A DNA stretch of 64,000 bases, from positions 1-64,000 of the forward strand of contig NZ_CAKZYF010000055.1 in assembly GCF_937884665.1 (NCBI RefSeq), given 5' to 3'. Below the pieces are notes generated by a model. That model saw nothing but the letters and a program-made list of their open reading frames with translations, was not told the origin of the DNA and ran no database searches. Both the position numbers and the translations under genes were made by a program. Source of the stretch: an uncultured Allomuricauda sp. Lineage in GTDB: Bacteria; Bacteroidota; Bacteroidia; Flavobacteriales; Flavobacteriaceae. Shown here in pieces: positions 1 through 64,000 of this stretch. Positions within the stretch are counted from its first letter, which is position 1. Every line of letters begins with the position of its first letter.

Positions 1-156
1 ATCCACCTTTTTTGCCCCAAATCTTACCATGAACTTAACCTACTTATGCTATGGCAATACTAAAGTAGGTTTGCAGGTTACCTTATCGTTAAAAACCCGA
101 CAATAAGCACGTTTCATCGACGAAATGCACGCATGTGGTCATTGCGAATCAGTATG
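1..156. other. Left-edge intergenic region with an inverted repeat
   Basis: No gene is supported between the window edge and the end of purF. It contains a perfect 9-base inverted repeat, AACCTACTT at 37-45 and AAGTAGGTT at 63-71, with a 17-base spacer. There is no T tract, so it looks more like an operator or leader stem than a terminator. A minus-strand ATG at about 29 could begin a gene running off the left edge, but only a few codons are visible. Confidence 0.3.
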
Positions 157-2055
157 CTAATACGCTCTTTCGTTCTTGCCTTCATAAAAATTGATGAAAG
201 CTTTGTTTACAACCTTATTCCCTCCTGGAGTGGGGTAATCTCCGGTAAAATACCAATCGCCCAGATTTTTAGGACAGGCAGTATGTAAGCTATCGATACT
301 TTGATAAATAATATCCACCTTGGCTTTAATATCCGGAGGACTTAAAATATCCGCTATCTTTTGTGATACTTCATCCGAAGTGAAAGGTGCATAGAATTCT
401 TTGACATGGTTAACAACTTGGGCATCTTTGCAGCCTATTTGAAGAAGACATTTTTTATAGATTGCCTCAACCTGAGAGAGAGTACCCCTTTCTTCATGAA
501 GGGCCAGGGCCGCTTTAAAAGCAACAAAATCTTCCAATTTGGCCATATCTATACCATAACAATCAGGATAACGAATCTGGGGAGCGGACGATACCACTAC
601 TATTTTTTTGGGAGAGAGCCTATCCAGAATTTTCAAAATACTCTTCTTTAGTGTCGTACCGCGTACAATACTATCATCTATGATTACCAGGTTATCGTTT
701 GGTTTTACAGATCCGTAGGAGATATCATACACATGGGTTACTAGATCGTCCCGGCTACTATCTTGCGTAATGAAAGTCCTCAGCTTGGCATCTTTTATGG
801 CCACTTTTTCGATACGGGGCCTTACCTCTAGAATTTTTTTGAGCTTTTCACGGGTAATATTTTGTCCCAAGGAAAGTATTTGTTCTTCCTTTTTCCGGTT
901 CAGATAGTTTTGGGCCTCTTTTACCATACCCATAAAAGAAGTTTCCGCTGTATTGGGAATATAGGAAAAGACGGTATGGGCCAAATCTTGGTCTATGGCC
1001 TTGAGTATTTGTGGAAACACCAATTTCCCCAGCATTTTTCGCTCTTGATAAATCTCTTGGTCACTTCCCCTGGAAAAATAAATACGCTCAAAAGAACATG
1101 CTTTTCTTTCCGTGGGCGCTATTATTTCTTCGAGATGAACCTTTCCTTTTTTCTTGATGATAATGGCATGTCCAGGATCCAATTCCTTGACCGAATTGTA
1201 GGGAACGTTAAAAACGGTCTGTATGGCCGGTCTTTCTGAAGCAACCACAACAATTTCTTCATCTTTGTAAAAGTATGCAGGACGAATTCCGGCAGGGTCT
1301 CTAAAAACAAAGGCGTCCCCATGCCCCAAAAGACCGGCCATTGCATAACCGCCATCCCAGTTTTTGGAAGATTTCCTTAAAATCTTGGCTACATTGAGCC
1401 GTTTCGCGATTAAAGGGGAAGCCTCTCTTTTGTTATACCCTTCTTTTTTGATGTCCTTGTAAATTTTGGCCACCGCATCGTCCAGAAAGTGACCAATTTT
1501 TTCCATCACGGTAATCGTATCGGCCATCTCTTTGGGATGTTGCCCCAATTCGACCAAATTGCCGAACAACTCATTCACGTTGGTCATGTTAAAGTTACCA
1601 GCAACAATAAGGTTTCTGTGCATCCAATTGTTTTGTCGAAGAAACGGGTGTACGCTCTCAATACTGTTCTTGCCAAATGTTCCATAGCGAACATGCCCCA
1701 TTAAAAGCTCGCCGATATAGGGAATGTTACGTTTTTGGGCCTGGACATCGTCTTCAAACTCGGGATGTTTTTCAAGAACACTGTTGACGCGATCATTGAT
1801 TTGGGCAAAAATGTCTTGAATTGGCTGTTGTTGAGCAGAACGAACACGGCTCATATAACGCTCACCGGGGTTCATGTCCAGTTTTATACTGGCAAATCCA
1901 GCACCGTCCTGCCCTCGGTTGTGCTGTTTCTCCATCATGAGGTACATTTTGTTCACACCGTAGAAGGCCGTACCGTACTTTTCCTTGTAATACTCCAGGG
2001 GTTTGAGCAAACGGATAAGGGATATTCCGCATTCGTGCTTAATGGGATCGCTCAT
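157..2055 (-). CDS. purF: Amidophosphoribosyltransferase (PurF-type)
   Basis: The product probably transfers glutamine ammonia to PRPP to make phosphoribosylamine, the first step of purine synthesis in the cytoplasm. Cys9 in HECGI would be the N-terminal nucleophile of the glutaminase domain after removal of a short propeptide. Glutaminase motifs such as GHVRYGT and a central RDPAGIRPA follow, and the PRPP-binding loop VIIDDSIVRGTT lies in the C-terminal third. At 632 residues it is longer than classical PurF (about 500), with extra sequence around the linker and C-terminus, like the long form often seen in Bacteroidota. Translation starts 19 bases beyond a hairpin in the leader, downstream of the PfkB kinase gene. 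Family assignment is firm. Because a long PurF-like paralogue can coexist with a canonical PurF, its exact role is slightly less certain. Confidence 0.88.
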   Translation of the reverse strand: MSDPIKHECGISLIRLLKPLEYYKEKYGTAFYGVNKMYLMMEKQHNRGQDGAGFASIKLDMNPGERYMSRVRSAQQQPIQDIFAQINDRVNSVLEKHPEFEDDVQAQKRNIPYIGELLMGHVRYGTFGKNSIESVHPFLRQNNWMHRNLIVAGNFNMTNVNELFGNLVELGQHPKEMADTITVMEKIGHFLDDAVAKIYKDIKKEGYNKREASPLIAKRLNVAKILRKSSKNWDGGYAMAGLLGHGDAFVFRDPAGIRPAYFYKDEEIVVVASERPAIQTVFNVPYNSVKELDPGHAIIIKKKGKVHLEEIIAPTERKACSFERIYFSRGSDQEIYQERKMLGKLVFPQILKAIDQDLAHTVFSYIPNTAETSFMGMVKEAQNYLNRKKEEQILSLGQNITREKLKKILEVRPRIEKVAIKDAKLRTFITQDSSRDDLVTHVYDISYGSVKPNDNLVIIDDSIVRGTTLKKSILKILDRLSPKKIVVVSSAPQIRYPDCYGIDMAKLEDFVAFKAALALHEERGTLSQVEAIYKKCLLQIGCKDAQVVNHVKEFYAPFTSDEVSQKIADILSPPDIKAKVDIIYQSIDSLHTACPKNLGDWYFTGDYPTPGGNKVVNKAFINFYEGKNERAY

Positions 2056-2062
2056 AAAAAAA

Positions 2063-2092
2063 CCAAATAAAAAGCCCTGAATTTCTCAGGGC
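2063..2092 (-). terminator. Hairpin with T-rich tail between the PfkB gene and purF
   Basis: GCCCTGA at 2074-2080 pairs with TCAGGGC at 2086-2092 across a five-base loop. Read on the minus strand, the stem is followed by TTTTTATTTGGTTTTTTT. It ends the PfkB transcript but also occupies the immediate leader of purF, so it could act as an attenuator. Confidence 0.7.
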
Positions 2093-2097
2093 CGTGT

Positions 2098-3024
2098 TTA
2101 TGTTAACTCAATATTGAATTGCGTCAATTCCTTGAACTGCAACAATCGCTTTTCTACCTCATCACTATTCAACTCCAACATGCGTTCCGTACCAAAACGT
2201 TCTACGCAAAAGGAAGCTAAATTGGATCCTTGTATTATCGCGTTTTTCATACTTTCGAATGAGATGTTCTCCACTTGGGCCAAATATCCGGAAAAACCTC
2301 CGGCAAAAGTATCTCCCGCCCCTGTTGGATCGAATACTTCTTCCAAAGGAAGAGCTGGAGCAAAAAAGATATTTTCTTTATGGAATAGAAGTGCCCCGTG
2401 CTCACCTTTTTTTATGACCACATATTTGGGACCCATTTCCTGGATTTTGGCCGCTGCCCTTACCAAGGAATGTTCCTTGGTGAGCTGACGTGCCTCTTCA
2501 TCATTTATGGTGATAACGTCAATTAATTTAATAACGTGTATCAATTCGTCCCATGTGTTATCCATCCAAAAATTCATGGTATCCAAAACGGTAAGTTTTG
2601 GTCGTTTCGCCATCTGTTCAATTACACGTAGTTGTATATTCGGATGGAGATTTCCCAACATAACCACATCAGCATCCTTAAAATCATCTGGTACAATGGG
2701 GTCAAATTCGGCCAAAGTGTTCAATTCCGTAACTAAAGTATCTCGAGAATTAAGGTCGTTGTGGTATTTTCCCTTCCAATAAAAGGTTTTCCCTCCTGGA
2801 ACGATATCAACACCCGAAATATCAATTTGTCTATCTTTTAAAATATCAAGGTACGCTTGCGGTAAATCTTCCCCTACCACAGAAACAACTCCTGCTTCCA
2901 CTTTAAACTGACTTGCTGCCAGACCGATAAATGTAGCGGCGCCTCCCAAAATCTTTCCCGTTTTCCCGAAAGGGGTCTCAATTTCGTCAAAAGCGATTGT
3001 GCCCACAATCAATAATTTGCCCAT
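2098..3024 (-). CDS. PfkB-family (ribokinase-like) kinase
   Basis: This is a cytoplasmic ATP-dependent kinase of the ribokinase/adenosine kinase superfamily, about 308 residues and a normal length. It has the glycine-rich GGAATFIGLAA near the N-terminus and the C-terminal signature DPTGAGDTFAGGF, whose Asp is the catalytic base in the family. The ORF track begins at a TTG two codons upstream, but the ATG at 3024 (MGKLLIVGTIAF) is the better start. It sits 17 bases downstream of a TATATTTG box. The substrate cannot be read from sequence. Its place beside purF suggests a nucleoside or sugar linked to ribose-phosphate metabolism, which is only an inference from position. Confidence 0.85.
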   Translation of the reverse strand: MGKLLIVGTIAFDEIETPFGKTGKILGGAATFIGLAASQFKVEAGVVSVVGEDLPQAYLDILKDRQIDISGVDIVPGGKTFYWKGKYHNDLNSRDTLVTELNTLAEFDPIVPDDFKDADVVMLGNLHPNIQLRVIEQMAKRPKLTVLDTMNFWMDNTWDELIHVIKLIDVITINDEEARQLTKEHSLVRAAAKIQEMGPKYVVIKKGEHGALLFHKENIFFAPALPLEEVFDPTGAGDTFAGGFSGYLAQVENISFESMKNAIIQGSNLASFCVERFGTERMLELNSDEVEKRLLQFKELTQFNIELT

Positions 3025-3040
3025 TTTCAAAAATTTGCTG

Positions 3041-3048
3041 CAAATATA
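3041..3048 (-). promoter_or_regulatory. Promoter -7 box TATATTTG for the PfkB gene
   Basis: The minus strand reads TATATTTG, an exact match to the Bacteroidota sigma-ABfr consensus TAnnTTTG, 17 bases before the ATG at 3024. The upstream -33 element is weak. Confidence 0.5.
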
Positions 3049-3110
3049 CGGTTACCTACGGCATTTAGAACTAGGAAAGACATATTTGCAGAAGCTCGTC
3101 TTTTTTATCA

Positions 3111-3746
3111 TTATTTTCTTCCAAAATCTGCCGGTATTTCTCCCCAAGCCTTGGTCTCCCATTTCACCAACCTGGTGTTATAGGAATGATTTTTTAACCA
3201 TCCTTCTGCCCGGGCTATTAAACGGAACAACTCTTCATTCTTTTCGGTTTTTTTAAGTTTGGTCCCACACTTTTTTTTCTTTACCCACCCCATTGCTATT
3301 TTGGAGTCTGAATATAAAAAACGGTCACTTTTTTTGTTCTTCAAGAATGCAAGGCCATGCACAATGGCCAAAAATTCGCCAATATTATTGGTGCCTTGCT
3401 CAAAAGGGCCCTGTTTGAAAAGAACTTTTTTTGATTTGGTATCTACCCCTTGATATTCCATTTTTCCAGGATTTCCGCTGGAGGCCGCATCAACCGAAAT
3501 AGAGTTGAAATTAGGAGTCCCGATTCGGTCCAGGTCTTTTGCGGATAGGGGTTTCTTTTTGGTGCTTTTTCCTTTGTAGTCCTTATATTCCCCTTTGTAA
3601 GCCACTTTTGCTTCGATAAAATGGGGAAATGCCATGTACTGAGCACCTTTAAAACCTTCAATTTGTGCTTTGCAGTCATTCCAAGATTCATAAATCCCTG
3701 GTTTTTTACCCTTCCAGACGACGTAATACTTTTTAGTTTTCGCCAT
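3111..3746 (-). CDS. Viroplasmin-domain ribonuclease H
   Basis: The product cleaves the RNA strand of RNA-DNA hybrids. Residues 1-45 or so form the small caulimovirus-viroplasmin/RNase H1 N-terminal hybrid-binding domain (YYVVWKGKKPGIYESW). The catalytic domain follows, with acidic residues visible in SVDAASSGNPG, NIGEFLA and LYSDSKIAMGW and a late Asp in PADFGRK. Length is 211 residues, usual for the two-domain bacterial form. A basic linker (KGKSTKKKPLS) separates the domains. The start overlaps the end of purN by 14 bases, so the two genes are probably co-transcribed and translationally coupled. Confidence 0.9.
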   Translation of the reverse strand: MAKTKKYYVVWKGKKPGIYESWNDCKAQIEGFKGAQYMAFPHFIEAKVAYKGEYKDYKGKSTKKKPLSAKDLDRIGTPNFNSISVDAASSGNPGKMEYQGVDTKSKKVLFKQGPFEQGTNNIGEFLAIVHGLAFLKNKKSDRFLYSDSKIAMGWVKKKKCGTKLKKTEKNEELFRLIARAEGWLKNHSYNTRLVKWETKAWGEIPADFGRK

Positions 3747-4317
3747 TTTGAAGGTTTAGTAGTTTTTCGATGATCTTGGGAAAATGTTCATATTCAAGTT
3801 CGTGCACCTTTTGGGCTATGGTTTCCACACTGAAGGCGGGTTCGATCGTAACTTTGACCTGATGAATTATTGCTCCTTCGTCATAATTTTCATTTACATA
3901 ATGAATGGTGATTCCCGTCTCTTGCTCTCCGTTGTCCTTAACGGCTTGGTGAACCCGGTTTCCGTACATGCCTTTTCCACCATATTTGGGCAAAAGTGCT
4001 GGATGTAGGTTAATGATTTTTCCAGGGAAGGCGCGAACCATGTCCAAAGGTATTTTCCAAAGGAAACCTGCTAGCACGATCATATCCAAATCAAGTGCTT
4101 GTAATAGTCTGAGTACAGAGTCAGACCCAAAAAAGGCCTTTTTAGTAAAATAGAAAGCTGGGATGGATAATTCCTCAGCGCGATCCAGGACCTTTGCCAT
4201 TTTTTTATTGCTCAAAAAGGCCACTACCTTTACGGTTTCAATACCCTTAAAATAGGTAGTAATATGCTCTGCATTTGAACCGTTTCCTGAGGCGAGAACC
4301 GCTATTCGTTTAATCAA
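3733..4317 (-). CDS. purN: Phosphoribosylglycinamide formyltransferase
   Basis: PurN transfers a formyl group from 10-formyltetrahydrofolate to GAR in purine synthesis. The N-terminus ASGNGSNAEHI binds the phosphoribosyl group. The active-site segment INLHPALLPKYGG and the downstream Asp in NENYDEGAIIHQ are intact. Length (194 residues) is normal. No in-frame ATG lies upstream, so translation appears to start at TTG (4317). It runs divergently from acpP across a 156-base spacer and overlaps the RNase H gene downstream. The nearby purF-like gene makes a loose purine neighbourhood. Confidence 0.93.
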   Translation of the reverse strand: MIKRIAVLASGNGSNAEHITTYFKGIETVKVVAFLSNKKMAKVLDRAEELSIPAFYFTKKAFFGSDSVLRLLQALDLDMIVLAGFLWKIPLDMVRAFPGKIINLHPALLPKYGGKGMYGNRVHQAVKDNGEQETGITIHYVNENYDEGAIIHQVKVTIEPAFSVETIAQKVHELEYEHFPKIIEKLLNLQNGEN

Positions 4318-4433
4318 AGTACAAACTGCTTTTAATTGATTATATTGAAAAGGCTAAAGTAACCTTCTCATTTGTAAGATGTTTGATTTGCGGACATTTT
4401 ATCGACAAATGGTGTATTTAATCCAAAGTTTTA

Positions 4434-4441
4434 TATTTTTG
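4434..4441 (+). promoter_or_regulatory. Candidate promoter -7 box TATTTTTG for acpP
   Basis: TATTTTTG matches TAnnTTTG 32 bases upstream of the acpP ATG, giving a leader of about 25 bases. No good -33 TTTG is visible at the usual distance. Confidence 0.45.
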
Positions 4442-4473
4442 CCAACGATTTAAATTTTAAAACCAATATTATT

Positions 4474-4707
4474 ATGTCAGACATTGCATCAAGAGTTAAG
4501 GCTATCATCGTTGATAAACTAGGTGTTGATGAAAATGAAGTTGTTGCCGAGGCAAGCTTTACCAACGATTTAGGCGCGGATTCCTTGGACACCGTCGAGC
4601 TTATCATGGAGTTTGAAAAAGAATTTGACATTCAAATACCAGATGATCAAGCTGAAAATATTGCAACTGTAGGTCAAGCTATCAGCTACATAGAAGAAGC
4701 TAAATAA
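4474..4707 (+). CDS. acpP: Acyl carrier protein
   Basis: This 77-residue acidic protein carries growing acyl chains of type II fatty acid synthesis on a phosphopantetheine arm. The attachment serine is Ser37 in [12 protein letters not shown], the canonical DSL motif. Length and charge are typical. It is followed by fabF 100 bases downstream, the usual acpP-fabF order, but a strong hairpin with a T tract separates them, so fabF expression may be partly uncoupled. Other ORFs overlapping it on the opposite strand are shadows. Confidence 0.97.
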
Positions 4708-4734
4708 TTATATGATATTTTACCAAATCATGTA

Positions 4735-4775
4735 AATTATCCATGTGATAAATATCGCATGGATAATTTTTTTTT
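4735..4775 (+). terminator. Hairpin terminator or attenuator between acpP and fabF
   Basis: AATTATCCATG at 4735-4745 pairs perfectly over 11 bases with CATGGATAATT at 4758-4768 and runs into a nine-base T tract. It would end much acpP transcription and lower fabF relative to acpP. Confidence 0.75.
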
Positions 4776-4807
4776 AATTTAGGTATGTAAGGGTAAATCA
4801 AGGTTCA

Positions 4808-6058
4808 ATGCAGTTAAAGCGTGTAGTAGTTACTGGAATGGGTGCGTTGACCCCCATAGGTAACAATTTAAAAGCGTATTGGGAAGGACTAGAGAACGGC
4901 GTAAGCGGTTCGGCCCCGATAACTTATTTTGATACTGAAAAATTTAAGACAAAGTTCGCTTGCGAGCTCAAAGGATATAATCCCCAAGACTTTTTTGACA
5001 GAAAAGAAGCTCGAAAACTGGACCGTTTTGCGCAGTACGCCCTGGTTTCATCCGATGAGGCCATCGCGGATTCTGGGATTGATCTCGAACACTTGGACAA
5101 GTTCCGGGTGGGAGTGGTCTGGGGTGCGGGAATAGGTGGTTTGGAAACCTTTCAGAATGAAGTTATTGGATATGCGCAGGGAGACGGTACTCCAAGATTC
5201 AACCCGTTCTTTATCCCAAAAATGATTGCCGATATCGCCCCGGGGAACATTTCCATAAAGCATGGATTTATGGGTCCTAACTATACCACGGTATCTGCCT
5301 GTGCATCTTCTGCCAATGCACTGATAGATGCCCTAAATTACATCCGATTGGGTCATTGTGATGTTATTGTAACAGGAGGAAGTGAGGCCGCTGTGACCAT
5401 TGCCGGTATGGGAGGTTTCAATGCGATGCATGCGCTCTCCACACGAAATGATAGTCCTGAAACAGCATCTAGGCCTTTTGACGCTACAAGGGATGGTTTT
5501 GTCTTGGGTGAAGGGGCGGGAGCCCTCATTCTAGAGGAATATGAACATGCCAAAGCCCGTGGGGCTAAAATTTATGCCGAAGTCCTGGGAGGAGGTCTTT
5601 CAAGTGATGCGTACCATATGACCGCTCCTCATCCCGAAGGTATTGGGGTTGTTCGGGTAATGGAGAACTGCTTGGAGAACGCGGGGCTGAAACCTGAAGA
5701 TGTGGATGCCATAAACACACACGGAACATCCACCCCATTGGGAGATGTTGCAGAATTGAAGGCAATTTCAAAGGTCTTTGGAAATCACGCGCCGAACATC
5801 AACATCAATTCAACAAAATCCATGACAGGACATTTACTGGGGGCCGCTGGCGCCATTGAAGCTATTGCTTCAATTTTAGCTATCGAGCACAGTACGGTTC
5901 CACCAACCATAAACCATAGCGTTGTGGATGAAGAAATCGATGCCTCTCTCAATTTGACCCTGAACAAAGCCCAAAAGCGGGATGTAAACATAGCCATGAG
6001 CAATACCTTTGGTTTTGGGGGCCATAATGCTTGCGTGTTGTTCAAAAAAATAGGATAG
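4808..6058 (+). CDS. fabF: 3-oxoacyl-ACP synthase II
   Basis: FabF condenses malonyl-ACP with acyl-ACP during fatty acid elongation. The thiolase-fold Cys-His-His triad is intact: Cys165 in VSACASSANA, a His in NTHGTSTPLGD and a His in KSMTGHLLGAAGA. Length of 416 residues is normal. It follows acpP and overlaps no gene: rnc is best started 11 bases after the fabF stop. The acpP-fabF-rnc order is widely conserved in bacteria and supports the call. Confidence 0.96.
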   Translation: MQLKRVVVTGMGALTPIGNNLKAYWEGLENGVSGSAPITYFDTEKFKTKFACELKGYNPQDFFDRKEARKLDRFAQYALVSSDEAIADSGIDLEHLDKFRVGVVWGAGIGGLETFQNEVIGYAQGDGTPRFNPFFIPKMIADIAPGNISIKHGFMGPNYTTVSACASSANALIDALNYIRLGHCDVIVTGGSEAAVTIAGMGGFNAMHALSTRNDSPETASRPFDATRDGFVLGEGAGALILEEYEHAKARGAKIYAEVLGGGLSSDAYHMTAPHPEGIGVVRVMENCLENAGLKPEDVDAINTHGTSTPLGDVAELKAISKVFGNHAPNININSTKSMTGHLLGAAGAIEAIASILAIEHSTVPPTINHSVVDEEIDASLNLTLNKAQKRDVNIAMSNTFGFGGHNACVLFKKIG

Positions 6059-6069
6059 AAAGCGATACG

Positions 6070-6813
6070 ATGAAATTAACGTCAAAAATATTCCATTCCC
6101 ATCCAAAAACGGATGGGGATTTTTTTTTGGCGATAAAACAAATTCTCGGGTTTAAACCGAAAAAATTGGAAATATACCGCAGGGCCTTTCTCCATAGGTC
6201 CATGAACCTGAAGGATGAAAAAGGCAATCCAAAAAACTACGAGAGGCTTGAATTTTTGGGAGACGCTATGCTCGGGACCATCATCTCAAAACATCTTTAT
6301 AAAGAAGTGCCCGAAGGAGATGAGGGGTATTTGACCAAAATGCGCTCCAAGGTAGTGAGCCGTAAACATTTGAACGAGCTCGGAAAAGATTTGGGATTGT
6401 TACAGCATGTAGAAAGCAGAATCCCAAAATCCCATTTTGGCGAAAACATCCATGGTAATGTGTTTGAAGCCCTGGTGGGGGCAATCTACCTGGATAGAGG
6501 ATACTCGTATTGTGAAAAGTTCATAAATGAACGGGTAATTCAACCCTACGTAGACATTGAGCAGTTGGAAGGTAAGGTAATTAGCTACAAAAGTCTGGTG
6601 ATAGAATGGTGCCAGAAGCAAAAGAAACCCTTTAACTATGAAGTTTACGAGGATACCGGAAATGATGAATACAAGCACTTTGCCGTAAAGTTGACCATTG
6701 GGAGCAAAATCATGGCCAAAGCACGGGCCACTTCCAAAAAAAAGGCAGAAGAAAAAGCATCAAAAAGAGCTTATTTTGCACTTCAAGGTCGTATGGGTCC
6801 TCAAGAGCATTAA
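6070..6813 (+). CDS. rnc: Ribonuclease III
   Basis: RNase III cuts double-stranded RNA in rRNA maturation and mRNA turnover. The signature ERLEFLGDAMLG and the second acidic cluster VFEALVGAIYLD lie in the N-terminal catalytic domain. The C-terminal 70 or so residues form a dsRNA-binding domain ending in ARATSKKKAEEKASKRAY. The track ORF begins at 6031 inside fabF. The ATG at 6070 (MKLTSKIFHSH) avoids the overlap and gives 247 residues, a normal length. The gene follows fabF by 11 bases and is probably co-transcribed with it. Confidence 0.94.
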   Translation: MKLTSKIFHSHPKTDGDFFLAIKQILGFKPKKLEIYRRAFLHRSMNLKDEKGNPKNYERLEFLGDAMLGTIISKHLYKEVPEGDEGYLTKMRSKVVSRKHLNELGKDLGLLQHVESRIPKSHFGENIHGNVFEALVGAIYLDRGYSYCEKFINERVIQPYVDIEQLEGKVISYKSLVIEWCQKQKKPFNYEVYEDTGNDEYKHFAVKLTIGSKIMAKARATSKKKAEEKASKRAYFALQGRMGPQEH

Positions 6814-6910
6814 AAAAACGCAAACTCAAACGTTTTCGTGAACTTTTCACTACCGTTGATTCCCAGATAGCTAGGCTGTAAAACGTATTAAGAGTATATT
6901 TACCGCTCGT

Positions 6911-7381
6911 GTGAAACGCATGTCAGCCACCTATAAAATATCAGAGGCTTATTATGAAAATGACTTTCAGCTAATTGCCATCCATAGTGGAATGGAAGAC
7001 TTTTCTTTGGCCTATTTCCTAAACCGAAATTGTAGTTTGTATTTAAGGCGAACCGAAAAAGACCTGCAAGGGGAACGTTCCGTAATGTTTTCCATATTTG
7101 ATTGGACGGATTTACAAACGGATAGTTATTGGGTGCTGTTTTCCAATATGTTTGAAGAAGAAGTTGGAATTTCCGAAGGGTTTTTCACAAATGATGTCTC
7201 AATAAGGACCAGTTTTTTAGTGCCAGAACAGAAAGAAGTGGATTATTTTCTGAAAATAGACTCAGAAAATAAATCGCTGGTTAAAAATACGGTCAAAGCG
7301 ATAAATGACCTGCCTCGGGTTGTAACTGCCTACGCTTTGGATACAACCAAATTAAAATCAACAAGCAACTTAATCTATTAA
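6911..7381 (+). CDS. IPExxxVDY family protein
   Basis: This is a Bacteroidota protein of unknown function, 156 residues from the GTG at 6911 or 153 from the ATG at 6920. It carries the family hallmark near residue 110 as VPEQKEVDY. No signal peptide or membrane segment is visible, so it is probably cytoplasmic. Its stop codon overlaps the pyk start (TAATG), implying translational coupling with pyruvate kinase. That pairing is its main functional clue. A role in tuning glycolysis is only a guess. Confidence 0.8.
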   Translation: MKRMSATYKISEAYYENDFQLIAIHSGMEDFSLAYFLNRNCSLYLRRTEKDLQGERSVMFSIFDWTDLQTDSYWVLFSNMFEEEVGISEGFFTNDVSIRTSFLVPEQKEVDYFLKIDSENKSLVKNTVKAINDLPRVVTAYALDTTKLKSTSNLIY

Positions 7382-8826
7382 TGATGCCAACAAGAAAAAA
7401 GACCAAGATTGTAGCAACACTTGGACCTGCCACCAGTAAAAAGGAAACCTTAAAGAAGATGATGTTGGCGGGAGTTGATGTGTTCCGAATCAATTTTTCC
7501 CATGCGGCGCATGATGATGTCGCAGAGCGTATCAGGATTATCAGGGAGCTCAATGAAGAGTTGGAGACCAACACCGCAATATTGGCTGATCTCCAAGGCC
7601 CCAAGTTACGGGTAGGTGTCATGGGAGGGGAGGTAGTAGTCTCCCCCGGCGATAGGGTTACGTTTGTTACTGGCGAACCCTTCGATGGCAATTCGGAACG
7701 TGTTTTTATGAACTATGCGAACTTTCCCTTGGATGTTAAGCCAGGAGAACGCGTGCTATTGGATGATGGAAAGCTGATTTTCGAAGTAAAGTCCACTAAC
7801 GGAAAAGATGAAGTACAGGCAGAAGTAATACAAGGCGGCCCCTTAAGGTCAAAAAAAGGAGTCAATTTACCTAATACGGACATTTCGCTTCCTGCATTGA
7901 CCGAAAAGGACATAGGCGACGCCGTATTTGCCATAACCCAGAAAGTGGATTGGATTGCTCTTTCTTTTGTAAGACATAGTCAAGATTTGATTGACCTTCA
8001 GAATCTTATCAACCAACATTCGGAACATAAAATTCCCATAGTTGCCAAAATTGAGAAACCAGAGGCTGTCAACAACATTGATAAAATTGTGGCGTATTGT
8101 GATGGGCTCATGGTTGCACGGGGCGATTTAGGTGTGGAAGTGCCCGCTCATGAAGTACCTCTAATCCAAAAGCAGCTGGTACTACGAGCTAAAAAGGCAA
8201 GAATACCGGTAATAATTGCCACACAAATGATGGAGACTATGATTACCAGCCTAACACCGACCCGTGCTGAGGTCAATGATGTCGCCAACTCCGTCATGGA
8301 TGGTGCGGACGCTGTGATGCTTTCGGGAGAGACATCCGTAGGTAATTATCCAATACAGGTTATTGAGAAAATGTCCAGTATTCTGGTTAGTGTAGAAGGT
8401 TCCAATCTTATCAATGTTCCGCAGACACCCCCACATATCAAGACTAAACGGTACATCACCAAGTCGGTATGCTATCATGCGGCACTGATGGCCAATGAAA
8501 TCCAAGCGAAAGCCATTTCTACACTTACCAATAGTGGGTATACTGCTTTTCAGATTTCTGCTTGGAGGCCCAGCGCACATATTTTGGTGTTTACTTCCAA
8601 TCGGCGAATTCTAAACCAACTTAATTTATTATGGGGAGTTAAAGCCTTTTTTTACGATAGGTATGTATCGACAGATGAGACCATTGAGGATGTAAACAAT
8701 ATTGCTTGTAAAAAGGGGTTCTTGGATGTCGGAGATATGCTTATCAGTCTGGCGGCCATGCCCATTAAAGATAAAGGAATGGTCAATACCTTACGAGTCA
8801 CTGAAATTGAGCACTGCCCAATTTGA
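7381..8826 (+). CDS. pyk: Pyruvate kinase
   Basis: Pyruvate kinase converts phosphoenolpyruvate and ADP to pyruvate and ATP, the last step of glycolysis. The TIM barrel shows TKIVATLGPAT at the N-terminus, the B-domain linker LADLQGPKLRVG, and the catalytic segment IPIVAKIEKPEAV followed by ARGDLGVEVP. MLSGETSVGNYP marks the late barrel, and the C-terminal allosteric domain is complete. Length of 481 residues is normal. It starts within the stop of the IPExxxVDY gene, with a second ATG three bases downstream as an alternative, and ends 6 bases from the convergent PAS gene. Confidence 0.96.
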   Translation: MMPTRKKTKIVATLGPATSKKETLKKMMLAGVDVFRINFSHAAHDDVAERIRIIRELNEELETNTAILADLQGPKLRVGVMGGEVVVSPGDRVTFVTGEPFDGNSERVFMNYANFPLDVKPGERVLLDDGKLIFEVKSTNGKDEVQAEVIQGGPLRSKKGVNLPNTDISLPALTEKDIGDAVFAITQKVDWIALSFVRHSQDLIDLQNLINQHSEHKIPIVAKIEKPEAVNNIDKIVAYCDGLMVARGDLGVEVPAHEVPLIQKQLVLRAKKARIPVIIATQMMETMITSLTPTRAEVNDVANSVMDGADAVMLSGETSVGNYPIQVIEKMSSILVSVEGSNLINVPQTPPHIKTKRYITKSVCYHAALMANEIQAKAISTLTNSGYTAFQISAWRPSAHILVFTSNRRILNQLNLLWGVKAFFYDRYVSTDETIEDVNNIACKKGFLDVGDMLISLAAMPIKDKGMVNTLRVTEIEHCPI

Positions 8827-8832
8827 CGAATT

Positions 8833-9354
8833 CTAAGCTACTTCCCTCTCAAAAGCGATGAAGTTGACAACCTTGCCTTTGGTATTAAAGATAGGCTGAC
8901 CTTTGATCCAACAATTGTAAGTGGTTCCGTTTTTACGGTAGTTGGTTATTGTAGCTTCAAAAGGGACCAAATCTTTAATCGCTTTTGAGATGTATTTAGA
9001 AGTATCCTGACATGTCTTTTCTCCTTGGAACATCTTAGGTTTTCTCCCAATGATTTCTTCCGGGGAATAACCGTTCATGGGAAATATATTTTGAGTAGCA
9101 TATACGATGTTCAACTGAGGATCAGTGACCACAACAACATGTTCCTTGTCCAAAATTTCATTTTTAAAAGAAACTGTACTTTTCCAGTTCTGTATTTTGG
9201 CCAGGGAATCAAGTCCGTTTACATCTTTAAGGCTTTTACATACCTTATTGAAATGTTGAGCGTATATATCGAGCGCGCTTAGAGGATAGCTGTTAATTTC
9301 CTGGCTACCGTAAAATTTGGAGAGCGCTTCATCGTAAAATTTGGTCTTTTCCAT
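8833..9354 (-). CDS. PAS-domain protein, LOV-like but without the photoactive cysteine
   Basis: This is a single-PAS-domain cytoplasmic protein of about 173 residues, starting at the ATG at 9354 (MEKTKFYDEAL). The track start at 9384 adds ten residues. The N-terminal 65 residues are helical and unassigned. The PAS core runs from VVVVTDPQLNIVYA to NFIAFEREV. The segment IIGRKPKMFQGEKT aligns by eye with the LOV motif GRNCRFLQGPDT, but the flavin-bonding Cys is replaced by Pro and the usual Asn-Cys-Arg is lost. No kinase, cyclase or HTH output domain is attached, so it probably signals by protein contact. It could bind another ligand or be a degenerate photoreceptor. Confidence 0.75.
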   Translation of the reverse strand: MEKTKFYDEALSKFYGSQEINSYPLSALDIYAQHFNKVCKSLKDVNGLDSLAKIQNWKSTVSFKNEILDKEHVVVVTDPQLNIVYATQNIFPMNGYSPEEIIGRKPKMFQGEKTCQDTSKYISKAIKDLVPFEATITNYRKNGTTYNCWIKGQPIFNTKGKVVNFIAFEREVA

Positions 9355-9528
9355 ATTCAATACTATAAAAAGTTTGATTTCCATAGAAATCTAAATAAAA
9401 CATTAACATTTCTGTTTAACCATTTAGACAAAAGAAGAGGTATAATCGATGTAAGTGTCAACAATAAATGGAGACAAACCATCATAAAATCAGGGTTTTA
9501 AGTAAGGTTAAACAAAACGGCACATGGC

Positions 9529-10377
9529 ATGTTATACGAATTTAAAGACTCAAAATTAGGCTCCATAATCGGTTTTACCGACAGAATCCAAACCAGTTTG
9601 GGGGACTTTTCGGTGACCGAGCATACCATTAAGTTCTTGTGGAATAGAAATAATAAACCTGTCAATTTTCATGTGGACAACGTTCCTGTTCACCTGGAGC
9701 CTGATCAGTTGACCACCGTTACCTATTTACATAAAGTTTCGTTTTCCAAAACAGGACTCCCATTGACCGGGATTCTCTTTAATAGGGAGTTTTACTGTAT
9801 ATCGGATCATGATAGCGAGGTATCTTGCAATGGAATTTTATTTTTTGGCACTCAGGACCTGCCCATCATCACCATAAAAGAAGAACAAAAACGAAAGTTT
9901 GGATTGTGGTATGAAGTTTTTACCGAAGAGTTTGCCACCCCGGATGCAATTCAAGGCGATATGCTCCAAATGCTCTTAAAAAGGTTGATAATCATGAGTA
10001 CTCGTTTGGCCAAAGAACAGCTCTTGGTAACGAATTTGGATAACGAACAAATTGATATCATCCGGAAGTTCAATTTTTTGGTGGACCTACATTATAAGAC
10101 AAAAAGAAAAGTGAGTGATTATGCCGAATTATTGTTCAAATCCCCGAAAACCCTTTCTAATCTGTTTGCCTTGTACAACCAAAAACCTCCGCAACAGATT
10201 ATCTTGGACCGTATCGCTTTGGAAGCCAAAAGGATGATGCACTTCACTGAAATGCAAAACCAAGAAATTGCGTATGAATTGGGCTTTAATGACCCTGCCC
10301 ATTTCAGTAGGTTTTTCAAAAAAATGACCCGTATGACCCCCTCAGAATATCGAAAAAACAAACAGATCACTACTTAA
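9529..10377 (+). CDS. AraC-family transcriptional regulator
   Basis: This is a 282-residue DNA-binding regulator. The C-terminal 100 residues contain the two HTH motifs of the AraC family, ending with the characteristic ELGFNDPAHFSRFFKKMTR and TPSEYRK. The N-terminal 150 residues look like a small beta-rich ligand-binding domain (HVDNVPVHLEPDQ, DHDSEVSCNGILFF), probably cupin-like. It is transcribed away from the PAS gene and toward a short ORF, an AhpD-like gene and a cupredoxin-like gene, which are likely targets by position. The inducer is unknown. Confidence 0.88.
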   Translation: MLYEFKDSKLGSIIGFTDRIQTSLGDFSVTEHTIKFLWNRNNKPVNFHVDNVPVHLEPDQLTTVTYLHKVSFSKTGLPLTGILFNREFYCISDHDSEVSCNGILFFGTQDLPIITIKEEQKRKFGLWYEVFTEEFATPDAIQGDMLQMLLKRLIIMSTRLAKEQLLVTNLDNEQIDIIRKFNFLVDLHYKTKRKVSDYAELLFKSPKTLSNLFALYNQKPPQQIILDRIALEAKRMMHFTEMQNQEIAYELGFNDPAHFSRFFKKMTRMTPSEYRKNKQITT

Positions 10378-10465
10378 GGGAAATTTAGGCAAGTTGTCGG
10401 GAAATTACTGCTAACACCCATCTGCCCATTCGCTGCATCTTTGTGCCGTACTAAAAAAAACAGAG

Positions 10466-10630
10466 ATGAAAGTAGCGGAAAAATCAGTTTTTACTTTAAA
10501 ATCAATTTTTGGGAGAACGGAGAAATCCAAAACCAATTCCGTTTTATCATCAACACCTTGTGAGCAAAGGCAACCTCACGATTTCTATTGTGATGCCGAA
10601 AAACCCTTTGTTTCAAGCATTCAATTTTAA
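10466..10630 (+). CDS. Possible 54-residue small protein or leader peptide
   Basis: An ATG-started ORF of 54 codons (MKVAEKSVFTLK... ending VSSIQF) lies between the AraC gene and the AhpD-like gene and stops 28 bases before the latter. It was not in the ORF track. It has two cysteines and a basic N-terminal half, with no signal peptide or known motif that I recognise. Its position fits an upstream leader ORF for the operon, but chance cannot be excluded at this length. Confidence 0.3.
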   Translation: MKVAEKSVFTLKSIFGRTEKSKTNSVLSSTPCEQRQPHDFYCDAEKPFVSSIQF

Positions 10631-10658
10631 TAATAACACATCTAAAACAATTTGTACT

Positions 10659-11204
10659 ATGAGCAATTTTAATGTACCAAAACGAGAAGAAGTAAGTAGC
10701 AATAATCAAGCGTTATTCGACAATTTGGAAAAAGCGGTCGGTTTTGTTCCAAATCTGTATGCGACCTACGCACATTCAGAAAATGCTTTGGGAAACTACC
10801 TGACGTTCTCAAACGCAAAGACATCCTTGACCGCAAAACAAAAGGAAGTGGTGAATTTGGCAGTAAGCCAGGTAAATGAGTGTATATACTGTTTGTCCGC
10901 GCATACCGCGATAGGTAAATTGAACGGTTTCACAGATGATCAAATTTTGGAGCTGAGATCGGGAAGCGCTTCATTTGACACCAAATTGGATGCCTTGGCC
11001 AAATTGGCACGAAACATTACAGAGAATAGGGGTGCCACGGACGCCGCAGTTTTGGAAAACTTCTTTGAAGCAGGATGGACCAAGGAAAACTTGATAGACA
11101 CCATAGTTTTGGTAGGGGACAAGACCATTTCCAACTACATTCACAGCACGACCAAAGTACCGGTTGACTTTCCATTGGCCCAACCTTTAGAAGCAACGGT
11201 TTAA
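10659..11204 (+). CDS. Carboxymuconolactone decarboxylase / AhpD-like protein
   Basis: This protein of 181 residues belongs to the CMD/AhpD superfamily of all-helical thiol proteins. The redox motif CIYCLSAHT (CxxCxxxH) is intact and is the AhpD-type active site used in peroxide-linked thiol chemistry. The track ORF extends to 10509, but the ATG at 10659 (MSNFNVPKREEV) fits the family N-terminus and removes a low-quality extension. A secreted cupredoxin-like gene follows 34 bases downstream, probably in the same transcript, with the AraC gene just upstream. A function in oxidative or electrophile stress is likely but inferred. Confidence 0.85.
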   Translation: MSNFNVPKREEVSSNNQALFDNLEKAVGFVPNLYATYAHSENALGNYLTFSNAKTSLTAKQKEVVNLAVSQVNECIYCLSAHTAIGKLNGFTDDQILELRSGSASFDTKLDALAKLARNITENRGATDAAVLENFFEAGWTKENLIDTIVLVGDKTISNYIHSTTKVPVDFPLAQPLEATV

Positions 11205-11238
11205 CTTCTTTAAAACCGCAATTTTAAATTTTCGTTAT

Positions 11239-11628
11239 ATGAAAAATGTGATTTTATTATTTGCCCTTTTGTTTGGAGGATTTAGTGCAGTGGAAGCCCA
11301 AGATGCAATGAAGGATAAAATGGCAAAAACGATAGCTTTAGAGCAGACCATCGGAGAATTTACCCAAAAACAGATCACCGTTTCTGAAGGCACCTACGTT
11401 TTTGATATTTCAAATAATGGGGTTGGCCATGATGTAGGTTTCGTTTTGGTAAAGAAAGGTCTGGACATCAATAAGCCCGAGAACCATATTAAAACAGCTT
11501 ATGTTACCCAGCCTGTACAAACGGGAACTTCCCAAACTTCAAAACCCACATTACTGGAAAAAGGGGAGTATGTATACTTTTGTCCCTTGAATCCGACCTC
11601 TTCGGACAACACCTTGTTGGTACAATAA
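11239..11628 (+). CDS. Secreted cupredoxin-like protein
   Basis: This is a 129-residue exported protein with a clear signal peptide (MKNVILLFALLFGGFSAVEA, cleavage before QDAM). The mature part is a cupredoxin fold: beta strands around ISNNGVGHDVGFVLV, where the His would be the first copper ligand, and EYVYFCPLNPT with the Cys ligand. The second His and the Met expected after the Cys in plastocyanin or azurin are not visible, so the copper site is incomplete or the protein has another role. A hairpin terminator follows. Co-transcription with the AhpD-like gene suggests an envelope redox function. Confidence 0.75.
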   Translation: MKNVILLFALLFGGFSAVEAQDAMKDKMAKTIALEQTIGEFTQKQITVSEGTYVFDISNNGVGHDVGFVLVKKGLDINKPENHIKTAYVTQPVQTGTSQTSKPTLLEKGEYVYFCPLNPTSSDNTLLVQ

Positions 11629-11652
11629 GACGTAAGGATTTGTAGGTAAATA

Positions 11653-11681
11653 AAGCGCGCTCGATTACGAGCGTGCTTTTT
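11653..11681. terminator. Bidirectional hairpin terminator
   Basis: AAGCGCGCTCG at 11653-11663 pairs with CGAGCGTGCTT at 11668-11678 (one G-T wobble) around a four-base ATTA loop, with T-rich sequence on both flanks. It lies between the convergent cupredoxin and TetR genes and should serve both. Confidence 0.8.
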
Positions 11682-12261
11682 AAGTTTTCAAATCCAAATG
11701 TGCGAAAAAAGAGGGGGCCGTACTTTTGGCCAAGTAAATGGGCCAAGCGTTTTTAAAGAGATTCGCTTCGGTTATTGCACTTTCGTAAAGAAGATAGATT
11801 CCCCCGGAAACCTGTTCAATTTCTGCTTTGGAAACATTGTGGACGTTATCCACAACCACCTCTCCCAAATAGAGCAGTAATTCCTTTTTTTGTTTTTGGA
11901 TGGCTAAAAAAATCCGCTCCTGCCGAGCCGATAATTCACCTAAGGTTTTGAGTGCCCAACACCCAAAAAATACATCTTCCCGGTATATATCCGTAAGATA
12001 GTCGAAGATGGCCAACAGTTGATTTTTTCCAATTTTTCTACGACTGACATATCCCTTAAGACCAGTTATAAAACCCTCGTGTCTTTGTGCCAAGTAAGCG
12101 ATACAGATATCTTCCTTGGATTTAAAGTGGCTATACAGCGTGGCTTTTGCAATGCTACATTTGCTGATAATTTCATTGATTCCCGTCGCATGGTACCCAT
12201 TGGCATAAAAAAGGTCCCCTGCGGTAGTAATGATATGTTGATGGATATTCTGCTTTTGCAT
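11680..12261 (-). CDS. TetR/AcrR-family transcriptional regulator
   Basis: This is a repressor of about 193 residues. The N-terminal HTH is typical: ITTAGDLFYANGYHATGINEI then SIAKATLYSHFKSKEDI. The C-terminal ligand domain contains CWALKTLGELSARQ and a hydrophobic helix set and is not assignable to a known inducer. I prefer the ATG at 12261 (MQKQNIHQHII) over the track start at 12297, which adds a non-conserved hydrophobic stretch. It converges on the cupredoxin gene and lies 12 bases or more upstream-side of dinB on the same strand. Confidence 0.88.
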   Translation of the reverse strand: MQKQNIHQHIITTAGDLFYANGYHATGINEIISKCSIAKATLYSHFKSKEDICIAYLAQRHEGFITGLKGYVSRRKIGKNQLLAIFDYLTDIYREDVFFGCWALKTLGELSARQERIFLAIQKQKKELLLYLGEVVVDNVHNVSKAEIEQVSGGIYLLYESAITEANLFKNAWPIYLAKSTAPSFFAHLDLKT

Positions 12262-12308
12262 CCCCGCAAAATAAGGAAGAAATAATGGCTTGGACAATAT
12301 TGATATCC

Positions 12309-13421
12309 TTAGAAATCAAACCGAAGCTGCACCGAGACGGATTCACTGGTATCAGTTTCTGCTTTTTTGTCCTTTTCCGTGTTCAGGTTGGCGAGGGAAA
12401 TTCCCAAAAGGCGCACTGAATTTTCCAAAGGAGACTGATAAAGCAGTTCTTTTGCGGTTTCTAGAACAAGATTTTTATCAGCGACAAAATAGGGCAATGT
12501 TTTACTGCGGGTTTGCAAGCTAAAGTCGCTATACTTTATCTTTAAAGTAATTGTTTTTCCAGCAATCTTTGATTTTTGGAGCCGGCGTTCCAGCTCATTT
12601 GCAATATTTTCCAATTTTTCAAGCATAAATATTTCACTGCTCAAGTTTTCAGAAAATGTGCGTTCGGCTCCCACAGATTTTGGAATTCTGTGGGGTTTTA
12701 CTTCACTCTTGTGAATTCCGCGGACCACATGGTAGTAATACCTCCCGCTTTTGCCGAAGTGTTGGTCCAAAAATTCCAAAGACCTTTGCTTGAGGTCGTT
12801 TCCCGTAAAAATTCCAAGTTTATACATTTTCTCAGCTGTTACTTTGCCCACGCCATAGAATTTCCGAATTTCCAGATTCTCCAAAAATGAAACCACTTCT
12901 TCAGGGTTAATGGTTTTCTGTCCGTTGGGTTTGTTCATATCACTGGCCACTTTAGCAATGAACTTGTTGATGGAAATGCCCGCGGATGCCGTAAGTCCGG
13001 TTTTTTCCAAAATCTTTTTACGGATTTCTCGGGCAATAAGCGTGGCTGAAGGGTTCCCTTTTTTGTTCTCTGTAACGTCCAAATAGGCTTCATCTAAGGA
13101 AAGGGGTTCTACCAAATCGGTATATTCAAAAAAAATACTTCGTATTTGCAGGGAAACTTCCTTATATCTGTCGAACCGCGGTTTCACAAAAATCAGTTCC
13201 GGACAGTTTTTCTTGGCAATATAACCGGACATGGCACTTCGAACACCAAACTTACGGGCTTCATAACTGGCCGCTGAAACCACGCCCCTTTTGGAACCTC
13301 CTCCTACGGCAAGAGGTTTACCTTTGAGCTCGGGATTGTCATGTTGCTCAACGGAGGCATAAAACGCGTCCATATCTACATGAATGATTTTTCGTAAGGG
13401 AAAATCCAGCGCCACCCTCAA
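12309..13421 (-). CDS. dinB: DNA polymerase IV (Y family)
   Basis: This is a translesion polymerase that copies damaged DNA with low fidelity. The palm catalytic residues are in HVDMDAFYASVEQ and LSLDEAYLDVT. SAASYEARKFGVRSAM is the usual nucleotide-binding region, and AGISINKFIAKVASDMNKP precedes the HhH thumb (FYGVGKVTAEKMYKLGI). The little-finger domain fills the C-terminal 120 residues. Length of 370 is normal. It is divergent from the CYTH gene with only about 22 bases between start codons, so the two promoters must overlap. Confidence 0.94.
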   Translation of the reverse strand: MRVALDFPLRKIIHVDMDAFYASVEQHDNPELKGKPLAVGGGSKRGVVSAASYEARKFGVRSAMSGYIAKKNCPELIFVKPRFDRYKEVSLQIRSIFFEYTDLVEPLSLDEAYLDVTENKKGNPSATLIAREIRKKILEKTGLTASAGISINKFIAKVASDMNKPNGQKTINPEEVVSFLENLEIRKFYGVGKVTAEKMYKLGIFTGNDLKQRSLEFLDQHFGKSGRYYYHVVRGIHKSEVKPHRIPKSVGAERTFSENLSSEIFMLEKLENIANELERRLQKSKIAGKTITLKIKYSDFSLQTRSKTLPYFVADKNLVLETAKELLYQSPLENSVRLLGISLANLNTEKDKKAETDTSESVSVQLRFDF

Positions 13422-13443
13422 ATTTATAGCTATATTTAATACA

Positions 13444-13917
13444 ATGCGAGATTTGGAAATTGAACGGAAGTTTTTGGTCTCTTCCGATGCTTATAAAAAA
13501 GAGGCATCTTCAAAAATCAAAATCGTTCAGGGTTTTTTGAACACACACCCAGAGCGGACCGTGCGCGTCCGTACCATGGGTGGAAGTGGGTTTTTGACCG
13601 TGAAAGGAAAATCGAATGCTTCTGGAACTTCACGTTTTGAATGGGAACGAGAGCTTACCGATAAGGAAGCGCTGGCACTGATGAAATTATGTGAACCGGG
13701 TACTATAGCGAAGTATCGCTATCGAATACATTTTGCGGATAAGATCTTTGAGGTTGATGAATTTTTGGAAGATAACCTAGGGCTTGTGCTTGCAGAAATA
13801 GAACTAAACCATGAAAACGAAGTCTTCAAAAGACCAAAGTGGCTCGGGGAAGAAGTGACCGGACAGGTCCAATATTACAATTCCAGTCTCACCCAAAAAC
13901 CTTTCAAAAAATGGTGA
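13444..13917 (+). CDS. CYTH-domain protein (triphosphate tunnel metalloenzyme)
   Basis: This 157-residue protein has the N-terminal EIERKFLV signature (ExExK) of CYTH/triphosphate tunnel enzymes, plus internal basic and acidic tunnel residues (TVRVRTMG, TVKGK, RFEWEREL, KYRYRIHF, EVDEFLE). Family members hydrolyse tripolyphosphate or nucleoside triphosphates. The bacterial single-domain form is often an inorganic triphosphatase, but the substrate here is not proven. The track start at 13384 lies inside dinB. The ATG at 13444 (MRDLEIERKF) fits the family. It ends 4 bases from the convergent AEC permease gene. Confidence 0.88.
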   Translation: MRDLEIERKFLVSSDAYKKEASSKIKIVQGFLNTHPERTVRVRTMGGSGFLTVKGKSNASGTSRFEWERELTDKEALALMKLCEPGTIAKYRYRIHFADKIFEVDEFLEDNLGLVLAEIELNHENEVFKRPKWLGEEVTGQVQYYNSSLTQKPFKKW

Positions 13918-13921
13918 AATA

Positions 13922-15067
13922 TCAAGATGATTGGGCCTCAACAGGTTTGGGTATGTTCGGTTTTACCTTGGAATTGGTGACATTTTGAAGTGAAGTTTTT
14001 TTGGCGATTCCAGACACGACGGGGTAAATAAGACCAATCCCCAGTAAAATTCCACCAACTAGAAAAATGTTAATCGGGGAAACAAACAATGTTCCAGTGT
14101 TGAGAACTCCTAAAATTAGTACGGTGGACAAGGGAAATGACAAGGCCAATATATTTAGCGCCAAATCACTATCAAACGTTCTTTTCTGGTCGTCTTCCAA
14201 CTCAAGTGATTCTACCGTAGAGATATGTGCATAAGGCCAAAAACTGCAAGAGCTTAATCCAAATGCGAGTAATAGCAATATGGTTTCAAGTGAATTCAGC
14301 CCAATGGAAGCTACAAACAAGCCTCCCAAAATGAACACGAGGCCAGCACGTATACTTAGCATGGAAAATACCTGGAAAAATTGTTTCCTTTTGAATTTAA
14401 TACCTAGTCCAATGAACAAAAGCACTAAAGGAGTCATTATCAAACTCAATTTTTTAAGAATATCACCGAACAATACAGGTAAGGTATCCATGGTGAATCC
14501 CAGGGCCAACAATATGAGGGCTGCTCCGATAAACAGGTTGACAGGTTCTGAAACCAGCACCTTTGAAAGAGAAACAAGCTTACTGCCTTTCCTCTTTTTT
14601 ACATTCCGATGGCGGTAATGCCAATTCATCGCTACGATGTAAAGACCTATCAAGACAAATACTTTATTGCCCAAATCGGCCATGGCCACTTTGGCCAGGG
14701 CATTTTCTCCAAGAAACTCCAGGACAAATGGAAAACATGAAAGGCCTGGAGCCAAGGAAGGAATCAATAATCGCGCAGTTCTATACTCTGAGGTATCCCT
14801 TGCTATTCCTAAAAGCGGGAGCATAATAGGTGTAGCTAAAAACAATAGGATGTTCAAAACCAAGGCCATTATGGGAAGAAACAGCAGGTCCCACTCAACT
14901 TCAACACCCAATAATGCTATAAAAATTGTAGCTGGTAGCGCAAGATTCAGGATAATCTTTTTGATTCCATTTAGCTCTGCCTTGGATTTTATTTTTGTTT
15001 TTAGAAGAGCGCCAATAAGAATAAAGCAGACGAACGTAATCGTTTTGTACAAACCTGAATCCATCAA
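13922..15067 (-). CDS. AEC-family permease (auxin efflux carrier type)
   Basis: This 381-residue integral membrane protein has about ten hydrophobic segments in the two-times-five arrangement of AEC/BASS-like carriers. Features include LNLALPATIFIALLG in the first half and a glycine-rich hydrophobic segment (LVFILGGLFVASIG) in the second. The family exports or imports small organic anions. No substrate can be given. It lies 7 bases downstream of the Tat-exported aminotransferase gene on the same strand, so the two are probably co-transcribed and could handle the same amino or keto acid. That link is inference. Confidence 0.8.
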   Translation of the reverse strand: MMDSGLYKTITFVCFILIGALLKTKIKSKAELNGIKKIILNLALPATIFIALLGVEVEWDLLFLPIMALVLNILLFLATPIMLPLLGIARDTSEYRTARLLIPSLAPGLSCFPFVLEFLGENALAKVAMADLGNKVFVLIGLYIVAMNWHYRHRNVKKRKGSKLVSLSKVLVSEPVNLFIGAALILLALGFTMDTLPVLFGDILKKLSLIMTPLVLLFIGLGIKFKRKQFFQVFSMLSIRAGLVFILGGLFVASIGLNSLETILLLLAFGLSSCSFWPYAHISTVESLELEDDQKRTFDSDLALNILALSFPLSTVLILGVLNTGTLFVSPINIFLVGGILLGIGLIYPVVSGIAKKTSLQNVTNSKVKPNIPKPVEAQSS

Positions 15068-15074
15068 CCTAACC

Positions 15075-16268
15075 TTATACTAAAACCTTGGAAACCGCTT
15101 CGGTGAAAAGCTTCATTTCGTCCATGGTTCCCATACTGACGCGGCACCAGTCCTTATCCATAAAATGAAATGCTCGGACGCCTACTTTGAGATCGGTCAT
15201 TTTTTCAAGGAAATCCTTTCCTTGCATTTCTATGGGGAAAATCATAAAACTTGTATGGGAAGGTACATATTCAAAACCCATGGAACCGAGACTCTCGTAG
15301 ACATATTCCCTACATGCTGAGTTTAGGTTACGGGATTTGTCCAAAAATTCGATATCATCCATCGCGGACATTGCGGCAAAGACCGATGGATACGAAATAC
15401 CCATTCCTCCACGGGTTATTTTCTGAATTTGACCTAAGGTTGATTCTTGACCCACGATATATCCGACACGTAGACCGGCCATACCGTGTATTTTGGAAAA
15501 AGTTCTGGCAATGATGACGTTTTTACCTTCATTTATCAACGATACCATACTCTTCTTTAAACCTTCGCCCATAAAGGCCAAATACGCTTCGTCCACAAAA
15601 ATTGGAACCTTTTCCGAAACCCTTGAACAAAAATCGATAAGCTCCTTGTGCTCAGTGATTGTTCCGGTGGGATTATTGGGGTTGCAGATATAAACCAACT
15701 TTGTTTCAGCGTCTACTGCAGCCTCCATAGCTTTTAGGTCATGGGACCAGTCTTTTTTAAGGGGAACCGGTTTCCAAGTGGCCCCAACGGATTCTGAAAC
15801 GCGGATTAAGGACATATATGCCGGGTCAGCAGAAACAACGTTTCCTCCTTTCATAAAAAGGACCATCGCGGTTTTTTCCAAAAGGTCTGAGGAACCGGGT
15901 CCCATCATAATATTATTTGAGGTTACACCTTCAAAATCAGCAATTTTGTCGATGAGTTGAAATAATTCTTTCCACGCATATCGATTTCCACCAGAGGCCG
16001 CCTTTTTAAAAGCTTCCAGAGCTTTGGGAGAAGGACCATAGGGATTTTCGTTGGCATTTAATTTCGCTGCCAAAGCTGGAAACTCCCGTCTATCTTGTAT
16101 CAAATACTCTTTGAAAAAAGGACTATAAACAGCATTGCCATTTACATCTAAAGAAAGCGGGGCCTTCAGGTTTTCCGAGTAACCCAAATAGGGGGTCGCA
16201 AGTATGCCTCCGGCCGTAATGGCGCCTGTTTTCAACCAGTCTCTTCTGGAAATTGTTTTGGTGGTCAT
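15075..16268 (-). CDS. Tat-exported HisC-like PLP aminotransferase
   Basis: This 397-residue class I/II aminotransferase resembles histidinol-phosphate aminotransferase. It has a twin-arginine signal at the extreme N-terminus (ISRRDWLKTGAITAGG), predicting folded export to the periplasm with PLP bound. The fold is complete: LNANENPYGPSPKAL, GPGSSDLLEKTAM, CNPNNPTGTI, VDEAYLAFMGEG, and the PLP lysine in ARTFSKIHGMAGLRVGY. HisC itself is cytoplasmic, so this is unlikely to be the histidine biosynthesis enzyme. It is followed 7 bases later by an AEC permease. Its substrate is unknown. Confidence 0.85.
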   Translation of the reverse strand: MTTKTISRRDWLKTGAITAGGILATPYLGYSENLKAPLSLDVNGNAVYSPFFKEYLIQDRREFPALAAKLNANENPYGPSPKALEAFKKAASGGNRYAWKELFQLIDKIADFEGVTSNNIMMGPGSSDLLEKTAMVLFMKGGNVVSADPAYMSLIRVSESVGATWKPVPLKKDWSHDLKAMEAAVDAETKLVYICNPNNPTGTITEHKELIDFCSRVSEKVPIFVDEAYLAFMGEGLKKSMVSLINEGKNVIIARTFSKIHGMAGLRVGYIVGQESTLGQIQKITRGGMGISYPSVFAAMSAMDDIEFLDKSRNLNSACREYVYESLGSMGFEYVPSHTSFMIFPIEMQGKDFLEKMTDLKVGVRAFHFMDKDWCRVSMGTMDEMKLFTEAVSKVLV

Positions 16269-16427
16269 AGGTGTTCTTTTTTAAATTAGCAATCACCTCT
16301 AAATTAATGGGTTAGGAGGTTTAATCCTATAACAATTCCATAAAAATTCCAGCCACAAAATAGTAATCTTTAAAAAAAGCCATTAAAAATTGCGCTTTGA
16401 TCAAGGATTATCGGGTTATTAAACAAA

Positions 16428-17447
<1,020 letters not shown>

Positions 17448-17713
17448 TGGTGATTGCTTTTTCAGCGGATAAAGGTAGCAAATTGTCCTTGAAAACTTAA
17501 GGGATAGGATAATGTAGAAAAAGTACGTTAAAGAGGGACCAAAGTAAGCTAAGGCTCATTTGAACGAAGCTCTAATTCAGGTCGACACTATCAGTAAAAA
17601 AAGTAATTCCAAAAATGATAAACGCAAAAATTACTCTAGAATAATGCGTGGTATTCTTGAGATAAAACAGAGTAAAATAAGCAGAATTATCGAGGCTGGG
17701 TCAAGGTTATAGC
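17448..17713. other. Non-coding stretch upstream of pheS
   Basis: No convincing ORF or RNA is visible. It presumably holds the pheS promoter and, at its right side, sequence that followed the decayed carbonic anhydrase gene. I could not identify further fragments. Confidence 0.4.
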
Positions 17714-18030
17714 TTATGAAAATCCCGAATGATTTTCAGCAATGGCACTAAAAAAGTCAATGTTTTTCAGTTCCTACATGCTCCATCAACCGGTTCAAGA
17801 ACTGTTCTGACCTTTGGTCGGATTTTAGGGGCACTGAAAATGTCCCCAACGCCTTGGCCGAAAATCAATTTGGCGAAAACCCGGAATCAACGCAACCTAA
17901 AATCGTGGCGAAGGGATATTGTTCCCTAGAGGTTTTCCGTACCTGTTGGAGCTACTCCTTTTCCGTTTGCTTTTTTTACGAAACCTTTATTGCCCTCCTT
18001 CAGAAGTTCCCATGCTTAATTTGGAGTCGG
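17714..18030 (-). pseudogene. Decayed beta-carbonic anhydrase gene
   Basis: Reading the minus strand in shifting frames gives recognisable pieces of a beta-class carbonic anhydrase. Frame one gives AWELLKEGNKGFVKKANGK, after an in-frame stop. Frame two gives LQQVRKTSREQYPFATILG followed by CVDS. A one-base loss then shifts to frame three, which completes the zinc motif as CVDS/RV and continues FAKLIFGQGVGDIFSAPKI. A short distal piece GACR and, in another frame, ELKNI resemble the region after the second zinc ligands, implying a large internal deletion. The fragments sit directly behind the SulP gene, where a carbonic anhydrase gene is common. At least one stop, several frameshifts and loss of most of the C-terminal half make it non-functional. 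The 5' fragment overlaps the last 15 or so codons of the SulP gene. Confidence 0.8.
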
Positions 18031-19660
18031 TGCCACTTGTGCCTCTGTCGTCCATGTTATCATCGCTTGGAAGATTTTTGCTTAATTTGAAAAATTGGAT
18101 ATAGCTCTCAGGATTATCCACCACTCCTCGCTCAGAAATTAACTTGATGTTGATGTTTTTATTTCTGGCTTTTTCTGAAAAATCATCTAAAATTTCAATA
18201 ATGTCGTTGTCCAAATAGCGCGTTTTTCTCACGTCCAGTTCAAGTTGCGAGTTTTCAGGCAAACTATCGAGTTCTTTTAATATGGCCCCTTTATTGAAAA
18301 AAGTTACTTCTTCGGCCAGGGTCATCTTAATTTTATGAGCTCCATTGCTTCTATCCTCAATATGAAGGAAATGTGAGTTTTGATAGCTTTTGATCAAAAT
18401 GACCACAATCCCGACGCCAAGTCCTAGTCCAATGCCCACAAGTAAATCTGTAAAAACAATTCCCAATACCGTAACAATAAACGGGACGAATTGTTTCCAT
18501 CCTAAATTGAACATGGTTTTAAAAAGTTTGGGCTTGGCCAATTTATATCCCACAATAAAAAGAATGGCCGCCAAGACCGAAAGAGGTATCATATTTAGGA
18601 GTCGCGGGATAAGAATTACGGATATAAGCAAGAAAAAACCATGTATTATCGCCGATGCCTTGGTTCTTCCTCCAGATTGAATATTAGCGGAACTTCTAAC
18701 GATTACCTGAGTAACGGGCAATCCTCCCAAAAACCCAGAAACGGTATTCCCAATACCCTGTGCCATTAATTCCTTGTTGGTCGGGGTGGTCCTTTTGTAA
18801 GGATCTAACTTGTCCGTAGCTTCAACGCAAAGCAAGGTTTCCAGGCTGGCGACCAAGGCTATGGTGAACGCTGTTATCCAGACCTGTGTATTCCCAATTA
18901 CCGAGAAATTGGGAAAACTGAGCAAATTCCCCATAGTTTCAATACTTTCTGGTACGGGCACCTTTACTAAATGTTCTTCGGTAATGCCCCAGGTACTGTT
19001 GCCCTGGGTGAATACAAAATAAATGATACCAAGTATTACCGCTACCAAGGGACCTTGAACCAGTTTAAAAAACTTCCCCTTTTCTGACAGCACATTATTC
19101 CACAATATTAAAATAATCATGGCCACTATGGCAATTACGGTTGCGCCATTGCTAAAATTACCGCTGATAATCCCACTTATGGTATTAAAAATCTCTGTAA
19201 AGGTATTTTCGCCATCTATTTGAAAAAATGCAAAATCTCCTTCGGGATCTTTGTCATATCCAAAAAAATAAGGAATCTGTTTCAAGATGATGATGATACC
19301 TATTCCGGTCAACATTCCTTTTATTACCGAGGATGGAAAGTAATACGCAATAACGCCCGCTTTCAATATGCTGAAAAGAATTTGGATGAGCCCACCCAAA
19401 ACGACGGCTACTAGGAAATTTTCAAAACCGCCCAGCGTCCCGATGGCGGTCAGGACAATAGCCGCGAGACCCGCCGCCGGGCCACTAACCCCTATATGGG
19501 AACCGCTCAGCGAACCAACGAGGATTCCGCCGACGATTCCTGCAATCAGTCCGGAAAATAGGGGAGCACCGCTGGCAAGGGCTATTCCTAAACACAAGGG
19601 CAATGCCACAAAGAACACAACTATACTCGCAGGAAGGTCATTTTTGATATACTTGAACAT
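17987..19660 (-). CDS. SulP-family anion transporter with STAS domain
   Basis: This 557-residue inner-membrane carrier has about 11-14 hydrophobic segments (residues 10-420) followed by a cytoplasmic STAS domain (about 445-530, with SQLELDVRKTRYLDNDIIEIL). The N-terminus DLPASIVVFFVALPLCLGIALASG and the central NTVSGFLGGLPVTQVIVRSSAN are typical of the bacterial bicarbonate/sulfate branch. An adjacent carbonic anhydrase remnant favours bicarbonate uptake. The last 15 or so residues (TDSKLSMGTSEGGQ) are encoded by DNA that in another frame still reads as carbonic anhydrase, so the C-terminus may be a new tail created by frame loss. Function otherwise looks intact. Confidence 0.9.
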   Translation of the reverse strand: MFKYIKNDLPASIVVFFVALPLCLGIALASGAPLFSGLIAGIVGGILVGSLSGSHIGVSGPAAGLAAIVLTAIGTLGGFENFLVAVVLGGLIQILFSILKAGVIAYYFPSSVIKGMLTGIGIIIILKQIPYFFGYDKDPEGDFAFFQIDGENTFTEIFNTISGIISGNFSNGATVIAIVAMIILILWNNVLSEKGKFFKLVQGPLVAVILGIIYFVFTQGNSTWGITEEHLVKVPVPESIETMGNLLSFPNFSVIGNTQVWITAFTIALVASLETLLCVEATDKLDPYKRTTPTNKELMAQGIGNTVSGFLGGLPVTQVIVRSSANIQSGGRTKASAIIHGFFLLISVILIPRLLNMIPLSVLAAILFIVGYKLAKPKLFKTMFNLGWKQFVPFIVTVLGIVFTDLLVGIGLGLGVGIVVILIKSYQNSHFLHIEDRSNGAHKIKMTLAEEVTFFNKGAILKELDSLPENSQLELDVRKTRYLDNDIIEILDDFSEKARNKNINIKLISERGVVDNPESYIQFFKLSKNLPSDDNMDDRGTSGTDSKLSMGTSEGGQ

Positions 19661-19740
19661 AATTTCATTTAGTTTGAGCCTCCCAGGTACATACTAGGAG
19701 GTGATGATAGATTTATTTAGAGGTAGGAAGATACTATTAC

Positions 19741-20043
19741 TTATGAAAGTCTTGGTGGGGGCAATAGAATATCTTCAATAAAATCGGAGTGGTACAATTC
19801 GTATTCTACATAAGAGTGAACTTGGAATTGAATTACCAAGGATTTGGATGGATAGGTGTTTTTCAAGAACATATCCTTTTCATCCCCTTGTTTTTCTGTT
19901 TCGTTTTCGTTGTTGTTCTCCTCTTCATTGGTATCCTTAAGCAAAACAATTTCATTGCTTTCATCCATAAGACTAAGAACGGATGGGGCCAATATGGAGG
20001 ATATGATGAACAATGCGAAAAAGGAAAAGATATAATTCCTCAA
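19741..20043 (-). CDS. Small exported hypothetical protein
   Basis: This 100-residue protein has a signal peptide or membrane anchor (MRNYIFSFFALFIISSILAPSVL), an acidic and Asn/Glu-rich middle (DTNEEENNNENETEKQGDEKD) and a C-terminus ending in LLPPPRLS. I do not recognise a family. It is 58 bases downstream of batE on the same strand and may be the last gene of the Bat transcript or separately expressed. Codon use resembles its neighbours and the opposite-strand ORF is weaker, so it is probably real. Confidence 0.6.
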   Translation of the reverse strand: MRNYIFSFFALFIISSILAPSVLSLMDESNEIVLLKDTNEEENNNENETEKQGDEKDMFLKNTYPSKSLVIQFQVHSYVEYELYHSDFIEDILLPPPRLS

Positions 20044-20101
20044 AACCAGAAGATTTTCGACAAAAATAATAGTAAAGCTATCAATCTTTGTTAATTTTTG
20101 T

Positions 20102-20866
20102 CTAAAAATCTTTAAGAAGTTTGATATTCTCGTTTTTTATCCAGCCAGTTTGACCATCGGCAAGCCTTATTTTTTGCCACTCCTCCAAACTGTCCAGTAC
20201 GTTAACCTTGGTGCCTTCGTGCAAGATGAATATAGCTTCGCTTGTTGAGTTGGGTTCCGCGGTAATTTTAACTTCTTTGGCAAAGACTATGGCGGGATTA
20301 TCAGATGTATACTCTTGGTATTGCAAATAAGCCAGCAGAATAGCCAGTAGCCCCAACACCAATGCAAAAACACTGGTGATAAAGGCCATTCTCTTATGAG
20401 AGGCGTGGCGAAGAAAATAATAGGCCAAGTAACCCAATACAAAAAGCGCTATACACAAAACAGCGGTATAAGCCCATCCATCAAAAGAAAAAATGTTAAC
20501 GACAGAACGGTATGCTTTGGCGATTTCCGTCTGGGGCATTTCTTCTACCGCGTCCAGTCTCATGTTCTGGGCATATTTCAAATTGTTCTTTATTTCATTG
20601 TCGTACGGATTCAACAATAAGGCCTTTTCATAATAGTATATGCTTGGACCTATTGCATTCTGTTTATAATAGCAGTTGGCCAAGTTATAATACAAAGCGG
20701 CCGAATGCACGCCATTCTCCAAGATTTGCTCATAATTTTTAATGGCATCGGAGTATTCTCCCTTGTTGTAATGCTTGGTGGCCTGGGCAAACAATTGGCT
20801 ATTTTGTGAATGGGCCAGGTTAAAAAGCAAAAGTGCCGCAATCAGAACATATACCTTACGCATCAT
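20102..20866 (-). CDS. batE: BatE: TPR and SH3-domain membrane protein
   Basis: This 254-residue protein begins with a signal peptide (MMRKVYVLIAALLLFNLAHS). Two or so TPR motifs follow (ATKHYNKGEYSDAIKNYEQIL and ALYYNLANCYYKQNAIG). Next come two membrane segments near residues 133-180 and a C-terminal bacterial SH3-like domain (KVNVLDSLEEWQKIRLADGQTGWI). This is the architecture of BatE of the Bacteroides aerotolerance operon. Its start overlaps the batD stop by 4 bases (ATGA), indicating translational coupling. It probably sits in the inner membrane with TPRs in the periplasm. Confidence 0.85.
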   Translation of the reverse strand: MMRKVYVLIAALLLFNLAHSQNSQLFAQATKHYNKGEYSDAIKNYEQILENGVHSAALYYNLANCYYKQNAIGPSIYYYEKALLLNPYDNEIKNNLKYAQNMRLDAVEEMPQTEIAKAYRSVVNIFSFDGWAYTAVLCIALFVLGYLAYYFLRHASHKRMAFITSVFALVLGLLAILLAYLQYQEYTSDNPAIVFAKEVKITAEPNSTSEAIFILHEGTKVNVLDSLEEWQKIRLADGQTGWIKNENIKLLKDF

Positions 20867-22644
20867 AATTGTTTGTCCAATTTTGATATCACTTCGCTGG
20901 CCTTTTCATAATCCTGTTGCATCTGTACGTCCGAAAAGGGACTATATCTAGCCATTTCACAGTTGGTCAACAGGCTGATAAAACCTGAGATATCAGTATT
21001 TTCGACACCTTTATCTTCTAGAACTGAAGTAATTTTTTCCTTACTGAATTCTGATGTCTCTATTTTCAACTTTGCTTTTAAGTAGTTGTGCAATCCTTTT
21101 TCTAAAGCTACATAGAATGCCTCTTTATGTCCTAATTCCTTTTTGGCCGTTGAGAGATATTTTTTGGCCAATCTATTGGCTCGCTTTATTTTGTTTCCTT
21201 CCACATCACTGGCTATGGCTTCTCTTTTCTTGAAGGAAAAGACCGCAATAGGTATCAAAAGGACAGGTGCCAGAAGTAAGATGTAAAAAGTATTGGAGCC
21301 GAAAAAGTACTTCGTGCCAATTTTGGTCAGATTGGGTCTTAACTTTATAAAATGGAATTGTTTTCCTGTGGGGACTACCAACTGTTTATTGGTATTTGCG
21401 GCTATTGGCGTACTAATGCCACTGCCCGCGGGTCCTTCCAGTACCTCTATATTGATTTCCTCTGAATTCAAGGTCACATATTTGGAGGTCTTGGGGTTAA
21501 AATAACTGAAAGAAATACTGGGGATGGGATATTTTCCTCTGAAAGAAGGAACCACGGTGTAATTGTTGGTTACTTTACCTTCCATCCCGGAGATGTTCGT
21601 ACGGACATTCTCTTGGTATTCCGGTTCATATACCTCCAGCGCACTTGGTAATTCGGGTTCAGGTAGTTGAAACAATTTTAAATTTCCTTTTCCGGAAACC
21701 TCAACCCTTGCTTGTAATGATTCTGACGCATTTAGTTGTTTTTTACTGGAGGTTACCTTAAAGTCGAAATCGCCAACAGCACCGCCAAAATTTGCTGGTT
21801 TTCCAGCTTCAGGAAGCGCCTTGACCGATAGGGTTCTCCTACCGGCAGAAACAGTCTTACTGGTTTGGGTGTAAATCCGTCCTCCGAAAAAGTCCCTTCG
21901 GTTAGTAGGAACATCCACAAAAATTTCAACGGAGAGCGGTTCTATTTCTAAGTTTCCAGCTCTTTGCGGATAAAGGACCACTCTTTTTAATACCACATAG
22001 CGATAGGGTCTACCTCTATAGGTCCCGTTTTGGGCCGTATATTTCGTGACCGGAATGTCCTGGCTCCAAAAATTGTTGTATTTGGGACTATCCAAGGACC
22101 GATAGTTGGTCACATTGATATTGGGACTTACATAAAGTTTATATACCACGGTTACGGCTTCGTTGAGGTACGGATTGCCCTTGGATATTTCTGCGACCAA
22201 GTGCAGGTTTTCATCTACAACGTCATCAGCGGTTTTTTCACTATTGGGTTTGTCAACAGCTGCGGTCACCTCAACTGTTTTGGACAAGGTTTTATAGGTT
22301 TCCCCTGCAATTTCTATGGTTGCCTGTTTAATGGTGAATCTTCCACGTGCCGCAGGTACTAAAATGTAAGAATAGGTCTTTGAGAAGGTTCGCTTTCCAT
22401 TGATCCATGAAGATTTTATGGACTGTGATGGCCCCATCACGACCTTAAATCCGTCAAATGCTGGAGGGGTAAAATTATCTCCGTCTTTATTCATGGTAAA
22501 CTCTGCTCTTAAGCGTTCATTGATGCCAAGTTTTTCCTTACTCAATTTGAGTTCAAAAGAAACTTCCTCTTGGGCATGGACATCAGGAACTAGGAACCAT
22601 GTTAAAAAAAAAGTAGTTAAAAAAACACCCCATTTCATCATCAC
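20863..22644 (-). CDS. batD: BatD: large periplasmic membrane-anchored protein
   Basis: This 593-residue protein has a signal peptide (LTTFFLTWFLVPDVHAQ). A long run of beta-sandwich domains follows, spanning residues 30-440 (SFELKLSKEKLGINERLRAEF, TVVYKLYVSPNINVTNYRS). One transmembrane segment lies near 457-477 (FYILLLAPVLLIPIAVFSF), and a helical cytoplasmic tail of about 115 residues follows. This is the BatD (oxygen tolerance) layout. It overlaps batC and batE by 4 bases each. It is thought to act in a MoxR-linked envelope complex; its partner set is inferred from the operon. Confidence 0.88.
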   Translation of the reverse strand: MMMKWGVFLTTFFLTWFLVPDVHAQEEVSFELKLSKEKLGINERLRAEFTMNKDGDNFTPPAFDGFKVVMGPSQSIKSSWINGKRTFSKTYSYILVPAARGRFTIKQATIEIAGETYKTLSKTVEVTAAVDKPNSEKTADDVVDENLHLVAEISKGNPYLNEAVTVVYKLYVSPNINVTNYRSLDSPKYNNFWSQDIPVTKYTAQNGTYRGRPYRYVVLKRVVLYPQRAGNLEIEPLSVEIFVDVPTNRRDFFGGRIYTQTSKTVSAGRRTLSVKALPEAGKPANFGGAVGDFDFKVTSSKKQLNASESLQARVEVSGKGNLKLFQLPEPELPSALEVYEPEYQENVRTNISGMEGKVTNNYTVVPSFRGKYPIPSISFSYFNPKTSKYVTLNSEEINIEVLEGPAGSGISTPIAANTNKQLVVPTGKQFHFIKLRPNLTKIGTKYFFGSNTFYILLLAPVLLIPIAVFSFKKREAIASDVEGNKIKRANRLAKKYLSTAKKELGHKEAFYVALEKGLHNYLKAKLKIETSEFSKEKITSVLEDKGVENTDISGFISLLTNCEMARYSPFSDVQMQQDYEKASEVISKLDKQL

Positions 22645-23537
22645 CAGTCTTTCTCGTTCTTTATTTTTTTACCTTTTATTTTTTGGGCATCAATTTTTTC
22701 TTGCACCTTTTTTTCCTCATTCTGCATGGCTTCTAGCAAATTTTGAATTTGCTGTTTGGAGAGTTGATTCGGTCTGGGTTGCTGTTGCTGTTCATCCGGT
22801 TCATCACCTTCTCCGGGTTTTTGTTCTTGCTCTTTCTTTTTATCTCCTTCACCTTCCTGGTTTTCTTCGGGCTTGTTCTCTCCATTTTTTCCTTCATCAC
22901 CTTCATTCTTGTTTTCGTCTTGATCCTGCTCCCCTTCGTTGTCTTTATTATTGTCCCCTTTGTTGTCTTGATCCTGATTTTTATCCTTTTGGTCTTTTTG
23001 GTCCTGCTGGTCTTTATCGTCTTGGTTTTGGTCGTTTTGTTGCTCGTCCTGTTGCTTTTTTAGCATTTCTTTAGCTAGGGCCAGATTGTATCGGGTCTCA
23101 TCGTCTTTTGGATTGTTTCTTAGGGCTTCCTTATAGGCTTCTACCGCTTTTTCATATTCCTTGTTCCTCATGAAAACATTGCCCATGTTATGGTAGGACT
23201 TATGCTTGCCACCTTTGGAAGTAGCAGTTTCACCAGCTTGTTTATAACGCCCAAAGGCCTCGCCAAAACTTTCCCGATTATAGTAAGCATTACCCAAATT
23301 ATAAGGCGCTACAGCGTTTTTTTTGCTCTTGGAGATAGCCCGTCTATAGTCGGACTCAGCACCTGTGAAATCGTTGGCAGTCAATTCTTTATTGGCCTCC
23401 CAAGTTAGGTCTTTGGAGGTTTTTAGCGCCGTTCTTTCAGCTTTTTCCGATTCTTCTTCCTGAGCCCAAATGGAAAAACCACAGACCATAAATACTCCCC
23501 AAACTACGCTTAACTTCTTACCCATCATTATGTTCAT
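22641..23537 (-). CDS. batC: BatC: TPR protein with highly charged low-complexity tail
   Basis: This 298-residue exported protein has a signal peptide (VVWGVFMVCGFSIWAQ). Three TPR-like repeats occupy residues 40-150 (AVAPYNLGNAYYNRESFGEAF, SYHNMGNVFMRNKEYEKAVEAY). A strikingly biased region rich in Gln, Asp, Glu, Lys and Asn follows from about 160 to 260. The C-terminus returns to a helix (QLSKQQIQNLLEAMQNEEKKVQEK). The start overlaps batB by up to 20 bases; two nearer ATGs (23528, 23525) are alternatives. The biased tail produces a long spurious antisense ORF. Confidence 0.85.
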   Translation of the reverse strand: MNIMMGKKLSVVWGVFMVCGFSIWAQEEESEKAERTALKTSKDLTWEANKELTANDFTGAESDYRRAISKSKKNAVAPYNLGNAYYNRESFGEAFGRYKQAGETATSKGGKHKSYHNMGNVFMRNKEYEKAVEAYKEALRNNPKDDETRYNLALAKEMLKKQQDEQQNDQNQDDKDQQDQKDQKDKNQDQDNKGDNNKDNEGEQDQDENKNEGDEGKNGENKPEENQEGEGDKKKEQEQKPGEGDEPDEQQQQPRPNQLSKQQIQNLLEAMQNEEKKVQEKIDAQKIKGKKIKNEKDW

Positions 23538-24564
23538 TAAAGAGATTAAGTTTCTTTAACCACTTAGTTTTTCTATCGAGCAGGAAAATATCCAAAAATA
23601 AAAAGAATAGCCCGATTGCCAAGAACCACTGAAATTGGTCTTTGTATTCTGCAAACTGCTTGGCCTCAAATTCTTTTTTATCCATTTGGTCCAGTTGTTC
23701 TTTAATTGTCTCTACAGCTTTGTCCGTCTGGGAGCCGTCAATGAAGATTCCATTTCCTTCGTCTGCTATTTCGGAAAGCACTGTTTCGTTCAATCTGGTA
23801 ATGACCACTTCCCCCTGGTTATCCTTTTTCAGACTTTCCACTACACCATTTCTTTTCAAAGGAATTGGTACGCCTTTTGACTTTCCCACACCCAAAGTAA
23901 AAATGCGAATGCCATTTTGGGTGGCATTTTCCACAGCTTGTATTGTACTTTTTTCAGAATGGTCCTCCCCGTCAGAAACAATAAACAAGACCCGATTGGT
24001 CTGTTCATCGTCATCATAATAGGTACTGGCCAAATCAATAGCTGCATTTATAGCGGTTCCCTGTGAAGACAGCATATTGGTGTTCATGGCCTGTAAAAAC
24101 ATCTTTGCAGCACCGTAATCCGTGGTTATGGGCAGTTGGGGATACGCTTGTCCCGCGTATGCTATAATCCCTATTCTATCACTTGCCAGTTGATTGATAA
24201 TTTCAGACACTAGTCGCTTTGCCTTCTCCAATCGGTTTGGTGCAATATCTTCTGCGAGCATACTTTTGGAAACGTCAATGGCAAAAACAATATCAACTCC
24301 CTCTCTTTTTACAGTTTCCAGTTTGGTGCCAATTTTTGGATTGACCAGTCCCAAAATCAAAAACCCCAGTCCTGTCAAAAGGAACAATAACTTCAAGGTG
24401 GATTTGAACTGTGACTTGTCCGGGGCTAATTTTCTTAATAGTCTTGGGTCCGCAAACTGTTTTTGGGTTCTTCTTTTCCAAATTTGAAGAAAAAAGAAAG
24501 CTACCGCCATCACTGGGATGATGGCCAATAGGGAGAAATACATTTTTTCGTCAAATTGAATCAT
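23518..24564 (-). CDS. batB: BatB: VWA-domain membrane protein
   Basis: This 348-residue inner-membrane protein has two N-terminal membrane segments (FSLLAIIPVMAVAFFFLQIW; LKLLFLLTGLGFLILGLV). A von Willebrand A domain (about 88-285) carries the MIDAS motif DVSKSM and a later TDYGAAKMFL and VSDGEDHSE. A final transmembrane helix (FQWFLAIGLFFLFLDIFLL) completes it. It is the second of two tandem VWA proteins, two bases after batA. The MIDAS is intact, so metal-dependent ligand binding is likely. Confidence 0.9.
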   Translation of the reverse strand: MIQFDEKMYFSLLAIIPVMAVAFFFLQIWKRRTQKQFADPRLLRKLAPDKSQFKSTLKLLFLLTGLGFLILGLVNPKIGTKLETVKREGVDIVFAIDVSKSMLAEDIAPNRLEKAKRLVSEIINQLASDRIGIIAYAGQAYPQLPITTDYGAAKMFLQAMNTNMLSSQGTAINAAIDLASTYYDDDEQTNRVLFIVSDGEDHSEKSTIQAVENATQNGIRIFTLGVGKSKGVPIPLKRNGVVESLKKDNQGEVVITRLNETVLSEIADEGNGIFIDGSQTDKAVETIKEQLDQMDKKEFEAKQFAEYKDQFQWFLAIGLFFLFLDIFLLDRKTKWLKKLNLFNEHNDG

Positions 24565-24566
24565 AC

Positions 24567-25565
24567 CTAAATAAAACTTTTAAAAATGGAATTGCGAAGC
24601 CCCCATTCCATTAGGAGCAAAACTCCTGCCAGAAAAATAAGAGGTCGGTACTTTTCCTCGTACTTGTAATATTTGAACTCTTCTATTTCCGTTTTTTCCA
24701 ACTTATTTATTTCGTCGTAGATTTCTTCCAACTTTTCATTGTCCGTTGCCCTAAAATATTTACCGCCGGTCACGGAGGCGATTTCTTTGAGCAACTTCTC
24801 ATCGATTTCCACTTGCCGCATTCCATACCGGAAAGAACCGTCCCTGTTTATAGCGATAGGGGAAAGCGCGTTACCGTTGGTTCCAAGACCTATGGTGTAG
24901 GTCTTTATGCCAAATTCCACTGCCAGGTCCGAGGCGGTTTTAGGCTCTATAAATCCAGAGTTGTTTACCCCATCGGTGAGCAATATAATTACCTTACTTA
25001 TGGCTTTGCTCTCTTTAAGACGGTTTACAGAGGTGGCCAACCCCATACCAATTGCGGTACCATCTTCGAGTTCGCCGTATCTTATTTCCCGTAGGGCATT
25101 GAGGACAATGGATTTATCGCTCGTAATTGGGGTTTTGGTATAGCTCTCGCCGGCATAACCCACCAAACCGATTCTGTCATTAGGTCTTTTCTTGATAAAA
25201 TCCGCAGCTACTTCTTTCAAGGCTGACAAACGGTTTGGTTTAAGATCGCGCGCCAACATACTGGAAGAAACATCGATGGCCATGACAATATCAATTCCTT
25301 TCGTGGTCTTGGTACGCGTGGAAATGTCTTCGGTCTGTGGGCGGGCCAATGCAGTTATAATGGCAGCTAGCGCCAGTAGACGGAGCACAAACAGCAAGGA
25401 TCTTAATTTGGAGGCGATACTCTTAACGGTGAATCCTTTAATACTGGAAATTCGAAGCGAAGCCACTTCTTGCCTTCTTTTGAAAAGGTACCAAAGCAGA
25501 GCCAATGGTAGCAAAAGCAGCAACCAGAAAAACTGTGGATTGGCAAATTCTACATTCTTGAACAT
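24567..25565 (-). CDS. batA: BatA: VWA-domain membrane protein
   Basis: This 332-residue protein has the same layout as BatB: two N-terminal membrane helices (FFWLLLLLPLALLWYLF; LLFVLRLLALAAIITALA), a VWA domain with MIDAS DVSSSMLARD, TSDKSIVLNAL and LLTDGVNNSG, and a C-terminal helix (PLIFLAGVLLLMEWGLRNS). It lies between the 551-residue gene and batB with 2-3-base spacings. Close similarity to BatB suggests ancient gene duplication and a heteromeric complex. Confidence 0.9.
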   Translation of the reverse strand: MFKNVEFANPQFFWLLLLLPLALLWYLFKRRQEVASLRISSIKGFTVKSIASKLRSLLFVLRLLALAAIITALARPQTEDISTRTKTTKGIDIVMAIDVSSSMLARDLKPNRLSALKEVAADFIKKRPNDRIGLVGYAGESYTKTPITSDKSIVLNALREIRYGELEDGTAIGMGLATSVNRLKESKAISKVIILLTDGVNNSGFIEPKTASDLAVEFGIKTYTIGLGTNGNALSPIAINRDGSFRYGMRQVEIDEKLLKEIASVTGGKYFRATDNEKLEEIYDEINKLEKTEIEEFKYYKYEEKYRPLIFLAGVLLLMEWGLRNSIFKSFI

Positions 25566-25568
25566 TCC

Positions 25569-27224
25569 TTACGCTTGTGTTTTAACATCCAAGGTTCTTA
25601 ATATGCGATCAACGATTTGTTCTGCATATTCGTCCCCATCTTCCCAGGTTATTATTACCTGTTGCATAAATCCCTTTCCTCCAAAAGAAAGAATATTGTA
25701 TTTCGCTTTTTTTGATTTGTTGTTTAAAGGATTTTTATAATTCCCAGAACCGTAGGTTTTTAACCCGCGGACTCCGGATTTGGTGGTAAACTCCTCTTGT
25801 TTTGTTATGATATTCCGTACTCCCAAGCTCTCAAAAGTGGATAAGGTCCCGGCCACAGCTGCCTCAAAATTGGGGTCTGTTTGTTCTTTATACGTTACGG
25901 AACTTGTCCCTACGGCAAAAAGGCCCATATAACTGCCATAGGTGAAGGTCTGCAGTTCTTTAACCAATTCCTGGGCCTCGGCGGGAAGATCTGTTTCTTT
26001 TCGGATTAAAACTTCTGGGGTCTCCAATTCTATGGGAGGGTAGCCGTATGAACTGAACACCCATTCGCCCTGTAGTAGCTCTTTGGTCGGGTATCCAAAC
26101 ACAGTGTCCTTTACTTGTTTTACACCGAAAAAGACCAAAGAAAAAGCGGTGCCCACGAAAATCAAACCTATAAAAATAGCAGCGGCCCAATATATTCTTT
26201 TTCGCTGTTTCTTTTTTGCCAGCTCTTCCAAATATTCTTCGTTCAAAAGAAGTTCTTCTTCGGTTGGTTCTGGAAGCGCGTCATGTGTTTTCACTACGAT
26301 TTCCTCTACGAGTTTGCGGTCCTGCTCCGCAACGGAAGTGGAGGGCTTGGAGCGGGCGAACTTTACCAAATCTGCAGTTTGGAGTATTTTTTGAAACTGC
26401 TTGATGGTACCCTCACCAAGTTGAAGCTCCCCTGAATCTTTGAGAAGTTCCAACTTGGTGATCAACTCATCCGTTGTGCTTTCCAAAGCCGTCACTTGAA
26501 CATCTTCTTCGAGGTACGAACGTACAATACCCGTTAATTCTGAATAATACTTTTTGTACTCATCTTGAATCAGGTATCTCGATTTCTCCAGTCGCTTTAG
26601 CTCAAGCATAGCACGGTCGTAAGGAGGAAGTAAAGCCTCTTTTTCTTCTTCGGTCAACGGCTTTTTCCGTAAAAAGAACCAATATACAAGCCCTCCGATA
26701 ATCAATAATGCCAGAACAATCCATAGTATCATCATCCAAATTTTGGCATAACTCCTTTCCACCTGAATCAGTGGTTTGATGTCATACATTTTTTGCTTCG
26801 TGGTATCTACGGCAACATCAGCAACTTTAATTTGGAAGGAATCTGTAAAAAAGGCCTGTTCATTAATGGCGATACGCTGTGGAGGAATGGTATAGGAACC
26901 ACTATCGAATTGTGTCAACGCATAAACGCGCTGTAATTTTACTTTATTCTTTTCTTTGAGGGTATCGGTAAGTAATGCCTCAACCGTTTCCAGTGGGGAG
27001 AAAGTCTGTCCCTCAGGAAAATGGACAATATTGATAGAGTCTGTCTCTACTGTTATTTTGTATTGTATTTGCTCCCCTATTTTTATGGAAGTGGTATCAA
27101 TTTCGGAAGATACTTTGGAGTCATTTTGGGAAAGTCCTAGAACAGGAAAAAAAACGAGACAAATTATCAAGCATTTTTTGGCGCTGCTTTTTTTAAGTTT
27201 CGACATGTATTTTTCCAACTTCAT
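25569..27224 (-). CDS. Bat-operon membrane protein with BatD-like N-terminus and extra C-terminal domain
   Basis: This 551-residue protein has a signal peptide (CLIICLVFFPVLGLSQ), a periplasmic beta-sandwich (SSEIDTTSIKIGEQIQYKITV) and a transmembrane helix near 164-184 (MMILWIVLALLIIGGLVYWFF). A helical DUF4381-like cytoplasmic segment (YYSELTGIVRSYLEEDVQVTA) follows. Unusually, a second membrane helix near 345-368 then leads to a 180-residue C-terminal domain (LLQGEWVFSSYGYPPIELETP) back outside. It overlaps the DUF58 stop by one base (TAATG). It may be the scaffold joining MoxR/DUF58 to BatA/B. The C-terminal domain is unrecognised. Confidence 0.7.
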   Translation of the reverse strand: MKLEKYMSKLKKSSAKKCLIICLVFFPVLGLSQNDSKVSSEIDTTSIKIGEQIQYKITVETDSINIVHFPEGQTFSPLETVEALLTDTLKEKNKVKLQRVYALTQFDSGSYTIPPQRIAINEQAFFTDSFQIKVADVAVDTTKQKMYDIKPLIQVERSYAKIWMMILWIVLALLIIGGLVYWFFLRKKPLTEEEKEALLPPYDRAMLELKRLEKSRYLIQDEYKKYYSELTGIVRSYLEEDVQVTALESTTDELITKLELLKDSGELQLGEGTIKQFQKILQTADLVKFARSKPSTSVAEQDRKLVEEIVVKTHDALPEPTEEELLLNEEYLEELAKKKQRKRIYWAAAIFIGLIFVGTAFSLVFFGVKQVKDTVFGYPTKELLQGEWVFSSYGYPPIELETPEVLIRKETDLPAEAQELVKELQTFTYGSYMGLFAVGTSSVTYKEQTDPNFEAAVAGTLSTFESLGVRNIITKQEEFTTKSGVRGLKTYGSGNYKNPLNNKSKKAKYNILSFGGKGFMQQVIITWEDGDEYAEQIVDRILRTLDVKTQA

Positions 27225-28090
27225 TAGCCTCTTCTCTTAAAATAACCAAGTAATTTTTTCACATAGCTTTCATCAACTCTGCAATGGATGGCCCCTGAAC
27301 CGGATTTGGCAAATGCATTTGAAAAATAATCTACCTTTTCCTGGTGGAATCGACCGTAGGCATTTCGTACTTTTTTTGAACGTGTGTTTACGAGTTCCAG
27401 CAAACCCGTTTCTGCGTCCAACATTTGTACCATGCCAATATTGGGCATTGCCTGCTCTTTTTCATCATACACCCGAATACCGGTGACATCGTGTTTATTG
27501 CCCACAATACGCAATGTGGCATCGTAATCGTCTACAATGAAATCCGAAAGAAGAAACACGATAGCTTTTTTCTTCATTACATTGGTCAAAAACTTTAGCG
27601 CTTCTGTCACATTGGTTTCGCTACTTTTTGGGTTAAATTCCAAAAGCTCGCGGATAATGCGCAAAACATGACTTTTTCCCTTTTTCGGGGGGATAAACAA
27701 TTCCACCTCGTCCGAAAAGAGAATAAGACCGACTTTATCGTTGTTCTGCAAGGCTGAAAAAGCCAATGTGGCGGATATTTCGGTAATAACCTCTTTTTTG
27801 AACTGCTTTGCCGTGCCAAAAAGTTCGGAACCGCTTACGTCCACCATGAGCATCATGGTCAGTTCCCGTTCCTCTTCAAAGACTTTTACGAAGGGTTCAT
27901 TGTATCTGGCGGTGACGTTCCAATCGATGTTTCGGACATCATCCCCAAACTGATACTGGCGAACTTCACTGAACGTCATTCCCCTACCTTTAAAAGTAGA
28001 ATGGTATTCCCCACCAAAAATATGGTCGGACAACCGTCTTGTCTTAATCTCTATTTTCCGTACTTTTTTAAGTAGTTCTTTTGTATCCAT
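27224..28090 (-). CDS. DUF58-domain protein
   Basis: This cytoplasmic protein of about 288 residues has a VWA-like fold. The DUF58 signature GRGMTFSEVRQYQFGDDVRNIDWNVTAR is followed by MMLMVDVSGSELFG, a MIDAS-like DxSxS. The track start at 28144 adds 18 residues; the ATG at 28090 (MDTKELLKKVRKIEIKTRRL) matches the family. DUF58 proteins are encoded with MoxR ATPases almost universally. Here moxR lies 87 bases upstream on the same strand. It is probably the adaptor of the ATPase. Confidence 0.9.
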   Translation of the reverse strand: MDTKELLKKVRKIEIKTRRLSDHIFGGEYHSTFKGRGMTFSEVRQYQFGDDVRNIDWNVTARYNEPFVKVFEEERELTMMLMVDVSGSELFGTAKQFKKEVITEISATLAFSALQNNDKVGLILFSDEVELFIPPKKGKSHVLRIIRELLEFNPKSSETNVTEALKFLTNVMKKKAIVFLLSDFIVDDYDATLRIVGNKHDVTGIRVYDEKEQAMPNIGMVQMLDAETGLLELVNTRSKKVRNAYGRFHQEKVDYFSNAFAKSGSGAIHCRVDESYVKKLLGYFKRRG

Positions 28091-28177
28091 GTGTTCAATT
28101 AACAATTTTACAATGATCAAATCCTTGCGGGGTTTTGGCCCCATTGGCTAATAGTCCATCGTTAATTACACATTGGA

Positions 28178-29182
28178 TTAAGGCACCTCCACTTCGTTGA
28201 CTTTCTTATTGATGATTTCCTCAGATGTCACATTTTCTGCCTCGGCTTCATAGGTTATGCCAATACGATGTCTCAGCACATCATGGACTACGGCTCTGAC
28301 ATCCTCAGGAACAACATATCCTCTTCGTTTTATAAAAGCATAGCACTTGGAAGCATTTGCCAAATTAATGCTTCCCCTGGGAGAAGCTCCAAAACTGATA
28401 AGGGGTTTTAGTTGGTCCAGGCTATATTTTTCTGGATACCGGGTGGCGAATATCAGGTCCAGAATGTATTTTTCAATTTTTTCATCCATGTAAACTTCAC
28501 GGACCGTCTGTTGTGCACTTAGAATCTGCTTCAAGGTAACCACGGGTCTTATGGGCTCTCCCGATGAACTCCGTAGATTTTGACGAATAATAAGTTGTTC
28601 TTCGTTCAGTTTTGGATAATCAATTACCGTTTTAAGCATAAAACGGTCCACCTGTGCTTCGGGCAAAGGGTAGGTTCCCTCTTGTTCCACTGGGTTTTGC
28701 GTGGCCATTACAAGAAAGGGAGCATCTAGTTTAAAGGTTTCATCGCCAATGGTCACCTGTTTTTCCTGCATAGCCTCTAAAAGTGCGGATTGAACTTTTG
28801 CCGGGGCACGGTTGATCTCATCGGCCAAGACAAAATTTGCGAAGATGGGTCCTTTTTTTATGGAAAAATCGTTTTCCTTGATGTTGTATATCAAAGTGCC
28901 CACTACATCTGCCGGCAGTAGGTCTGGGGTAAACTGGATTCTGCTGAAGCTTCCTTTTACCGCTTTGGCCAACGTATTGATAGCTAGCGTCTTGGCAAGA
29001 CCGGGAACTCCCTCAAGCAATATATGGCCTTGACCCAAAAGACCGATAAGCAAACGTTCTACCATATGCTTTTGACCTACGATGGCTTTGTTCATTTCGG
29101 AGGTGAGCATATCAATAAAAGCGCTCTCTTGTGCTATTTTTTCGTTCACAGCGCTAATATCAATAGTAGTGTTCTCTTCCAT
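28178..29182 (-). CDS. MoxR-family AAA+ ATPase
   Basis: This 334-residue MoxR ATPase has Walker A in LLEGVPGLAKTLAIN, Walker B in FVLADEINRAPAKVQSALLEAM, sensor 1 at VMATQNPVEQEGTYPLPEAQ and the arginine-bearing VDRFMLK. It heads the Bat operon and probably acts as a chaperone that activates the VWA partners, as MoxR proteins do elsewhere. The 266-base region upstream is shared with the divergent SDR gene and should contain the operon promoter. Confidence 0.92.
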   Translation of the reverse strand: MEENTTIDISAVNEKIAQESAFIDMLTSEMNKAIVGQKHMVERLLIGLLGQGHILLEGVPGLAKTLAINTLAKAVKGSFSRIQFTPDLLPADVVGTLIYNIKENDFSIKKGPIFANFVLADEINRAPAKVQSALLEAMQEKQVTIGDETFKLDAPFLVMATQNPVEQEGTYPLPEAQVDRFMLKTVIDYPKLNEEQLIIRQNLRSSSGEPIRPVVTLKQILSAQQTVREVYMDEKIEKYILDLIFATRYPEKYSLDQLKPLISFGASPRGSINLANASKCYAFIKRRGYVVPEDVRAVVHDVLRHRIGITYEAEAENVTSEEIINKKVNEVEVP

Positions 29183-29427
29183 AAAGACTGTTATTGTAAT
29201 GGGTTAATGATAGCAATTTTTCTAAGGAATGCAAAATGAAAATTAATTTAAAAAGCGTCTGTTAATTAATGGTTAAAAAAAACCGCTCTCGCCTAGTTTT
29301 GGGAAGTATTTAAGGGTTTATTTTTATACTTTAACCTCATTTGAATTGGTGAAAAATCGTAGAAAATTTACCTAATGGAAACAGATTTGGATTAATGTAA
29401 AAACAATTTTTTGCGCTGGTTTGTGGG

Positions 29428-29435
29428 TAAATTTG
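29428..29435 (+). promoter_or_regulatory. Candidate promoter -7 box TAAATTTG for the SDR gene
   Basis: TAAATTTG matches TAnnTTTG 13 bases before the SDR start codon. The implied leader is only about 6 bases. A TTTTTTG sequence lies 14 bases upstream, a short spacing for the -33 element. The rest of the 266-base moxR-SDR spacer shows no other clear element. Confidence 0.35.
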
Positions 29436-29448
29436 GTAAAACTGGAAA

Positions 29449-30231
29449 ATGGATAAGAAAACGATATTGATTACGGGGGCCACCAGTGGAATTGGCAGGT
29501 CTACCGCCAACCTACTGGCAACTCAAGGATTTCATCTTATTTTATGTGGGCGTAGGCAAGAACGATTGGACGAGGTCCAGGCCGATTTGGGTTCCCAAAC
29601 CCAAGTTCATACTCTAAACTTTGACGTTCGCGAACGAAAAATGGTTTTTGATGCCATTGCGTCCCTTCCCAAAGACTTTGCGCGTATCGATGTGCTTATA
29701 AACAATGCGGGAAACGCCCATGGTCTTGACCCCATCGATGATGGCAATCTAGATGATTGGGATGCGATGTTGGACATCAATGTGAAAGGGCTTCTTTATG
29801 TATCCAAGGCCGTTCTTCCCCAAATGGTAACGCGAAAATCCGGACATATTATCAACATTGGATCCACAGCTGGAAAAGAAGTCTATCCCAAGGGTAATGT
29901 ATACTGTGCAAGCAAACATGCGGTTGATGCCATAAACCAGGGTATGCGTATCGATTTAAATGCCCACGGAATCCGAGTGGGTGCCATAAATCCGGGATTG
30001 GTGGAGACCGAATTTAGTCAAGTTCGCTTTAAAGGTGATGAAAACCGTGCTGAAAAGGTATATCAGGGATATCAACCTTTACGGCCCGAAGATATTGCAG
30101 AACTTATACTTTTTACCATTACGCGGCCCGGCCATGTAAACATTGCGGATTTAGTGGTTATGCCAACGGCACAGGCCAGTAGTACTCTCTTGAAAAAGGA
30201 TGCTGGGCATGAGTCCCGGGATAAAAGTTAG
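29449..30231 (+). CDS. SDR-family NAD(P)-dependent oxidoreductase
   Basis: This 260-residue classical short-chain dehydrogenase has the cofactor loop TGATSGIGRST, the structural NNAGNAHG, and the catalytic Ser in NIGSTAGKEVYPKGN with YCASKHAV (YxxxK). It resembles the YdfG-like branch that oxidises L-allo-threonine or 3-hydroxy acids (short C-terminus with TRPGHVNIADLVVMPTAQ). That substrate is a family inference. It is followed 11 bases later by a four-helix-bundle gene, so they may be co-transcribed. Confidence 0.9.
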   Translation: MDKKTILITGATSGIGRSTANLLATQGFHLILCGRRQERLDEVQADLGSQTQVHTLNFDVRERKMVFDAIASLPKDFARIDVLINNAGNAHGLDPIDDGNLDDWDAMLDINVKGLLYVSKAVLPQMVTRKSGHIINIGSTAGKEVYPKGNVYCASKHAVDAINQGMRIDLNAHGIRVGAINPGLVETEFSQVRFKGDENRAEKVYQGYQPLRPEDIAELILFTITRPGHVNIADLVVMPTAQASSTLLKKDAGHESRDKS

Positions 30232-30242
30232 CTAAGTAGAAA

Positions 30243-30623
30243 ATGAACGGTTTTGAAGATTTGGAAGCGTGGGTTCTTTCAGGAGAAATTTGCAATGAGA
30301 TTAGGATTTTTATGGAACCAACATCTCCAAACAAAGATTTTGGTCTCAAAAATCAGACGAACAATCCATCTGGGTCCATCATGGACAACATAGCTGAAGG
30401 CTATGAAAGAAATGGAAATCTTGAATTTATTCAGTTTCTGGGCATTGCAAAAGCTTCTTGTGGAGAACTTAGGGCACGACCATATCGATTTTTGGATAGC
30501 GCGCTCATTTCCCAAGAACAATTTGATGGGATTCTACCCAAAACCATTTTACTTGGCAAAAAGATAGGGACTTTTAGGTCTTATCTTAAAAAATCTGAAA
30601 GAAAAGGGTCGAAATCCGATTGA
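30243..30623 (+). CDS. Four-helix bundle protein (S23/23S-IVP type)
   Basis: This 126-residue helical protein belongs to the family first noted in 23S rRNA intervening sequences. The start FEDLEAWVLSGEICNEI resembles the family FxxLxxWxxA pattern. PSGSIMDNIAEGYERNGNLEFIQFLGIAKASCGELR is the diagnostic core. Here it is a free-standing chromosomal gene, not inside an rRNA. Biochemical function is not known; single copies are scattered through Bacteroidota genomes and may be transferred. Confidence 0.85.
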   Translation: MNGFEDLEAWVLSGEICNEIRIFMEPTSPNKDFGLKNQTNNPSGSIMDNIAEGYERNGNLEFIQFLGIAKASCGELRARPYRFLDSALISQEQFDGILPKTILLGKKIGTFRSYLKKSERKGSKSD

Positions 30624-30672
30624 GAATGTACAGTACTCATAGCCCATATCACCTAACCCGAAGTTGCCTATT

Positions 30673-31194
30673 ATGATAAATAAGCGCCTATTGGTAAAGA
30701 ATCTTTTGGCCCATAATGACGAGAATAGCTTTTATGATAAAAAAAGGTTCATATCGATAGGTGAAAAAGAAGGGAAAGCCAAATTTCTAAAGCACGTTTG
30801 TGCTTTGGCCAATAGTAATCCCAAGAACAACTCATTCATTGTCATAGGGGTTGAAGATGAGGACAATAAAATTGTGGGTGTCGATTTTTTTGATGATAGC
30901 CGTATTCAAAACTTGGTCAATGCCTATCTCAACAACCCCCCATTGATTTCCTATGAGAACATCCCTTTTCCCCATCTTCCAGAAGGTAAAGTAGTAGGTT
31001 TGGTCACCATAAAATCCAATGGAAGGGTATGCGCGCTCAGAAAAAATATTGGGAAATACTATGGTGGAACAGTTTTCTTTAGGGAAGGTAGTATAAGTTT
31101 GCCAAAAGCTTTTGATATCGAGCTCAAGGACATCAATTCTGAGGCCGTGGCCACCCTAGAGCAGCACGCCAGAAACAATAACGAACTGACCTAG
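30673..31194 (+). CDS. Schlafen/AlbA_2-type domain protein
   Basis: This protein of about 173 residues consists of one AlbA_2 (Schlafen-like) domain: KAKFLKHVCALANSNPKNNSFIVIGVEDEDNKIVGVDFFD, then a strand pattern with TIKSNGRVCALRKN. The track adds three residues from a TTG; ATG at 30673 is preferred. It lacks the winged-helix or helicase parts of longer relatives, so it may bind nucleic acid without an obvious enzyme domain. It is followed 9 bases later by a 201-residue gene, suggesting they function together. Confidence 0.75.
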   Translation: MINKRLLVKNLLAHNDENSFYDKKRFISIGEKEGKAKFLKHVCALANSNPKNNSFIVIGVEDEDNKIVGVDFFDDSRIQNLVNAYLNNPPLISYENIPFPHLPEGKVVGLVTIKSNGRVCALRKNIGKYYGGTVFFREGSISLPKAFDIELKDINSEAVATLEQHARNNNELT

Positions 31195-31203
31195 GCTGCT
31201 GTC

Positions 31204-31809
31204 ATGAATTATATGAACAGGAGGCATGCCGATTTGAGCAGTCATTACAAGGTCTTTAAAGAACAATTTGTGGTCTGTTGGGCGGGCAATGCCAAAAAAG
31301 TCAAGAACCAGACCTATTTTTCGAGAGTGGATATTGAGTTGATAAATGAACAGGTGAAATTGTTTTATTCTGCTTTGGATGAGATTACGATAGCTTACGA
31401 TGAGGACTCATTTTCCACATTGGAGTATGTACAATTGGGACTTGGGCCACAACAAAAATATTATCCCTTGGAAAAAATGGAAATTAGTTTTTCCGAAAAT
31501 GGGAAGTACACCATAAACAGCAAGCTTGTTTTTGAACCTCCCCAATACGATAAAAAGACCTTGTACCACGTCTTGAACGCGAACAATTCAATTTTAGTGA
31601 AATTGGAGAAGCAATTAGAACTGAACAAATCGGAAAAGAACGACCTAATAAGTTTGCCCGCAACTTATTTGATTTGCTATTTAAATGGTTTTGAAGAAGC
31701 CAAAGAGCAAATGGAGAAAGCTCGGCCATTATTGAAAAAGTCCGATAAGGAAGCCTACCAATCCCTTAAAGAATCGATTCGGATTTTACGAAAAGTAAGA
31801 TATAGCTAA
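31204..31809 (+). CDS. Conserved hypothetical cytoplasmic protein
   Basis: This 201-residue protein has no signal peptide and no recognised domain. The first half is beta-rich (YFSRVDIELINEQVKLFYSAL, KMEISFSENGKYTIN) and the C-terminal half helical (GFEEAKEQMEKARPLLKKSDKEAYQSLKESI). Codon use and the tight spacing behind the AlbA_2 gene support it as real. A second in-frame ATG lies at 31213. Its end overlaps the convergent amylosucrase gene by 4 bases. No function can be given. Confidence 0.7.
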   Translation: MNYMNRRHADLSSHYKVFKEQFVVCWAGNAKKVKNQTYFSRVDIELINEQVKLFYSALDEITIAYDEDSFSTLEYVQLGLGPQQKYYPLEKMEISFSENGKYTINSKLVFEPPQYDKKTLYHVLNANNSILVKLEKQLELNKSEKNDLISLPATYLICYLNGFEEAKEQMEKARPLLKKSDKEAYQSLKESIRILRKVRYS

Positions 31810-33734
31810 GATTTTTTTAACCAAATGATTTGATAGGCATCTAACTGCAAAAGTCCACTTTTCAGTGAAATGGAATTCTCAGATACCAAATCTATCGGTT
31901 CACCTTTGGTAAAATACCCCAGCTTCATTATCCAGCTACCGTTCAGTACCTGGGGGTTTTCATCAAAATTGCAAAGAATGAGCATTCCATTCTTTTCCAT
32001 GGACGTGCGTTCAAAAACAAAAACATGTTCGTTTCCAGTGTTGTAAAGTTTGAGGTTGTTGGCATCGCTTAGAACCCGATGTTCTTTTCGTATGTGAATG
32101 AGTTTTTTGAGGGTTTTGAACAATTGGTACTGCGGAAGTTTCTTTTTGGAAAACCCATCAATGGTTTCCCAATCTTGATAGGGTCGGTTCACCCATCGGC
32201 TGTCCTCTTTTTTGTCCTCTTTTTCGAGAAAAGAATAATCGTTCAAGGTCCCAATTTCATCCCCTGCATAAAACATGGGGATGCCTCCAAAGGATAGAAT
32301 GATACCATGCAAAAGGACAATCTTGGCTATGGATTCCTTGATTCTAGAGGAATCCTTTTCGTCCAATGCTTTTTCCAGACCTAAAAGTGAAGCTGCACTT
32401 CCTGTTATCCTTCCATCTTCGGTTTTTGGATTGTACATGAACAGAAGCCCCTTGGCCGGGGACCAATCCAAACGCTGACAATAGTAATCCAAAAGGAACT
32501 TTCTGTGTTCATGGGGGCTCCATCCAATTTCTTGGATAAATTCATCTTCATAGCCCACACCTATATCGTCATGGCAGCGCACATAATTTAACCAGGTACA
32601 GTCTGCTGGTTTAATGGGTACATTTTCAAGGCTTTTGTACAGCAACCGTGTTTTTTTGGTAGCGATGGAGTTCCATAACAAGGCCATAAGGGAGGCGTTA
32701 TAGGCTATTTCACATTCGTTTCCATGTTGTATCCCTGTACCAAAGTACTTCACAATTTCCGTGGGCGCCACAATGGCCTCCGCTAAAAGAACCGTTCCCG
32801 GGGACACTACCTGAAGGCACATTCTGAAAAGACTGACCAAAGTATGTGCTTCAGGAAGATTTTGGGAAATAGTTCCTATTTTCTTCCACAAAAAGGCCAG
32901 CGCATCAAAACGGACTACGTCTACCCCGAGATTCACCAAATTGACCAATTGGGTGAGCATCTCCAAAAAAACCTTGGGATTGGTATAGTTCAAATCCCAT
33001 TGATAGCTATTAAAAACGGTCATCACCCATCTTTCCATCTCAGGGATATAGGTGTAATTACCAGGAGAAGTCTCTGGGAATACTTCCGGGAGTGTTCTTT
33101 CAAATGCTCTTGGAATGGCATCATCAGAATAGGTGTAATAGTATGCTTGGTATTTTTCATCCCCTTTCCTGGCTTTTTTGGCCCATGGGAATTCATCTGA
33201 GGTATGGTTGACCACAAAATCCAGCATCAGGTACATACCATTTTCCCTCAAGGTCTGAGTAAAGTTGAGCAAGTCTTTTTGTGAGCCGTATTGCTTGGCT
33301 ACCTGAGTGTAGCTATTTACGGCATAACCTCCGTCATTTTCGCCCTTTGGGCGGGTCATGATTGGCATTATATGCAAAAAGTTGATTCCGAGTTCCTGGA
33401 GGTAGGACAATTTTTCCCCCAGTCCTTTCAAATCTGCATTAAAATGCTCTACGTACAATTGCATCCCCACTATTTTTTCGGATTGGTACCAATTTCCGGA
33501 AAGCATGCGTTCCAGGTCCTGGTGCTTCAATTCTTTTGGGCGGGAATGGTACAGTTCTGGCAAAAGGCGCAATAAGCCATTAAAAGAAGACCCATGCTTT
33601 TCCTCCGGATATAGCGAAAAAAATAGATTTTGAATCAGGCTAAGATTGGTGGATAACCTCAAGTCAAATAGAGTCTCGGGAGTTTTATCGCTGGATTTTA
33701 AAGCCAGTAGTCGATGCAACGCCGCCTGATTCAT
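31806..33734 (-). CDS. GH13 enzyme, amylosucrase-like
   Basis: This 642-residue alpha-amylase-family protein resembles amylosucrase/sucrose hydrolase (GH13_4). It has a helical N-terminal domain (1-85) and then the barrel, with YVEHFNADLKGLGEKLSYL, VDVVRFDALAFLWKKIGT carrying the nucleophile Asp, LLAEAIVAP with the acid/base Glu, and NYVRCHDDIGVGYEDE with the conserved His-Asp. A C-terminal beta domain follows. No signal peptide is present, so it acts on imported sugar. Amylosucrase makes alpha-1,4-glucan and fructose from sucrose; hydrolysis or isomerisation is possible. It begins one base inside the fructokinase stop, supporting sucrose use. Confidence 0.85.
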   Translation of the reverse strand: MNQAALHRLLALKSSDKTPETLFDLRLSTNLSLIQNLFFSLYPEEKHGSSFNGLLRLLPELYHSRPKELKHQDLERMLSGNWYQSEKIVGMQLYVEHFNADLKGLGEKLSYLQELGINFLHIMPIMTRPKGENDGGYAVNSYTQVAKQYGSQKDLLNFTQTLRENGMYLMLDFVVNHTSDEFPWAKKARKGDEKYQAYYYTYSDDAIPRAFERTLPEVFPETSPGNYTYIPEMERWVMTVFNSYQWDLNYTNPKVFLEMLTQLVNLVNLGVDVVRFDALAFLWKKIGTISQNLPEAHTLVSLFRMCLQVVSPGTVLLAEAIVAPTEIVKYFGTGIQHGNECEIAYNASLMALLWNSIATKKTRLLYKSLENVPIKPADCTWLNYVRCHDDIGVGYEDEFIQEIGWSPHEHRKFLLDYYCQRLDWSPAKGLLFMYNPKTEDGRITGSAASLLGLEKALDEKDSSRIKESIAKIVLLHGIILSFGGIPMFYAGDEIGTLNDYSFLEKEDKKEDSRWVNRPYQDWETIDGFSKKKLPQYQLFKTLKKLIHIRKEHRVLSDANNLKLYNTGNEHVFVFERTSMEKNGMLILCNFDENPQVLNGSWIMKLGYFTKGEPIDLVSENSISLKSGLLQLDAYQIIWLKKS

Positions 33735-34678
33735 CAGTGTTCCAATTGGGATTGGGTGGGTAAAGCAGGTATCGCTCCAAAGGCGGTTGTGGTAATGGCT
33801 CCGGCACGGTTCGCTTTTTCTACCATTTTTAGGAGTAAAGTAGGGTCATTGACAACTTGATCATAGGAGTCGAGATGTGAAATCTGATTAAGGAGACAAC
33901 CAATGAATGCATCCCCTGCCCCAGTTGTATCAATTGCTTTGACCGAAATACTGGGTACAATTTGCCGGATTCCGCTACAACTTACCAGGGTACCTTGTTT
34001 GCCGAGCGTAATCGTTATCACTTTGGTGCCCACTTCATGTAGAACCTGACATGCGTCTTCCACTTTCAAGGTATTGGATAATAGCAATGCCTCTTCCTTA
34101 CTGAACTTGCAGAGGTGTGATTTCTCTATAAAGGGCATACATTTTTTTACAAACTGGGCCTCTCTGTCCTTCCAGAGGTCTCCCCGGAAATTAGGGTCAA
34201 AACTGATGAACATTTCTCGTGTAAGCCCGTCAAAAAGGTATTTACTGTACGCTTTTTCCAGTGAACCTCCCAATAATGCGGTGGCAGCGCCAAGATGGAG
34301 CATATTTCCAAAAAAGCTTTTTCGGAGCGAGGCGTCATAACAAAGCTCTTGATCAGCTCCCCGACTGAAGACAAAATCCCGTTCACCATCATCCGCTAGC
34401 GATACGAAAGCTAAAGTGGTAAACGTAGTACTCGTTTGAACGTGGCTTATATCGACCCCTTCATTTTTTAACGTGTCCAAAAGAAACTGGCCAAAAGGAT
34501 CGTTGCCTACACTTCCCACAAAAACTCCTTTACCACCTAATTTTGAAATAGCACAAGCTACATTTGCCGGCGCACCTCCAGCTTTTTTAGTGAAATGTGT
34601 GGCATTGGAAAGGTCGTTTCCCTGATTTTCGGCAACAAAATCAATAAGAAGTTCCCCAACACAGAATACTCTTTTCAT
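33734..34678 (-). CDS. PfkB-family fructokinase
   Basis: This 314-residue carbohydrate kinase has an N-terminal GELLIDFVAENQG with GGAPANVACAISKLGG, and the C-terminal KAIDTTGAGDAFIGCLL anion hole with catalytic Asp. This sequence style is that of bacterial fructokinases. It shares a TGATG junction with the amylosucrase-like gene downstream, so fructose released from sucrose would be phosphorylated to fructose 6-phosphate. No sucrose transporter or LacI-type regulator lies beside them in the window. Confidence 0.85.
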   Translation of the reverse strand: MKRVFCVGELLIDFVAENQGNDLSNATHFTKKAGGAPANVACAISKLGGKGVFVGSVGNDPFGQFLLDTLKNEGVDISHVQTSTTFTTLAFVSLADDGERDFVFSRGADQELCYDASLRKSFFGNMLHLGAATALLGGSLEKAYSKYLFDGLTREMFISFDPNFRGDLWKDREAQFVKKCMPFIEKSHLCKFSKEEALLLSNTLKVEDACQVLHEVGTKVITITLGKQGTLVSCSGIRQIVPSISVKAIDTTGAGDAFIGCLLNQISHLDSYDQVVNDPTLLLKMVEKANRAGAITTTAFGAIPALPTQSQLEH

Positions 34679-34796
34679 ATCTGGTTCGGACTTTTAGTAA
34701 ATCTAAAGTAAGGAGCAAAAAGCCATGGTCCAAAATTTTATGGCTGTGGGCCAAAAAATACCGTTAAAAAAGGAGAAATGATTTCTTATCAAAAAG

Positions 34797-34830
34797 AAAA
34801 GAGCGACCGTTTTGGACTGGCCGCTCTTTT
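34797..34830 (-). terminator. Terminator of the giant secreted protein gene
   Basis: AAAAGAGCGACC at 34797-34808 pairs with GGCCGCTCTTTT at 34819-34830, with one A-C mismatch. Read on the minus strand the stem runs into TTTTCTTTTT. It lies just after the 2034-codon gene. Confidence 0.8.
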
Positions 34831-34845
34831 GTACTAAAAAAGAAT

Positions 34846-37800
34846 TTATCGTCTAACGACTTTCTTTTGTGAAACTACATTGTCCCTTTCATCCCGAAGC
34901 TCAAGGATATAGATGCCCTGAGTGAGATTGGCAATACTGAAGGACTGCGTGCTGGAGGATTCAAAATCGAACACCAAATTAGAGCGTACCAACTGACCGA
35001 ACATGTTGAACACGGCACCAGTTAGTTTTCTGCTTGAACTACTTTTGTACCCAACATTTACAATGTCAGAAGAGGCATTGGGGAATACCTTAATTTCTGA
35101 TGAAAGGGTATTCTGAACATCAAAAGCGATAGTCCCAGTTGCAAGTAGATCGCCCTCTCCATCTCTTCCGGAAAACCCATTGGCTATAAGATTATTTGTG
35201 CCTAATGGAATATCGAAAGGTCTAAAATCACCTCTGCGATCTCCGCTTAAAGAATAGGGGACAAAGTTTTCGGTTCTAACTCCATTTTGACCGTTAAAAT
35301 CAAAAACGATGCTACCTACGTCTATACCTTCTGGTGTTGCCTCAATAGTAAAGTTTGAGGTTTCAAATTGTCCTAAATCGATGCTATCACCATCCTCGAT
35401 GATCGTAATAGTGGCATTCGTATCGGCATTTATCAAATTGAAGGATATCGCATTAAGCGAACGGGTCACCTCAAAAGAAATAGTACCCGTTGCAATCAAA
35501 TCACCTTGTCCACCTTTTTTAGAAAACCCATTGGCCGTTAGCTCATTTGTACCTAAAGGGATATCAAGGGGTCTAAAATCACCGTTTCTATCCCCGCTTA
35601 AGGAGTAAGGCTCAAAGTTTTCAGTTTGAAAAGCATCTTGACCATTAAAATTGAAAACTATACTTCCCACTGAAGTACCATCAACAAAGGCCTCAATGCT
35701 AAAGTCAGTGGTGTTGAATGTTCCCAAATCAATACTAGTACCGTCATCAATGACCGAAAGAATGGTATTTGTTTCCGCATCAATCAGGGCGAAGGTTATG
35801 GGCTGTAAAGTCCGTATTACTTCAAAATTGACCGTACTAGATAAACCGGAATCGCCATTTCCTTTTGTTTCGGTAAAAGGCGTAGCGGTAATTGTATTTA
35901 GCCCAAGAGGAATATTGACAGGTATGAAGTCTCCATTTCTATCTCCGTCCAGAGCATACGGGGCAAAGTTTTCCGTTTGAAATCCGTTCTCTCCGTTGAA
36001 GTCAAAAACGACACTCCCAATCGGAACTTCGCCGATGTTGGCGATAATGCTAAATTTAGCATCCAAAGGAAAATCTGCCAAGTCGATTACATCCCCTTCA
36101 ACCAATGGACCTATAGGTTCGTTGGTTTTCGCATCTACCAGAGTAAATCCAGTCACCCTTGGACCTTCCAGTACATTAAGCTCAAACAAGGTCGTGCTTC
36201 TTGTGATATCTGGCGAATTACTCGAAAGTCGAAGCTCATCAAAGAAAACCCCGGCTAGTAAATTTGACGCATCTAGACTTACATCAATAGTGGTTTCCCC
36301 TCCAGCCGGAACGACTCCGGACAATGGAGAAACATCAGAAATGAAAGGCGTCAAAGGTATTTCAGGAGCAATGAAGCGTAAAGCTAGACCATCCCTTACA
36401 TAAGCGGTATTAAAGGCAACTTGGGCACCATCGGAACCGTCTGCATTTTCTATCCCTATGGTGGCGTTTTCCAAGAAAATAGCGGAGGAAACGTCATCAT
36501 AATAGATGTCTATTGTACCGTCATCGAAGAGAATTACTTGAAATGTAACCGTTCCTGTTGGCGGTCCAGTTGTAAATGCCGGAACGTTGGTCCACTGCAC
36601 GATAACAAGATTAGAAAGGCCAAAAATATGGACGGAACCACCATTTTGTGGCTCCAGGTCTGTCCAAAGCGGTGCAATGATATTATTCGATCCATCATTT
36701 ACAGGAATTTGCCCATTGGTAAAATTGGGCGCTGTTGGAGGCTGGAATGATAATAATCCGTTAGCACTAACAAACAACTGCTCATAGGAAACACCGTAGA
36801 ATTCAAATGGGAACGGTAGTCCTAAACCAACCGTGGCGTCCCCAAAACCTCCGGCATCTACTAAAAATCCGGTAAGTTCAAATCCAGCTGAGGTTATATC
36901 AACAAAGTTGTTGACAGGTCCTCCTTCCTCATCACTATCAATCCAGGTATATCCAAACCCTAAATCGCGACCCATGCTTAGCTCAATGGAAGAACCTATG
37001 CGACTGTCTTCAAATCCTTTTTCCTGTATTGTCGGGAAACCTTCAAAGGGCAAAACTTCTGAAACCTGCATCGGGGTATTTGGGTCCGCCAATGCTGCCG
37101 CAACCGTAAATTCAGGAAAAGAGAAGACCAATGGGGACTCTCCATCATTTTTTAACGTAATGGACGTCTCCACCGTTTTGCCTTCTGAGACGGTATCGGC
37201 TACCTGCTCCGGTAAAACTGCGAAAGGACCTACTACACCGACACCATTGACAATCACTTCGACAACCTCAGCGCCCTCTGCATTACTATTTATCGAGAGA
37301 ATACCATTACTACTGCCCGTTGAGGTAGGTGCAAAGGTGACGGCAATCTGTAAATCATCCCCAGATTCCACAACACCAGTATCCGGAGAAACCGTAAAAT
37401 CAGGATTATCTGAAGTGATACTCGAAATATTTAGGTTGTCAATTCCAGTATTGCTTATCGTGAATGTCCGCTCATTGGACGCACCGATGAACACATCATT
37501 AAACAGCAATAGCTCATCTGAAATCTCTATTCCAGAGGTTTGACCTGAAACCTCAAAACTTGTGGCAACCAGTACAGCAGGATTCAGAGGGTCATTGCTG
37601 TCAATGGTAATGTCCGTCTCGTGGATGCCATTGGGAAGATTTGATCCATCAAGGCTCACACTTACTTCCAAAGATTCTCCAGGGGGCACCGTGCCCGTCC
37701 TTGGTGAAAGCTCTATGAAAGCTCCCGAGCCATCTGAAAGTGCCCTGGTCAAAAAAGCAAAGCCATCCAAATTCGTGTAAGTTTCCCCACCATCAGAACT

Positions 37801-40800
37801 AAAAGCGTAAGTATTGGGTCTGGTTGTTTCGATGGTATCGTCAGAACCCTGCGGGAAGTCAATACCTTGAGGATAGGAATGTACTACCCAGAATGAGTCT
37901 CCCACACTGAATTGCAGAGGAGTGTTGAGCGTTTCCAATACTACCGTGCCATTCGGACTATCACCGGTTACCACCTGTTCCAGTAGCAACTCGCCATCAG
38001 CAGGTGATGGACCTCCTGTGAATATCTGTAACAAAATGGCCACATCCGTCAAGCCTTCCGTTCTATAGGCATTTCGAACGGCTGTTAGGGCAAAATCCTG
38101 GTTCACTACATCAAACTGTATGGCCGTACTGATTCCGGGAGCACCGGCGCCAAGTCCTACAAAGCCCCCAGGGAACTGGACACCCGAATCGTAGAATATG
38201 GAATCGGTAATCGCTGTCGCATTTGCCAGTATACTCTTTTCCAATGTTACTTTTTGATAACCGGGACTTTTTACAGATTTAATTGTTCCTTTGAAATTAC
38301 TTCCCAAACCGTATTGGGTACGGTCGAGATTTTTCAGCAGTTCATCATTTAAAGAACCGTTTGCCGGGGTAAAGGTGGTAGGTCCGAAGGAAGTCGTGAA
38401 ATCCAAAGGACTCTCACCCGAGTTGGAAATGGTAAAAGAAGAATTCGCAACGGCCGGAACATCTATTTCTACATCAACCGCGGCGCTAATACTTTGTGGG
38501 TCAACACCTATGCTGGGTGGCGATATTACGTTGAGCGTAACAGGAATATCCAAGGACGGGGTATCTGGGTCGTTGCTATTCACAGTAATCACCGCATTTA
38601 CCGTTCCTGGTTCCAAAAGTCTTCCGTCAAAAGTTACCTGGGCGGTCAAAGATCCACCAAAGGGTACAACTCCAGAGATTGGAGCCACGGAAATGAAAAA
38701 GGCATCAGCGTCTCCATCCGTGACATCCAAATTATCAATATCGATAGAAGAACCTGTGACCGCCATATCGGATAATACAGCGACGTTATCAATGGAGTTT
38801 GCAAATGCCTCGCCGGAATACACAAGCTCTCCGTCAAAGAAGACCCTAAGACCGGAAGTATCCCTGTCGACAACGATGCGTACCTCAAAATAGCCCTCAG
38901 GAAGAGGGACATTGAGTGGTACAAAACCTCCAATTCCACCGTCAAGAATATCGATGGTACCATCCGCATTTATACGCAACCGGGTAACCACAGAGCCTTG
39001 AACCGTGTTTTGGGGAATGATTTCCCAACTAACCCCGCTTCCTTCTACGCTAACTTGGGCAGATAATACGGAGAAGGGTTGATTTCCTACGGTGAATGTT
39101 GGGGACAGTGCCAAGGGCGAGGCGGGTCTTGTTCCACCCAGGCCATCGGAAACACCTCTAAAGTGTTGGGTACCTTCGAACGCGTTGGCATTGGATACGA
39201 TCCAATTGTTTTCGAATCTACCAAACCATCCTCCCTGATCATTTATATCGCCTGGAATAAGATTCTCAAAATCTTCAGCAAAAAGGTCGGATACGATTTT
39301 GTTCACCGTACCATTGGTTGTTAGGAGATTTGCCAGGGAACCCGCTTTTGAAGCAGCATTGGAGACCTTTTGTTTGGTGAATCCGTTATCCTGCATATTT
39401 TGATGGGTCAAGTTCACCCTGCTCGTAAAGTTTGGTGTATCATTATCGCCCACGGAAATGCTAAAACTCAAATCATCATTACCAGGGTTGTCAATGATCA
39501 AATCCCTGGTTTCTACTTTGAACTGCTCTATAGTTTCAGAAAAACTCTCCGGATTGACGACCAGTATTGGTGCTTCAGTGCCATCCAATACTCTAAAATT
39601 AAAGGTGACATCATCCGAGACGGCAAATCCTTCGGCCGCAAAGATGATACTCTCTTGAGAAAGACCTGCGAGAACACCTTCCGTACTCAAATTAATGGCA
39701 ACGATGGCCGATTCGCCTGCCGCCAGTGTAAAATCAGAAGGAGTGGCAGAACGTACAATTTGCGCACCCAGCCCAGGAAAAGAGGTCAAATTTATAGGAC
39801 CATCAGAGGTATTGGTAATAGTAACTTCGCGGGTAGCGGTTTCCTCCACGTTTAATTCCACGTTAAAAATGGTGGTAGAAATATCAAAAGGAGGTTGTTC
39901 AGCAAGTACCCAACCCATATCCCTAAAATGTCCGCGTGTAATATCCCCAATATCAAAATTGGACTCCGCAGAACCTACTTGGGGAGACATCAAGGAGTTG
40001 GGATCTCCTGCTGGAAAGACCACTTCGTCCCAGTGGGCAATGCTCGAACCCCCTTGGAAGGGATTGGGTGCAAAGAGCTCCGGTAAAAACCCATTAAGTG
40101 CCTCTACAGCAAATTGACCATTGACAAAAACATCCCCACTGGTAAGGAAATTTCCTAGAGCTTCAGAGGGATTGGGGATATCCAAGACTGAGTTTTGCTG
40201 AGGGTCCACAATAAAGGTATCAAAAACGGTAGGGTCCCCGCCGTTGTTGATGCTCCCAATACCATTGGCATTAACATTGCCGCCATCAACAAAACCAAGA
40301 CCATGTCCAGCCTCGTGCAGTGCGACCGTTACGAAATCAAATTGTCCTGCCGGAGTATTCCCGTCAGTTCCAAAATACCAGGGTATGCCGTTGCCAATGT
40401 TGACTACAAGATCAAACTCCAAGTCTGGCGCTAAATCCTCTCCAGCCAACGAATTCGCAAGAGCAACAGGATAGAACACATCACTTTGCGGTGCTCCGGG
40501 AAAGTTACTGATAAAGGTTGTTGGACCAGCGGAGGCCAATACTCCAGCGCCAAGGTCTGCAAAATCTGCAAAAATCCGAATAGGCACGGGCGATACTATC
40601 TCTTCAGACCAAATATCCAAGGCAAACTGAAATGCTTCTTGAACTGCGGTGTTTCCTTGGGCTCCCGGTCCAAATGTAATCAGTAATTCGGCCGTAGCGG
40701 CTTTTTTTGTTGATGGTTGGGCCTTTCTCATGGCTTCCTTCATGGCCATCTGGCCCATGGCCATTCTAGAATTCTCGTCCTTGAACTTAGCTGGACATAC

Positions 40801-40950
40801 AACAACTTCTCCAGGTTTCCGCTGCATTTGTTGTGCATTGATAACTAAAATTGATCCGAAGAAGAATACGATCAGTAGTAAAGGCATGTATCGCTTGATG
40901 GATATGGAATTACCCAAAAAACGACCACACCTAGCGTAGTTTTTTTTCAT
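34846..40950 (-). CDS. Giant secreted putative metalloprotease with T9SS sorting domain
   Basis: This 2034-residue exported protein has a long signal peptide (MPLLLIVFFFGSILVINAQ, ending near residue 40). Residues 85-350 form a putative metzincin-like protease domain with HEAGHGLGFVD at 212-222, matching HExxHxxGxxD, and a late DIGDITRGHFRDMGW. Several choice-of-anchor/ASPM-SPD-2-Hydin-like beta domains follow (LSFSISVGDNDTPNF, SISNSGESPLDF type), each with a PLSGVVPxGG-like phrase. Three 110-residue repeats precede a C-terminal T9SS type A sorting domain (residues about 1950-2034, IKVFPNASSDIVNVGYK). It is probably secreted or surface-anchored. The catalytic site looks intact but substrate is unknown. 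Confidence 0.85.
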   Translation of the reverse strand: MKKNYARCGRFLGNSISIKRYMPLLLIVFFFGSILVINAQQMQRKPGEVVVCPAKFKDENSRMAMGQMAMKEAMRKAQPSTKKAATAELLITFGPGAQGNTAVQEAFQFALDIWSEEIVSPVPIRIFADFADLGAGVLASAGPTTFISNFPGAPQSDVFYPVALANSLAGEDLAPDLEFDLVVNIGNGIPWYFGTDGNTPAGQFDFVTVALHEAGHGLGFVDGGNVNANGIGSINNGGDPTVFDTFIVDPQQNSVLDIPNPSEALGNFLTSGDVFVNGQFAVEALNGFLPELFAPNPFQGGSSIAHWDEVVFPAGDPNSLMSPQVGSAESNFDIGDITRGHFRDMGWVLAEQPPFDISTTIFNVELNVEETATREVTITNTSDGPINLTSFPGLGAQIVRSATPSDFTLAAGESAIVAINLSTEGVLAGLSQESIIFAAEGFAVSDDVTFNFRVLDGTEAPILVVNPESFSETIEQFKVETRDLIIDNPGNDDLSFSISVGDNDTPNFTSRVNLTHQNMQDNGFTKQKVSNAASKAGSLANLLTTNGTVNKIVSDLFAEDFENLIPGDINDQGGWFGRFENNWIVSNANAFEGTQHFRGVSDGLGGTRPASPLALSPTFTVGNQPFSVLSAQVSVEGSGVSWEIIPQNTVQGSVVTRLRINADGTIDILDGGIGGFVPLNVPLPEGYFEVRIVVDRDTSGLRVFFDGELVYSGEAFANSIDNVAVLSDMAVTGSSIDIDNLDVTDGDADAFFISVAPISGVVPFGGSLTAQVTFDGRLLEPGTVNAVITVNSNDPDTPSLDIPVTLNVISPPSIGVDPQSISAAVDVEIDVPAVANSSFTISNSGESPLDFTTSFGPTTFTPANGSLNDELLKNLDRTQYGLGSNFKGTIKSVKSPGYQKVTLEKSILANATAITDSIFYDSGVQFPGGFVGLGAGAPGISTAIQFDVVNQDFALTAVRNAYRTEGLTDVAILLQIFTGGPSPADGELLLEQVVTGDSPNGTVVLETLNTPLQFSVGDSFWVVHSYPQGIDFPQGSDDTIETTRPNTYAFSSDGGETYTNLDGFAFLTRALSDGSGAFIELSPRTGTVPPGESLEVSVSLDGSNLPNGIHETDITIDSNDPLNPAVLVATSFEVSGQTSGIEISDELLLFNDVFIGASNERTFTISNTGIDNLNISSITSDNPDFTVSPDTGVVESGDDLQIAVTFAPTSTGSSNGILSINSNAEGAEVVEVIVNGVGVVGPFAVLPEQVADTVSEGKTVETSITLKNDGESPLVFSFPEFTVAAALADPNTPMQVSEVLPFEGFPTIQEKGFEDSRIGSSIELSMGRDLGFGYTWIDSDEEGGPVNNFVDITSAGFELTGFLVDAGGFGDATVGLGLPFPFEFYGVSYEQLFVSANGLLSFQPPTAPNFTNGQIPVNDGSNNIIAPLWTDLEPQNGGSVHIFGLSNLVIVQWTNVPAFTTGPPTGTVTFQVILFDDGTIDIYYDDVSSAIFLENATIGIENADGSDGAQVAFNTAYVRDGLALRFIAPEIPLTPFISDVSPLSGVVPAGGETTIDVSLDASNLLAGVFFDELRLSSNSPDITRSTTLFELNVLEGPRVTGFTLVDAKTNEPIGPLVEGDVIDLADFPLDAKFSIIANIGEVPIGSVVFDFNGENGFQTENFAPYALDGDRNGDFIPVNIPLGLNTITATPFTETKGNGDSGLSSTVNFEVIRTLQPITFALIDAETNTILSVIDDGTSIDLGTFNTTDFSIEAFVDGTSVGSIVFNFNGQDAFQTENFEPYSLSGDRNGDFRPLDIPLGTNELTANGFSKKGGQGDLIATGTISFEVTRSLNAISFNLINADTNATITIIEDGDSIDLGQFETSNFTIEATPEGIDVGSIVFDFNGQNGVRTENFVPYSLSGDRRGDFRPFDIPLGTNNLIANGFSGRDGEGDLLATGTIAFDVQNTLSSEIKVFPNASSDIVNVGYKSSSSRKLTGAVFNMFGQLVRSNLVFDFESSSTQSFSIANLTQGIYILELRDERDNVVSQKKVVRR
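35110..36160 (-). repeat. Three tandem protein-coding repeats of about 340 bases
   Basis: Within the giant gene, three successive 110-120-codon units share the pattern GSIVFDFNGQNxxxTENFxPYSLSGDRNGDF, then DIPLGTN and ANGFS. They run at roughly 36155-35818, 35812-35465 and 35460-35115. Copies two and three are most alike, suggesting a recent duplication. Confidence 0.8.
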
Positions 40951-40962
40951 TTTCGTGAGGTT
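40933..40962 (-). repeat. Direct repeat copy 1, covering the start of the giant gene
   Basis: A 30-base sequence, read on the minus strand as AACCTCACGAAAATGAAAAA and ten more bases, spans the start codon and first six codons (MKKNYA) of the giant gene. An identical copy lies 156 bases upstream of it at 41089-41118. Confidence 0.9.
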
Positions 40963-41007
40963 AAATCAATTATTATTTAAAAAAAGAAGACATTCAATCC
41001 CAAAGTA

Positions 41008-41106
41008 TTAGAAGGAATCGAAATGAAAATCCAATGGTGGGGAGTAACTTTGTTTACAGATAAATGGACCCCAGGGAGGGTTGAATTGAGCGTAGTTTTT
41101 TTTCAT
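41008..41106 (-). CDS. Possible 32-residue leader peptide, duplicate start of the giant gene
   Basis: Starting in the upstream repeat copy, an ORF reads MKKNYAQFNPPWGPFICKQS, then continues to a TAA after a DFHFDSF end. It shares the first six codons and leader bases with the giant gene and stops 57 bases before it. It is not in the ORF track. I do not recognise the peptide. It may be a leader ORF or a remnant of a duplication. Confidence 0.35.
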   Translation of the reverse strand: MKKNYAQFNPPWGPFICKQSYSPPLDFHFDSF

Positions 41107-41118
41107 TTTCGTGAGGTT
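41089..41118 (-). repeat. Direct repeat copy 2, upstream of the giant gene
   Basis: An exact 30-base copy of 40933-40962, including the bases before ATG, the ATG and six codons. Beyond the 30 bases the flanking sequences differ. Confidence 0.9.
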
Positions 41119-41243
41119 TGTATTAAAATCAAACATATTCCTTAATGAAGAATCTGAATTCCAGTAAGCAATTATTTGCTTAATTATTAAGTATTGTTTG
41201 ACAAGTATTGTCCTACAATATAAAATAAATTGTTAAAAAAATA

Positions 41244-41257
41244 AAGAACATGTTCTT
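41244..41257. promoter_or_regulatory. 14-base perfect palindrome AAGAACATGTTCTT
   Basis: The sequence equals its own reverse complement and lies between the divergent giant-protein and phosphatase genes. It has the size of a dimeric regulator site. No regulator is identified. Confidence 0.3.
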
Positions 41258-41456
41258 ATTATCGTTCAACGGTATCTACAAATTTGGAGGCTGCCTGATG
41301 GGGTAACTTGCTGAAATCAAACCACTACCTTGAAAGTAATTTTAATTTTTCCAGCCTGCGGTAGGAATATGCCACATAACCCAAAGAAGCAGTATCTTAA
41401 ATTATATTTTGAACCACAAACTCCAATAGTTATGTATACTTGTTAAAATTTTAGGG

Positions 41457-42182
41457 ATGCGTACATTGGTAATTGGGGATATTCACTCTGGACAAAGAGC
41501 GCTGGAACAACTTCTTGATAGAATCCAGATAACTTCACAAGATCATCTTGTTTTTTTAGGAGACTATGTGGATGCTTGGAGCACAGCGGTGGAAACCATT
41601 GATTTTTTGATCCAACTGAAGGACCAATTCAACTGCACGTTTATTCGGGGAAACCATGATGAGCTATGCCGGTCATGGTTGATGGACGGGAAAGAAAACC
41701 CGCAGTGGTTGGCCCATGGAGGTGCTGCAACCCGTGAATCTTATCTAAAAGCACCAAGACGTATTTGGGAAAGCCATCTCGAGTTTTATGCAGACCTACA
41801 GAACTATTTTTTGGATGAAAATAATCGACTTTATCTACATGCGGGCTTCACCAACTTAAAAGGGGTGGATTTTGAATATTTTGACGAACTTTTTTATTGG
41901 GACAGAACTCTTTGGGAGTTGGCCAGAGCAATTAATCCAAATTTAGAAGCCACCCATAAAGATTTTCCTAAAAGACTTACCCATTACAAGGAGATTTTTA
42001 TTGGGCATACTCCAATTTCAAAAACGAGTGTGGTCCCACCACAAAATGGGGCCAATGTATGGAATATTGATACTGGGGCAGCATTTAAAGGTTGCCTTAC
42101 GGCACTTGATGTTGGAACCAAGGTCTTTTGGCAAAGTGACCCGGTCCACAAACTATATCCGGGTGAAAAAGGTAGAAATTAG
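41457..42182 (+). CDS. PPP-family metallophosphoesterase
   Basis: This 241-residue phosphoesterase of the PPP (serine/threonine phosphatase) type has the bimetal motifs GDIHSGQ, GDYVDAW, GNHDEL, a late YLHAGF and IGHTPISKT. It resembles bacterial PrpA/PrpB-like or ApaH-related phosphatases. It may act on phosphoproteins or on diadenosine/other phosphoesters; the sequence does not decide. No signal peptide is seen, so it is cytoplasmic. Its last 4 bases overlap the convergent hypothetical gene. Confidence 0.85.
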   Translation: MRTLVIGDIHSGQRALEQLLDRIQITSQDHLVFLGDYVDAWSTAVETIDFLIQLKDQFNCTFIRGNHDELCRSWLMDGKENPQWLAHGGAATRESYLKAPRRIWESHLEFYADLQNYFLDENNRLYLHAGFTNLKGVDFEYFDELFYWDRTLWELARAINPNLEATHKDFPKRLTHYKEIFIGHTPISKTSVVPPQNGANVWNIDTGAAFKGCLTALDVGTKVFWQSDPVHKLYPGEKGRN

Positions 42183-42739
42183 AGTTTCCCTCCTTTATGT
42201 TCGTCCTGCCATTGGTTTAGCTCACTCCATTTACCTTCATACGCCATTTTAGCCTGTAAGGGCCATGAAGCTGGGTCATGGATGCGGTACCGCTCACCAC
42301 CAGAGTTAAGGACTTCTTGGCATTTTTCAACTGATGTTTCTGAAAGCGCTTTCCATGTTTTGATTTCAAAGTTGTGGAACAAGCCCTCAATTTTAGGTCC
42401 GATCCCTTCGACAATTTTTAGGTCATCTTGTTTTACGGTCTTACCAAAAGCTGCTTTTGCAGCTTTGGCATCAAACGGAATAACCACTGGAACCGTTCCC
42501 GGAGCCAATGCGCTTGCCTCTGAGGCTGGTTTCGCTTTCTGGGAAGCGCTCAGTTTCTGATGGCAAGCTTCCAGATCAGCGGTAAGTTTTGAATTCTTTT
42601 TTTCAAGCGTTTCAATATCCTCAGTACGGTCAATGACTGTGGAGGTATCGCTACCTTTTCCTATAAGATAGCCCAAAATTCCTGAAATAATTCCGACGAG
42701 GGCGGGAATTATCCAACACCAAATATTTAAACTGTCCAT
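42179..42739 (-). CDS. Membrane-anchored protein with helix-hairpin-helix-like domain
   Basis: This 186-residue protein has an N-terminal transmembrane segment (IWCWIIPALVGIISGILGYLIG). A coiled-coil linker (TEDIETLEKKNSKLTADLEACHQKL) follows. The C-terminal domain DDLKIVEGIGPKIEGLFHNFEIKTWKALSETS is the HhH/Rho-N-like form found in many Bacteroidota membrane proteins, here ending with WPLQAKMAYEGKWSELNQWQ. It lies 23 bases downstream of the OmpA-like gene on the same strand, so they are probably co-transcribed. Role unknown. Confidence 0.75.
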   Translation of the reverse strand: MDSLNIWCWIIPALVGIISGILGYLIGKGSDTSTVIDRTEDIETLEKKNSKLTADLEACHQKLSASQKAKPASEASALAPGTVPVVIPFDAKAAKAAFGKTVKQDDLKIVEGIGPKIEGLFHNFEIKTWKALSETSVEKCQEVLNSGGERYRIHDPASWPLQAKMAYEGKWSELNQWQDEHKGGKL

Positions 42740-42762
42740 CTATGTGATTTTATGTTAAGCGA

Positions 42763-43686
42763 TTAATTTAAAGTGACTACGGTTCTTCTGTTCTTTGCTC
42801 TACCTTCTTCGGTATCATTGGCCGCAATGGGCTTGTCGGGACCCATCGAGGAAGTATTTATTTTACTTGCTGATATGCCATTGTTTACCAAATAGGCCTT
42901 GGCGAATTCGGCACGCTCCAGTCCCAAACCAATGTTGGTCTCCCTATTTCCCGTATTGTCGGTATGTCCAACAACTTTACACTGGGCATCGGGGACTTTG
43001 TCCAAATACATCGAGATTGCAGCTATTTTCTGCCTTTGCGAAGTATTCAAATTAATTGACGCTTCGCCAGTACTAAAATAAAGTACAAGCGGATCGGAAG
43101 TAATCGTCTTATAAAGTGTAATAAGTTCTTCTTTTTCATTTTCCGATTTTTCCACAATGGAGAAGACAACAGGACCTTGGTAAACATCTCCGTTTGGGAC
43201 CATATTGTTCTTTAGTTCCCCGAGCGTATTTATTTGAGAAGAAGAAATTTGATTTAAGACCAAATGATTTTTGACAGAATTGGCCCTGGCGATGCCCAAG
43301 TTGGGAAATGCCGTGGTGTTTGTTTCGTCAGCGGTATAATAGCCCGTTATCTCAACCAGATTGTTGGGATTTTCAGCTAAAAATTCCTGTAATCTTGCTG
43401 TTCCTTCTTTAACTCCGACGGAGATGGGCATAAGCAAACTTGGGGATGCAGTTTTGAAATTGAAGTTTTCTTCAACACGGTACTCCAAGTTTTCCGCCTC
43501 CAACTTAAAGGGGTACGAAGTTCCTTGTTTTTCTAATTTTGAAGGTTGGGATTTTGTGGTTTTTGCCGTGGGCACCTCGTTTACTCCAGAGGTCATACAG
43601 CCACTACATAAATTTAGATAAAGTAGGGTGCCAAGAATAATGGTGGCAAGTATACCCAACACATAGGCGGTGCTTCTTGTCATCAT
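42763..43686 (-). CDS. OmpA-family protein with two OmpA-like domains
   Basis: This 307-residue protein has an N-terminal membrane anchor (YVLGILATIILGTLLYLNLC) with cysteines just after it. A first, degenerate OmpA-like domain (about 65-165, FLAENPNNLVEITGYYTADE) is followed by a canonical one (about 200-307, LYFSTGEASINLN, CKVVGHTDNTGNRETNIGLGLERAEFAKAYL, NRRTVVTLN). The second should bind peptidoglycan. It anchors the envelope, together with the HhH protein gene 23 bases later. Confidence 0.85.
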   Translation of the reverse strand: MMTRSTAYVLGILATIILGTLLYLNLCSGCMTSGVNEVPTAKTTKSQPSKLEKQGTSYPFKLEAENLEYRVEENFNFKTASPSLLMPISVGVKEGTARLQEFLAENPNNLVEITGYYTADETNTTAFPNLGIARANSVKNHLVLNQISSSQINTLGELKNNMVPNGDVYQGPVVFSIVEKSENEKEELITLYKTITSDPLVLYFSTGEASINLNTSQRQKIAAISMYLDKVPDAQCKVVGHTDNTGNRETNIGLGLERAEFAKAYLVNNGISASKINTSSMGPDKPIAANDTEEGRAKNRRTVVTLN

Positions 43687-44017
43687 AAGAGGGTTAGTGT
43701 TCTGACTTCTAAAATATTAAAAAATGTGCAAAACTTTGGTTGAAGCTTATGAAAAATGTAATCTGTAAGGATGAAGCAATCCCTTATGTCCCTAAAAACT
43801 GAAAAAATACCAATCATACAGTTTTCGATACCACTGATACGAAACTGTATTCAGGTTTTGGGAATTAATGGGAATTTTAAACAAATATTAGGTAAGGGAC
43901 CCTATTTCTCCCGACAAAGTTCCGGCATTGAAATGGGGTTTTAATTTAAGTTTGAGTTAGTTAAGTTGGTTTTAAGGCCGTCAATTTTAGGTTCATCCGG
44001 GATTGGCGGTTTTGATT
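43687..44017. other. Intergenic region with a 9-base inverted repeat
   Basis: No gene is supported. ATACAGTTT at 43816-43824 and AAACTGTAT at 43842-43850 form a perfect inverted repeat with a 17-base spacer, possibly a regulator site or small stem. Close to the ALDH stop, CCGCCAAT and ATTGACGG could pair weakly but no T tract follows. Confidence 0.4.
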
Positions 44018-45571
44018 TTACAGGTCAAACTTGATTCCTTGTGCTAAAGGGAGTTTCGTGGTATAATTGATGGTATTGGTTTGACGTCTCATATAAACTT
44101 TCCAAGCGTCTGAACCGCTTTCCCTTCCGCCTCCTGTCTCTTTCTCTCCTCCGAAAGCTCCACCAATTTCAGCACCAGAGGTCCCGATGTTCACATTCGC
44201 GATACCGCAATCACTTCCGGCAACGGAAAGAAATGCTTCAGCTTCTCTCAAATTGTTTGTCATTATAGCGGAGGACAGTCCTTGCGCCACTCCATTTTGG
44301 ATGGAGATGGCATTTTCGACTTCGCCAGAATATTTCAAGAGATATAGAATGGGGGCAAACGTTTCCTCTTGAACAATGGCGAAAGAATTTTCAGCTTCTG
44401 CTATGGCCGGTTTTACGTAGCAGCCGCTTTCAAAACCATCCCCGGAGAGCACTCCACCTTCTACCATGACTTTGCCTCCCTGCATCTTGACTTTTTCCAA
44501 GGCGGAGCTGTACTTAGTTACCGCATCTTTATCGATCAGGGGACCCACATGATTGGTCTCGTCCAAAGGATTTCCAATTTTTAACTGCTCATAGGCAGCA
44601 ATAAGAGCTTGCTTTACTTGGTCATATATATTTTCATGTACGATCAACCTCCGTGTTGAGGTACATCGTTGTCCTGCTGTACCAACAGCTCCGAATACAG
44701 CTCCGATAACCGTCATTTTAATGTCGGCATCCGGAGTGACGATTATTGCATTGTTCCCACCAAGTTCTAATAGGGATTTTCCCAAGCGTGCGGCGAGGTT
44801 TAGGGCCACTATTTTGCCCATTCGCGTGGAACCTGTCGCAGATACCAACGGAATACGGGTATCATGGGTCATAAATTCTCCCACTTTATAGTTCCCGTTG
44901 ATGAGGCACGAAATTCCTTCAGGAAGCGTATTCTCCTTTAATACCTGGGCGATTATATTTTGGCTGGCTATTCCACAGAGCGGGGGTTTTTCAGAGGGTT
45001 TCCAAACACAAACATCTCCGCAGACCCAAGCCAATGCCGTATTCCAAGACCAAACCGCAACGGGAAAATTAAACGCTGAAATGACACCTACGATTCCTAG
45101 CGGATGGTACTGTTCATACATACGATGACCCGGTCTTTCCGAGTGCATGGTGAGACCGTGGAGTTGTCTGGAAAGTCCGACCGCAAAATCGCAGATATCA
45201 ATCATTTCCTGTACTTCCCCCAGACCTTCTTGATACGACTTTCCCATTTCGTAGGATACCAGTTTTCCGAGAGGTTCTTTAAGTTCACGAAGTTTTTCCC
45301 CAAACTGTCGGACAATCTCGCCACGTTGGGGTGCCGGCACTTTTCTCCAAAACTCAAATGCATCCATAGCCACCTGCATTACCTGTTCGTATTCTTCTCG
45401 GGTAGTTGTGGTCACTTTTCCGATACTTAGGCCGTCGACCGGGGAAAAAGACTTGATAAAATCCCCTGAACCGAAAGAATCCGAGCCTGTTGAGGTACCT
45501 TGATTTACCTCCTTGATTCCCAATTTTTCCAGGGCTTCACCTAAGCCAAAAGAAAGCGCAACAGTTGTCAT
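44018..45571 (-). CDS. Aldehyde dehydrogenase, ALDH7 type (piperideine-6-carboxylate dehydrogenase-like)
   Basis: This 517-residue NAD(P)-dependent aldehyde dehydrogenase has GIVGVISAFNFPVAVWSWNTA, the catalytic Glu in LLELGGNNAIIV and the catalytic Cys in GTAGQRCTSTRRL. The spacing and the segment KPSEKPPLCGIA place it in the ALDH7 (antiquitin/AmaB) group, which oxidises alpha-aminoadipate semialdehyde in lysine breakdown. A role with 3-hydroxyanthranilate oxidation two genes upstream on the same strand is possible, since aldehyde oxidation also occurs there. Length is normal. Confidence 0.88.
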   Translation of the reverse strand: MTTVALSFGLGEALEKLGIKEVNQGTSTGSDSFGSGDFIKSFSPVDGLSIGKVTTTTREEYEQVMQVAMDAFEFWRKVPAPQRGEIVRQFGEKLRELKEPLGKLVSYEMGKSYQEGLGEVQEMIDICDFAVGLSRQLHGLTMHSERPGHRMYEQYHPLGIVGVISAFNFPVAVWSWNTALAWVCGDVCVWKPSEKPPLCGIASQNIIAQVLKENTLPEGISCLINGNYKVGEFMTHDTRIPLVSATGSTRMGKIVALNLAARLGKSLLELGGNNAIIVTPDADIKMTVIGAVFGAVGTAGQRCTSTRRLIVHENIYDQVKQALIAAYEQLKIGNPLDETNHVGPLIDKDAVTKYSSALEKVKMQGGKVMVEGGVLSGDGFESGCYVKPAIAEAENSFAIVQEETFAPILYLLKYSGEVENAISIQNGVAQGLSSAIMTNNLREAEAFLSVAGSDCGIANVNIGTSGAEIGGAFGGEKETGGGRESGSDAWKVYMRRQTNTINYTTKLPLAQGIKFDL

Positions 45572-45645
45572 ATTTATAACTTTTTGAAGATGTATCGTTA
45601 GATTTTTACAAAGCTACAAAGAAAGGATATTTTCTATAATGGAAA

Positions 45646-46026
45646 TTACTGGTAATAGGAGACTGTTAAAAATACAATGCCCAATAGGGCTGGAGTACCT
45701 TGGACGATAAATATCCTTTTTGAAACCGATAGGCCGCCGTAGATTCCTGCTATAAGGACACAAGCAAGAAAAAAGAGCGCAATATTGAACTGCCAAATTC
45801 GGTTTTCAATAAAAAGTGACCAAATCAAACCTGCGGCCAAAAATCCATTATAGAGCCCTTGGTTCGCGGCCAGCGTCTTGGTAGGTTCAAATAAGTCCTT
45901 TGGGAAACTGCGAAACACTTTTTTCCCCACCGTGGTCCAAACGAACATCTCCAGCCATAGAAAGTAGAGGTGCAATACCGCCACCAAACCGATAAAGATT
46001 TTTGAAAGTAAAAACATAAGATTCAA
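45646..46026 (-). CDS. DUF1304 membrane protein
   Basis: This 126-residue protein has four hydrophobic helices (FLLSKIFIGLVAVLHLYFLWLEMF, GFLAAGLIWSLF, IALFFLACVLIAGIYGG, ALLGIVFLTVSYY). The conserved VLHLYFLWLEMFVWTTVGKKVF and ANQGLYNGFLAAGL identify DUF1304. Function is unknown. It overlaps the 3-hydroxyanthranilate dioxygenase gene by 4 bases (ATGA) and precedes the ALDH gene by 75 bases, so the three may share a transcript. Confidence 0.9.
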   Translation of the reverse strand: MNLMFLLSKIFIGLVAVLHLYFLWLEMFVWTTVGKKVFRSFPKDLFEPTKTLAANQGLYNGFLAAGLIWSLFIENRIWQFNIALFFLACVLIAGIYGGLSVSKRIFIVQGTPALLGIVFLTVSYYQ

Positions 46027-46562
46027 TCATCAGCGATAAAGCGTTCATCAACAGGCATGACCGTGCCACATTTCTCGCATGTTCTAAGCTCTTCTGAGCC
46101 ATAAAAGTGTTTGAAATGCCCCAAAAAGTCCTTTTCAATGTCGTGTAGCGTGAAATACGCTTCGTAAAGCTTGTGGTTACAATTATCGCAGAACCACAGA
46201 AGACCGTCGTCCACGTTCATTTGGCTCCGTTTTCTTTCCACTACTAAACCAATGGAGTCTTTGTGCCGCACAGGTGAATGCGGTATTTTGGCAGGATGAA
46301 GATACATGTCACCTGGCCCCAGTTTCATGGTTTTCTTCTGTCCTTCCTCCTGAATATGAACTTCTATATTGCCCTCTAGTTGATAAAAAAGTTCTTCTGT
46401 TTCGTTATAATGGTAATCTTTTCTTGCATTGGGTCCCGCCACTATCATTACAATGTAGTCTCCCGCTTCTTTATACAGATTTTTGTTTCCTACTGGGGGC
46501 TTGAGTATTTCCCTATTCGCTTCAACCCACTTGGTAAGATTAAAAGGTTCCCGAATTGCCAT
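46023..46562 (-). CDS. nbaC: 3-hydroxyanthranilate 3,4-dioxygenase
   Basis: This cupin enzyme opens the ring of 3-hydroxyanthranilate in the kynurenine pathway, giving a precursor of quinolinate or of the catabolic route. Metal residues are in DYHYNETEELFYQLEG and HPAKIPHSP. The C-terminal rubredoxin-like iron site is shown by CDNC and CEKC pairs, as in bacterial enzymes. Length is 179 residues from the ATG at 46562 (MAIREPFNLTKWVE); the track start at 46646 adds a non-homologous 28-residue extension. Other kynurenine genes are not in the window. A DUF1304 gene overlaps it downstream. Confidence 0.92.
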   Translation of the reverse strand: MAIREPFNLTKWVEANREILKPPVGNKNLYKEAGDYIVMIVAGPNARKDYHYNETEELFYQLEGNIEVHIQEEGQKKTMKLGPGDMYLHPAKIPHSPVRHKDSIGLVVERKRSQMNVDDGLLWFCDNCNHKLYEAYFTLHDIEKDFLGHFKHFYGSEELRTCEKCGTVMPVDERFIADD

Positions 46563-46650
46563 AGTCCAAATTTTTAGGAAAGTTATAAAAAAGACCTTTA
46601 GCAAACAGGTACTCTTTTGAAACACTTTACAAAGTGCATGGACCAAGCTG

Positions 46651-47163
46651 TTATTCTACCAAAAGGAAGATCTGTGTAAAATAAGGTCTCCCTTCCTTAT
46701 CCAAAACCACACTAAGGGCGGAATGGGTGTAGTTTTCCTCTAAAGTTGTTTTGTGTGATTCGCTCTGCATCCATCCATCCAATGCCTGTTGTGCGGAACT
46801 ATAGTGCCTTGCAATGTTTTCACCTATTTTACTGGCATCGGTCCTTGCAACGATAGCGGCCGCTCGGGAGTCAAAATGGTCATGACTGAGCTTGTTCTGG
46901 GCAATCATGTAGGTGTTGTGGTCTTCGGCAAAGGGATACGTTTCCGAACTGGGGAGAAGTACGTTGGTGCCAATGGACGCTCTATGCGCATTGATAAGTT
47001 CAAGTAGCTCATGCTCCATTTCCTTTGCGGATATCTGTACCTTACCATTTGCGTTGAGGTTCTCATTGATGATTTCCTGTTCTGGAGTGGCATCGGCTTT
47101 GCTACAAGTAATGAGTACAATAGCCAAAGATGCCGTAAAATAGGCAGCGCTCCACTTTTTCAT
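46651..47163 (-). CDS. CAP-domain (SCP/PR-1) lipoprotein
   Basis: This 170-residue protein has a lipoprotein signal (MKKWSAAYFTASLAIVLITC, lipobox at LITC). The CAP domain follows, with AEDHNTYMIAQNKLSHDHF, IGENIARHY and WMQSESHKTTLEENYTHSALS, holding the conserved His/Glu residues of the cavity. It is predicted to be on the outer membrane or periplasmic face. CAP proteins in bacteria have varied, mostly undefined roles. It lies 88 bases upstream-side of the dioxygenase gene on the same strand. Confidence 0.85.
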   Translation of the reverse strand: MKKWSAAYFTASLAIVLITCSKADATPEQEIINENLNANGKVQISAKEMEHELLELINAHRASIGTNVLLPSSETYPFAEDHNTYMIAQNKLSHDHFDSRAAAIVARTDASKIGENIARHYSSAQQALDGWMQSESHKTTLEENYTHSALSVVLDKEGRPYFTQIFLLVE

Positions 47164-47353
47164 TTTCGGGGGTGTTCGTTAGTTTTCTCTTGTGCTCCTG
47201 CGCTAATCTAAAAGTGGAGCGTTCCCATCCCATAAAAAATCCATAACGGGCCTATTATATCCGATAATTTACAGCTAAGGAGAAGATTTTATACGATTAT
47301 TTGTTCCGTTGATGTAGCGTTAATCGATAAAATGCGCACGTAATGGAGAAAAA

Positions 47354-47863
47354 CTAAATTTCGAGCTCTTTGGAGGCTTCCTTTTCTTCGAGCACTAAAC
47401 TAAAAACCAAGGCCCCATTTTCTTTGACAGGTTCATAAAAAATGGAGGATTTTTTGGTTTCTTCATCCACAAAATTGAAGGAAGACGTCAACCGTTCAAA
47501 GAAAATGAGCAAAGCGCCCAGAATAATGGCAGTTTTCAATGCACCAAAAATACCTCCCGCAATCTTGTTCAGCAGCCCCAACATGGCAAAATCAGCGATT
47601 TTTGTCAAAAACCTCCCAGCAAAATGGATAGCCACAACGATTAGAAAAAAAGTGATCAAAAAGGCCGCGACCTTTACATAGGTTTCGGACCAATTTACCT
47701 TTTCGTTCAGATAGTCCCCGGCCAAATAAGAAAAGTGAATAGCCCCATAGATTCCAGCAATTAGTGCTATCAACGAAGCGATTTCTACAAAAAGTCCGTT
47801 TTTCAGACCTTTGTACAGACCCCATACCAAAAGAATACCAATAACTATATCCAAGAAGCTCAT
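47354..47863 (-). CDS. CvpA-family membrane protein
   Basis: This 169-residue membrane protein has four hydrophobic segments, beginning FLDIVIGILLVWGLYKGLKNGLFVEIASLIALIAGIYGAI, and an amphipathic region ILGALLIFFERLT. It matches the CvpA family (colicin V production-linked). A role in envelope homeostasis is known for relatives, not shown here. The gene is divergent from the 118-residue gene with a 60-base spacer. Confidence 0.85.
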   Translation of the reverse strand: MSFLDIVIGILLVWGLYKGLKNGLFVEIASLIALIAGIYGAIHFSYLAGDYLNEKVNWSETYVKVAAFLITFFLIVVAIHFAGRFLTKIADFAMLGLLNKIAGGIFGALKTAIILGALLIFFERLTSSFNFVDEETKKSSIFYEPVKENGALVFSLVLEEKEASKELEI

Positions 47864-47923
47864 CCGAGGGTTTTCGACAAATATAGAACTTTGGTTTGTA
47901 CCTTTACCGGACCAATTTGCAGT

Positions 47924-48280
47924 ATGGCCAGGGACGAAAAATTAAAAGAACGCTGGGATATTTTAGTCGAAAAATTATCCGCCAAGTTTTCGGATGGAGA
48001 CCCATTGGATTTGGATGGAATCATTTATTTGGTGGGAATACAGGAGCTTGGTAGTTTTCATCGGAGTTTTAAAAAAGATGAAAAAGTAAATCTGATGCAC
48101 ATTGGAATTTGTAGACTTTTGGAGCCCTACGGCTATTACGATTTTGATTTTTTTGATGAGGATGGATGGCCCCATTACAAAATTAAGGCTGAACTTCCCC
48201 CTTTAAAAGCCGGTGAGCAAGCTATTTTGATGAAGGAAGCTTTGGTGAATTACTTTCTTGAAAAAAGGTATATCGACTGA
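47924..48280 (+). CDS. Conserved hypothetical cytoplasmic protein
   Basis: This 118-residue acidic protein starts at the ATG at 47924 (MARDEKLKERWDILVEKL); the track start at 47891 adds a poor extension. Visible features are LDGIIYLVGIQELGSFHRSFKKDEKVNLMHIGICRLLEPYG and a stretch of acidic/aromatic residues (YYDFDFFDEDGWPHYK). It ends overlapping the start of the ABM gene (TGATGG), so the two are coupled. No function assigned. Confidence 0.75.
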   Translation: MARDEKLKERWDILVEKLSAKFSDGDPLDLDGIIYLVGIQELGSFHRSFKKDEKVNLMHIGICRLLEPYGYYDFDFFDEDGWPHYKIKAELPPLKAGEQAILMKEALVNYFLEKRYID

Positions 48281-48594
48281 TGGAACTGAAACAACCTTAT
48301 TACGCTGTAATTTTTACCAATACCCGAACCGAAGGGGATGATGGATACGCCGAGATGGCCGAAGAAATGGAAAGATTGGCCAGGGAGCAACCTGGATTTC
48401 TGGGTTTTGAAAGTGCGCGATCTTCTTTGGGGATTTCCGTGAGCTACTGGAAAAACTTGGAATCCATTTCCCGATGGAGATCGAACATCGATCACAAGGT
48501 TGCTCAAGGAAAAGGGAAAACAACATGGTATTCTTGGTATAAAGTCAGGGTATGTACCGTTGATAGAGAATACGAGTTCACACGTCAGAGTTAA
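48280..48594 (+). CDS. ABM-domain monooxygenase-like protein
   Basis: This 104-residue protein of the antibiotic biosynthesis monooxygenase fold has the core YYAVIFTNTR, QPGFLGFESAR and ISVSYWKNLESISRWRSNIDH. Members range from quinol monooxygenases to heme-degrading enzymes. The actual substrate is unknown. It is translationally coupled to the 118-residue hypothetical gene. It resembles the YqjZ-type small proteins and lies ahead of glpD, separated by a likely operator. Confidence 0.8.
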   Translation: MELKQPYYAVIFTNTRTEGDDGYAEMAEEMERLAREQPGFLGFESARSSLGISVSYWKNLESISRWRSNIDHKVAQGKGKTTWYSWYKVRVCTVDREYEFTRQS

Positions 48595-48617
48595 TGTTAT
48601 CTTAGATCAGCAAGTAG

Positions 48618-48631
48618 TGTAAACGTTTACA
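48618..48631. promoter_or_regulatory. Perfect 14-base palindrome TGTAAACGTTTACA, likely LacI-type operator
   Basis: The palindrome has a central CG and the WTGNAANCGN pattern of LacI/GalR and cre operators. It lies 34 bases before the glpD start and 7 bases upstream of a TATTTTTG box, where a bound repressor would block RNA polymerase. No LacI-type gene is in the window. Confidence 0.6.
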
Positions 48632-48638
48632 TTTTATG

Positions 48639-48646
48639 TATTTTTG
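48639..48646 (+). promoter_or_regulatory. Candidate glpD promoter -7 box TATTTTTG
   Basis: It matches TAnnTTTG and lies 19 bases before the glpD ATG, next to the palindrome. The -33 region would overlap the palindrome or lie just left of it. Confidence 0.5.
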
Positions 48647-48665
48647 AAGTTCCATTTAATTAGTT

Positions 48666-50333
48666 ATGAAAGAGAGTATCAGATTTTCCAATTTGGAAAG
48701 GGGCCAAAAGATTCAGGATTTACAGAATGAAATCTTTGATTTGGTGGTCATTGGTGGAGGGATTACAGGGGGAGGAATTGCCCTGGACGCGGCATCTCGC
48801 GGGATGAAAGTAGCTTTGTTGGAAAAAGGGGATTTTGCTTCGGGCACCAGTAGCAAGTCCACTAAACTGATACATGGGGGACTGCGCTATTTAAAACAAT
48901 TTGATTTTTGGTTGGTAAAGGAAGTGGGGTCTGAGCGTGCCATTGTGCACAAATTGGCACCACATCTGGTGCTACCGGAAAAAATGTTACTTCCCTTAAT
49001 AGAGGGGGGTTCATACGGAAAATGGCTAACCTCCATCGGACTTAAGGTCTATGATATTTTGGCCCAGGTGACGGGAGATGACAAGCGGCAAATGCTGGAA
49101 AAAAAAGAGGCCATGAAATTGGAACCCCTTTTGCCAAAAAAAATTCTGAACGGCGCCGGTTATTATGCCGAGTACCGTACAGATGATGCCCGTTTGACGA
49201 TAGAGAACATCAAGACCAGTCTTCAACATGGGGCCAAAGCCTTGAACTATGCCAAGGTAGTTGACTTCTTGTACAACGATAACATCATTTCAGGAGTTAA
49301 GGTGAAAGACGAATTGGGCAAGGAGGAATTTGAAATAAAATCGAAGTACGTCATAAGCGCTGCGGGACCCTGGGTGGATGAACTGCGGAGCACCAACAAC
49401 TCCAAAAAAGGAAAGCGTCTCCACCTGACCAAAGGAGTCCATTTAGTATTCCCAAAAGATAAATTGCCCGTAAAACAGTCCGTCTATTTTGATATTCCTG
49501 ATGGACGCATGATGTTTGCCATTCCTCGGGGCAAGGTCACCTATGTGGGCACTACAGATACCAACTTCAATTTGGACAAAGATGAGGTCCGCACGGATGT
49601 AGCCGATGCAATCTACCTCATATCCGCTGTGAACAATATGTTCCCGGACATCAACTTGGAAATGGAGGATATTGTTTCGTCTTGGGCCGGGTTGAGACCC
49701 TTGATTCACGAAGAAGGAAAATCTGCTTCGGAATTATCCAGAAAAGATGAAATTTTTACTTCGGATACGGGTCTTGTCAGTATTGCCGGGGGAAAACTAA
49801 CAGGATATCGTAAAATGGCAGAACGTGTTGTAAATCGCATCGCCAAAAAAATGGAAGAAGAGTATGAAGTTACTTTTGAACCTTGTTCCACCGATAAAAT
49901 TCCACTTTGTGGCAACGACTTTAAAAAATACAAGCACGTTCAAAAATATATTGATGAGGTTTACGGTCGCATCAAGAAGGATGGTTTCTCTAAATACGAT
50001 GCATGGTATCTGGTCACCACTTATGGCAAACAGGCAGAAACGATTTTGGAAAATTATGCTTCTTTGGCAAACAAAGATGCATACACCAAAATGATTTGTG
50101 CGGAAGCCCAGTTTTCTATCGCTTTTGAAATGACTTCGAACCCTTTGGATTTCTTTATTAGGCGCACCGGTAGACTTTATTTTGATATTGATAGTGTCCG
50201 CGATTACTTAGAACCCGTTACAGAAGAATTCAAAAAGGCATACTGTTATGATGATGCCCAGATACTGGAATTCAATGAAATGATTCAAGAAGAATTGGAA
50301 TCCCATTCCAATTTTTCCCTGGAACGTATCTAA
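48666..50333 (+). CDS. glpD: Glycerol-3-phosphate dehydrogenase (FAD-dependent)
   Basis: This 555-residue flavoenzyme oxidises glycerol 3-phosphate to dihydroxyacetone phosphate at the membrane face and passes electrons to quinone. The FAD motif VVIGGGITGGGIALDAASRG is followed by SGTSSKSTKLIHGGLRYLKQ, the TGYRKMAERVV region and a helical C-terminus. Length is typical. The palindrome TGTAAACGTTTACA and a TAnnTTTG box upstream suggest LacI-type control. Its last 4 bases overlap the convergent hydrolase gene. Confidence 0.95.
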   Translation: MKESIRFSNLERGQKIQDLQNEIFDLVVIGGGITGGGIALDAASRGMKVALLEKGDFASGTSSKSTKLIHGGLRYLKQFDFWLVKEVGSERAIVHKLAPHLVLPEKMLLPLIEGGSYGKWLTSIGLKVYDILAQVTGDDKRQMLEKKEAMKLEPLLPKKILNGAGYYAEYRTDDARLTIENIKTSLQHGAKALNYAKVVDFLYNDNIISGVKVKDELGKEEFEIKSKYVISAAGPWVDELRSTNNSKKGKRLHLTKGVHLVFPKDKLPVKQSVYFDIPDGRMMFAIPRGKVTYVGTTDTNFNLDKDEVRTDVADAIYLISAVNNMFPDINLEMEDIVSSWAGLRPLIHEEGKSASELSRKDEIFTSDTGLVSIAGGKLTGYRKMAERVVNRIAKKMEEEYEVTFEPCSTDKIPLCGNDFKKYKHVQKYIDEVYGRIKKDGFSKYDAWYLVTTYGKQAETILENYASLANKDAYTKMICAEAQFSIAFEMTSNPLDFFIRRTGRLYFDIDSVRDYLEPVTEEFKKAYCYDDAQILEFNEMIQEELESHSNFSLERI

Positions 50334-51658
50334 GAACGCATACCGGTCATCTCTTGGGCCCACTGGATTATTAAATTGACAGTCCCTGGATCCCACTTCC
50401 CAGGTTTGCCCTCAAAAGAGTCCTTGGCATTTTCATGAATGGTATTCCAATGGTCGAGCTTTGGATATTCATAAAGTAAATGGTCCTTGTGTCCATTCCG
50501 CTCCAATACTTCGATAATCATTTTATTGTCGAAGGAAGACATGATCCAATCGTTGGTCCCACGGAGAATACGAACGGGAACTTTTACCTTTTCCCATGCC
50601 CCTGCCAAATCAAAATCTTGGAGTTGTTGGTAATACGCCATGGGGCGGCCGTACATATGTTCTGGGTCATGGTAATTGTATTCGGCCAGTGCAGGATAGG
50701 TCTCGACCACTTCTTGATACGTCTTTTTCTCGATGAGCATTCCATGATACAAAGGAATGTAGTATCGGTTCATTTTTTTAACGATTTGGGATTCGTTGTT
50801 TCCCTTGAAAGATAAGATGCGTCGTTCAATTTCCAGCATGTGCTCATACCAAGTCTTAAAGAAAGTACCATCTGAAATTACTCCGGCCAAACCAAACTCG
50901 TTGGCCAAGAGCGGGGCCAGAGCACTTCCCATACTGGACCCGTACACAATAATGTTGGAAGTGTCAACATAGGGTTTCGCTTTTAGAAACCTGATAGCGC
51001 TGCGATATCCTTCCAGGTCCATTAAAAAACTGGATTGGCTACAATCCCCTTCACTATCTCCAACGCCGGGTTTTTCAATTCGCAGCACGATCATATTTGA
51101 CTTTTCCACGAGTTCTTTAATGGTTTTGCCCCAGTTGGTACCTCTTCGTCCTGAGTACGTTTCTATACTGGAACAGCTGAGACCACCTATCAAAACTACC
51201 GCTGGAAGTTTTCCGGATTTTTGTGGTTTGGTAATAATTATCCTTTGGGTAATGCCGAAAGTGCTGCTCACTTCTTCATAATAGGTGTCCAGTCCTTCGT
51301 GCTGCTCTTTCGCCAAGGGATCGAACAGTACATTTTCTTCCCTTGTTTTGGAGCCTCGCAGCACCTTTATTTTTGTTGTTTCCGACGCGCGCAATCCGTA
51401 GGTGATATCACTCCAAACATTTACGTCTTTGACCAACTCACCATTGACTTCAATAATAATGTCGCCAGATAAAAATCCTGCTTGGTCCAAAGGACTTCCA
51501 GGATCAATACTGCTAATTTCTGCTCCTGGAGTATCAGGTTTTGGGATATGTATATCAGCCTGCCACGAACTTCTTCGCCCTAATAGTTGCGCTTGTGTTG
51601 AAACCGAAATAGTACCAAGAATGGCAAGGAATGCCAAAGAGATTGTTTTTTGTGCCAT
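50330..51658 (-). CDS. Exported alpha/beta hydrolase with N-terminal PDZ domain
   Basis: This 442-residue protein has a signal peptide (TISLAFLAILGTISVSTQAQ). A PDZ domain follows at about 35-110 (GAEISSIDPGSPLDQAGFLSGDIIIEVNG), then an alpha/beta hydrolase fold with nucleophile elbow VYGSSMGSALAP, RGTNDWIMSSFD and a late His in LDHWNTIHENA. PDZ fusion on such a hydrolase is uncommon. It may bind peptide ends or carboxylates at the envelope. The enzymatic target is not known. Confidence 0.8.
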   Translation of the reverse strand: MAQKTISLAFLAILGTISVSTQAQLLGRRSSWQADIHIPKPDTPGAEISSIDPGSPLDQAGFLSGDIIIEVNGELVKDVNVWSDITYGLRASETTKIKVLRGSKTREENVLFDPLAKEQHEGLDTYYEEVSSTFGITQRIIITKPQKSGKLPAVVLIGGLSCSSIETYSGRRGTNWGKTIKELVEKSNMIVLRIEKPGVGDSEGDCSQSSFLMDLEGYRSAIRFLKAKPYVDTSNIIVYGSSMGSALAPLLANEFGLAGVISDGTFFKTWYEHMLEIERRILSFKGNNESQIVKKMNRYYIPLYHGMLIEKKTYQEVVETYPALAEYNYHDPEHMYGRPMAYYQQLQDFDLAGAWEKVKVPVRILRGTNDWIMSSFDNKMIIEVLERNGHKDHLLYEYPKLDHWNTIHENAKDSFEGKPGKWDPGTVNLIIQWAQEMTGMRS

Positions 51659-51779
51659 CTATTCGCTTTTAAAGAAGATTTAAAATTAGATTGGCTATTT
51701 TTAGACGAGGAGGATTTTATGTCTGTACTGCTATTTTTTATGTGAAAAGTACATGTATTATGATTTGAATTTTTGACAA

Positions 51780-52532
51780 ATGGGAAAGGTCAATGACTTC
51801 TATCTTTTTAACTCTAGAATTGCGACGCACGTTATTTTTTGGACAGCCTATTATGTGCTTTTTGGTCTCATTTGGGTAGGAGAAGAAGGGTATTTGGCTT
51901 CTTTTTATTTGGAGTTCGTTCTATTGCCCATACGTATTCTGGCGGTGTATTTAACGATTTATTTTTTGCTTCCGAAGTACTTGCTGGGAAAAAGGTATAT
52001 GCCATTTTTATTGGGTTATGCGATTGTACTGCTTTCCGGAGGAATTTTACAACGTGTGTTCATCCATTTATTTTACGAAAACCTGCTGTTGAATGATTCC
52101 GGCAACGGTCTTTTTAATAGTATGAAGTTGGTTAGGGCCATCGTACTGATAAATACGACCGCAATTTTGGTTCTCGCCCTCAAAATTTTTCAACTATGGG
52201 TAAAAGAATCTGAAAAAAACCAAAACTTGGAAAGTGAAATCTTGGAAGTACGATCCAGTAGAAGGACACATCGCATAGCTACCCAAGACATTTTATTTGT
52301 GGAAGGTTTGGGAAATTATGTTACCTATCATATGCTGGATGGGTCCAAAATAACAAGTTATGGAACGGTCAAGGCAGCGTTGGCACAACTGCCCGCTAAT
52401 TTTAGCCGAGTACATAAATCCTACATCGTCAACAAAAAGCACATCAAGTCTTATGACACCATGACCATTGATGTGAACAACAACGCCATACCCCGTGGAA
52501 AAAGTGTCTCCGACGAGGTCTTGAATCTTTAA
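51780..52532 (+). CDS. Membrane-embedded LytTR-domain regulator
   Basis: This 250-residue protein has four hydrophobic helices in the first 150 residues (HVIFWTAYYVLFGLIW, IRILAVYLTIYFLLP, PFLLGYAIVLLSGGIL, VRAIVLINTTAILVLALKIF). A short coiled coil (ESEKNQNLESEILEVRSSR) leads to a C-terminal LytTR DNA-binding domain (DILFVEGLGNYVTYHMLDG to VHKSYIVNKKHIKSYD). The membrane part looks like the N-terminus of LytS-like histidine kinases, but no kinase or receiver domain is present. It is thus a likely one-component membrane regulator. Targets are unknown. Confidence 0.85.
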   Translation: MGKVNDFYLFNSRIATHVIFWTAYYVLFGLIWVGEEGYLASFYLEFVLLPIRILAVYLTIYFLLPKYLLGKRYMPFLLGYAIVLLSGGILQRVFIHLFYENLLLNDSGNGLFNSMKLVRAIVLINTTAILVLALKIFQLWVKESEKNQNLESEILEVRSSRRTHRIATQDILFVEGLGNYVTYHMLDGSKITSYGTVKAALAQLPANFSRVHKSYIVNKKHIKSYDTMTIDVNNNAIPRGKSVSDEVLNL

Positions 52533-52729
52533 GTCGGTCTAGATTTTTACCATAGACTATCCTTGACCGCCATTTACAAATAATACCAGAGCAAATCTTT
52601 TTTGCATTATACGGGTTAAAAGCTAAACCTCAAGATTTCATCAATACAATTGAGAATATCTGATAATCAAAAAGTTATGATTTTGGCACAATGCTTGGTT
52701 TGTATGATTTAAATCAAAAGACTGGTATT

Positions 52730-53653
52730 ATGGGAAATGGAAAACTACTACTTGGATTATTGCTGATAAGTTTCTTGGCGACATCCTGTTACACCGAAGT
52801 GATTATAGAGGACGAATTTATTACGGAATCGCCCGTTAATACCGCCCTGGTATTGGAATCTTACGACTTATGGTATGTTGATATCAATGCAAGTCGTGGT
52901 AACGGAGAAGTTCCCTTTCTTCAGCGCGCATTTACCATTTCCTTTGATAGAGGGATTGTCTATGTAAATAACAATCTAGCGGGAATTGGGAAAACCGGTA
53001 ACGGTCTGGGTATTGATGTGGGCACGTATGGCACCTTGAATGGGGCCGTGGAAATAGACCACGATATTGATAGGCTTTGGTTATTGGAGGTTTTGGCCGT
53101 TAATAGCAACACTATTGAGCTTTACGACCCCAACTCCAATACCTTTTATTTACTAAGGGGATATCAAAGGAACAATTTTGATTATGATTTGGTTTTTTAT
53201 GACAACATCAATTATTTCTTACAGGAGTATGAAGTTTGGGAAAAAACATTCACCGGTGAAGTAGGGGCGATAAACGATTTTGATCAAGAGAACTACCTCC
53301 AGTTTTTATCAGGTGGGGGTCAGGGGGGATTTCGTTCTTCTGTTGATAACCTAGGATTGCCATTGGCGGAACTGGTCTGGGACTATGAAGGGATTTACGA
53401 AGTTTTTGATGTAGAAGGAGATACCACCCTAAAAACTTTAACATTGGATTACGATTTCCTGGGCAATGATTATTTTGAGCTGTACGTTATTAATGATAGT
53501 ACCATAGAGCTGTATCACGTTTCCAGTGGTACAATCTATGAGTTCACAGGAAGAGGATTTGTGCAGTACCTGAAGGCAAATCCAAAGACGGGAAAAAAAC
53601 GTGAAAAAGTTAAAAAGTCCATAATGAACGTAAAACGTCAACGTAAAATGTAA
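52730..53653 (+). CDS. Secreted lipoprotein with two similar beta domains
   Basis: This protein of about 307 residues starts at the ATG at 52730 (MGNGKLLLGLLLISFLATSC), giving a lipobox at LATSC; the track start at 52691 is less likely. Two lipocalin-like or beta-barrel halves each contain a Trp/Tyr motif with a terminal threonine-rich turn (NTIELYDPNSNTFYLLRGY and STIELYHVSSGTIYEFTGRG). The C-terminus is very basic (KTGKKREKVKKSIMNVKRQRKM). It may be an outer-membrane lipoprotein. Similar Flavobacteriaceae proteins are sometimes annotated as an adenylyltransferase, which nothing here supports. Confidence 0.75.
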   Translation: MGNGKLLLGLLLISFLATSCYTEVIIEDEFITESPVNTALVLESYDLWYVDINASRGNGEVPFLQRAFTISFDRGIVYVNNNLAGIGKTGNGLGIDVGTYGTLNGAVEIDHDIDRLWLLEVLAVNSNTIELYDPNSNTFYLLRGYQRNNFDYDLVFYDNINYFLQEYEVWEKTFTGEVGAINDFDQENYLQFLSGGGQGGFRSSVDNLGLPLAELVWDYEGIYEVFDVEGDTTLKTLTLDYDFLGNDYFELYVINDSTIELYHVSSGTIYEFTGRGFVQYLKANPKTGKKREKVKKSIMNVKRQRKM

Positions 53654-53710
53654 GGACAAAATATAGTGTTCGACTATATAAACAAGTTTTTTGGTTGGTT
53701 ATTTAGTTAA

Positions 53711-53748
53711 AAATCGCCTCAAGTGCTAGCTTGGGGCGGTTTTTTTTG
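53711..53748 (+). terminator. Strong terminator after the lipoprotein gene
   Basis: CGCCTCAAG at 53715-53723 pairs with CTTGGGGCG at 53730-53738 (one G-T pair), loop TGCTAG, followed by a T tract of at least eight. It lies 60 bases beyond the stop. Confidence 0.85.
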
Positions 53749-53845
53749 AATAATCTCCTTTATCCGTCAAGGGTGCTCCAATTTCGTAATTCTTGAGATT
53801 GTACACCAAAAACCAAAGATTAATCCTATTTTTGCCGGCTTCAAA

Positions 53846-55396
53846 ATGGCGGCAATGAAAAAATACCTGAATCTTTTCGACTTTTCACAAAAAGTAAACT
53901 ATCGCACGGAGGTTTTATCCGGGATTACCGTGGCCCTGGCCCTCGTACCCGAAGCAATTGCCTTTGCCTTTATTGCAGGCTTATCTCCTTTAACAGGTCT
54001 TTATGCAGCTTTTGTGATGGGTTTGGTAACCTCAATTTTAGGTGGCAGACCTGGCATGATTTCTGGGGCTACGGGAGCCGTCGCAGTGGTTATTGTCAGT
54101 CTTGCTAAGGACTATGGTGTGGAATATGTTTTCGCTGCTGTCATCTTGGCCGGCATGCTACAGGTTGCCGCAGGTTTTCTTCGCATGGGAAAACTTATGC
54201 GATTGGTACCGCACCCGGTCATTTTCGGTTTTGTGAACGGTTTGGCCATTATCATATTCATGTCGCAACTGGATCAGTTTAAAACCCAAGATGGGAGCTG
54301 GCTGAGCGGAGGCACTCTCTACATTTTTATGGGATTGGTCCTATTGACCATGTCAGTCATCTGGGGACTGCCCAAATTAAGTAAGGTCGTTCCCGCTTCG
54401 CTCGTGGCCATACTTTTAGTGTTTGGACTTGTGTTTTTCTTCAATGTGGAAACCAGAACAATAGGGGATATCGCATCCATCCAGGGAGGGTTTCCTCCAT
54501 TTCATATCCCGGACGTACCCTTTACGTTAAAAACACTCCAAATCATTTTTCCCTATGCCGCTATCGTTGCAGGTGTTGGACTAATTGAAAGCTTACTGAC
54601 TTTGAACATTGTGGATGAAATTACGGAAACACGAGGTAGGGGAAATAAGGAAGCCGTGGCCCAAGGGACCGCCAACATCCTTTCCGGATTGTTTTCGGGG
54701 ATGGGGGGTTGCGCGATGATAGGTCAAAGCCTTATCAATACTTCCAATGGGGCCAGGGCCAGATTATCCGGCATTGTAGCTTCGTTAATGTTGTTGGCTT
54801 TTGTGATGTTTGGTTCTGATCTTATCGAAAAAGTGCCTATGGCTGCCTTAACGGGACTGATGATCATGGTCGCATTGGGAACCTTCGAATGGGCCAGTCT
54901 CCGTGTTTTTAAACGTATGCCCAAGTCCGATGTTCTGGTCATGGTATTGGTCACTTTGGTGACCGTATTCCTTCACAATTTGGCGCTTGCCGTTTTGGTG
55001 GGGGTTATTATCTCGGCACTGGTCTTTGCCTGGGACAACGCCATTCGGATTCGGGCAAGAAAATATGTGGACGGATCCGGTATCAAACACTACGAGATAT
55101 ATGGACCCTTGTTCTTTGGTAGCACTACCCTATTTTCCGAAAAATTCGATGTGTTGAACGACCCTTCAGAGGTGGTCATCGACTTTGAAGAAAGTAGGGT
55201 CGTGGACATGTCTGCAATTGAAGCGGTCAATAAAATCACGGAACGGTACAAAAAGGTGGGCAAAAAAGTCCATTTAAAACATTTAAGTCGAGATTGTAGG
55301 CGTTTGTTGAAAAACGCAGATGATATCATCGAGGTCAATGTAATCGAAGACCCGACCTATAAGGTCGCTGTTGATAAAATTTGGCCGTACAAATAA
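53846..55396 (+). CDS. SulP-family anion transporter with STAS domain
   Basis: This 516-residue SulP carrier has 10 to 12 hydrophobic segments and a C-terminal STAS domain (about 400-500, PSEVVIDFEESRVVDMSAIEAV). The sequence LSGITVALALVPEAIAFAFIAG and IGQSLINTSNGARARLSG mark the family. It is a different type from the 17987-19660 SulP and lacks a nearby carbonic anhydrase. Substrates may be sulfate or bicarbonate. The start at 53846 or the second ATG at 53855 are both possible. Confidence 0.88.
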   Translation: MAAMKKYLNLFDFSQKVNYRTEVLSGITVALALVPEAIAFAFIAGLSPLTGLYAAFVMGLVTSILGGRPGMISGATGAVAVVIVSLAKDYGVEYVFAAVILAGMLQVAAGFLRMGKLMRLVPHPVIFGFVNGLAIIIFMSQLDQFKTQDGSWLSGGTLYIFMGLVLLTMSVIWGLPKLSKVVPASLVAILLVFGLVFFFNVETRTIGDIASIQGGFPPFHIPDVPFTLKTLQIIFPYAAIVAGVGLIESLLTLNIVDEITETRGRGNKEAVAQGTANILSGLFSGMGGCAMIGQSLINTSNGARARLSGIVASLMLLAFVMFGSDLIEKVPMAALTGLMIMVALGTFEWASLRVFKRMPKSDVLVMVLVTLVTVFLHNLALAVLVGVIISALVFAWDNAIRIRARKYVDGSGIKHYEIYGPLFFGSTTLFSEKFDVLNDPSEVVIDFEESRVVDMSAIEAVNKITERYKKVGKKVHLKHLSRDCRRLLKNADDIIEVNVIEDPTYKVAVDKIWPYK

Positions 55397-55405
55397 AGGT
55401 CATGT

Positions 55406-55993
55406 CTATTCGCTGACTGTTCCTCTAAAAACACTCACCTTGGGATTGATAGGGTTTCCCGTTGTTCTTCGCATTAAGGTGATCTGTCCTGTATGGTAGA
55501 TACAATCGGAGAGCATGCCATTCACCATGTTCCAATAGGGAAAAGAGGATTGCTTATCTCCGCGTTGAAAAACAACCACGAAATCTTCAAAGTCTTTCGC
55601 TTGTTTCCCAGCGATGGTTTCACTGGCGGCTTTCAAATTTTCCAGGGTCATTTTGCGTAGTTGTTCATAGGGATATCCCGAAAAATCGGTTGGTCGGACA
55701 TTTGGGGTTGCCGACGGGGCATTTAGGATCATTTCGGACATACCATAAATATGCTGCAACGTTTCTAAAACAGTCCTGGATTCTTCTGTAGGCCGATAAG
55801 CCAAGTCTTTGGGGGTCAATCCTTCCGTGGCCCAATGGTAACGAAAGCCCAAACCATCTATCATTCGAGAAACCAGATTTCCGGGACTGTAATCCGCCGG
55901 ATACTCCGGGATTTCCCGAAAGGGTAGTTCTTGTGATTTCATAGTGATTGAAAAAAATAAAACAAGGAGGACAATGGGTAACTTTTGTATCAT
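55406..55993 (-). CDS. Exported DinB-fold protein
   Basis: This 195-residue protein has an N-terminal signal peptide (LPIVLLVLFFSITMKSQ) and a DinB/YfiT four-helix metal-binding domain (RYHWATEGLTPKDLAYRPTEESRTVLETLQHIYGMSEMIL and CIYHTGQITLMRRTTG). The His residues in LQHIYG and YHTGQI match the family metal site. Export is unusual for a family that is mostly cytoplasmic. It abuts the stop of the upstream 242-residue gene (TAGATG), so it belongs to that operon. Function unknown. Confidence 0.75.
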   Translation of the reverse strand: MIQKLPIVLLVLFFSITMKSQELPFREIPEYPADYSPGNLVSRMIDGLGFRYHWATEGLTPKDLAYRPTEESRTVLETLQHIYGMSEMILNAPSATPNVRPTDFSGYPYEQLRKMTLENLKAASETIAGKQAKDFEDFVVVFQRGDKQSSFPYWNMVNGMLSDCIYHTGQITLMRRTTGNPINPKVSVFRGTVSE

Positions 55994-56722
55994 CTAATGC
56001 AATTTTCGTGGACTCCAAACTTCATAGATAGGTTTTCCTCTGCTACTTTCCCCGGAATGGTGCCAGTTGCCCTCTTTTATCTTAAAATCAAAAGAAAGAC
56101 TGGCTCCTACCCTGGAATTGTCCTTCGAGAAAAAATCAATGTTTTCTGTATATTTTCCATTTTCCGTGGTATACGTGCCACCTCCCGTACCCATAAATTG
56201 TTGGGTCTCGGTGTTGTAAGCAATCCATTGAAAACGCGTTCCAGAAAGAATTTTCATGGTTTTTCGAGGTCGATCGGTATCCCTCTGCTGTATTTTCCCA
56301 TCCCGCATTCTTCCTGAAATCAACCAGGCTCCTGATAATTTTCCTGGAGTTCCATCATCAATTTGGGTCCAAATCGTATCTCCCATGCGAATTTGATTAT
56401 CCACGAATTGGTATGCTTCCTTACGGCTTGTACCAACGCGGCTCGGATCAAAAGAAGCGAATTCATAAGTGCAGTCCAGGTTATTGTTCTGTACTTTGCA
56501 AGTACCGCCCCAAGTACCCATGAACGCTCCTGTTTCTTTCTCAAAAAATGCCTCTGCAATATGTCCATCAGAAATAATGATGACATGATGTATGTTGATA
56601 CCTTTTTCATTCTTTAGAGAAGTTTCCCATGCCCCTTCCGGCGATTGGGATCGCAAGATGGCCCACCCAAAAAGTAGGGCAAACATCCATATACAGGGTT
56701 TAATTACTGAAATCATCGGCAT
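55994..56722 (-). CDS. Exported hypothetical protein with internal domain duplication
   Basis: This 242-residue protein has a signal peptide (CIWMFALLFGWAILRSQ). The mature part is two related beta-rich halves: GAWETSLKN, GAFMGTWGGTCK and SRVGTSRK in the first, and GAWLISGRM, QQFMGTGGGTYT and SRVGASLSF in the second. The repeated GAW, FMGTxGGT and SRVG elements indicate duplication of a lipocalin-like unit. The start overlaps the HTH-membrane gene by 17-23 bases (ATG at 56722 or 56716). It is likely a periplasmic or secreted binding protein. Confidence 0.7.
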   Translation of the reverse strand: MPMISVIKPCIWMFALLFGWAILRSQSPEGAWETSLKNEKGINIHHVIIISDGHIAEAFFEKETGAFMGTWGGTCKVQNNNLDCTYEFASFDPSRVGTSRKEAYQFVDNQIRMGDTIWTQIDDGTPGKLSGAWLISGRMRDGKIQQRDTDRPRKTMKILSGTRFQWIAYNTETQQFMGTGGGTYTTENGKYTENIDFFSKDNSRVGASLSFDFKIKEGNWHHSGESSRGKPIYEVWSPRKLH

Positions 56723-57980
56723 AGCGGGTGTTACCTTCCAAATCCTTTAAATATACATAATCCAAAGACCCACTTCCTGTGAATGTGAAAATTAATCCCA
56801 TAATATCGCCTTGTGCCCCTGTAAATTGGTTTTCTAAACACAAAGTATCATTGATATAAAATTGTACGATATTGTTGTTACTTATGATTTTTAAATGTTG
56901 CCATTCATCCATATTGGCCCCCAGTAAAGAGAAATCGTTCTCAGAACCCATAAAAAAGTTATCGCCCAATTTTAAGTTGAGATTGCTTTCACATCCTTTG
57001 TCTATGATTCCAACCCAAGACGCGTCTTTTTCATCGATCCATTTTACTTCCAAAAAGGGACAGGTTAGGTTTTTCGTGTTTTCGAAGCGAACTTTGGTTT
57101 CCAAAACAAAGGCATCGCTTGCCAATCCCTTAAAGTCACGTACGTTGAAGTAGGATAAGATCAAATTTTGGTTCAGGCCAAAGCCAAGTGCTTCACGCGT
57201 AGTGTTCTGAAGTGTTAATTTTCCATCGGATTGGATTTCCGGGGTAGCGGCATATTTCGGAATTTGCTGCATAGGGTTCGATTTTGCGGTCGCGAGCCAA
57301 CCATTCGTTTGAATGTGAATCCGCTCTTTTTGGATAATACTGTCATTGGCGATTAATCTGGCCCAATGGAATCCCGGGTAATAATAAATTTGGGAAAAGG
57401 TTTTCTTTTGGGGGTCAATCCGGAATTTGTGCATTGGATTCCAAGAGCGTTGGATAAAAAAACTGTCGGCCTTGGTCTGGGTGAGGTCATACGAAAAAAT
57501 GACAGAATTGGGGACATTAAAGGCAACGGTCTTATTTGCCGAAAAAACAACATCTTTAGGGACTTCCATTTCTGGTTCGCCACGGATCAACGAAATCAAA
57601 AAATACATCAAAACAATTGTGCCCAACACGGCAACTACCGGAATTATTTTCGTAAATCGATTGGATTGGGCAACAGTTTTATAGGGTTTTTGGATTTTTG
57701 AAAGTTGTTCACGTCGATAACTGTTCCAGTTTTCATGACCAAGTAAGGAAACCAAGGCATTTAATGTGCTGATATGTGGTAAGCTGGAATATTCATTTTT
57801 CCAAAGCCGTTTCATCGTGGACAAACTGATTTGAATGTTTTTTTTCTCGTCCATAAGGTCAATGAGATACTGCAAATCACGTTGGCCCAGAGCAGTATTT
57901 GAACCTACCTTATCTGGAAAATAGCGCTTTTCAATGTCTTGTAAACACTGGTTTACATGTGCTCTATCATGGGATATCAT
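56700..57980 (-). CDS. Membrane-tethered HTH-like protein with periplasmic jelly-roll domain
   Basis: This 426-residue protein starts with about 95 helical residues (QRDLQYLIDLMDEKKNIQIS, LSTMKRLWKNEYSSLPHIS, TLNALVSLLGHENWNSYRRE) that resemble a helix-turn-helix DNA-binding module. A single transmembrane helix near 112-131 (IIPVVAVLGTIVLMYFLISLI) follows. The periplasmic part is about 290 residues, ending in a LamG/DUF1080-like jelly roll (VLETKVRFENTKNL, EWQHLKIISNNNIVQFYIND). It is therefore a candidate transmembrane one-component regulator. It is divergent from a secreted protein with a similar jelly-roll domain, 101 bases away, and leads two exported-protein genes. Confidence 0.75.
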   Translation of the reverse strand: MISHDRAHVNQCLQDIEKRYFPDKVGSNTALGQRDLQYLIDLMDEKKNIQISLSTMKRLWKNEYSSLPHISTLNALVSLLGHENWNSYRREQLSKIQKPYKTVAQSNRFTKIIPVVAVLGTIVLMYFLISLIRGEPEMEVPKDVVFSANKTVAFNVPNSVIFSYDLTQTKADSFFIQRSWNPMHKFRIDPQKKTFSQIYYYPGFHWARLIANDSIIQKERIHIQTNGWLATAKSNPMQQIPKYAATPEIQSDGKLTLQNTTREALGFGLNQNLILSYFNVRDFKGLASDAFVLETKVRFENTKNLTCPFLEVKWIDEKDASWVGIIDKGCESNLNLKLGDNFFMGSENDFSLLGANMDEWQHLKIISNNNIVQFYINDTLCLENQFTGAQGDIMGLIFTFTGSGSLDYVYLKDLEGNTRYADDFSN

Positions 57981-58081
57981 GACCGTATATATTTTTAATT
58001 GGACGCGTTTTGAATCTTAAATAAACGGTTTTTGGTGGTTTGTTACAGTGTTGATGTTCGGATTTTTGACAAAAAACAAAA

Positions 58082-59215
58082 ATGGATGCTCAAAAGATAA
58101 AATCAAAACTAGTATTTACAGTGACGTTGGTGTTGATTCTGAATCAGATGGTACTTGGCCAAGCCGTCCCATTTATCTCTGAAAACTGGAGAATAATTGA
58201 CAACGAAAACAACCAAAATTTAGATTTTCATACCACAACCTATAAGGGAGAAAATGCATTGCGACTGGGGAGGCACAAAATAGCTCGGTTGGAAGGCAAG
58301 ACCTACGAAAATTTTGTATTGGAGGTTGATATTGCCGGAAAGGCAATGCCAGGTATTGGTTTCCATGCATCAGACTTATGGGACTACGAATTTCTGTATT
58401 GTCGCGTATTTTCTGGAGGAAAAACGGATGCCCTTCAGTATGCCCCGGTCTATAACGGCGCTTTGCCCTGGCAGCTATATAACGCACCCAATTACGAGAC
58501 TATGGCAGTATTTGAACCCAAAGAATGGTTTCACCTAAAGATAGAGGTATATGGAAATCTTATGCGCGTATTTGTTGGAGAAGACGATGAACCGGAAATG
58601 GAAGTTGCACTTTTACAAAAAGAGGCGGAGAAAGGGGCAATATTTTTAAAGACCAGTTTTGCTGAAGCCTATTTTGCAAACCTGCGTATAAATCGTTTGG
58701 ATGTTCCTTTTTCCATACGTAATGAAGAAAAGTTACAGCAGTTCTTGACCGATTGGGAAATTTCCGAACAACTACAAGGGAACCTATATAGCCAGAGACA
58801 GTTCTACCAATGGTTCAACCAAGCCAAAGAGGCGCATACATGGAAAGTCATCAAAGCAGCAAAAAATGGCATTGTCAATTTGGCGCAATATTTTGATCAC
58901 CCCAAGGAATCTGTTTTTGCCCGAACAAACATTCCAGCTTCAGAAGCTAAAAAGGTCACTTTGGCTTTTGATTATACCCAAGTTTTATTAATTGTGTTGA
59001 ATGACCAAGTATTATTTTTTGGACGCGAACTGGATTCGGACAATTTTATGCGGATGATGGATGGAGAACAAAAGATAGACTTATCACTCAAAAAGGGAGA
59101 TAATACGTTGGTCTTCTGGATACGGTCCGATGATGAATGGCAAGAAGCCAACCCCCGTTATCTCGGTAGGAAACAGGCGATGAATTGGGGATTTATTGCC
59201 AAGGTTGAGGAGTAG
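58082..59215 (+). CDS. Exported protein with DUF1080/LamG-like domain
   Basis: This 377-residue exported protein has a signal peptide (LVFTVTLVLILNQMVLGQ). A beta-sandwich (about 30-215) shows NFVLEVDIAGKAMPGIGFHASDLWDYEFLYCRVFSGG and EWFHLKIEVYGNLMRVFVG. The C-terminal half includes YFDHPKESVFARTNIPA and KKGDNTLVFWIRSDDEW, a second jelly-roll of glycosidase type. It may bind or modify a carbohydrate. It shares a 101-base divergent region with the HTH-membrane protein gene, suggesting that the regulator controls it. Confidence 0.7.
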   Translation: MDAQKIKSKLVFTVTLVLILNQMVLGQAVPFISENWRIIDNENNQNLDFHTTTYKGENALRLGRHKIARLEGKTYENFVLEVDIAGKAMPGIGFHASDLWDYEFLYCRVFSGGKTDALQYAPVYNGALPWQLYNAPNYETMAVFEPKEWFHLKIEVYGNLMRVFVGEDDEPEMEVALLQKEAEKGAIFLKTSFAEAYFANLRINRLDVPFSIRNEEKLQQFLTDWEISEQLQGNLYSQRQFYQWFNQAKEAHTWKVIKAAKNGIVNLAQYFDHPKESVFARTNIPASEAKKVTLAFDYTQVLLIVLNDQVLFFGRELDSDNFMRMMDGEQKIDLSLKKGDNTLVFWIRSDDEWQEANPRYLGRKQAMNWGFIAKVEE

Positions 59216-59343
59216 CCCTTTTTTAGACCGAAAAACCATCGTACGATTTAAAAACCGAGTAGCATTTAAAAGGCCATTATGAAGTAAGATTGATTAATTT
59301 CCCGTAATTTTCCTGTTTAAATTAGTACACAGAAAAAAACATT

Positions 59344-59847
59344 ATGAAAAAATCGATTTTTTTGCTTCTAGCTTCGTTTTTGATGGTCATTATAGGTTGT
59401 GGTGAGAAAAAGACGGAAAAAAAGGAGGAGGGTTTCCAAGTAAACCGCGCCAAGAAGGAAGAAAAAAAGGAAGTTGATGAAAATGTAATTTCACTTTCAT
59501 CCAATGATTTGATGCAGTTTGACAAATCTGAACTTAAAGTAAAGGCGGGAAAAAAGGTTACACTTACCTTGAGACATACCGGAGAAATGGACAAAATGGT
59601 AATGGGTCATAATTTTGTCCTTTTGGAGGCGGGTACGGATGTTGGCGAGTTTGCTGCTGATGCAGCTGTTGCCAGGGAATCAGAGTATATCCCAGAAAGT
59701 GACGCCATCCTGGCCTACACGAAGTTGATAGGTGGTGGTGAGGTAACAAGCATCACTTTTGATCCCCCTGCTCCGGGCACTTATGATTTTATTTGCAGCT
59801 TTCCAGGACATTATGGAATCATGAACGGGAAGTTCATTGTAGAGTAA
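59344..59847 (+). CDS. Azurin-like type 1 copper lipoprotein
   Basis: This 167-residue blue copper protein is a lipoprotein (LLLASFLMVIIGC, lipobox at IIGC). A lysine/glutamate-rich linker follows (EKKTEKKEEG), then the cupredoxin domain. The copper ligands are intact: His in MGHNFVLL and the Cys, His and Met of FICSFPGHYGIMNG. Azurin carries electrons between periplasmic oxidoreductases. It contrasts with the incomplete site of the 11239-11628 protein. Its partner enzyme is not in the window. Confidence 0.93.
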   Translation: MKKSIFLLLASFLMVIIGCGEKKTEKKEEGFQVNRAKKEEKKEVDENVISLSSNDLMQFDKSELKVKAGKKVTLTLRHTGEMDKMVMGHNFVLLEAGTDVGEFAADAAVARESEYIPESDAILAYTKLIGGGEVTSITFDPPAPGTYDFICSFPGHYGIMNGKFIVE

Positions 59848-59877
59848 TTTTACCTTGATTTTATGTTGGGTTAGGAT

Positions 59878-60846
59878 TTAGGGCTTTACGTCTTCAAAGA
59901 ACTGTAGGGCTCTCTGCTCGCTGTAGCTTATGTTGTTTCTACCCCAAAATCCTACATGACCTCCAAAATTTGGTGTTTCTAGAAAGAGCTTTCGGTTTTT
60001 TTCCGCTTCTTTATAAGGATAACAACTGTCGCCCAAAAAGGAATCATCCTTCGCGTTGATAATCATTGCGGGGACTGATATGGTCTTGAGATATTGGAGA
60101 GAACTACATTTGGTATAATAATCCAGGGCATCTTTAAAGTTATGGGCCTTACTGGTATAGATATCGTCAAAGTCTTTTAGCGTCTTTATGGATGTAATAT
60201 CTGTATCGGTGATCTTTTCCGGGAATAACTTCTGTTTTTGACGAAGTTTTTTTAAGAGGTGTTTTTTAAATCGTTTGGCGTATAGGATGTTTTTACGGGA
60301 AAGCAATTGTTTACAGGACGAATGAAGATCACAAGGTACCGAGACTGCGACGGCAGCTTGGATTTTTTTGGGTAGGGTAGGTCGTTCTCCCAAATATTTC
60401 AAGATTAGGTTGCCTCCCAAACTAAATCCCTTGAGGTAAATAGAGCGATATCTTTTTTGTTCCAAAATATGTTGGATAACTTCATCTAAATCTTCTGTTG
60501 CACCCGAATGATACGAACGAAACAGTATATTGGGTTCGCCACTACACCCCCGAAGGTTAATAGAACACGCATCAAATCCACTTAAATTGAACAGTTTGGC
60601 ACTCCCCGTAATATATGGACGTTGGGCGGTACCTTCCAATCCATGAAGTAGAATGACCAGTCTGTCCGTTTGTTTATTTGTGTAGCTCCAATCCAGATCC
60701 AAAAAATCGGTATCGGATAAGATCAGCCGCTCCCTTTTCTGTGCCAAATTGTTGACCTGCCTCACCAAGCCAGCATAGATGGTAGAAAAGTGTCCGTTTT
60801 TAAAGAGAAGTGGGGGATCGTACGTTGATTTCACTATGGGCATCAA
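59878..60846 (-). CDS. YheT-family alpha/beta hydrolase
   Basis: This 322-residue hydrolase of the YheT/ABHD1 group has the N-terminal PPLLFKNGHFSTIYAGLVR, VILLHGLEG, the nucleophile in LKGFSLGGNLILKYLGE and the late FGGHVGFWG His. No signal is present. Substrates are probably lipid or ester compounds, not defined. It overlaps the bestrophin gene by 4 bases (ATGA) and converges on azurin. Confidence 0.88.
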   Translation of the reverse strand: MMPIVKSTYDPPLLFKNGHFSTIYAGLVRQVNNLAQKRERLILSDTDFLDLDWSYTNKQTDRLVILLHGLEGTAQRPYITGSAKLFNLSGFDACSINLRGCSGEPNILFRSYHSGATEDLDEVIQHILEQKRYRSIYLKGFSLGGNLILKYLGERPTLPKKIQAAVAVSVPCDLHSSCKQLLSRKNILYAKRFKKHLLKKLRQKQKLFPEKITDTDITSIKTLKDFDDIYTSKAHNFKDALDYYTKCSSLQYLKTISVPAMIINAKDDSFLGDSCYPYKEAEKNRKLFLETPNFGGHVGFWGRNNISYSEQRALQFFEDVKP

Positions 60847-61844
60847 TACAGGATATTATGCTTGGGGTTTACTTTTTCGGGCAAATCGGTCTCATCTAGC
60901 ATATCTCTTAAATCGATTTCAATAGTGCGGCATAAGGCGGTCATGGGCACATCGTTTATCCTTCCTTCAAATGGGTCTTCACTATTGCTGCCCACTTTTT
61001 CCATGGTAGAGAATATCCATGAAATCAAAATGGAGAAAAATATCATTAGACCAATGTACCACCACGAATTATCACCTTCCAAAGCAGTAAGTTGTTTTTC
61101 AAAAACATTTAAAAGCCCTAAGGGCAGGAGCAATAAAAAAATCCAGGTGAAAATTGTACTGAAATATGCATATTGCCTAGGGAACGGTGTATTTTTGATA
61201 CGCTCGCACTTCCCTTGTAAATTGTAAAACTCTTCCAGGGAATGGTGCATGAGAAGTTTATCAAATTCTGTAATCTTCTGTTTCTCCAGCAACTGTTTCA
61301 GATGAGCACCTTGGTTTTTGACCAAGTGCGTGGCCACATTTCGACGGTTTTCCAAGTCGTCAACTTCTTCAGGACGCAATAATTGGTCCATGCCCATACA
61401 TACCGGATTTCGTTCCCCGTGTCTATCAAATAAACGCTCAACCGCTCTATTTTCTTTAATGGAAAAGCTAGTAGGTTGTCTAAGTTGGACACGTAGGGCG
61501 TTGAGCCATGCGATATGCCGATAAATCAATGTAACCTGTGCATCCCGGTCCTCCTTTACCAAACTGAGCACTTGATTTGCCCAAGTACGTGAGTAATTCA
61601 CTATCCCACCCCATATTTTTCGAGCTTCCCAAAAACGATCATAGCTTTGACTGTTTTTAAAGCCCACGTAAAAGGCTACCGCAATTCCTATGACCGAGAT
61701 GGGTTGAAACGGAATATCAATGTGTTTCCAGTCCCAGTAGTGGTACAGCAAAAAAATAAGGCTTGCGTAGAGGGTAAAAAAAATGAGATTTTTCCAACCA
61801 AAACGCAAGATAAGCGTCCAGCTGATATTTCTTTTGATATACAT
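60843..61844 (-). CDS. Bestrophin-family ion channel
   Basis: This 333-residue membrane protein matches bacterial bestrophins (UPF0187): SVIGIAVAFYVGFKNSQSYDRFWEARKIWGG, DDLENRRNVATHLV and the cytoplasmic RTIEIDLRDML end. It should form a pentameric anion or cation channel in the inner membrane. Four or so hydrophobic segments are visible. It is translationally coupled to the YheT hydrolase gene. The 190-base region upstream is shared with the divergent flavoprotein gene and has no recognised motif. Confidence 0.88.
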   Translation of the reverse strand: MYIKRNISWTLILRFGWKNLIFFTLYASLIFLLYHYWDWKHIDIPFQPISVIGIAVAFYVGFKNSQSYDRFWEARKIWGGIVNYSRTWANQVLSLVKEDRDAQVTLIYRHIAWLNALRVQLRQPTSFSIKENRAVERLFDRHGERNPVCMGMDQLLRPEEVDDLENRRNVATHLVKNQGAHLKQLLEKQKITEFDKLLMHHSLEEFYNLQGKCERIKNTPFPRQYAYFSTIFTWIFLLLLPLGLLNVFEKQLTALEGDNSWWYIGLMIFFSILISWIFSTMEKVGSNSEDPFEGRINDVPMTALCRTIEIDLRDMLDETDLPEKVNPKHNILY

Positions 61845-62034
61845 AGATGGTGATTCGTATTTAAAAATACTTAAATCTATAATTATTTGTCTTTTATGTA
61901 AAAAATGAATCTCAAGTTTGTCGTATTTTTAAGGGAATGGTGTGTTGGAGACGATTATAGTTTACCACGATTCAATTTTTAGCTTGGATTTTCCCAAAAC
62001 CGGAATCACATAGTAGTTTTAAATACCAATAAAA

Positions 62035-63690
62035 ATGAAAGACCCACGTTTTCCAGAACTTACTTCTAGACAAATAACCATTTTAAAAGGATATGGTGCG
62101 CTGGAGAGTCATCCGCCGGAAACGCGTGTTTTCGCATTGGGGGATTTGCAATATGATTTTTTTGTGGTGCTGGATGGGGAAGTCTCCATTGAAGATCCCT
62201 ATAATGAAAATAAGGTAATCGTTGCCCATAAAAAAAATGAGTTTACAGGGGACAGTGGGATGCTTTCCAACCGCGGAGCCCAGTTTCATGCCATTACCAA
62301 AGGAAACACCTGCCTTCTGAGAATTACGCCTAAAAGACTCAAGGAAGCTATAGCCAAACATAGTGATATCAGCGATGTGCTCTTGAATGCATTTTTGTTG
62401 CGACAGGAAACGGTACTATCTGAATTCACTGGCGGGATTATGTTACTCGGGTCGGGCAACTCCAAAGAGACCTATGCAATTCGTGATTTTATGGATAAAA
62501 ATCATATCTGGTATAATTTTTTGGACATCGATATCTCCAAAAGGGCATTGGAACTCCTAAATAACTTTAACCTTACGGAAAGTGACCTCCCTATTTTAAT
62601 AAACAGTGAGGCCAAAGTATGCCAAAACCCATCTTTGGAACAAGTGGCCCGTTATTCAGGGGTACTCATGGATTTTGAGGACAAGGTTTTTGATTTGCTT
62701 GTGATCGGTGCGGGACCCGCTGGTCTGGCAGGCAGTGTATATGCAGCCTCAGAAGGATTAAGTGTGGTGACCATAGATAGTAAAGCACCAGGGGGTCAAG
62801 CAGGGAAAAGCTCAAAAATAGAGAATTATTTGGGGTTCCCCACTGGGATTTCGGGTAGTGATTTAGCGAATAAAGCTTATGTGCAGGCCCAAAAGTTTGG
62901 ATGTAACATTTCCATTCCCCACGAGGCAGAGCGGGTGGAACACACCGGCATGCATTTTATTTTGTACGCTTCCAATGAAAAAGTTATCAAGGCCAAAGCT
63001 ATCATGGCCGCAACCGGTGCCAGCTATAGAAGTCTTCCCATTGAGAATATTGAAAAATTTGAAGGGAGCGGGGTATACTATTCCGCCACAGGAATGAATG
63101 CTTCAGCCTGTAAAAATGAGTTGGTTGGTGTGGTAGGAGGGGGAAACTCCGCCGGACAAGCCGCACTTTTTCTTGCAGACCATGCCAAAGAAGTACATGT
63201 TATTTTGAGGGGTAACGATTTAGGTGCCAAAATGAGTGATTATCTGGTACAGCGGATAGAGGCTTCGGAGAATATTTTTGTCCATTTGGGGACACAGGTC
63301 AAGGAACTGCATGGACAATATCATTTGGAATGGTTGGTATTGGAAAACACTGACGGGACAAGAACGCAAAAAGAAATCACCAACTTGTTCACGTTTATTG
63401 GTGCAAGGCCGTGTACAGACTGGTTAAAAGGTTTGGTGGCAACGGACGAAAAAGGGTTTATTTGCACAGGACCAGGAATAAAGGAAGAAAGTCTTTTCAA
63501 ATGTTCTATTTATTCTGGAAGGAAACCTCAATCTTTGGAGACCAGTATCCCAGGATTTTTTGCCGTAGGTGATGTACGAAAAGGTTCGGTAAAACGTGTA
63601 GCGTCCGCAGTTGGGGAAGGGAGTATGTGTGTAAGCCAAGTGCACCAATTCCTGGATGATTTAAAAAAAGTTCAAATGGTGGAAACATGA
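62035..63690 (+). CDS. cNMP-binding / thioredoxin-reductase-like flavoprotein
   Basis: This 551-residue protein has three parts. Residues 1-130 form a cyclic-nucleotide-binding-like domain (FFVVLDGEVSIEDPYNENK). Residues 140-215 form a thioredoxin/glutaredoxin-like fold (IMLLGSGNSKETYAIRDFM). Residues 218-551 form a pyridine-nucleotide flavoreductase with FAD motif LLVIGAGPAGLAGSVYAASEG, NAD motif VGVVGGGNSAGQAALF and a late FFAVGDVRKGSVKRVASAVGEG. The redox CxxC of thioredoxin reductase is replaced by YYSATGMNASAC, so it does not use that dithiol. It may be a ferredoxin- or quinone-type reductase gated by a ligand. Confidence 0.85.
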   Translation: MKDPRFPELTSRQITILKGYGALESHPPETRVFALGDLQYDFFVVLDGEVSIEDPYNENKVIVAHKKNEFTGDSGMLSNRGAQFHAITKGNTCLLRITPKRLKEAIAKHSDISDVLLNAFLLRQETVLSEFTGGIMLLGSGNSKETYAIRDFMDKNHIWYNFLDIDISKRALELLNNFNLTESDLPILINSEAKVCQNPSLEQVARYSGVLMDFEDKVFDLLVIGAGPAGLAGSVYAASEGLSVVTIDSKAPGGQAGKSSKIENYLGFPTGISGSDLANKAYVQAQKFGCNISIPHEAERVEHTGMHFILYASNEKVIKAKAIMAATGASYRSLPIENIEKFEGSGVYYSATGMNASACKNELVGVVGGGNSAGQAALFLADHAKEVHVILRGNDLGAKMSDYLVQRIEASENIFVHLGTQVKELHGQYHLEWLVLENTDGTRTQKEITNLFTFIGARPCTDWLKGLVATDEKGFICTGPGIKEESLFKCSIYSGRKPQSLETSIPGFFAVGDVRKGSVKRVASAVGEGSMCVSQVHQFLDDLKKVQMVET

Positions 63691-63691
63691 C

Positions 63692-63740
63692 CTACTGGAG
63701 TATCTACTTCGGATAGGTCTCCAGTAGTCGGTTTTGTTTT
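63692..63740. terminator. Convergent hairpin between the flavoprotein and nitronate monooxygenase genes
   Basis: CTACTGGAG at 63692-63700 pairs perfectly with CTCCAGTAG at 63719-63727, followed on the plus strand by TCGGTTTTGTTTTT. It overlaps the last codons of the minus-strand gene. Confidence 0.65.
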
Positions 63741-64000
63741 TGAATGGCTTCCTTAAATTCCAACTTTAAGCTTTCTACCAAATCTAGAACGGACAGCACA
63801 TTTTGTATGGTAGTGACTCCTTGCCCTGCGGACCAGATGGTCTTCCACGCCTTGGCTTCGGTATCCAGTTCTTTTCCAAAATCGACTTTATGGCCCTTTT
63901 TTAAATCCTCCTCAGAAATACCTGCAGCTTGCAGGCTAGCTGCCAAAAAATTGGCATGTACCCCAGAAATTGCGGCAGTGTAGACTACATCGCTGGCTCC
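63704..64000 (-). CDS. Nitronate monooxygenase-like protein, C-terminal part
   Basis: This gene is cut by the right window edge. Read on the minus strand the frame is open to the edge (GASDVVYTAAISGVHANFLAAS and onward), and the track start inside is only a TTG. The visible 98 residues match the C-terminus of nitronate monooxygenase/2-nitropropane dioxygenase family flavoproteins. AISGVHANFL is the typical FMN-barrel end, and KAWKTIWSAGQGVTTIQNVL is the typical tail. The enzyme oxidises alkyl nitronates in the family. The main part lies beyond the window. Confidence 0.8.
   Translation of the reverse strand, partial: GASDVVYTAAISGVHANFLAASLQAAGISEEDLKKGHKVDFGKELDTEAKAWKTIWSAGQGVTTIQNVLSVLDLVESLKLEFKEAIQKQNRLLETYPK

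Follow-up and report, generated by a model that had tools for sequence, protein, structure and literature searches.

The 426-aa product of the gene at 56700-57980 (minus strand) is probably a transmembrane transcription regulator that reads a repeat array at 58000-58032, senses a periplasmic ligand and switches the divergent gene. This proposal draws on a domain layout, a topology, a conserved divergent pair, a family-wide array and a single genomic site, all of which were computed. The gene is an open reading frame in the window (the whole 64,000-nucleotide stretch of an uncultured Allomuricauda sp. contig that was analysed), and its product was characterized with an AlphaFold model (pLDDT 84) and an alignment of 41 relatives. 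A gap of 101 bases (57981-58081) separates it from the putative divergent target, which encodes an exported DUF1080/LamG protein with its own C-terminal domain (58082-59215, plus strand). Co-oriented with the regulator on the minus strand are the genes of an exported, DUF4488-like two-repeat protein (55994-56722) and an exported DinB-fold protein (55406-55993), the latter closing the putative operon of the regulator. The last 23 bases of the regulator gene also belong to the two-repeat gene, and the first base of the DinB gene is the base directly after the stop of the two-repeat gene. All four reading frames are open exactly where the original prediction had placed them, and the divergence, the overlap and the abutting DinB gene agree with it.

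The regulator is predicted to consist of a cytoplasmic lambda-repressor-like DNA-binding domain, one membrane helix, and a periplasmic part with Ig-like and ConA/LamG-like domains. The model contains six helices, the membrane helix, an Ig-like sandwich and a C-terminal jelly roll, in agreement with the HTH-TM-jelly-roll protein proposed earlier and with an additional Ig-like domain that had not been separated there. The DNA-binding fold that had been placed in the first 95 residues was recovered on modelling as a lambda-repressor-like domain (residues 3-104; 57669-57974, minus strand) with six helices (model pLDDT 84). TP901-1 CI (probability 0.89), SinR, EspR and C.Esp1396I were its top Foldseek matches among solved structures, with weak E-values of which none was significant (best 0.54). 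No Pfam HTH model scored above its cut-off on the regulator, and HTH_26 matched weakly (E = 0.1). S52, T55, K57 and R58 are invariant in this domain among the 41 relatives, and the last three lie in the predicted recognition helix of the model (residues 53-60, LSTMKRLW; 57801-57824, minus strand).

The single membrane helix (residues 113-131; 57588-57644, minus strand) is a helix in the model and a hydrophobic segment in the relatives, so that by prediction the DNA-binding domain and a membrane helix occur in the same chain. One hydrophobic segment is found in 50 of 56 representatives. In 44/56, K and R are commoner before this segment than after it, and therefore the N-terminus is placed inside. 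Together with the distribution of Cys (few in the HTH domain, two invariant in the ectodomain), this bias puts the DNA-binding end in the cytoplasm and the sensor outside. The Ig-like domain (about residues 142-233; 57282-57557, minus strand) is seen as strands in the model and has invariant P157, N158, F162, Q177, W180, Y199, G203 and W228 among the 41 relatives. The C-terminal ConA/LamG-like domain (56703-57281, minus strand) carries the invariant Cys307 and Cys330, and its Foldseek matches are CBM66 and 3-keto-glycoside hydratases. PF06439 matches are sub-threshold or weak in 14/41 family members, and because the score of the window regulator (15.6 bits) stays under the cut-off of 26.8, we did not file it as a PF06439 member. 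Sequence searches of the PDB gave nothing significant for the regulator, for its profile or for that of the partner, and homology between the regulator ectodomain and the partner LamG domain is weak (hhalign probability 55%).

When the window protein alone was used to query named genomes, no relatives were found; with the alignment as query, 345 were retrieved. We sampled the neighbourhoods of 141 loci with a relative, about 120 of them distinct, across the Bacteroidota. The next gene is divergent in 138 of the 141, so the divergent arrangement is not due to chance. The intergenic region shared by the two genes has a median length of 124 bp in the loci examined. Nearly all divergent partners (136/138) have a signal-peptide-like start, and 119/138 are of the LamG/DUF1080 type by profile match; the window partner scores 32.8 bits against PF06439 (3-keto-disaccharide hydrolase, DUF1080; cut-off 26.8) and by this score belongs to that family. 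Because some partners have unrelated folds, sensor and target need not be alike in fold, and the part of the original prediction that made periplasmic products of similar fold an element of the scheme is dropped.

The conserved neighbourhood that had been expected is found across the phylum for the regulator and its divergent partner, whereas the two-repeat and DinB genes adjoin the regulator only in the clade of the window; a conserved cluster of four genes was therefore ruled out. The halves of the two-repeat protein share 39% identity over 51 aa, and its match to DUF4488 is weak. Its gene adjoins the regulator in close orthologous loci. The DinB-fold protein (PF05163, 24.1 bits against a cut-off of 23) is also kept there, in some loci with intervening genes.

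The shared intergenic regions contain TGAAC-like half-sites arranged head-to-tail at a spacing of 10 or 11 bp and on one strand only. Over 56 non-redundant regions we counted 25 half-site pairs at 10 bp and 24 at 11 bp (0.3 expected for each), and TGAAC occurred 65 times on the partner strand (13.5 expected) as compared to 6 for its complement (5.8 expected). Self-similarity of these regions has just three peaks, at 10 bp (z = 10.9), 11 bp (z = 11.6) and 22 bp (z = 6.8), a pattern not found between other genes of these loci. A strict TGA[AC][CT] pair at 10/11 bp was not found in 25/56 regions. Measured from the gene starts, the array lies at a median of 28-41 bp (regulator) and 57-60 bp (partner), and arrays are retained where the partner gene is a non-LamG replacement. 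The HTH subclass tracks the repeat period (46:3 and 30:2), strong counts that we discarded as independent covariation because subclass and period switch just once on the ectodomain tree.

For every regulator, a genome appears to contain one array and one target. In ten related genomes, a stricter pattern made for the second HTH subclass matched five times, always at a regulator promoter. Genus-wide, a degenerate array pattern gave 15 matches, of which 6 fell at regulator promoters, compared with 7 control matches, too loose for finding regulons outside the clade of the window.

The candidate operator of the window (58000-58032, plus strand), assigned by the motif and the family repeats, consists of three head-to-tail 11-bp units, TGGACgcgttt TGAATcttaaa TAAACggtttt. 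With a motif whose training left out the clade of the window, this site ranked first in the 64 kb on both strands (22.65 bits; next unrelated site, 14.1). It lies inside the 57981-58081 interval that had been named earlier for a DNA-binding test. The array is degenerate and by self-similarity alone does not stand out (10 of 22); in its degenerate form it occurs once in the genome. A possible degenerate fourth unit, TGGTGgtttgt (58033-58043, plus strand), can be read from the sequence running into the putative −33 TTG, and with it included the motif scores no higher (22.4 bits). The putative partner promoter (58040-58068, plus strand) comprises this TTG (58040-58042), 18 bases and GATTTTTG (58061-58068). 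In an alignment of the five closest orthologue regions it is conserved, and it matches the Bacteroidota −33/−7 consensus; the promoter consensus TTG-N17-23-TAnnTTTG was not enriched family-wide.

From these features we infer binding of the protein to the array, a ligand, assembly on DNA, activation over repression, and autoregulation. The cytoplasmic domain would bind the half-sites at 58000-58032, one per helical turn, with several regulator molecules forming a row on the array. The periplasmic part would sense a ligand; a glycan or some component of the envelope is most likely, and fold resemblance makes a sugar polymer possible. The ligand would alter how the regulator assembles on DNA, and the divergent exported LamG/DUF1080 gene would be switched, probably along with the regulator's own operon.

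Activation is favoured because the array lies a short distance upstream of the putative −33 box, the position of an activator, and CadC, ToxR and similar transmembrane transcription regulators (TTRs) act mainly as activators. A repressor that blocks the divergent gene from the array and is freed by a periplasmic ligand or by a shortage of the exported partner would differ in sign only; lambda-repressor-like domains often repress and the array is near both gene starts, yet given these points on the other side we judge repression somewhat unlikely. It is improbable that a different, soluble regulator reads the array and that the membrane protein is an envelope protein under joint control, with its HTH serving some other function. 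The half-site cores are alike in paralogues with differing ectodomains, as such a regulator might produce, but the array occurs once per genome, at the regulator promoter only, it stays with the regulator gene after partner replacement, and its period follows the HTH subclass, though via one change. A RodZ-like scaffold, in which the HTH links a cytoskeletal or envelope machine to the periplasmic beta domain without reading DNA, shares the general layout and is very improbable in view of the constant divergent target gene, the repeat array in the shared promoter, the invariant polar residues of the recognition helix and the lack of Pfam matches to HTH_25 and RodZ C-terminal domains in the 41 members.

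The core of the earlier idea is well supported, and neither of the two outcomes named beforehand as refuting it was obtained; ligand sensing and signalling across the membrane are what we infer beyond it. More tentatively, and with rather less than even confidence, we suggest that the family represents an undescribed, phylum-wide mode of control in which clustering in the membrane by ligand sets a row of lambda-repressor-like regulators on the array. The circuit would be closed, with one dedicated divergent target, and could exchange the product of that target yet retain the operator. We found no description of the regulator family among open-access papers. With it the Bacteroidota, which matter in marine and gut polysaccharide turnover, would gain a family of one-component membrane sensors that is of known kind but apparently unannotated. 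The precise putative operator and the named target gene make the system directly testable. The apparent rule of one array and one target per regulator offers a simple route to the ligands of DUF1080/LamG proteins, and the module is compact enough for engineered periplasmic sensing.

ToxR, TcpP and CadC carry winged-helix DNA-binding domains. No Pfam match to the Trans_reg_C winged-helix domain of the ToxR/CadC subfamily was found in the 41 members, and unlike these proteins the window regulator is lambda-repressor-like, with a head-to-tail 10/11-bp array as its putative operator. Like them, it would unite in a single polypeptide a DNA-binding domain in the cytoplasm, one membrane-spanning helix and a sensor in the periplasm; they act at the membrane, frequently on a gene that is close by or divergent, as is proposed here. 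A survey of transmembrane transcription regulators (ToxR, TcpP, CadC) relied on Pfam DNA-binding domains (PMC10269533); surveys of this kind would probably overlook the present family because it has no HTH match above cut-off.

Bacteroidota hybrid two-component and FecR/ECF sigma systems likewise sense across the envelope, often for glycans, but no kinase, receiver, sigma-factor or FecR domain was found in the regulator or the neighbouring window proteins scanned. With respect to PF06439, the partner belongs by score and the C-terminal domain of the regulator is alike in fold only. RodZ has an HTH, a membrane helix and a periplasmic beta domain, as does the window regulator, which unlike RodZ is linked with an array in a promoter and with a divergent target gene. 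OmpR/PhoB-type operators consist of head-to-tail half-sites about one helical turn apart that are occupied by several protein copies. The half-sites of the window family have the same arrangement, and the putative reader here is a membrane-anchored lambda-repressor-like domain rather than a winged-helix response regulator.

The four reading frames of the original prediction proved exact in their coordinates within this 4.2 Mb genome. On the minus strand, genes for the regulator (56700-57980), the two-repeat protein (55994-56722) and the DinB-fold protein (55406-55993) follow one another in tight packing: the first two share 23 bases, and the stop codon of the second is followed directly by the start of the third. 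The LamG/DUF1080 gene (58082-59215, plus strand) is divergent from the regulator, with 101 bases between them. An azurin-type cupredoxin lipoprotein (59344-59847; TIGR02695, 111.8 bits, cut-off 105.1) adjoins the cluster. A putative lipoprotein of 320 aa (52691-53653) has no Pfam or NCBIfam match; its place beside SulP is conserved in many relatives within the genus. Elsewhere in the genome, one 487-aa frame carries two strong tandem DUF1080 domains (G000:C204:9791-11059).

An AlphaFold model of the regulator built on 41 relatives (pLDDT 84) comprises helices (residues 2-96), a membrane helix (113-131), an Ig-like sandwich (~142-233) and a jelly roll (~234-425). By structure comparison the jelly roll matches ConA-like carbohydrate-binding or -acting proteins, e.g. 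CBM66 and 3-keto-glycoside hydratases. The HTH-like N-terminus originally predicted found support when this domain was modelled separately (pLDDT 84): its top structural matches, with weak E-values, are lambda-repressor-like DNA-binding domains (TP901-1 CI, probability 0.89; SinR; EspR; C.Esp1396I). None of the 41 full-length members has a Pfam HTH match, and the isolated domain gives a weak match to HTH_26 (E=0.1). T55, K57 and R58 are invariant in the predicted recognition helix. In 44 of the 56 representatives, positively charged residues precede the membrane helix, and two cysteines of the C-terminal domain are invariant among the 41 members; both features fit an N-terminus in the cytoplasm and a C-terminus in the periplasm.

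The closest relatives of the regulator are Allomuricauda/Flagellimonas records, and 43/61 genomes of the genus contain 1 to 3 relatives. A random draw across the phylum found relatives in 11/297 genomes; the family is thus widespread but patchy. At least 345 relatives turned up in a scan of named genomes; the best come from Flavobacteriaceae, Saprospiraceae, Chitinophagaceae, Cytophagales and Mucilaginibacter. We examined 141 loci, about 120 of them distinct because some genomes sit in two collections. A divergent gene adjoins the regulator in 138. Of these partners, 136 begin with what resembles a signal peptide, judged from start codons set by rule, which might be misplaced at some loci; 119 fit the LamG partner profile. 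Conservation of the predicted neighbourhood therefore holds for this pair and not for the two-repeat and DinB genes, which occur beside close orthologues only: the conserved unit is two genes. Regulator and partner distances are correlated (Mantel r 0.71), as expected for co-inherited neighbours, which is no evidence of contact between the proteins. The remaining partner types include beta-lactamase fold, beta-helix, alpha/beta hydrolase, Ig and small membrane proteins. At L045:4519-5640 the LamG partner is replaced by a beta-lactamase-fold protein (PF00144, E 8e-37) with a lipoprotein-like signal. In L174, L183 and L188-L190 (about 3300-3900) it is swapped for a small hydrophobic protein with a start like NKFFKTVLLTGLFVGTTD, and TGAAC-like words are still present in the promoters. 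A distant relative with a weak PKD_4 match in its Ig-like region (L088:5898-7148) has no divergent partner.

Across 56 intergenic regions whose regulators are less than 60% identical to each other, self-similarity shows sharp peaks at 10, 11 and 22 bp (z = 10.9, 11.6 and 6.8, respectively), with no further peak between 5 and 25 bp; elsewhere in the intergenic DNA of these loci, such peaks are missing. A TGAAC-like word makes up the repeat and reads along the coding strand of the partner (TGAAC, 65 vs 13.5 expected; its complement, 6 vs 5.8). TGA[AC][CT] pairs number 25 at 10 bp and 24 at 11 bp (0.3 expected each); 25/56 regions lack a strict pair at either spacing. The 11-bp unit, TGAaCgnnaaa, belongs to the HTH subclass of the window, and the 10-bp unit, TGAAcaaacT, to the other subclass, in which one extra residue follows the recognition helix (WG[KR]V). 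Counts of subclass against period are 46:3 and 30:2; as the subclass changes once on the tree, this match is one event, not independent covariation. A stricter pattern for the 10-bp subclass matched five times in ten related genomes, each time beside a regulator and nowhere else, and the reversed control gave no match. Where the partner comes from another family, the array stays with the regulator.

We scanned both strands of the entire window with an 11-bp-subclass model trained without the window's clade. The top site (58000-58032, TGGACgcgttt TGAATcttaaa TAAACggtttt) scored 22.65 bits, against 14.1 bits for the highest unrelated site, and its degenerate pattern has a single match in the genome, at this position. 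This candidate array lies inside the 101-bp gap singled out for a DNA-binding test in the original prediction.

All the evidence is computational, and the HTH fold match is weak by E-value; operator statistics and co-occurrence suggest that the regulator binds the array. Several copies would occupy one DNA face in head-to-tail order. The divergent gene would be switched when a signal from the periplasm changes the clustering or conformation of these copies; the ConA/LamG-like domain makes a glycan or envelope component the probable signal. We consider such a transmembrane switch, of either sign, probable. Repression would differ from this explanation in sign only. Immediately downstream of the array is a putative partner promoter (-33 TTG and -7 GATTTTTG), an arrangement that favours activation; in the window, the other edge of the array is about 20 bases away from the regulator start codon, which favours autoregulation. 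The promoter consensus showed no family-wide enrichment.

The regulator's N-terminal HTH domain also fronts STAND/NACHT-like NTPases (L105:1444-3231, L106:1420-3186), which match nSTAND and NACHT models below threshold; the reader domain may thus be shared by a broader group of regulators or defence-type proteins. Related proteins combine the HTH and a membrane helix with a CarboxypepD-like domain (L108:913-1806, L108:1858-2781, L110:628-1791); in L108 one lies 51 bases from a divergent gene for a DUF4349-type-looking lipoprotein, perhaps a sister circuit. The scanned proteins contain no kinase, receiver, sigma-factor or FecR domain. We found no published description of the family in the open-access literature searched, and the Pfam DNA-binding models on which a 2023 survey of transmembrane transcription regulators relied (PMC10269533) would probably miss it. 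The regulator shares its layout with these proteins and is placed among them on that ground, whereas its domain type is unlike that of ToxR/CadC and its domain content unlike that of RodZ.
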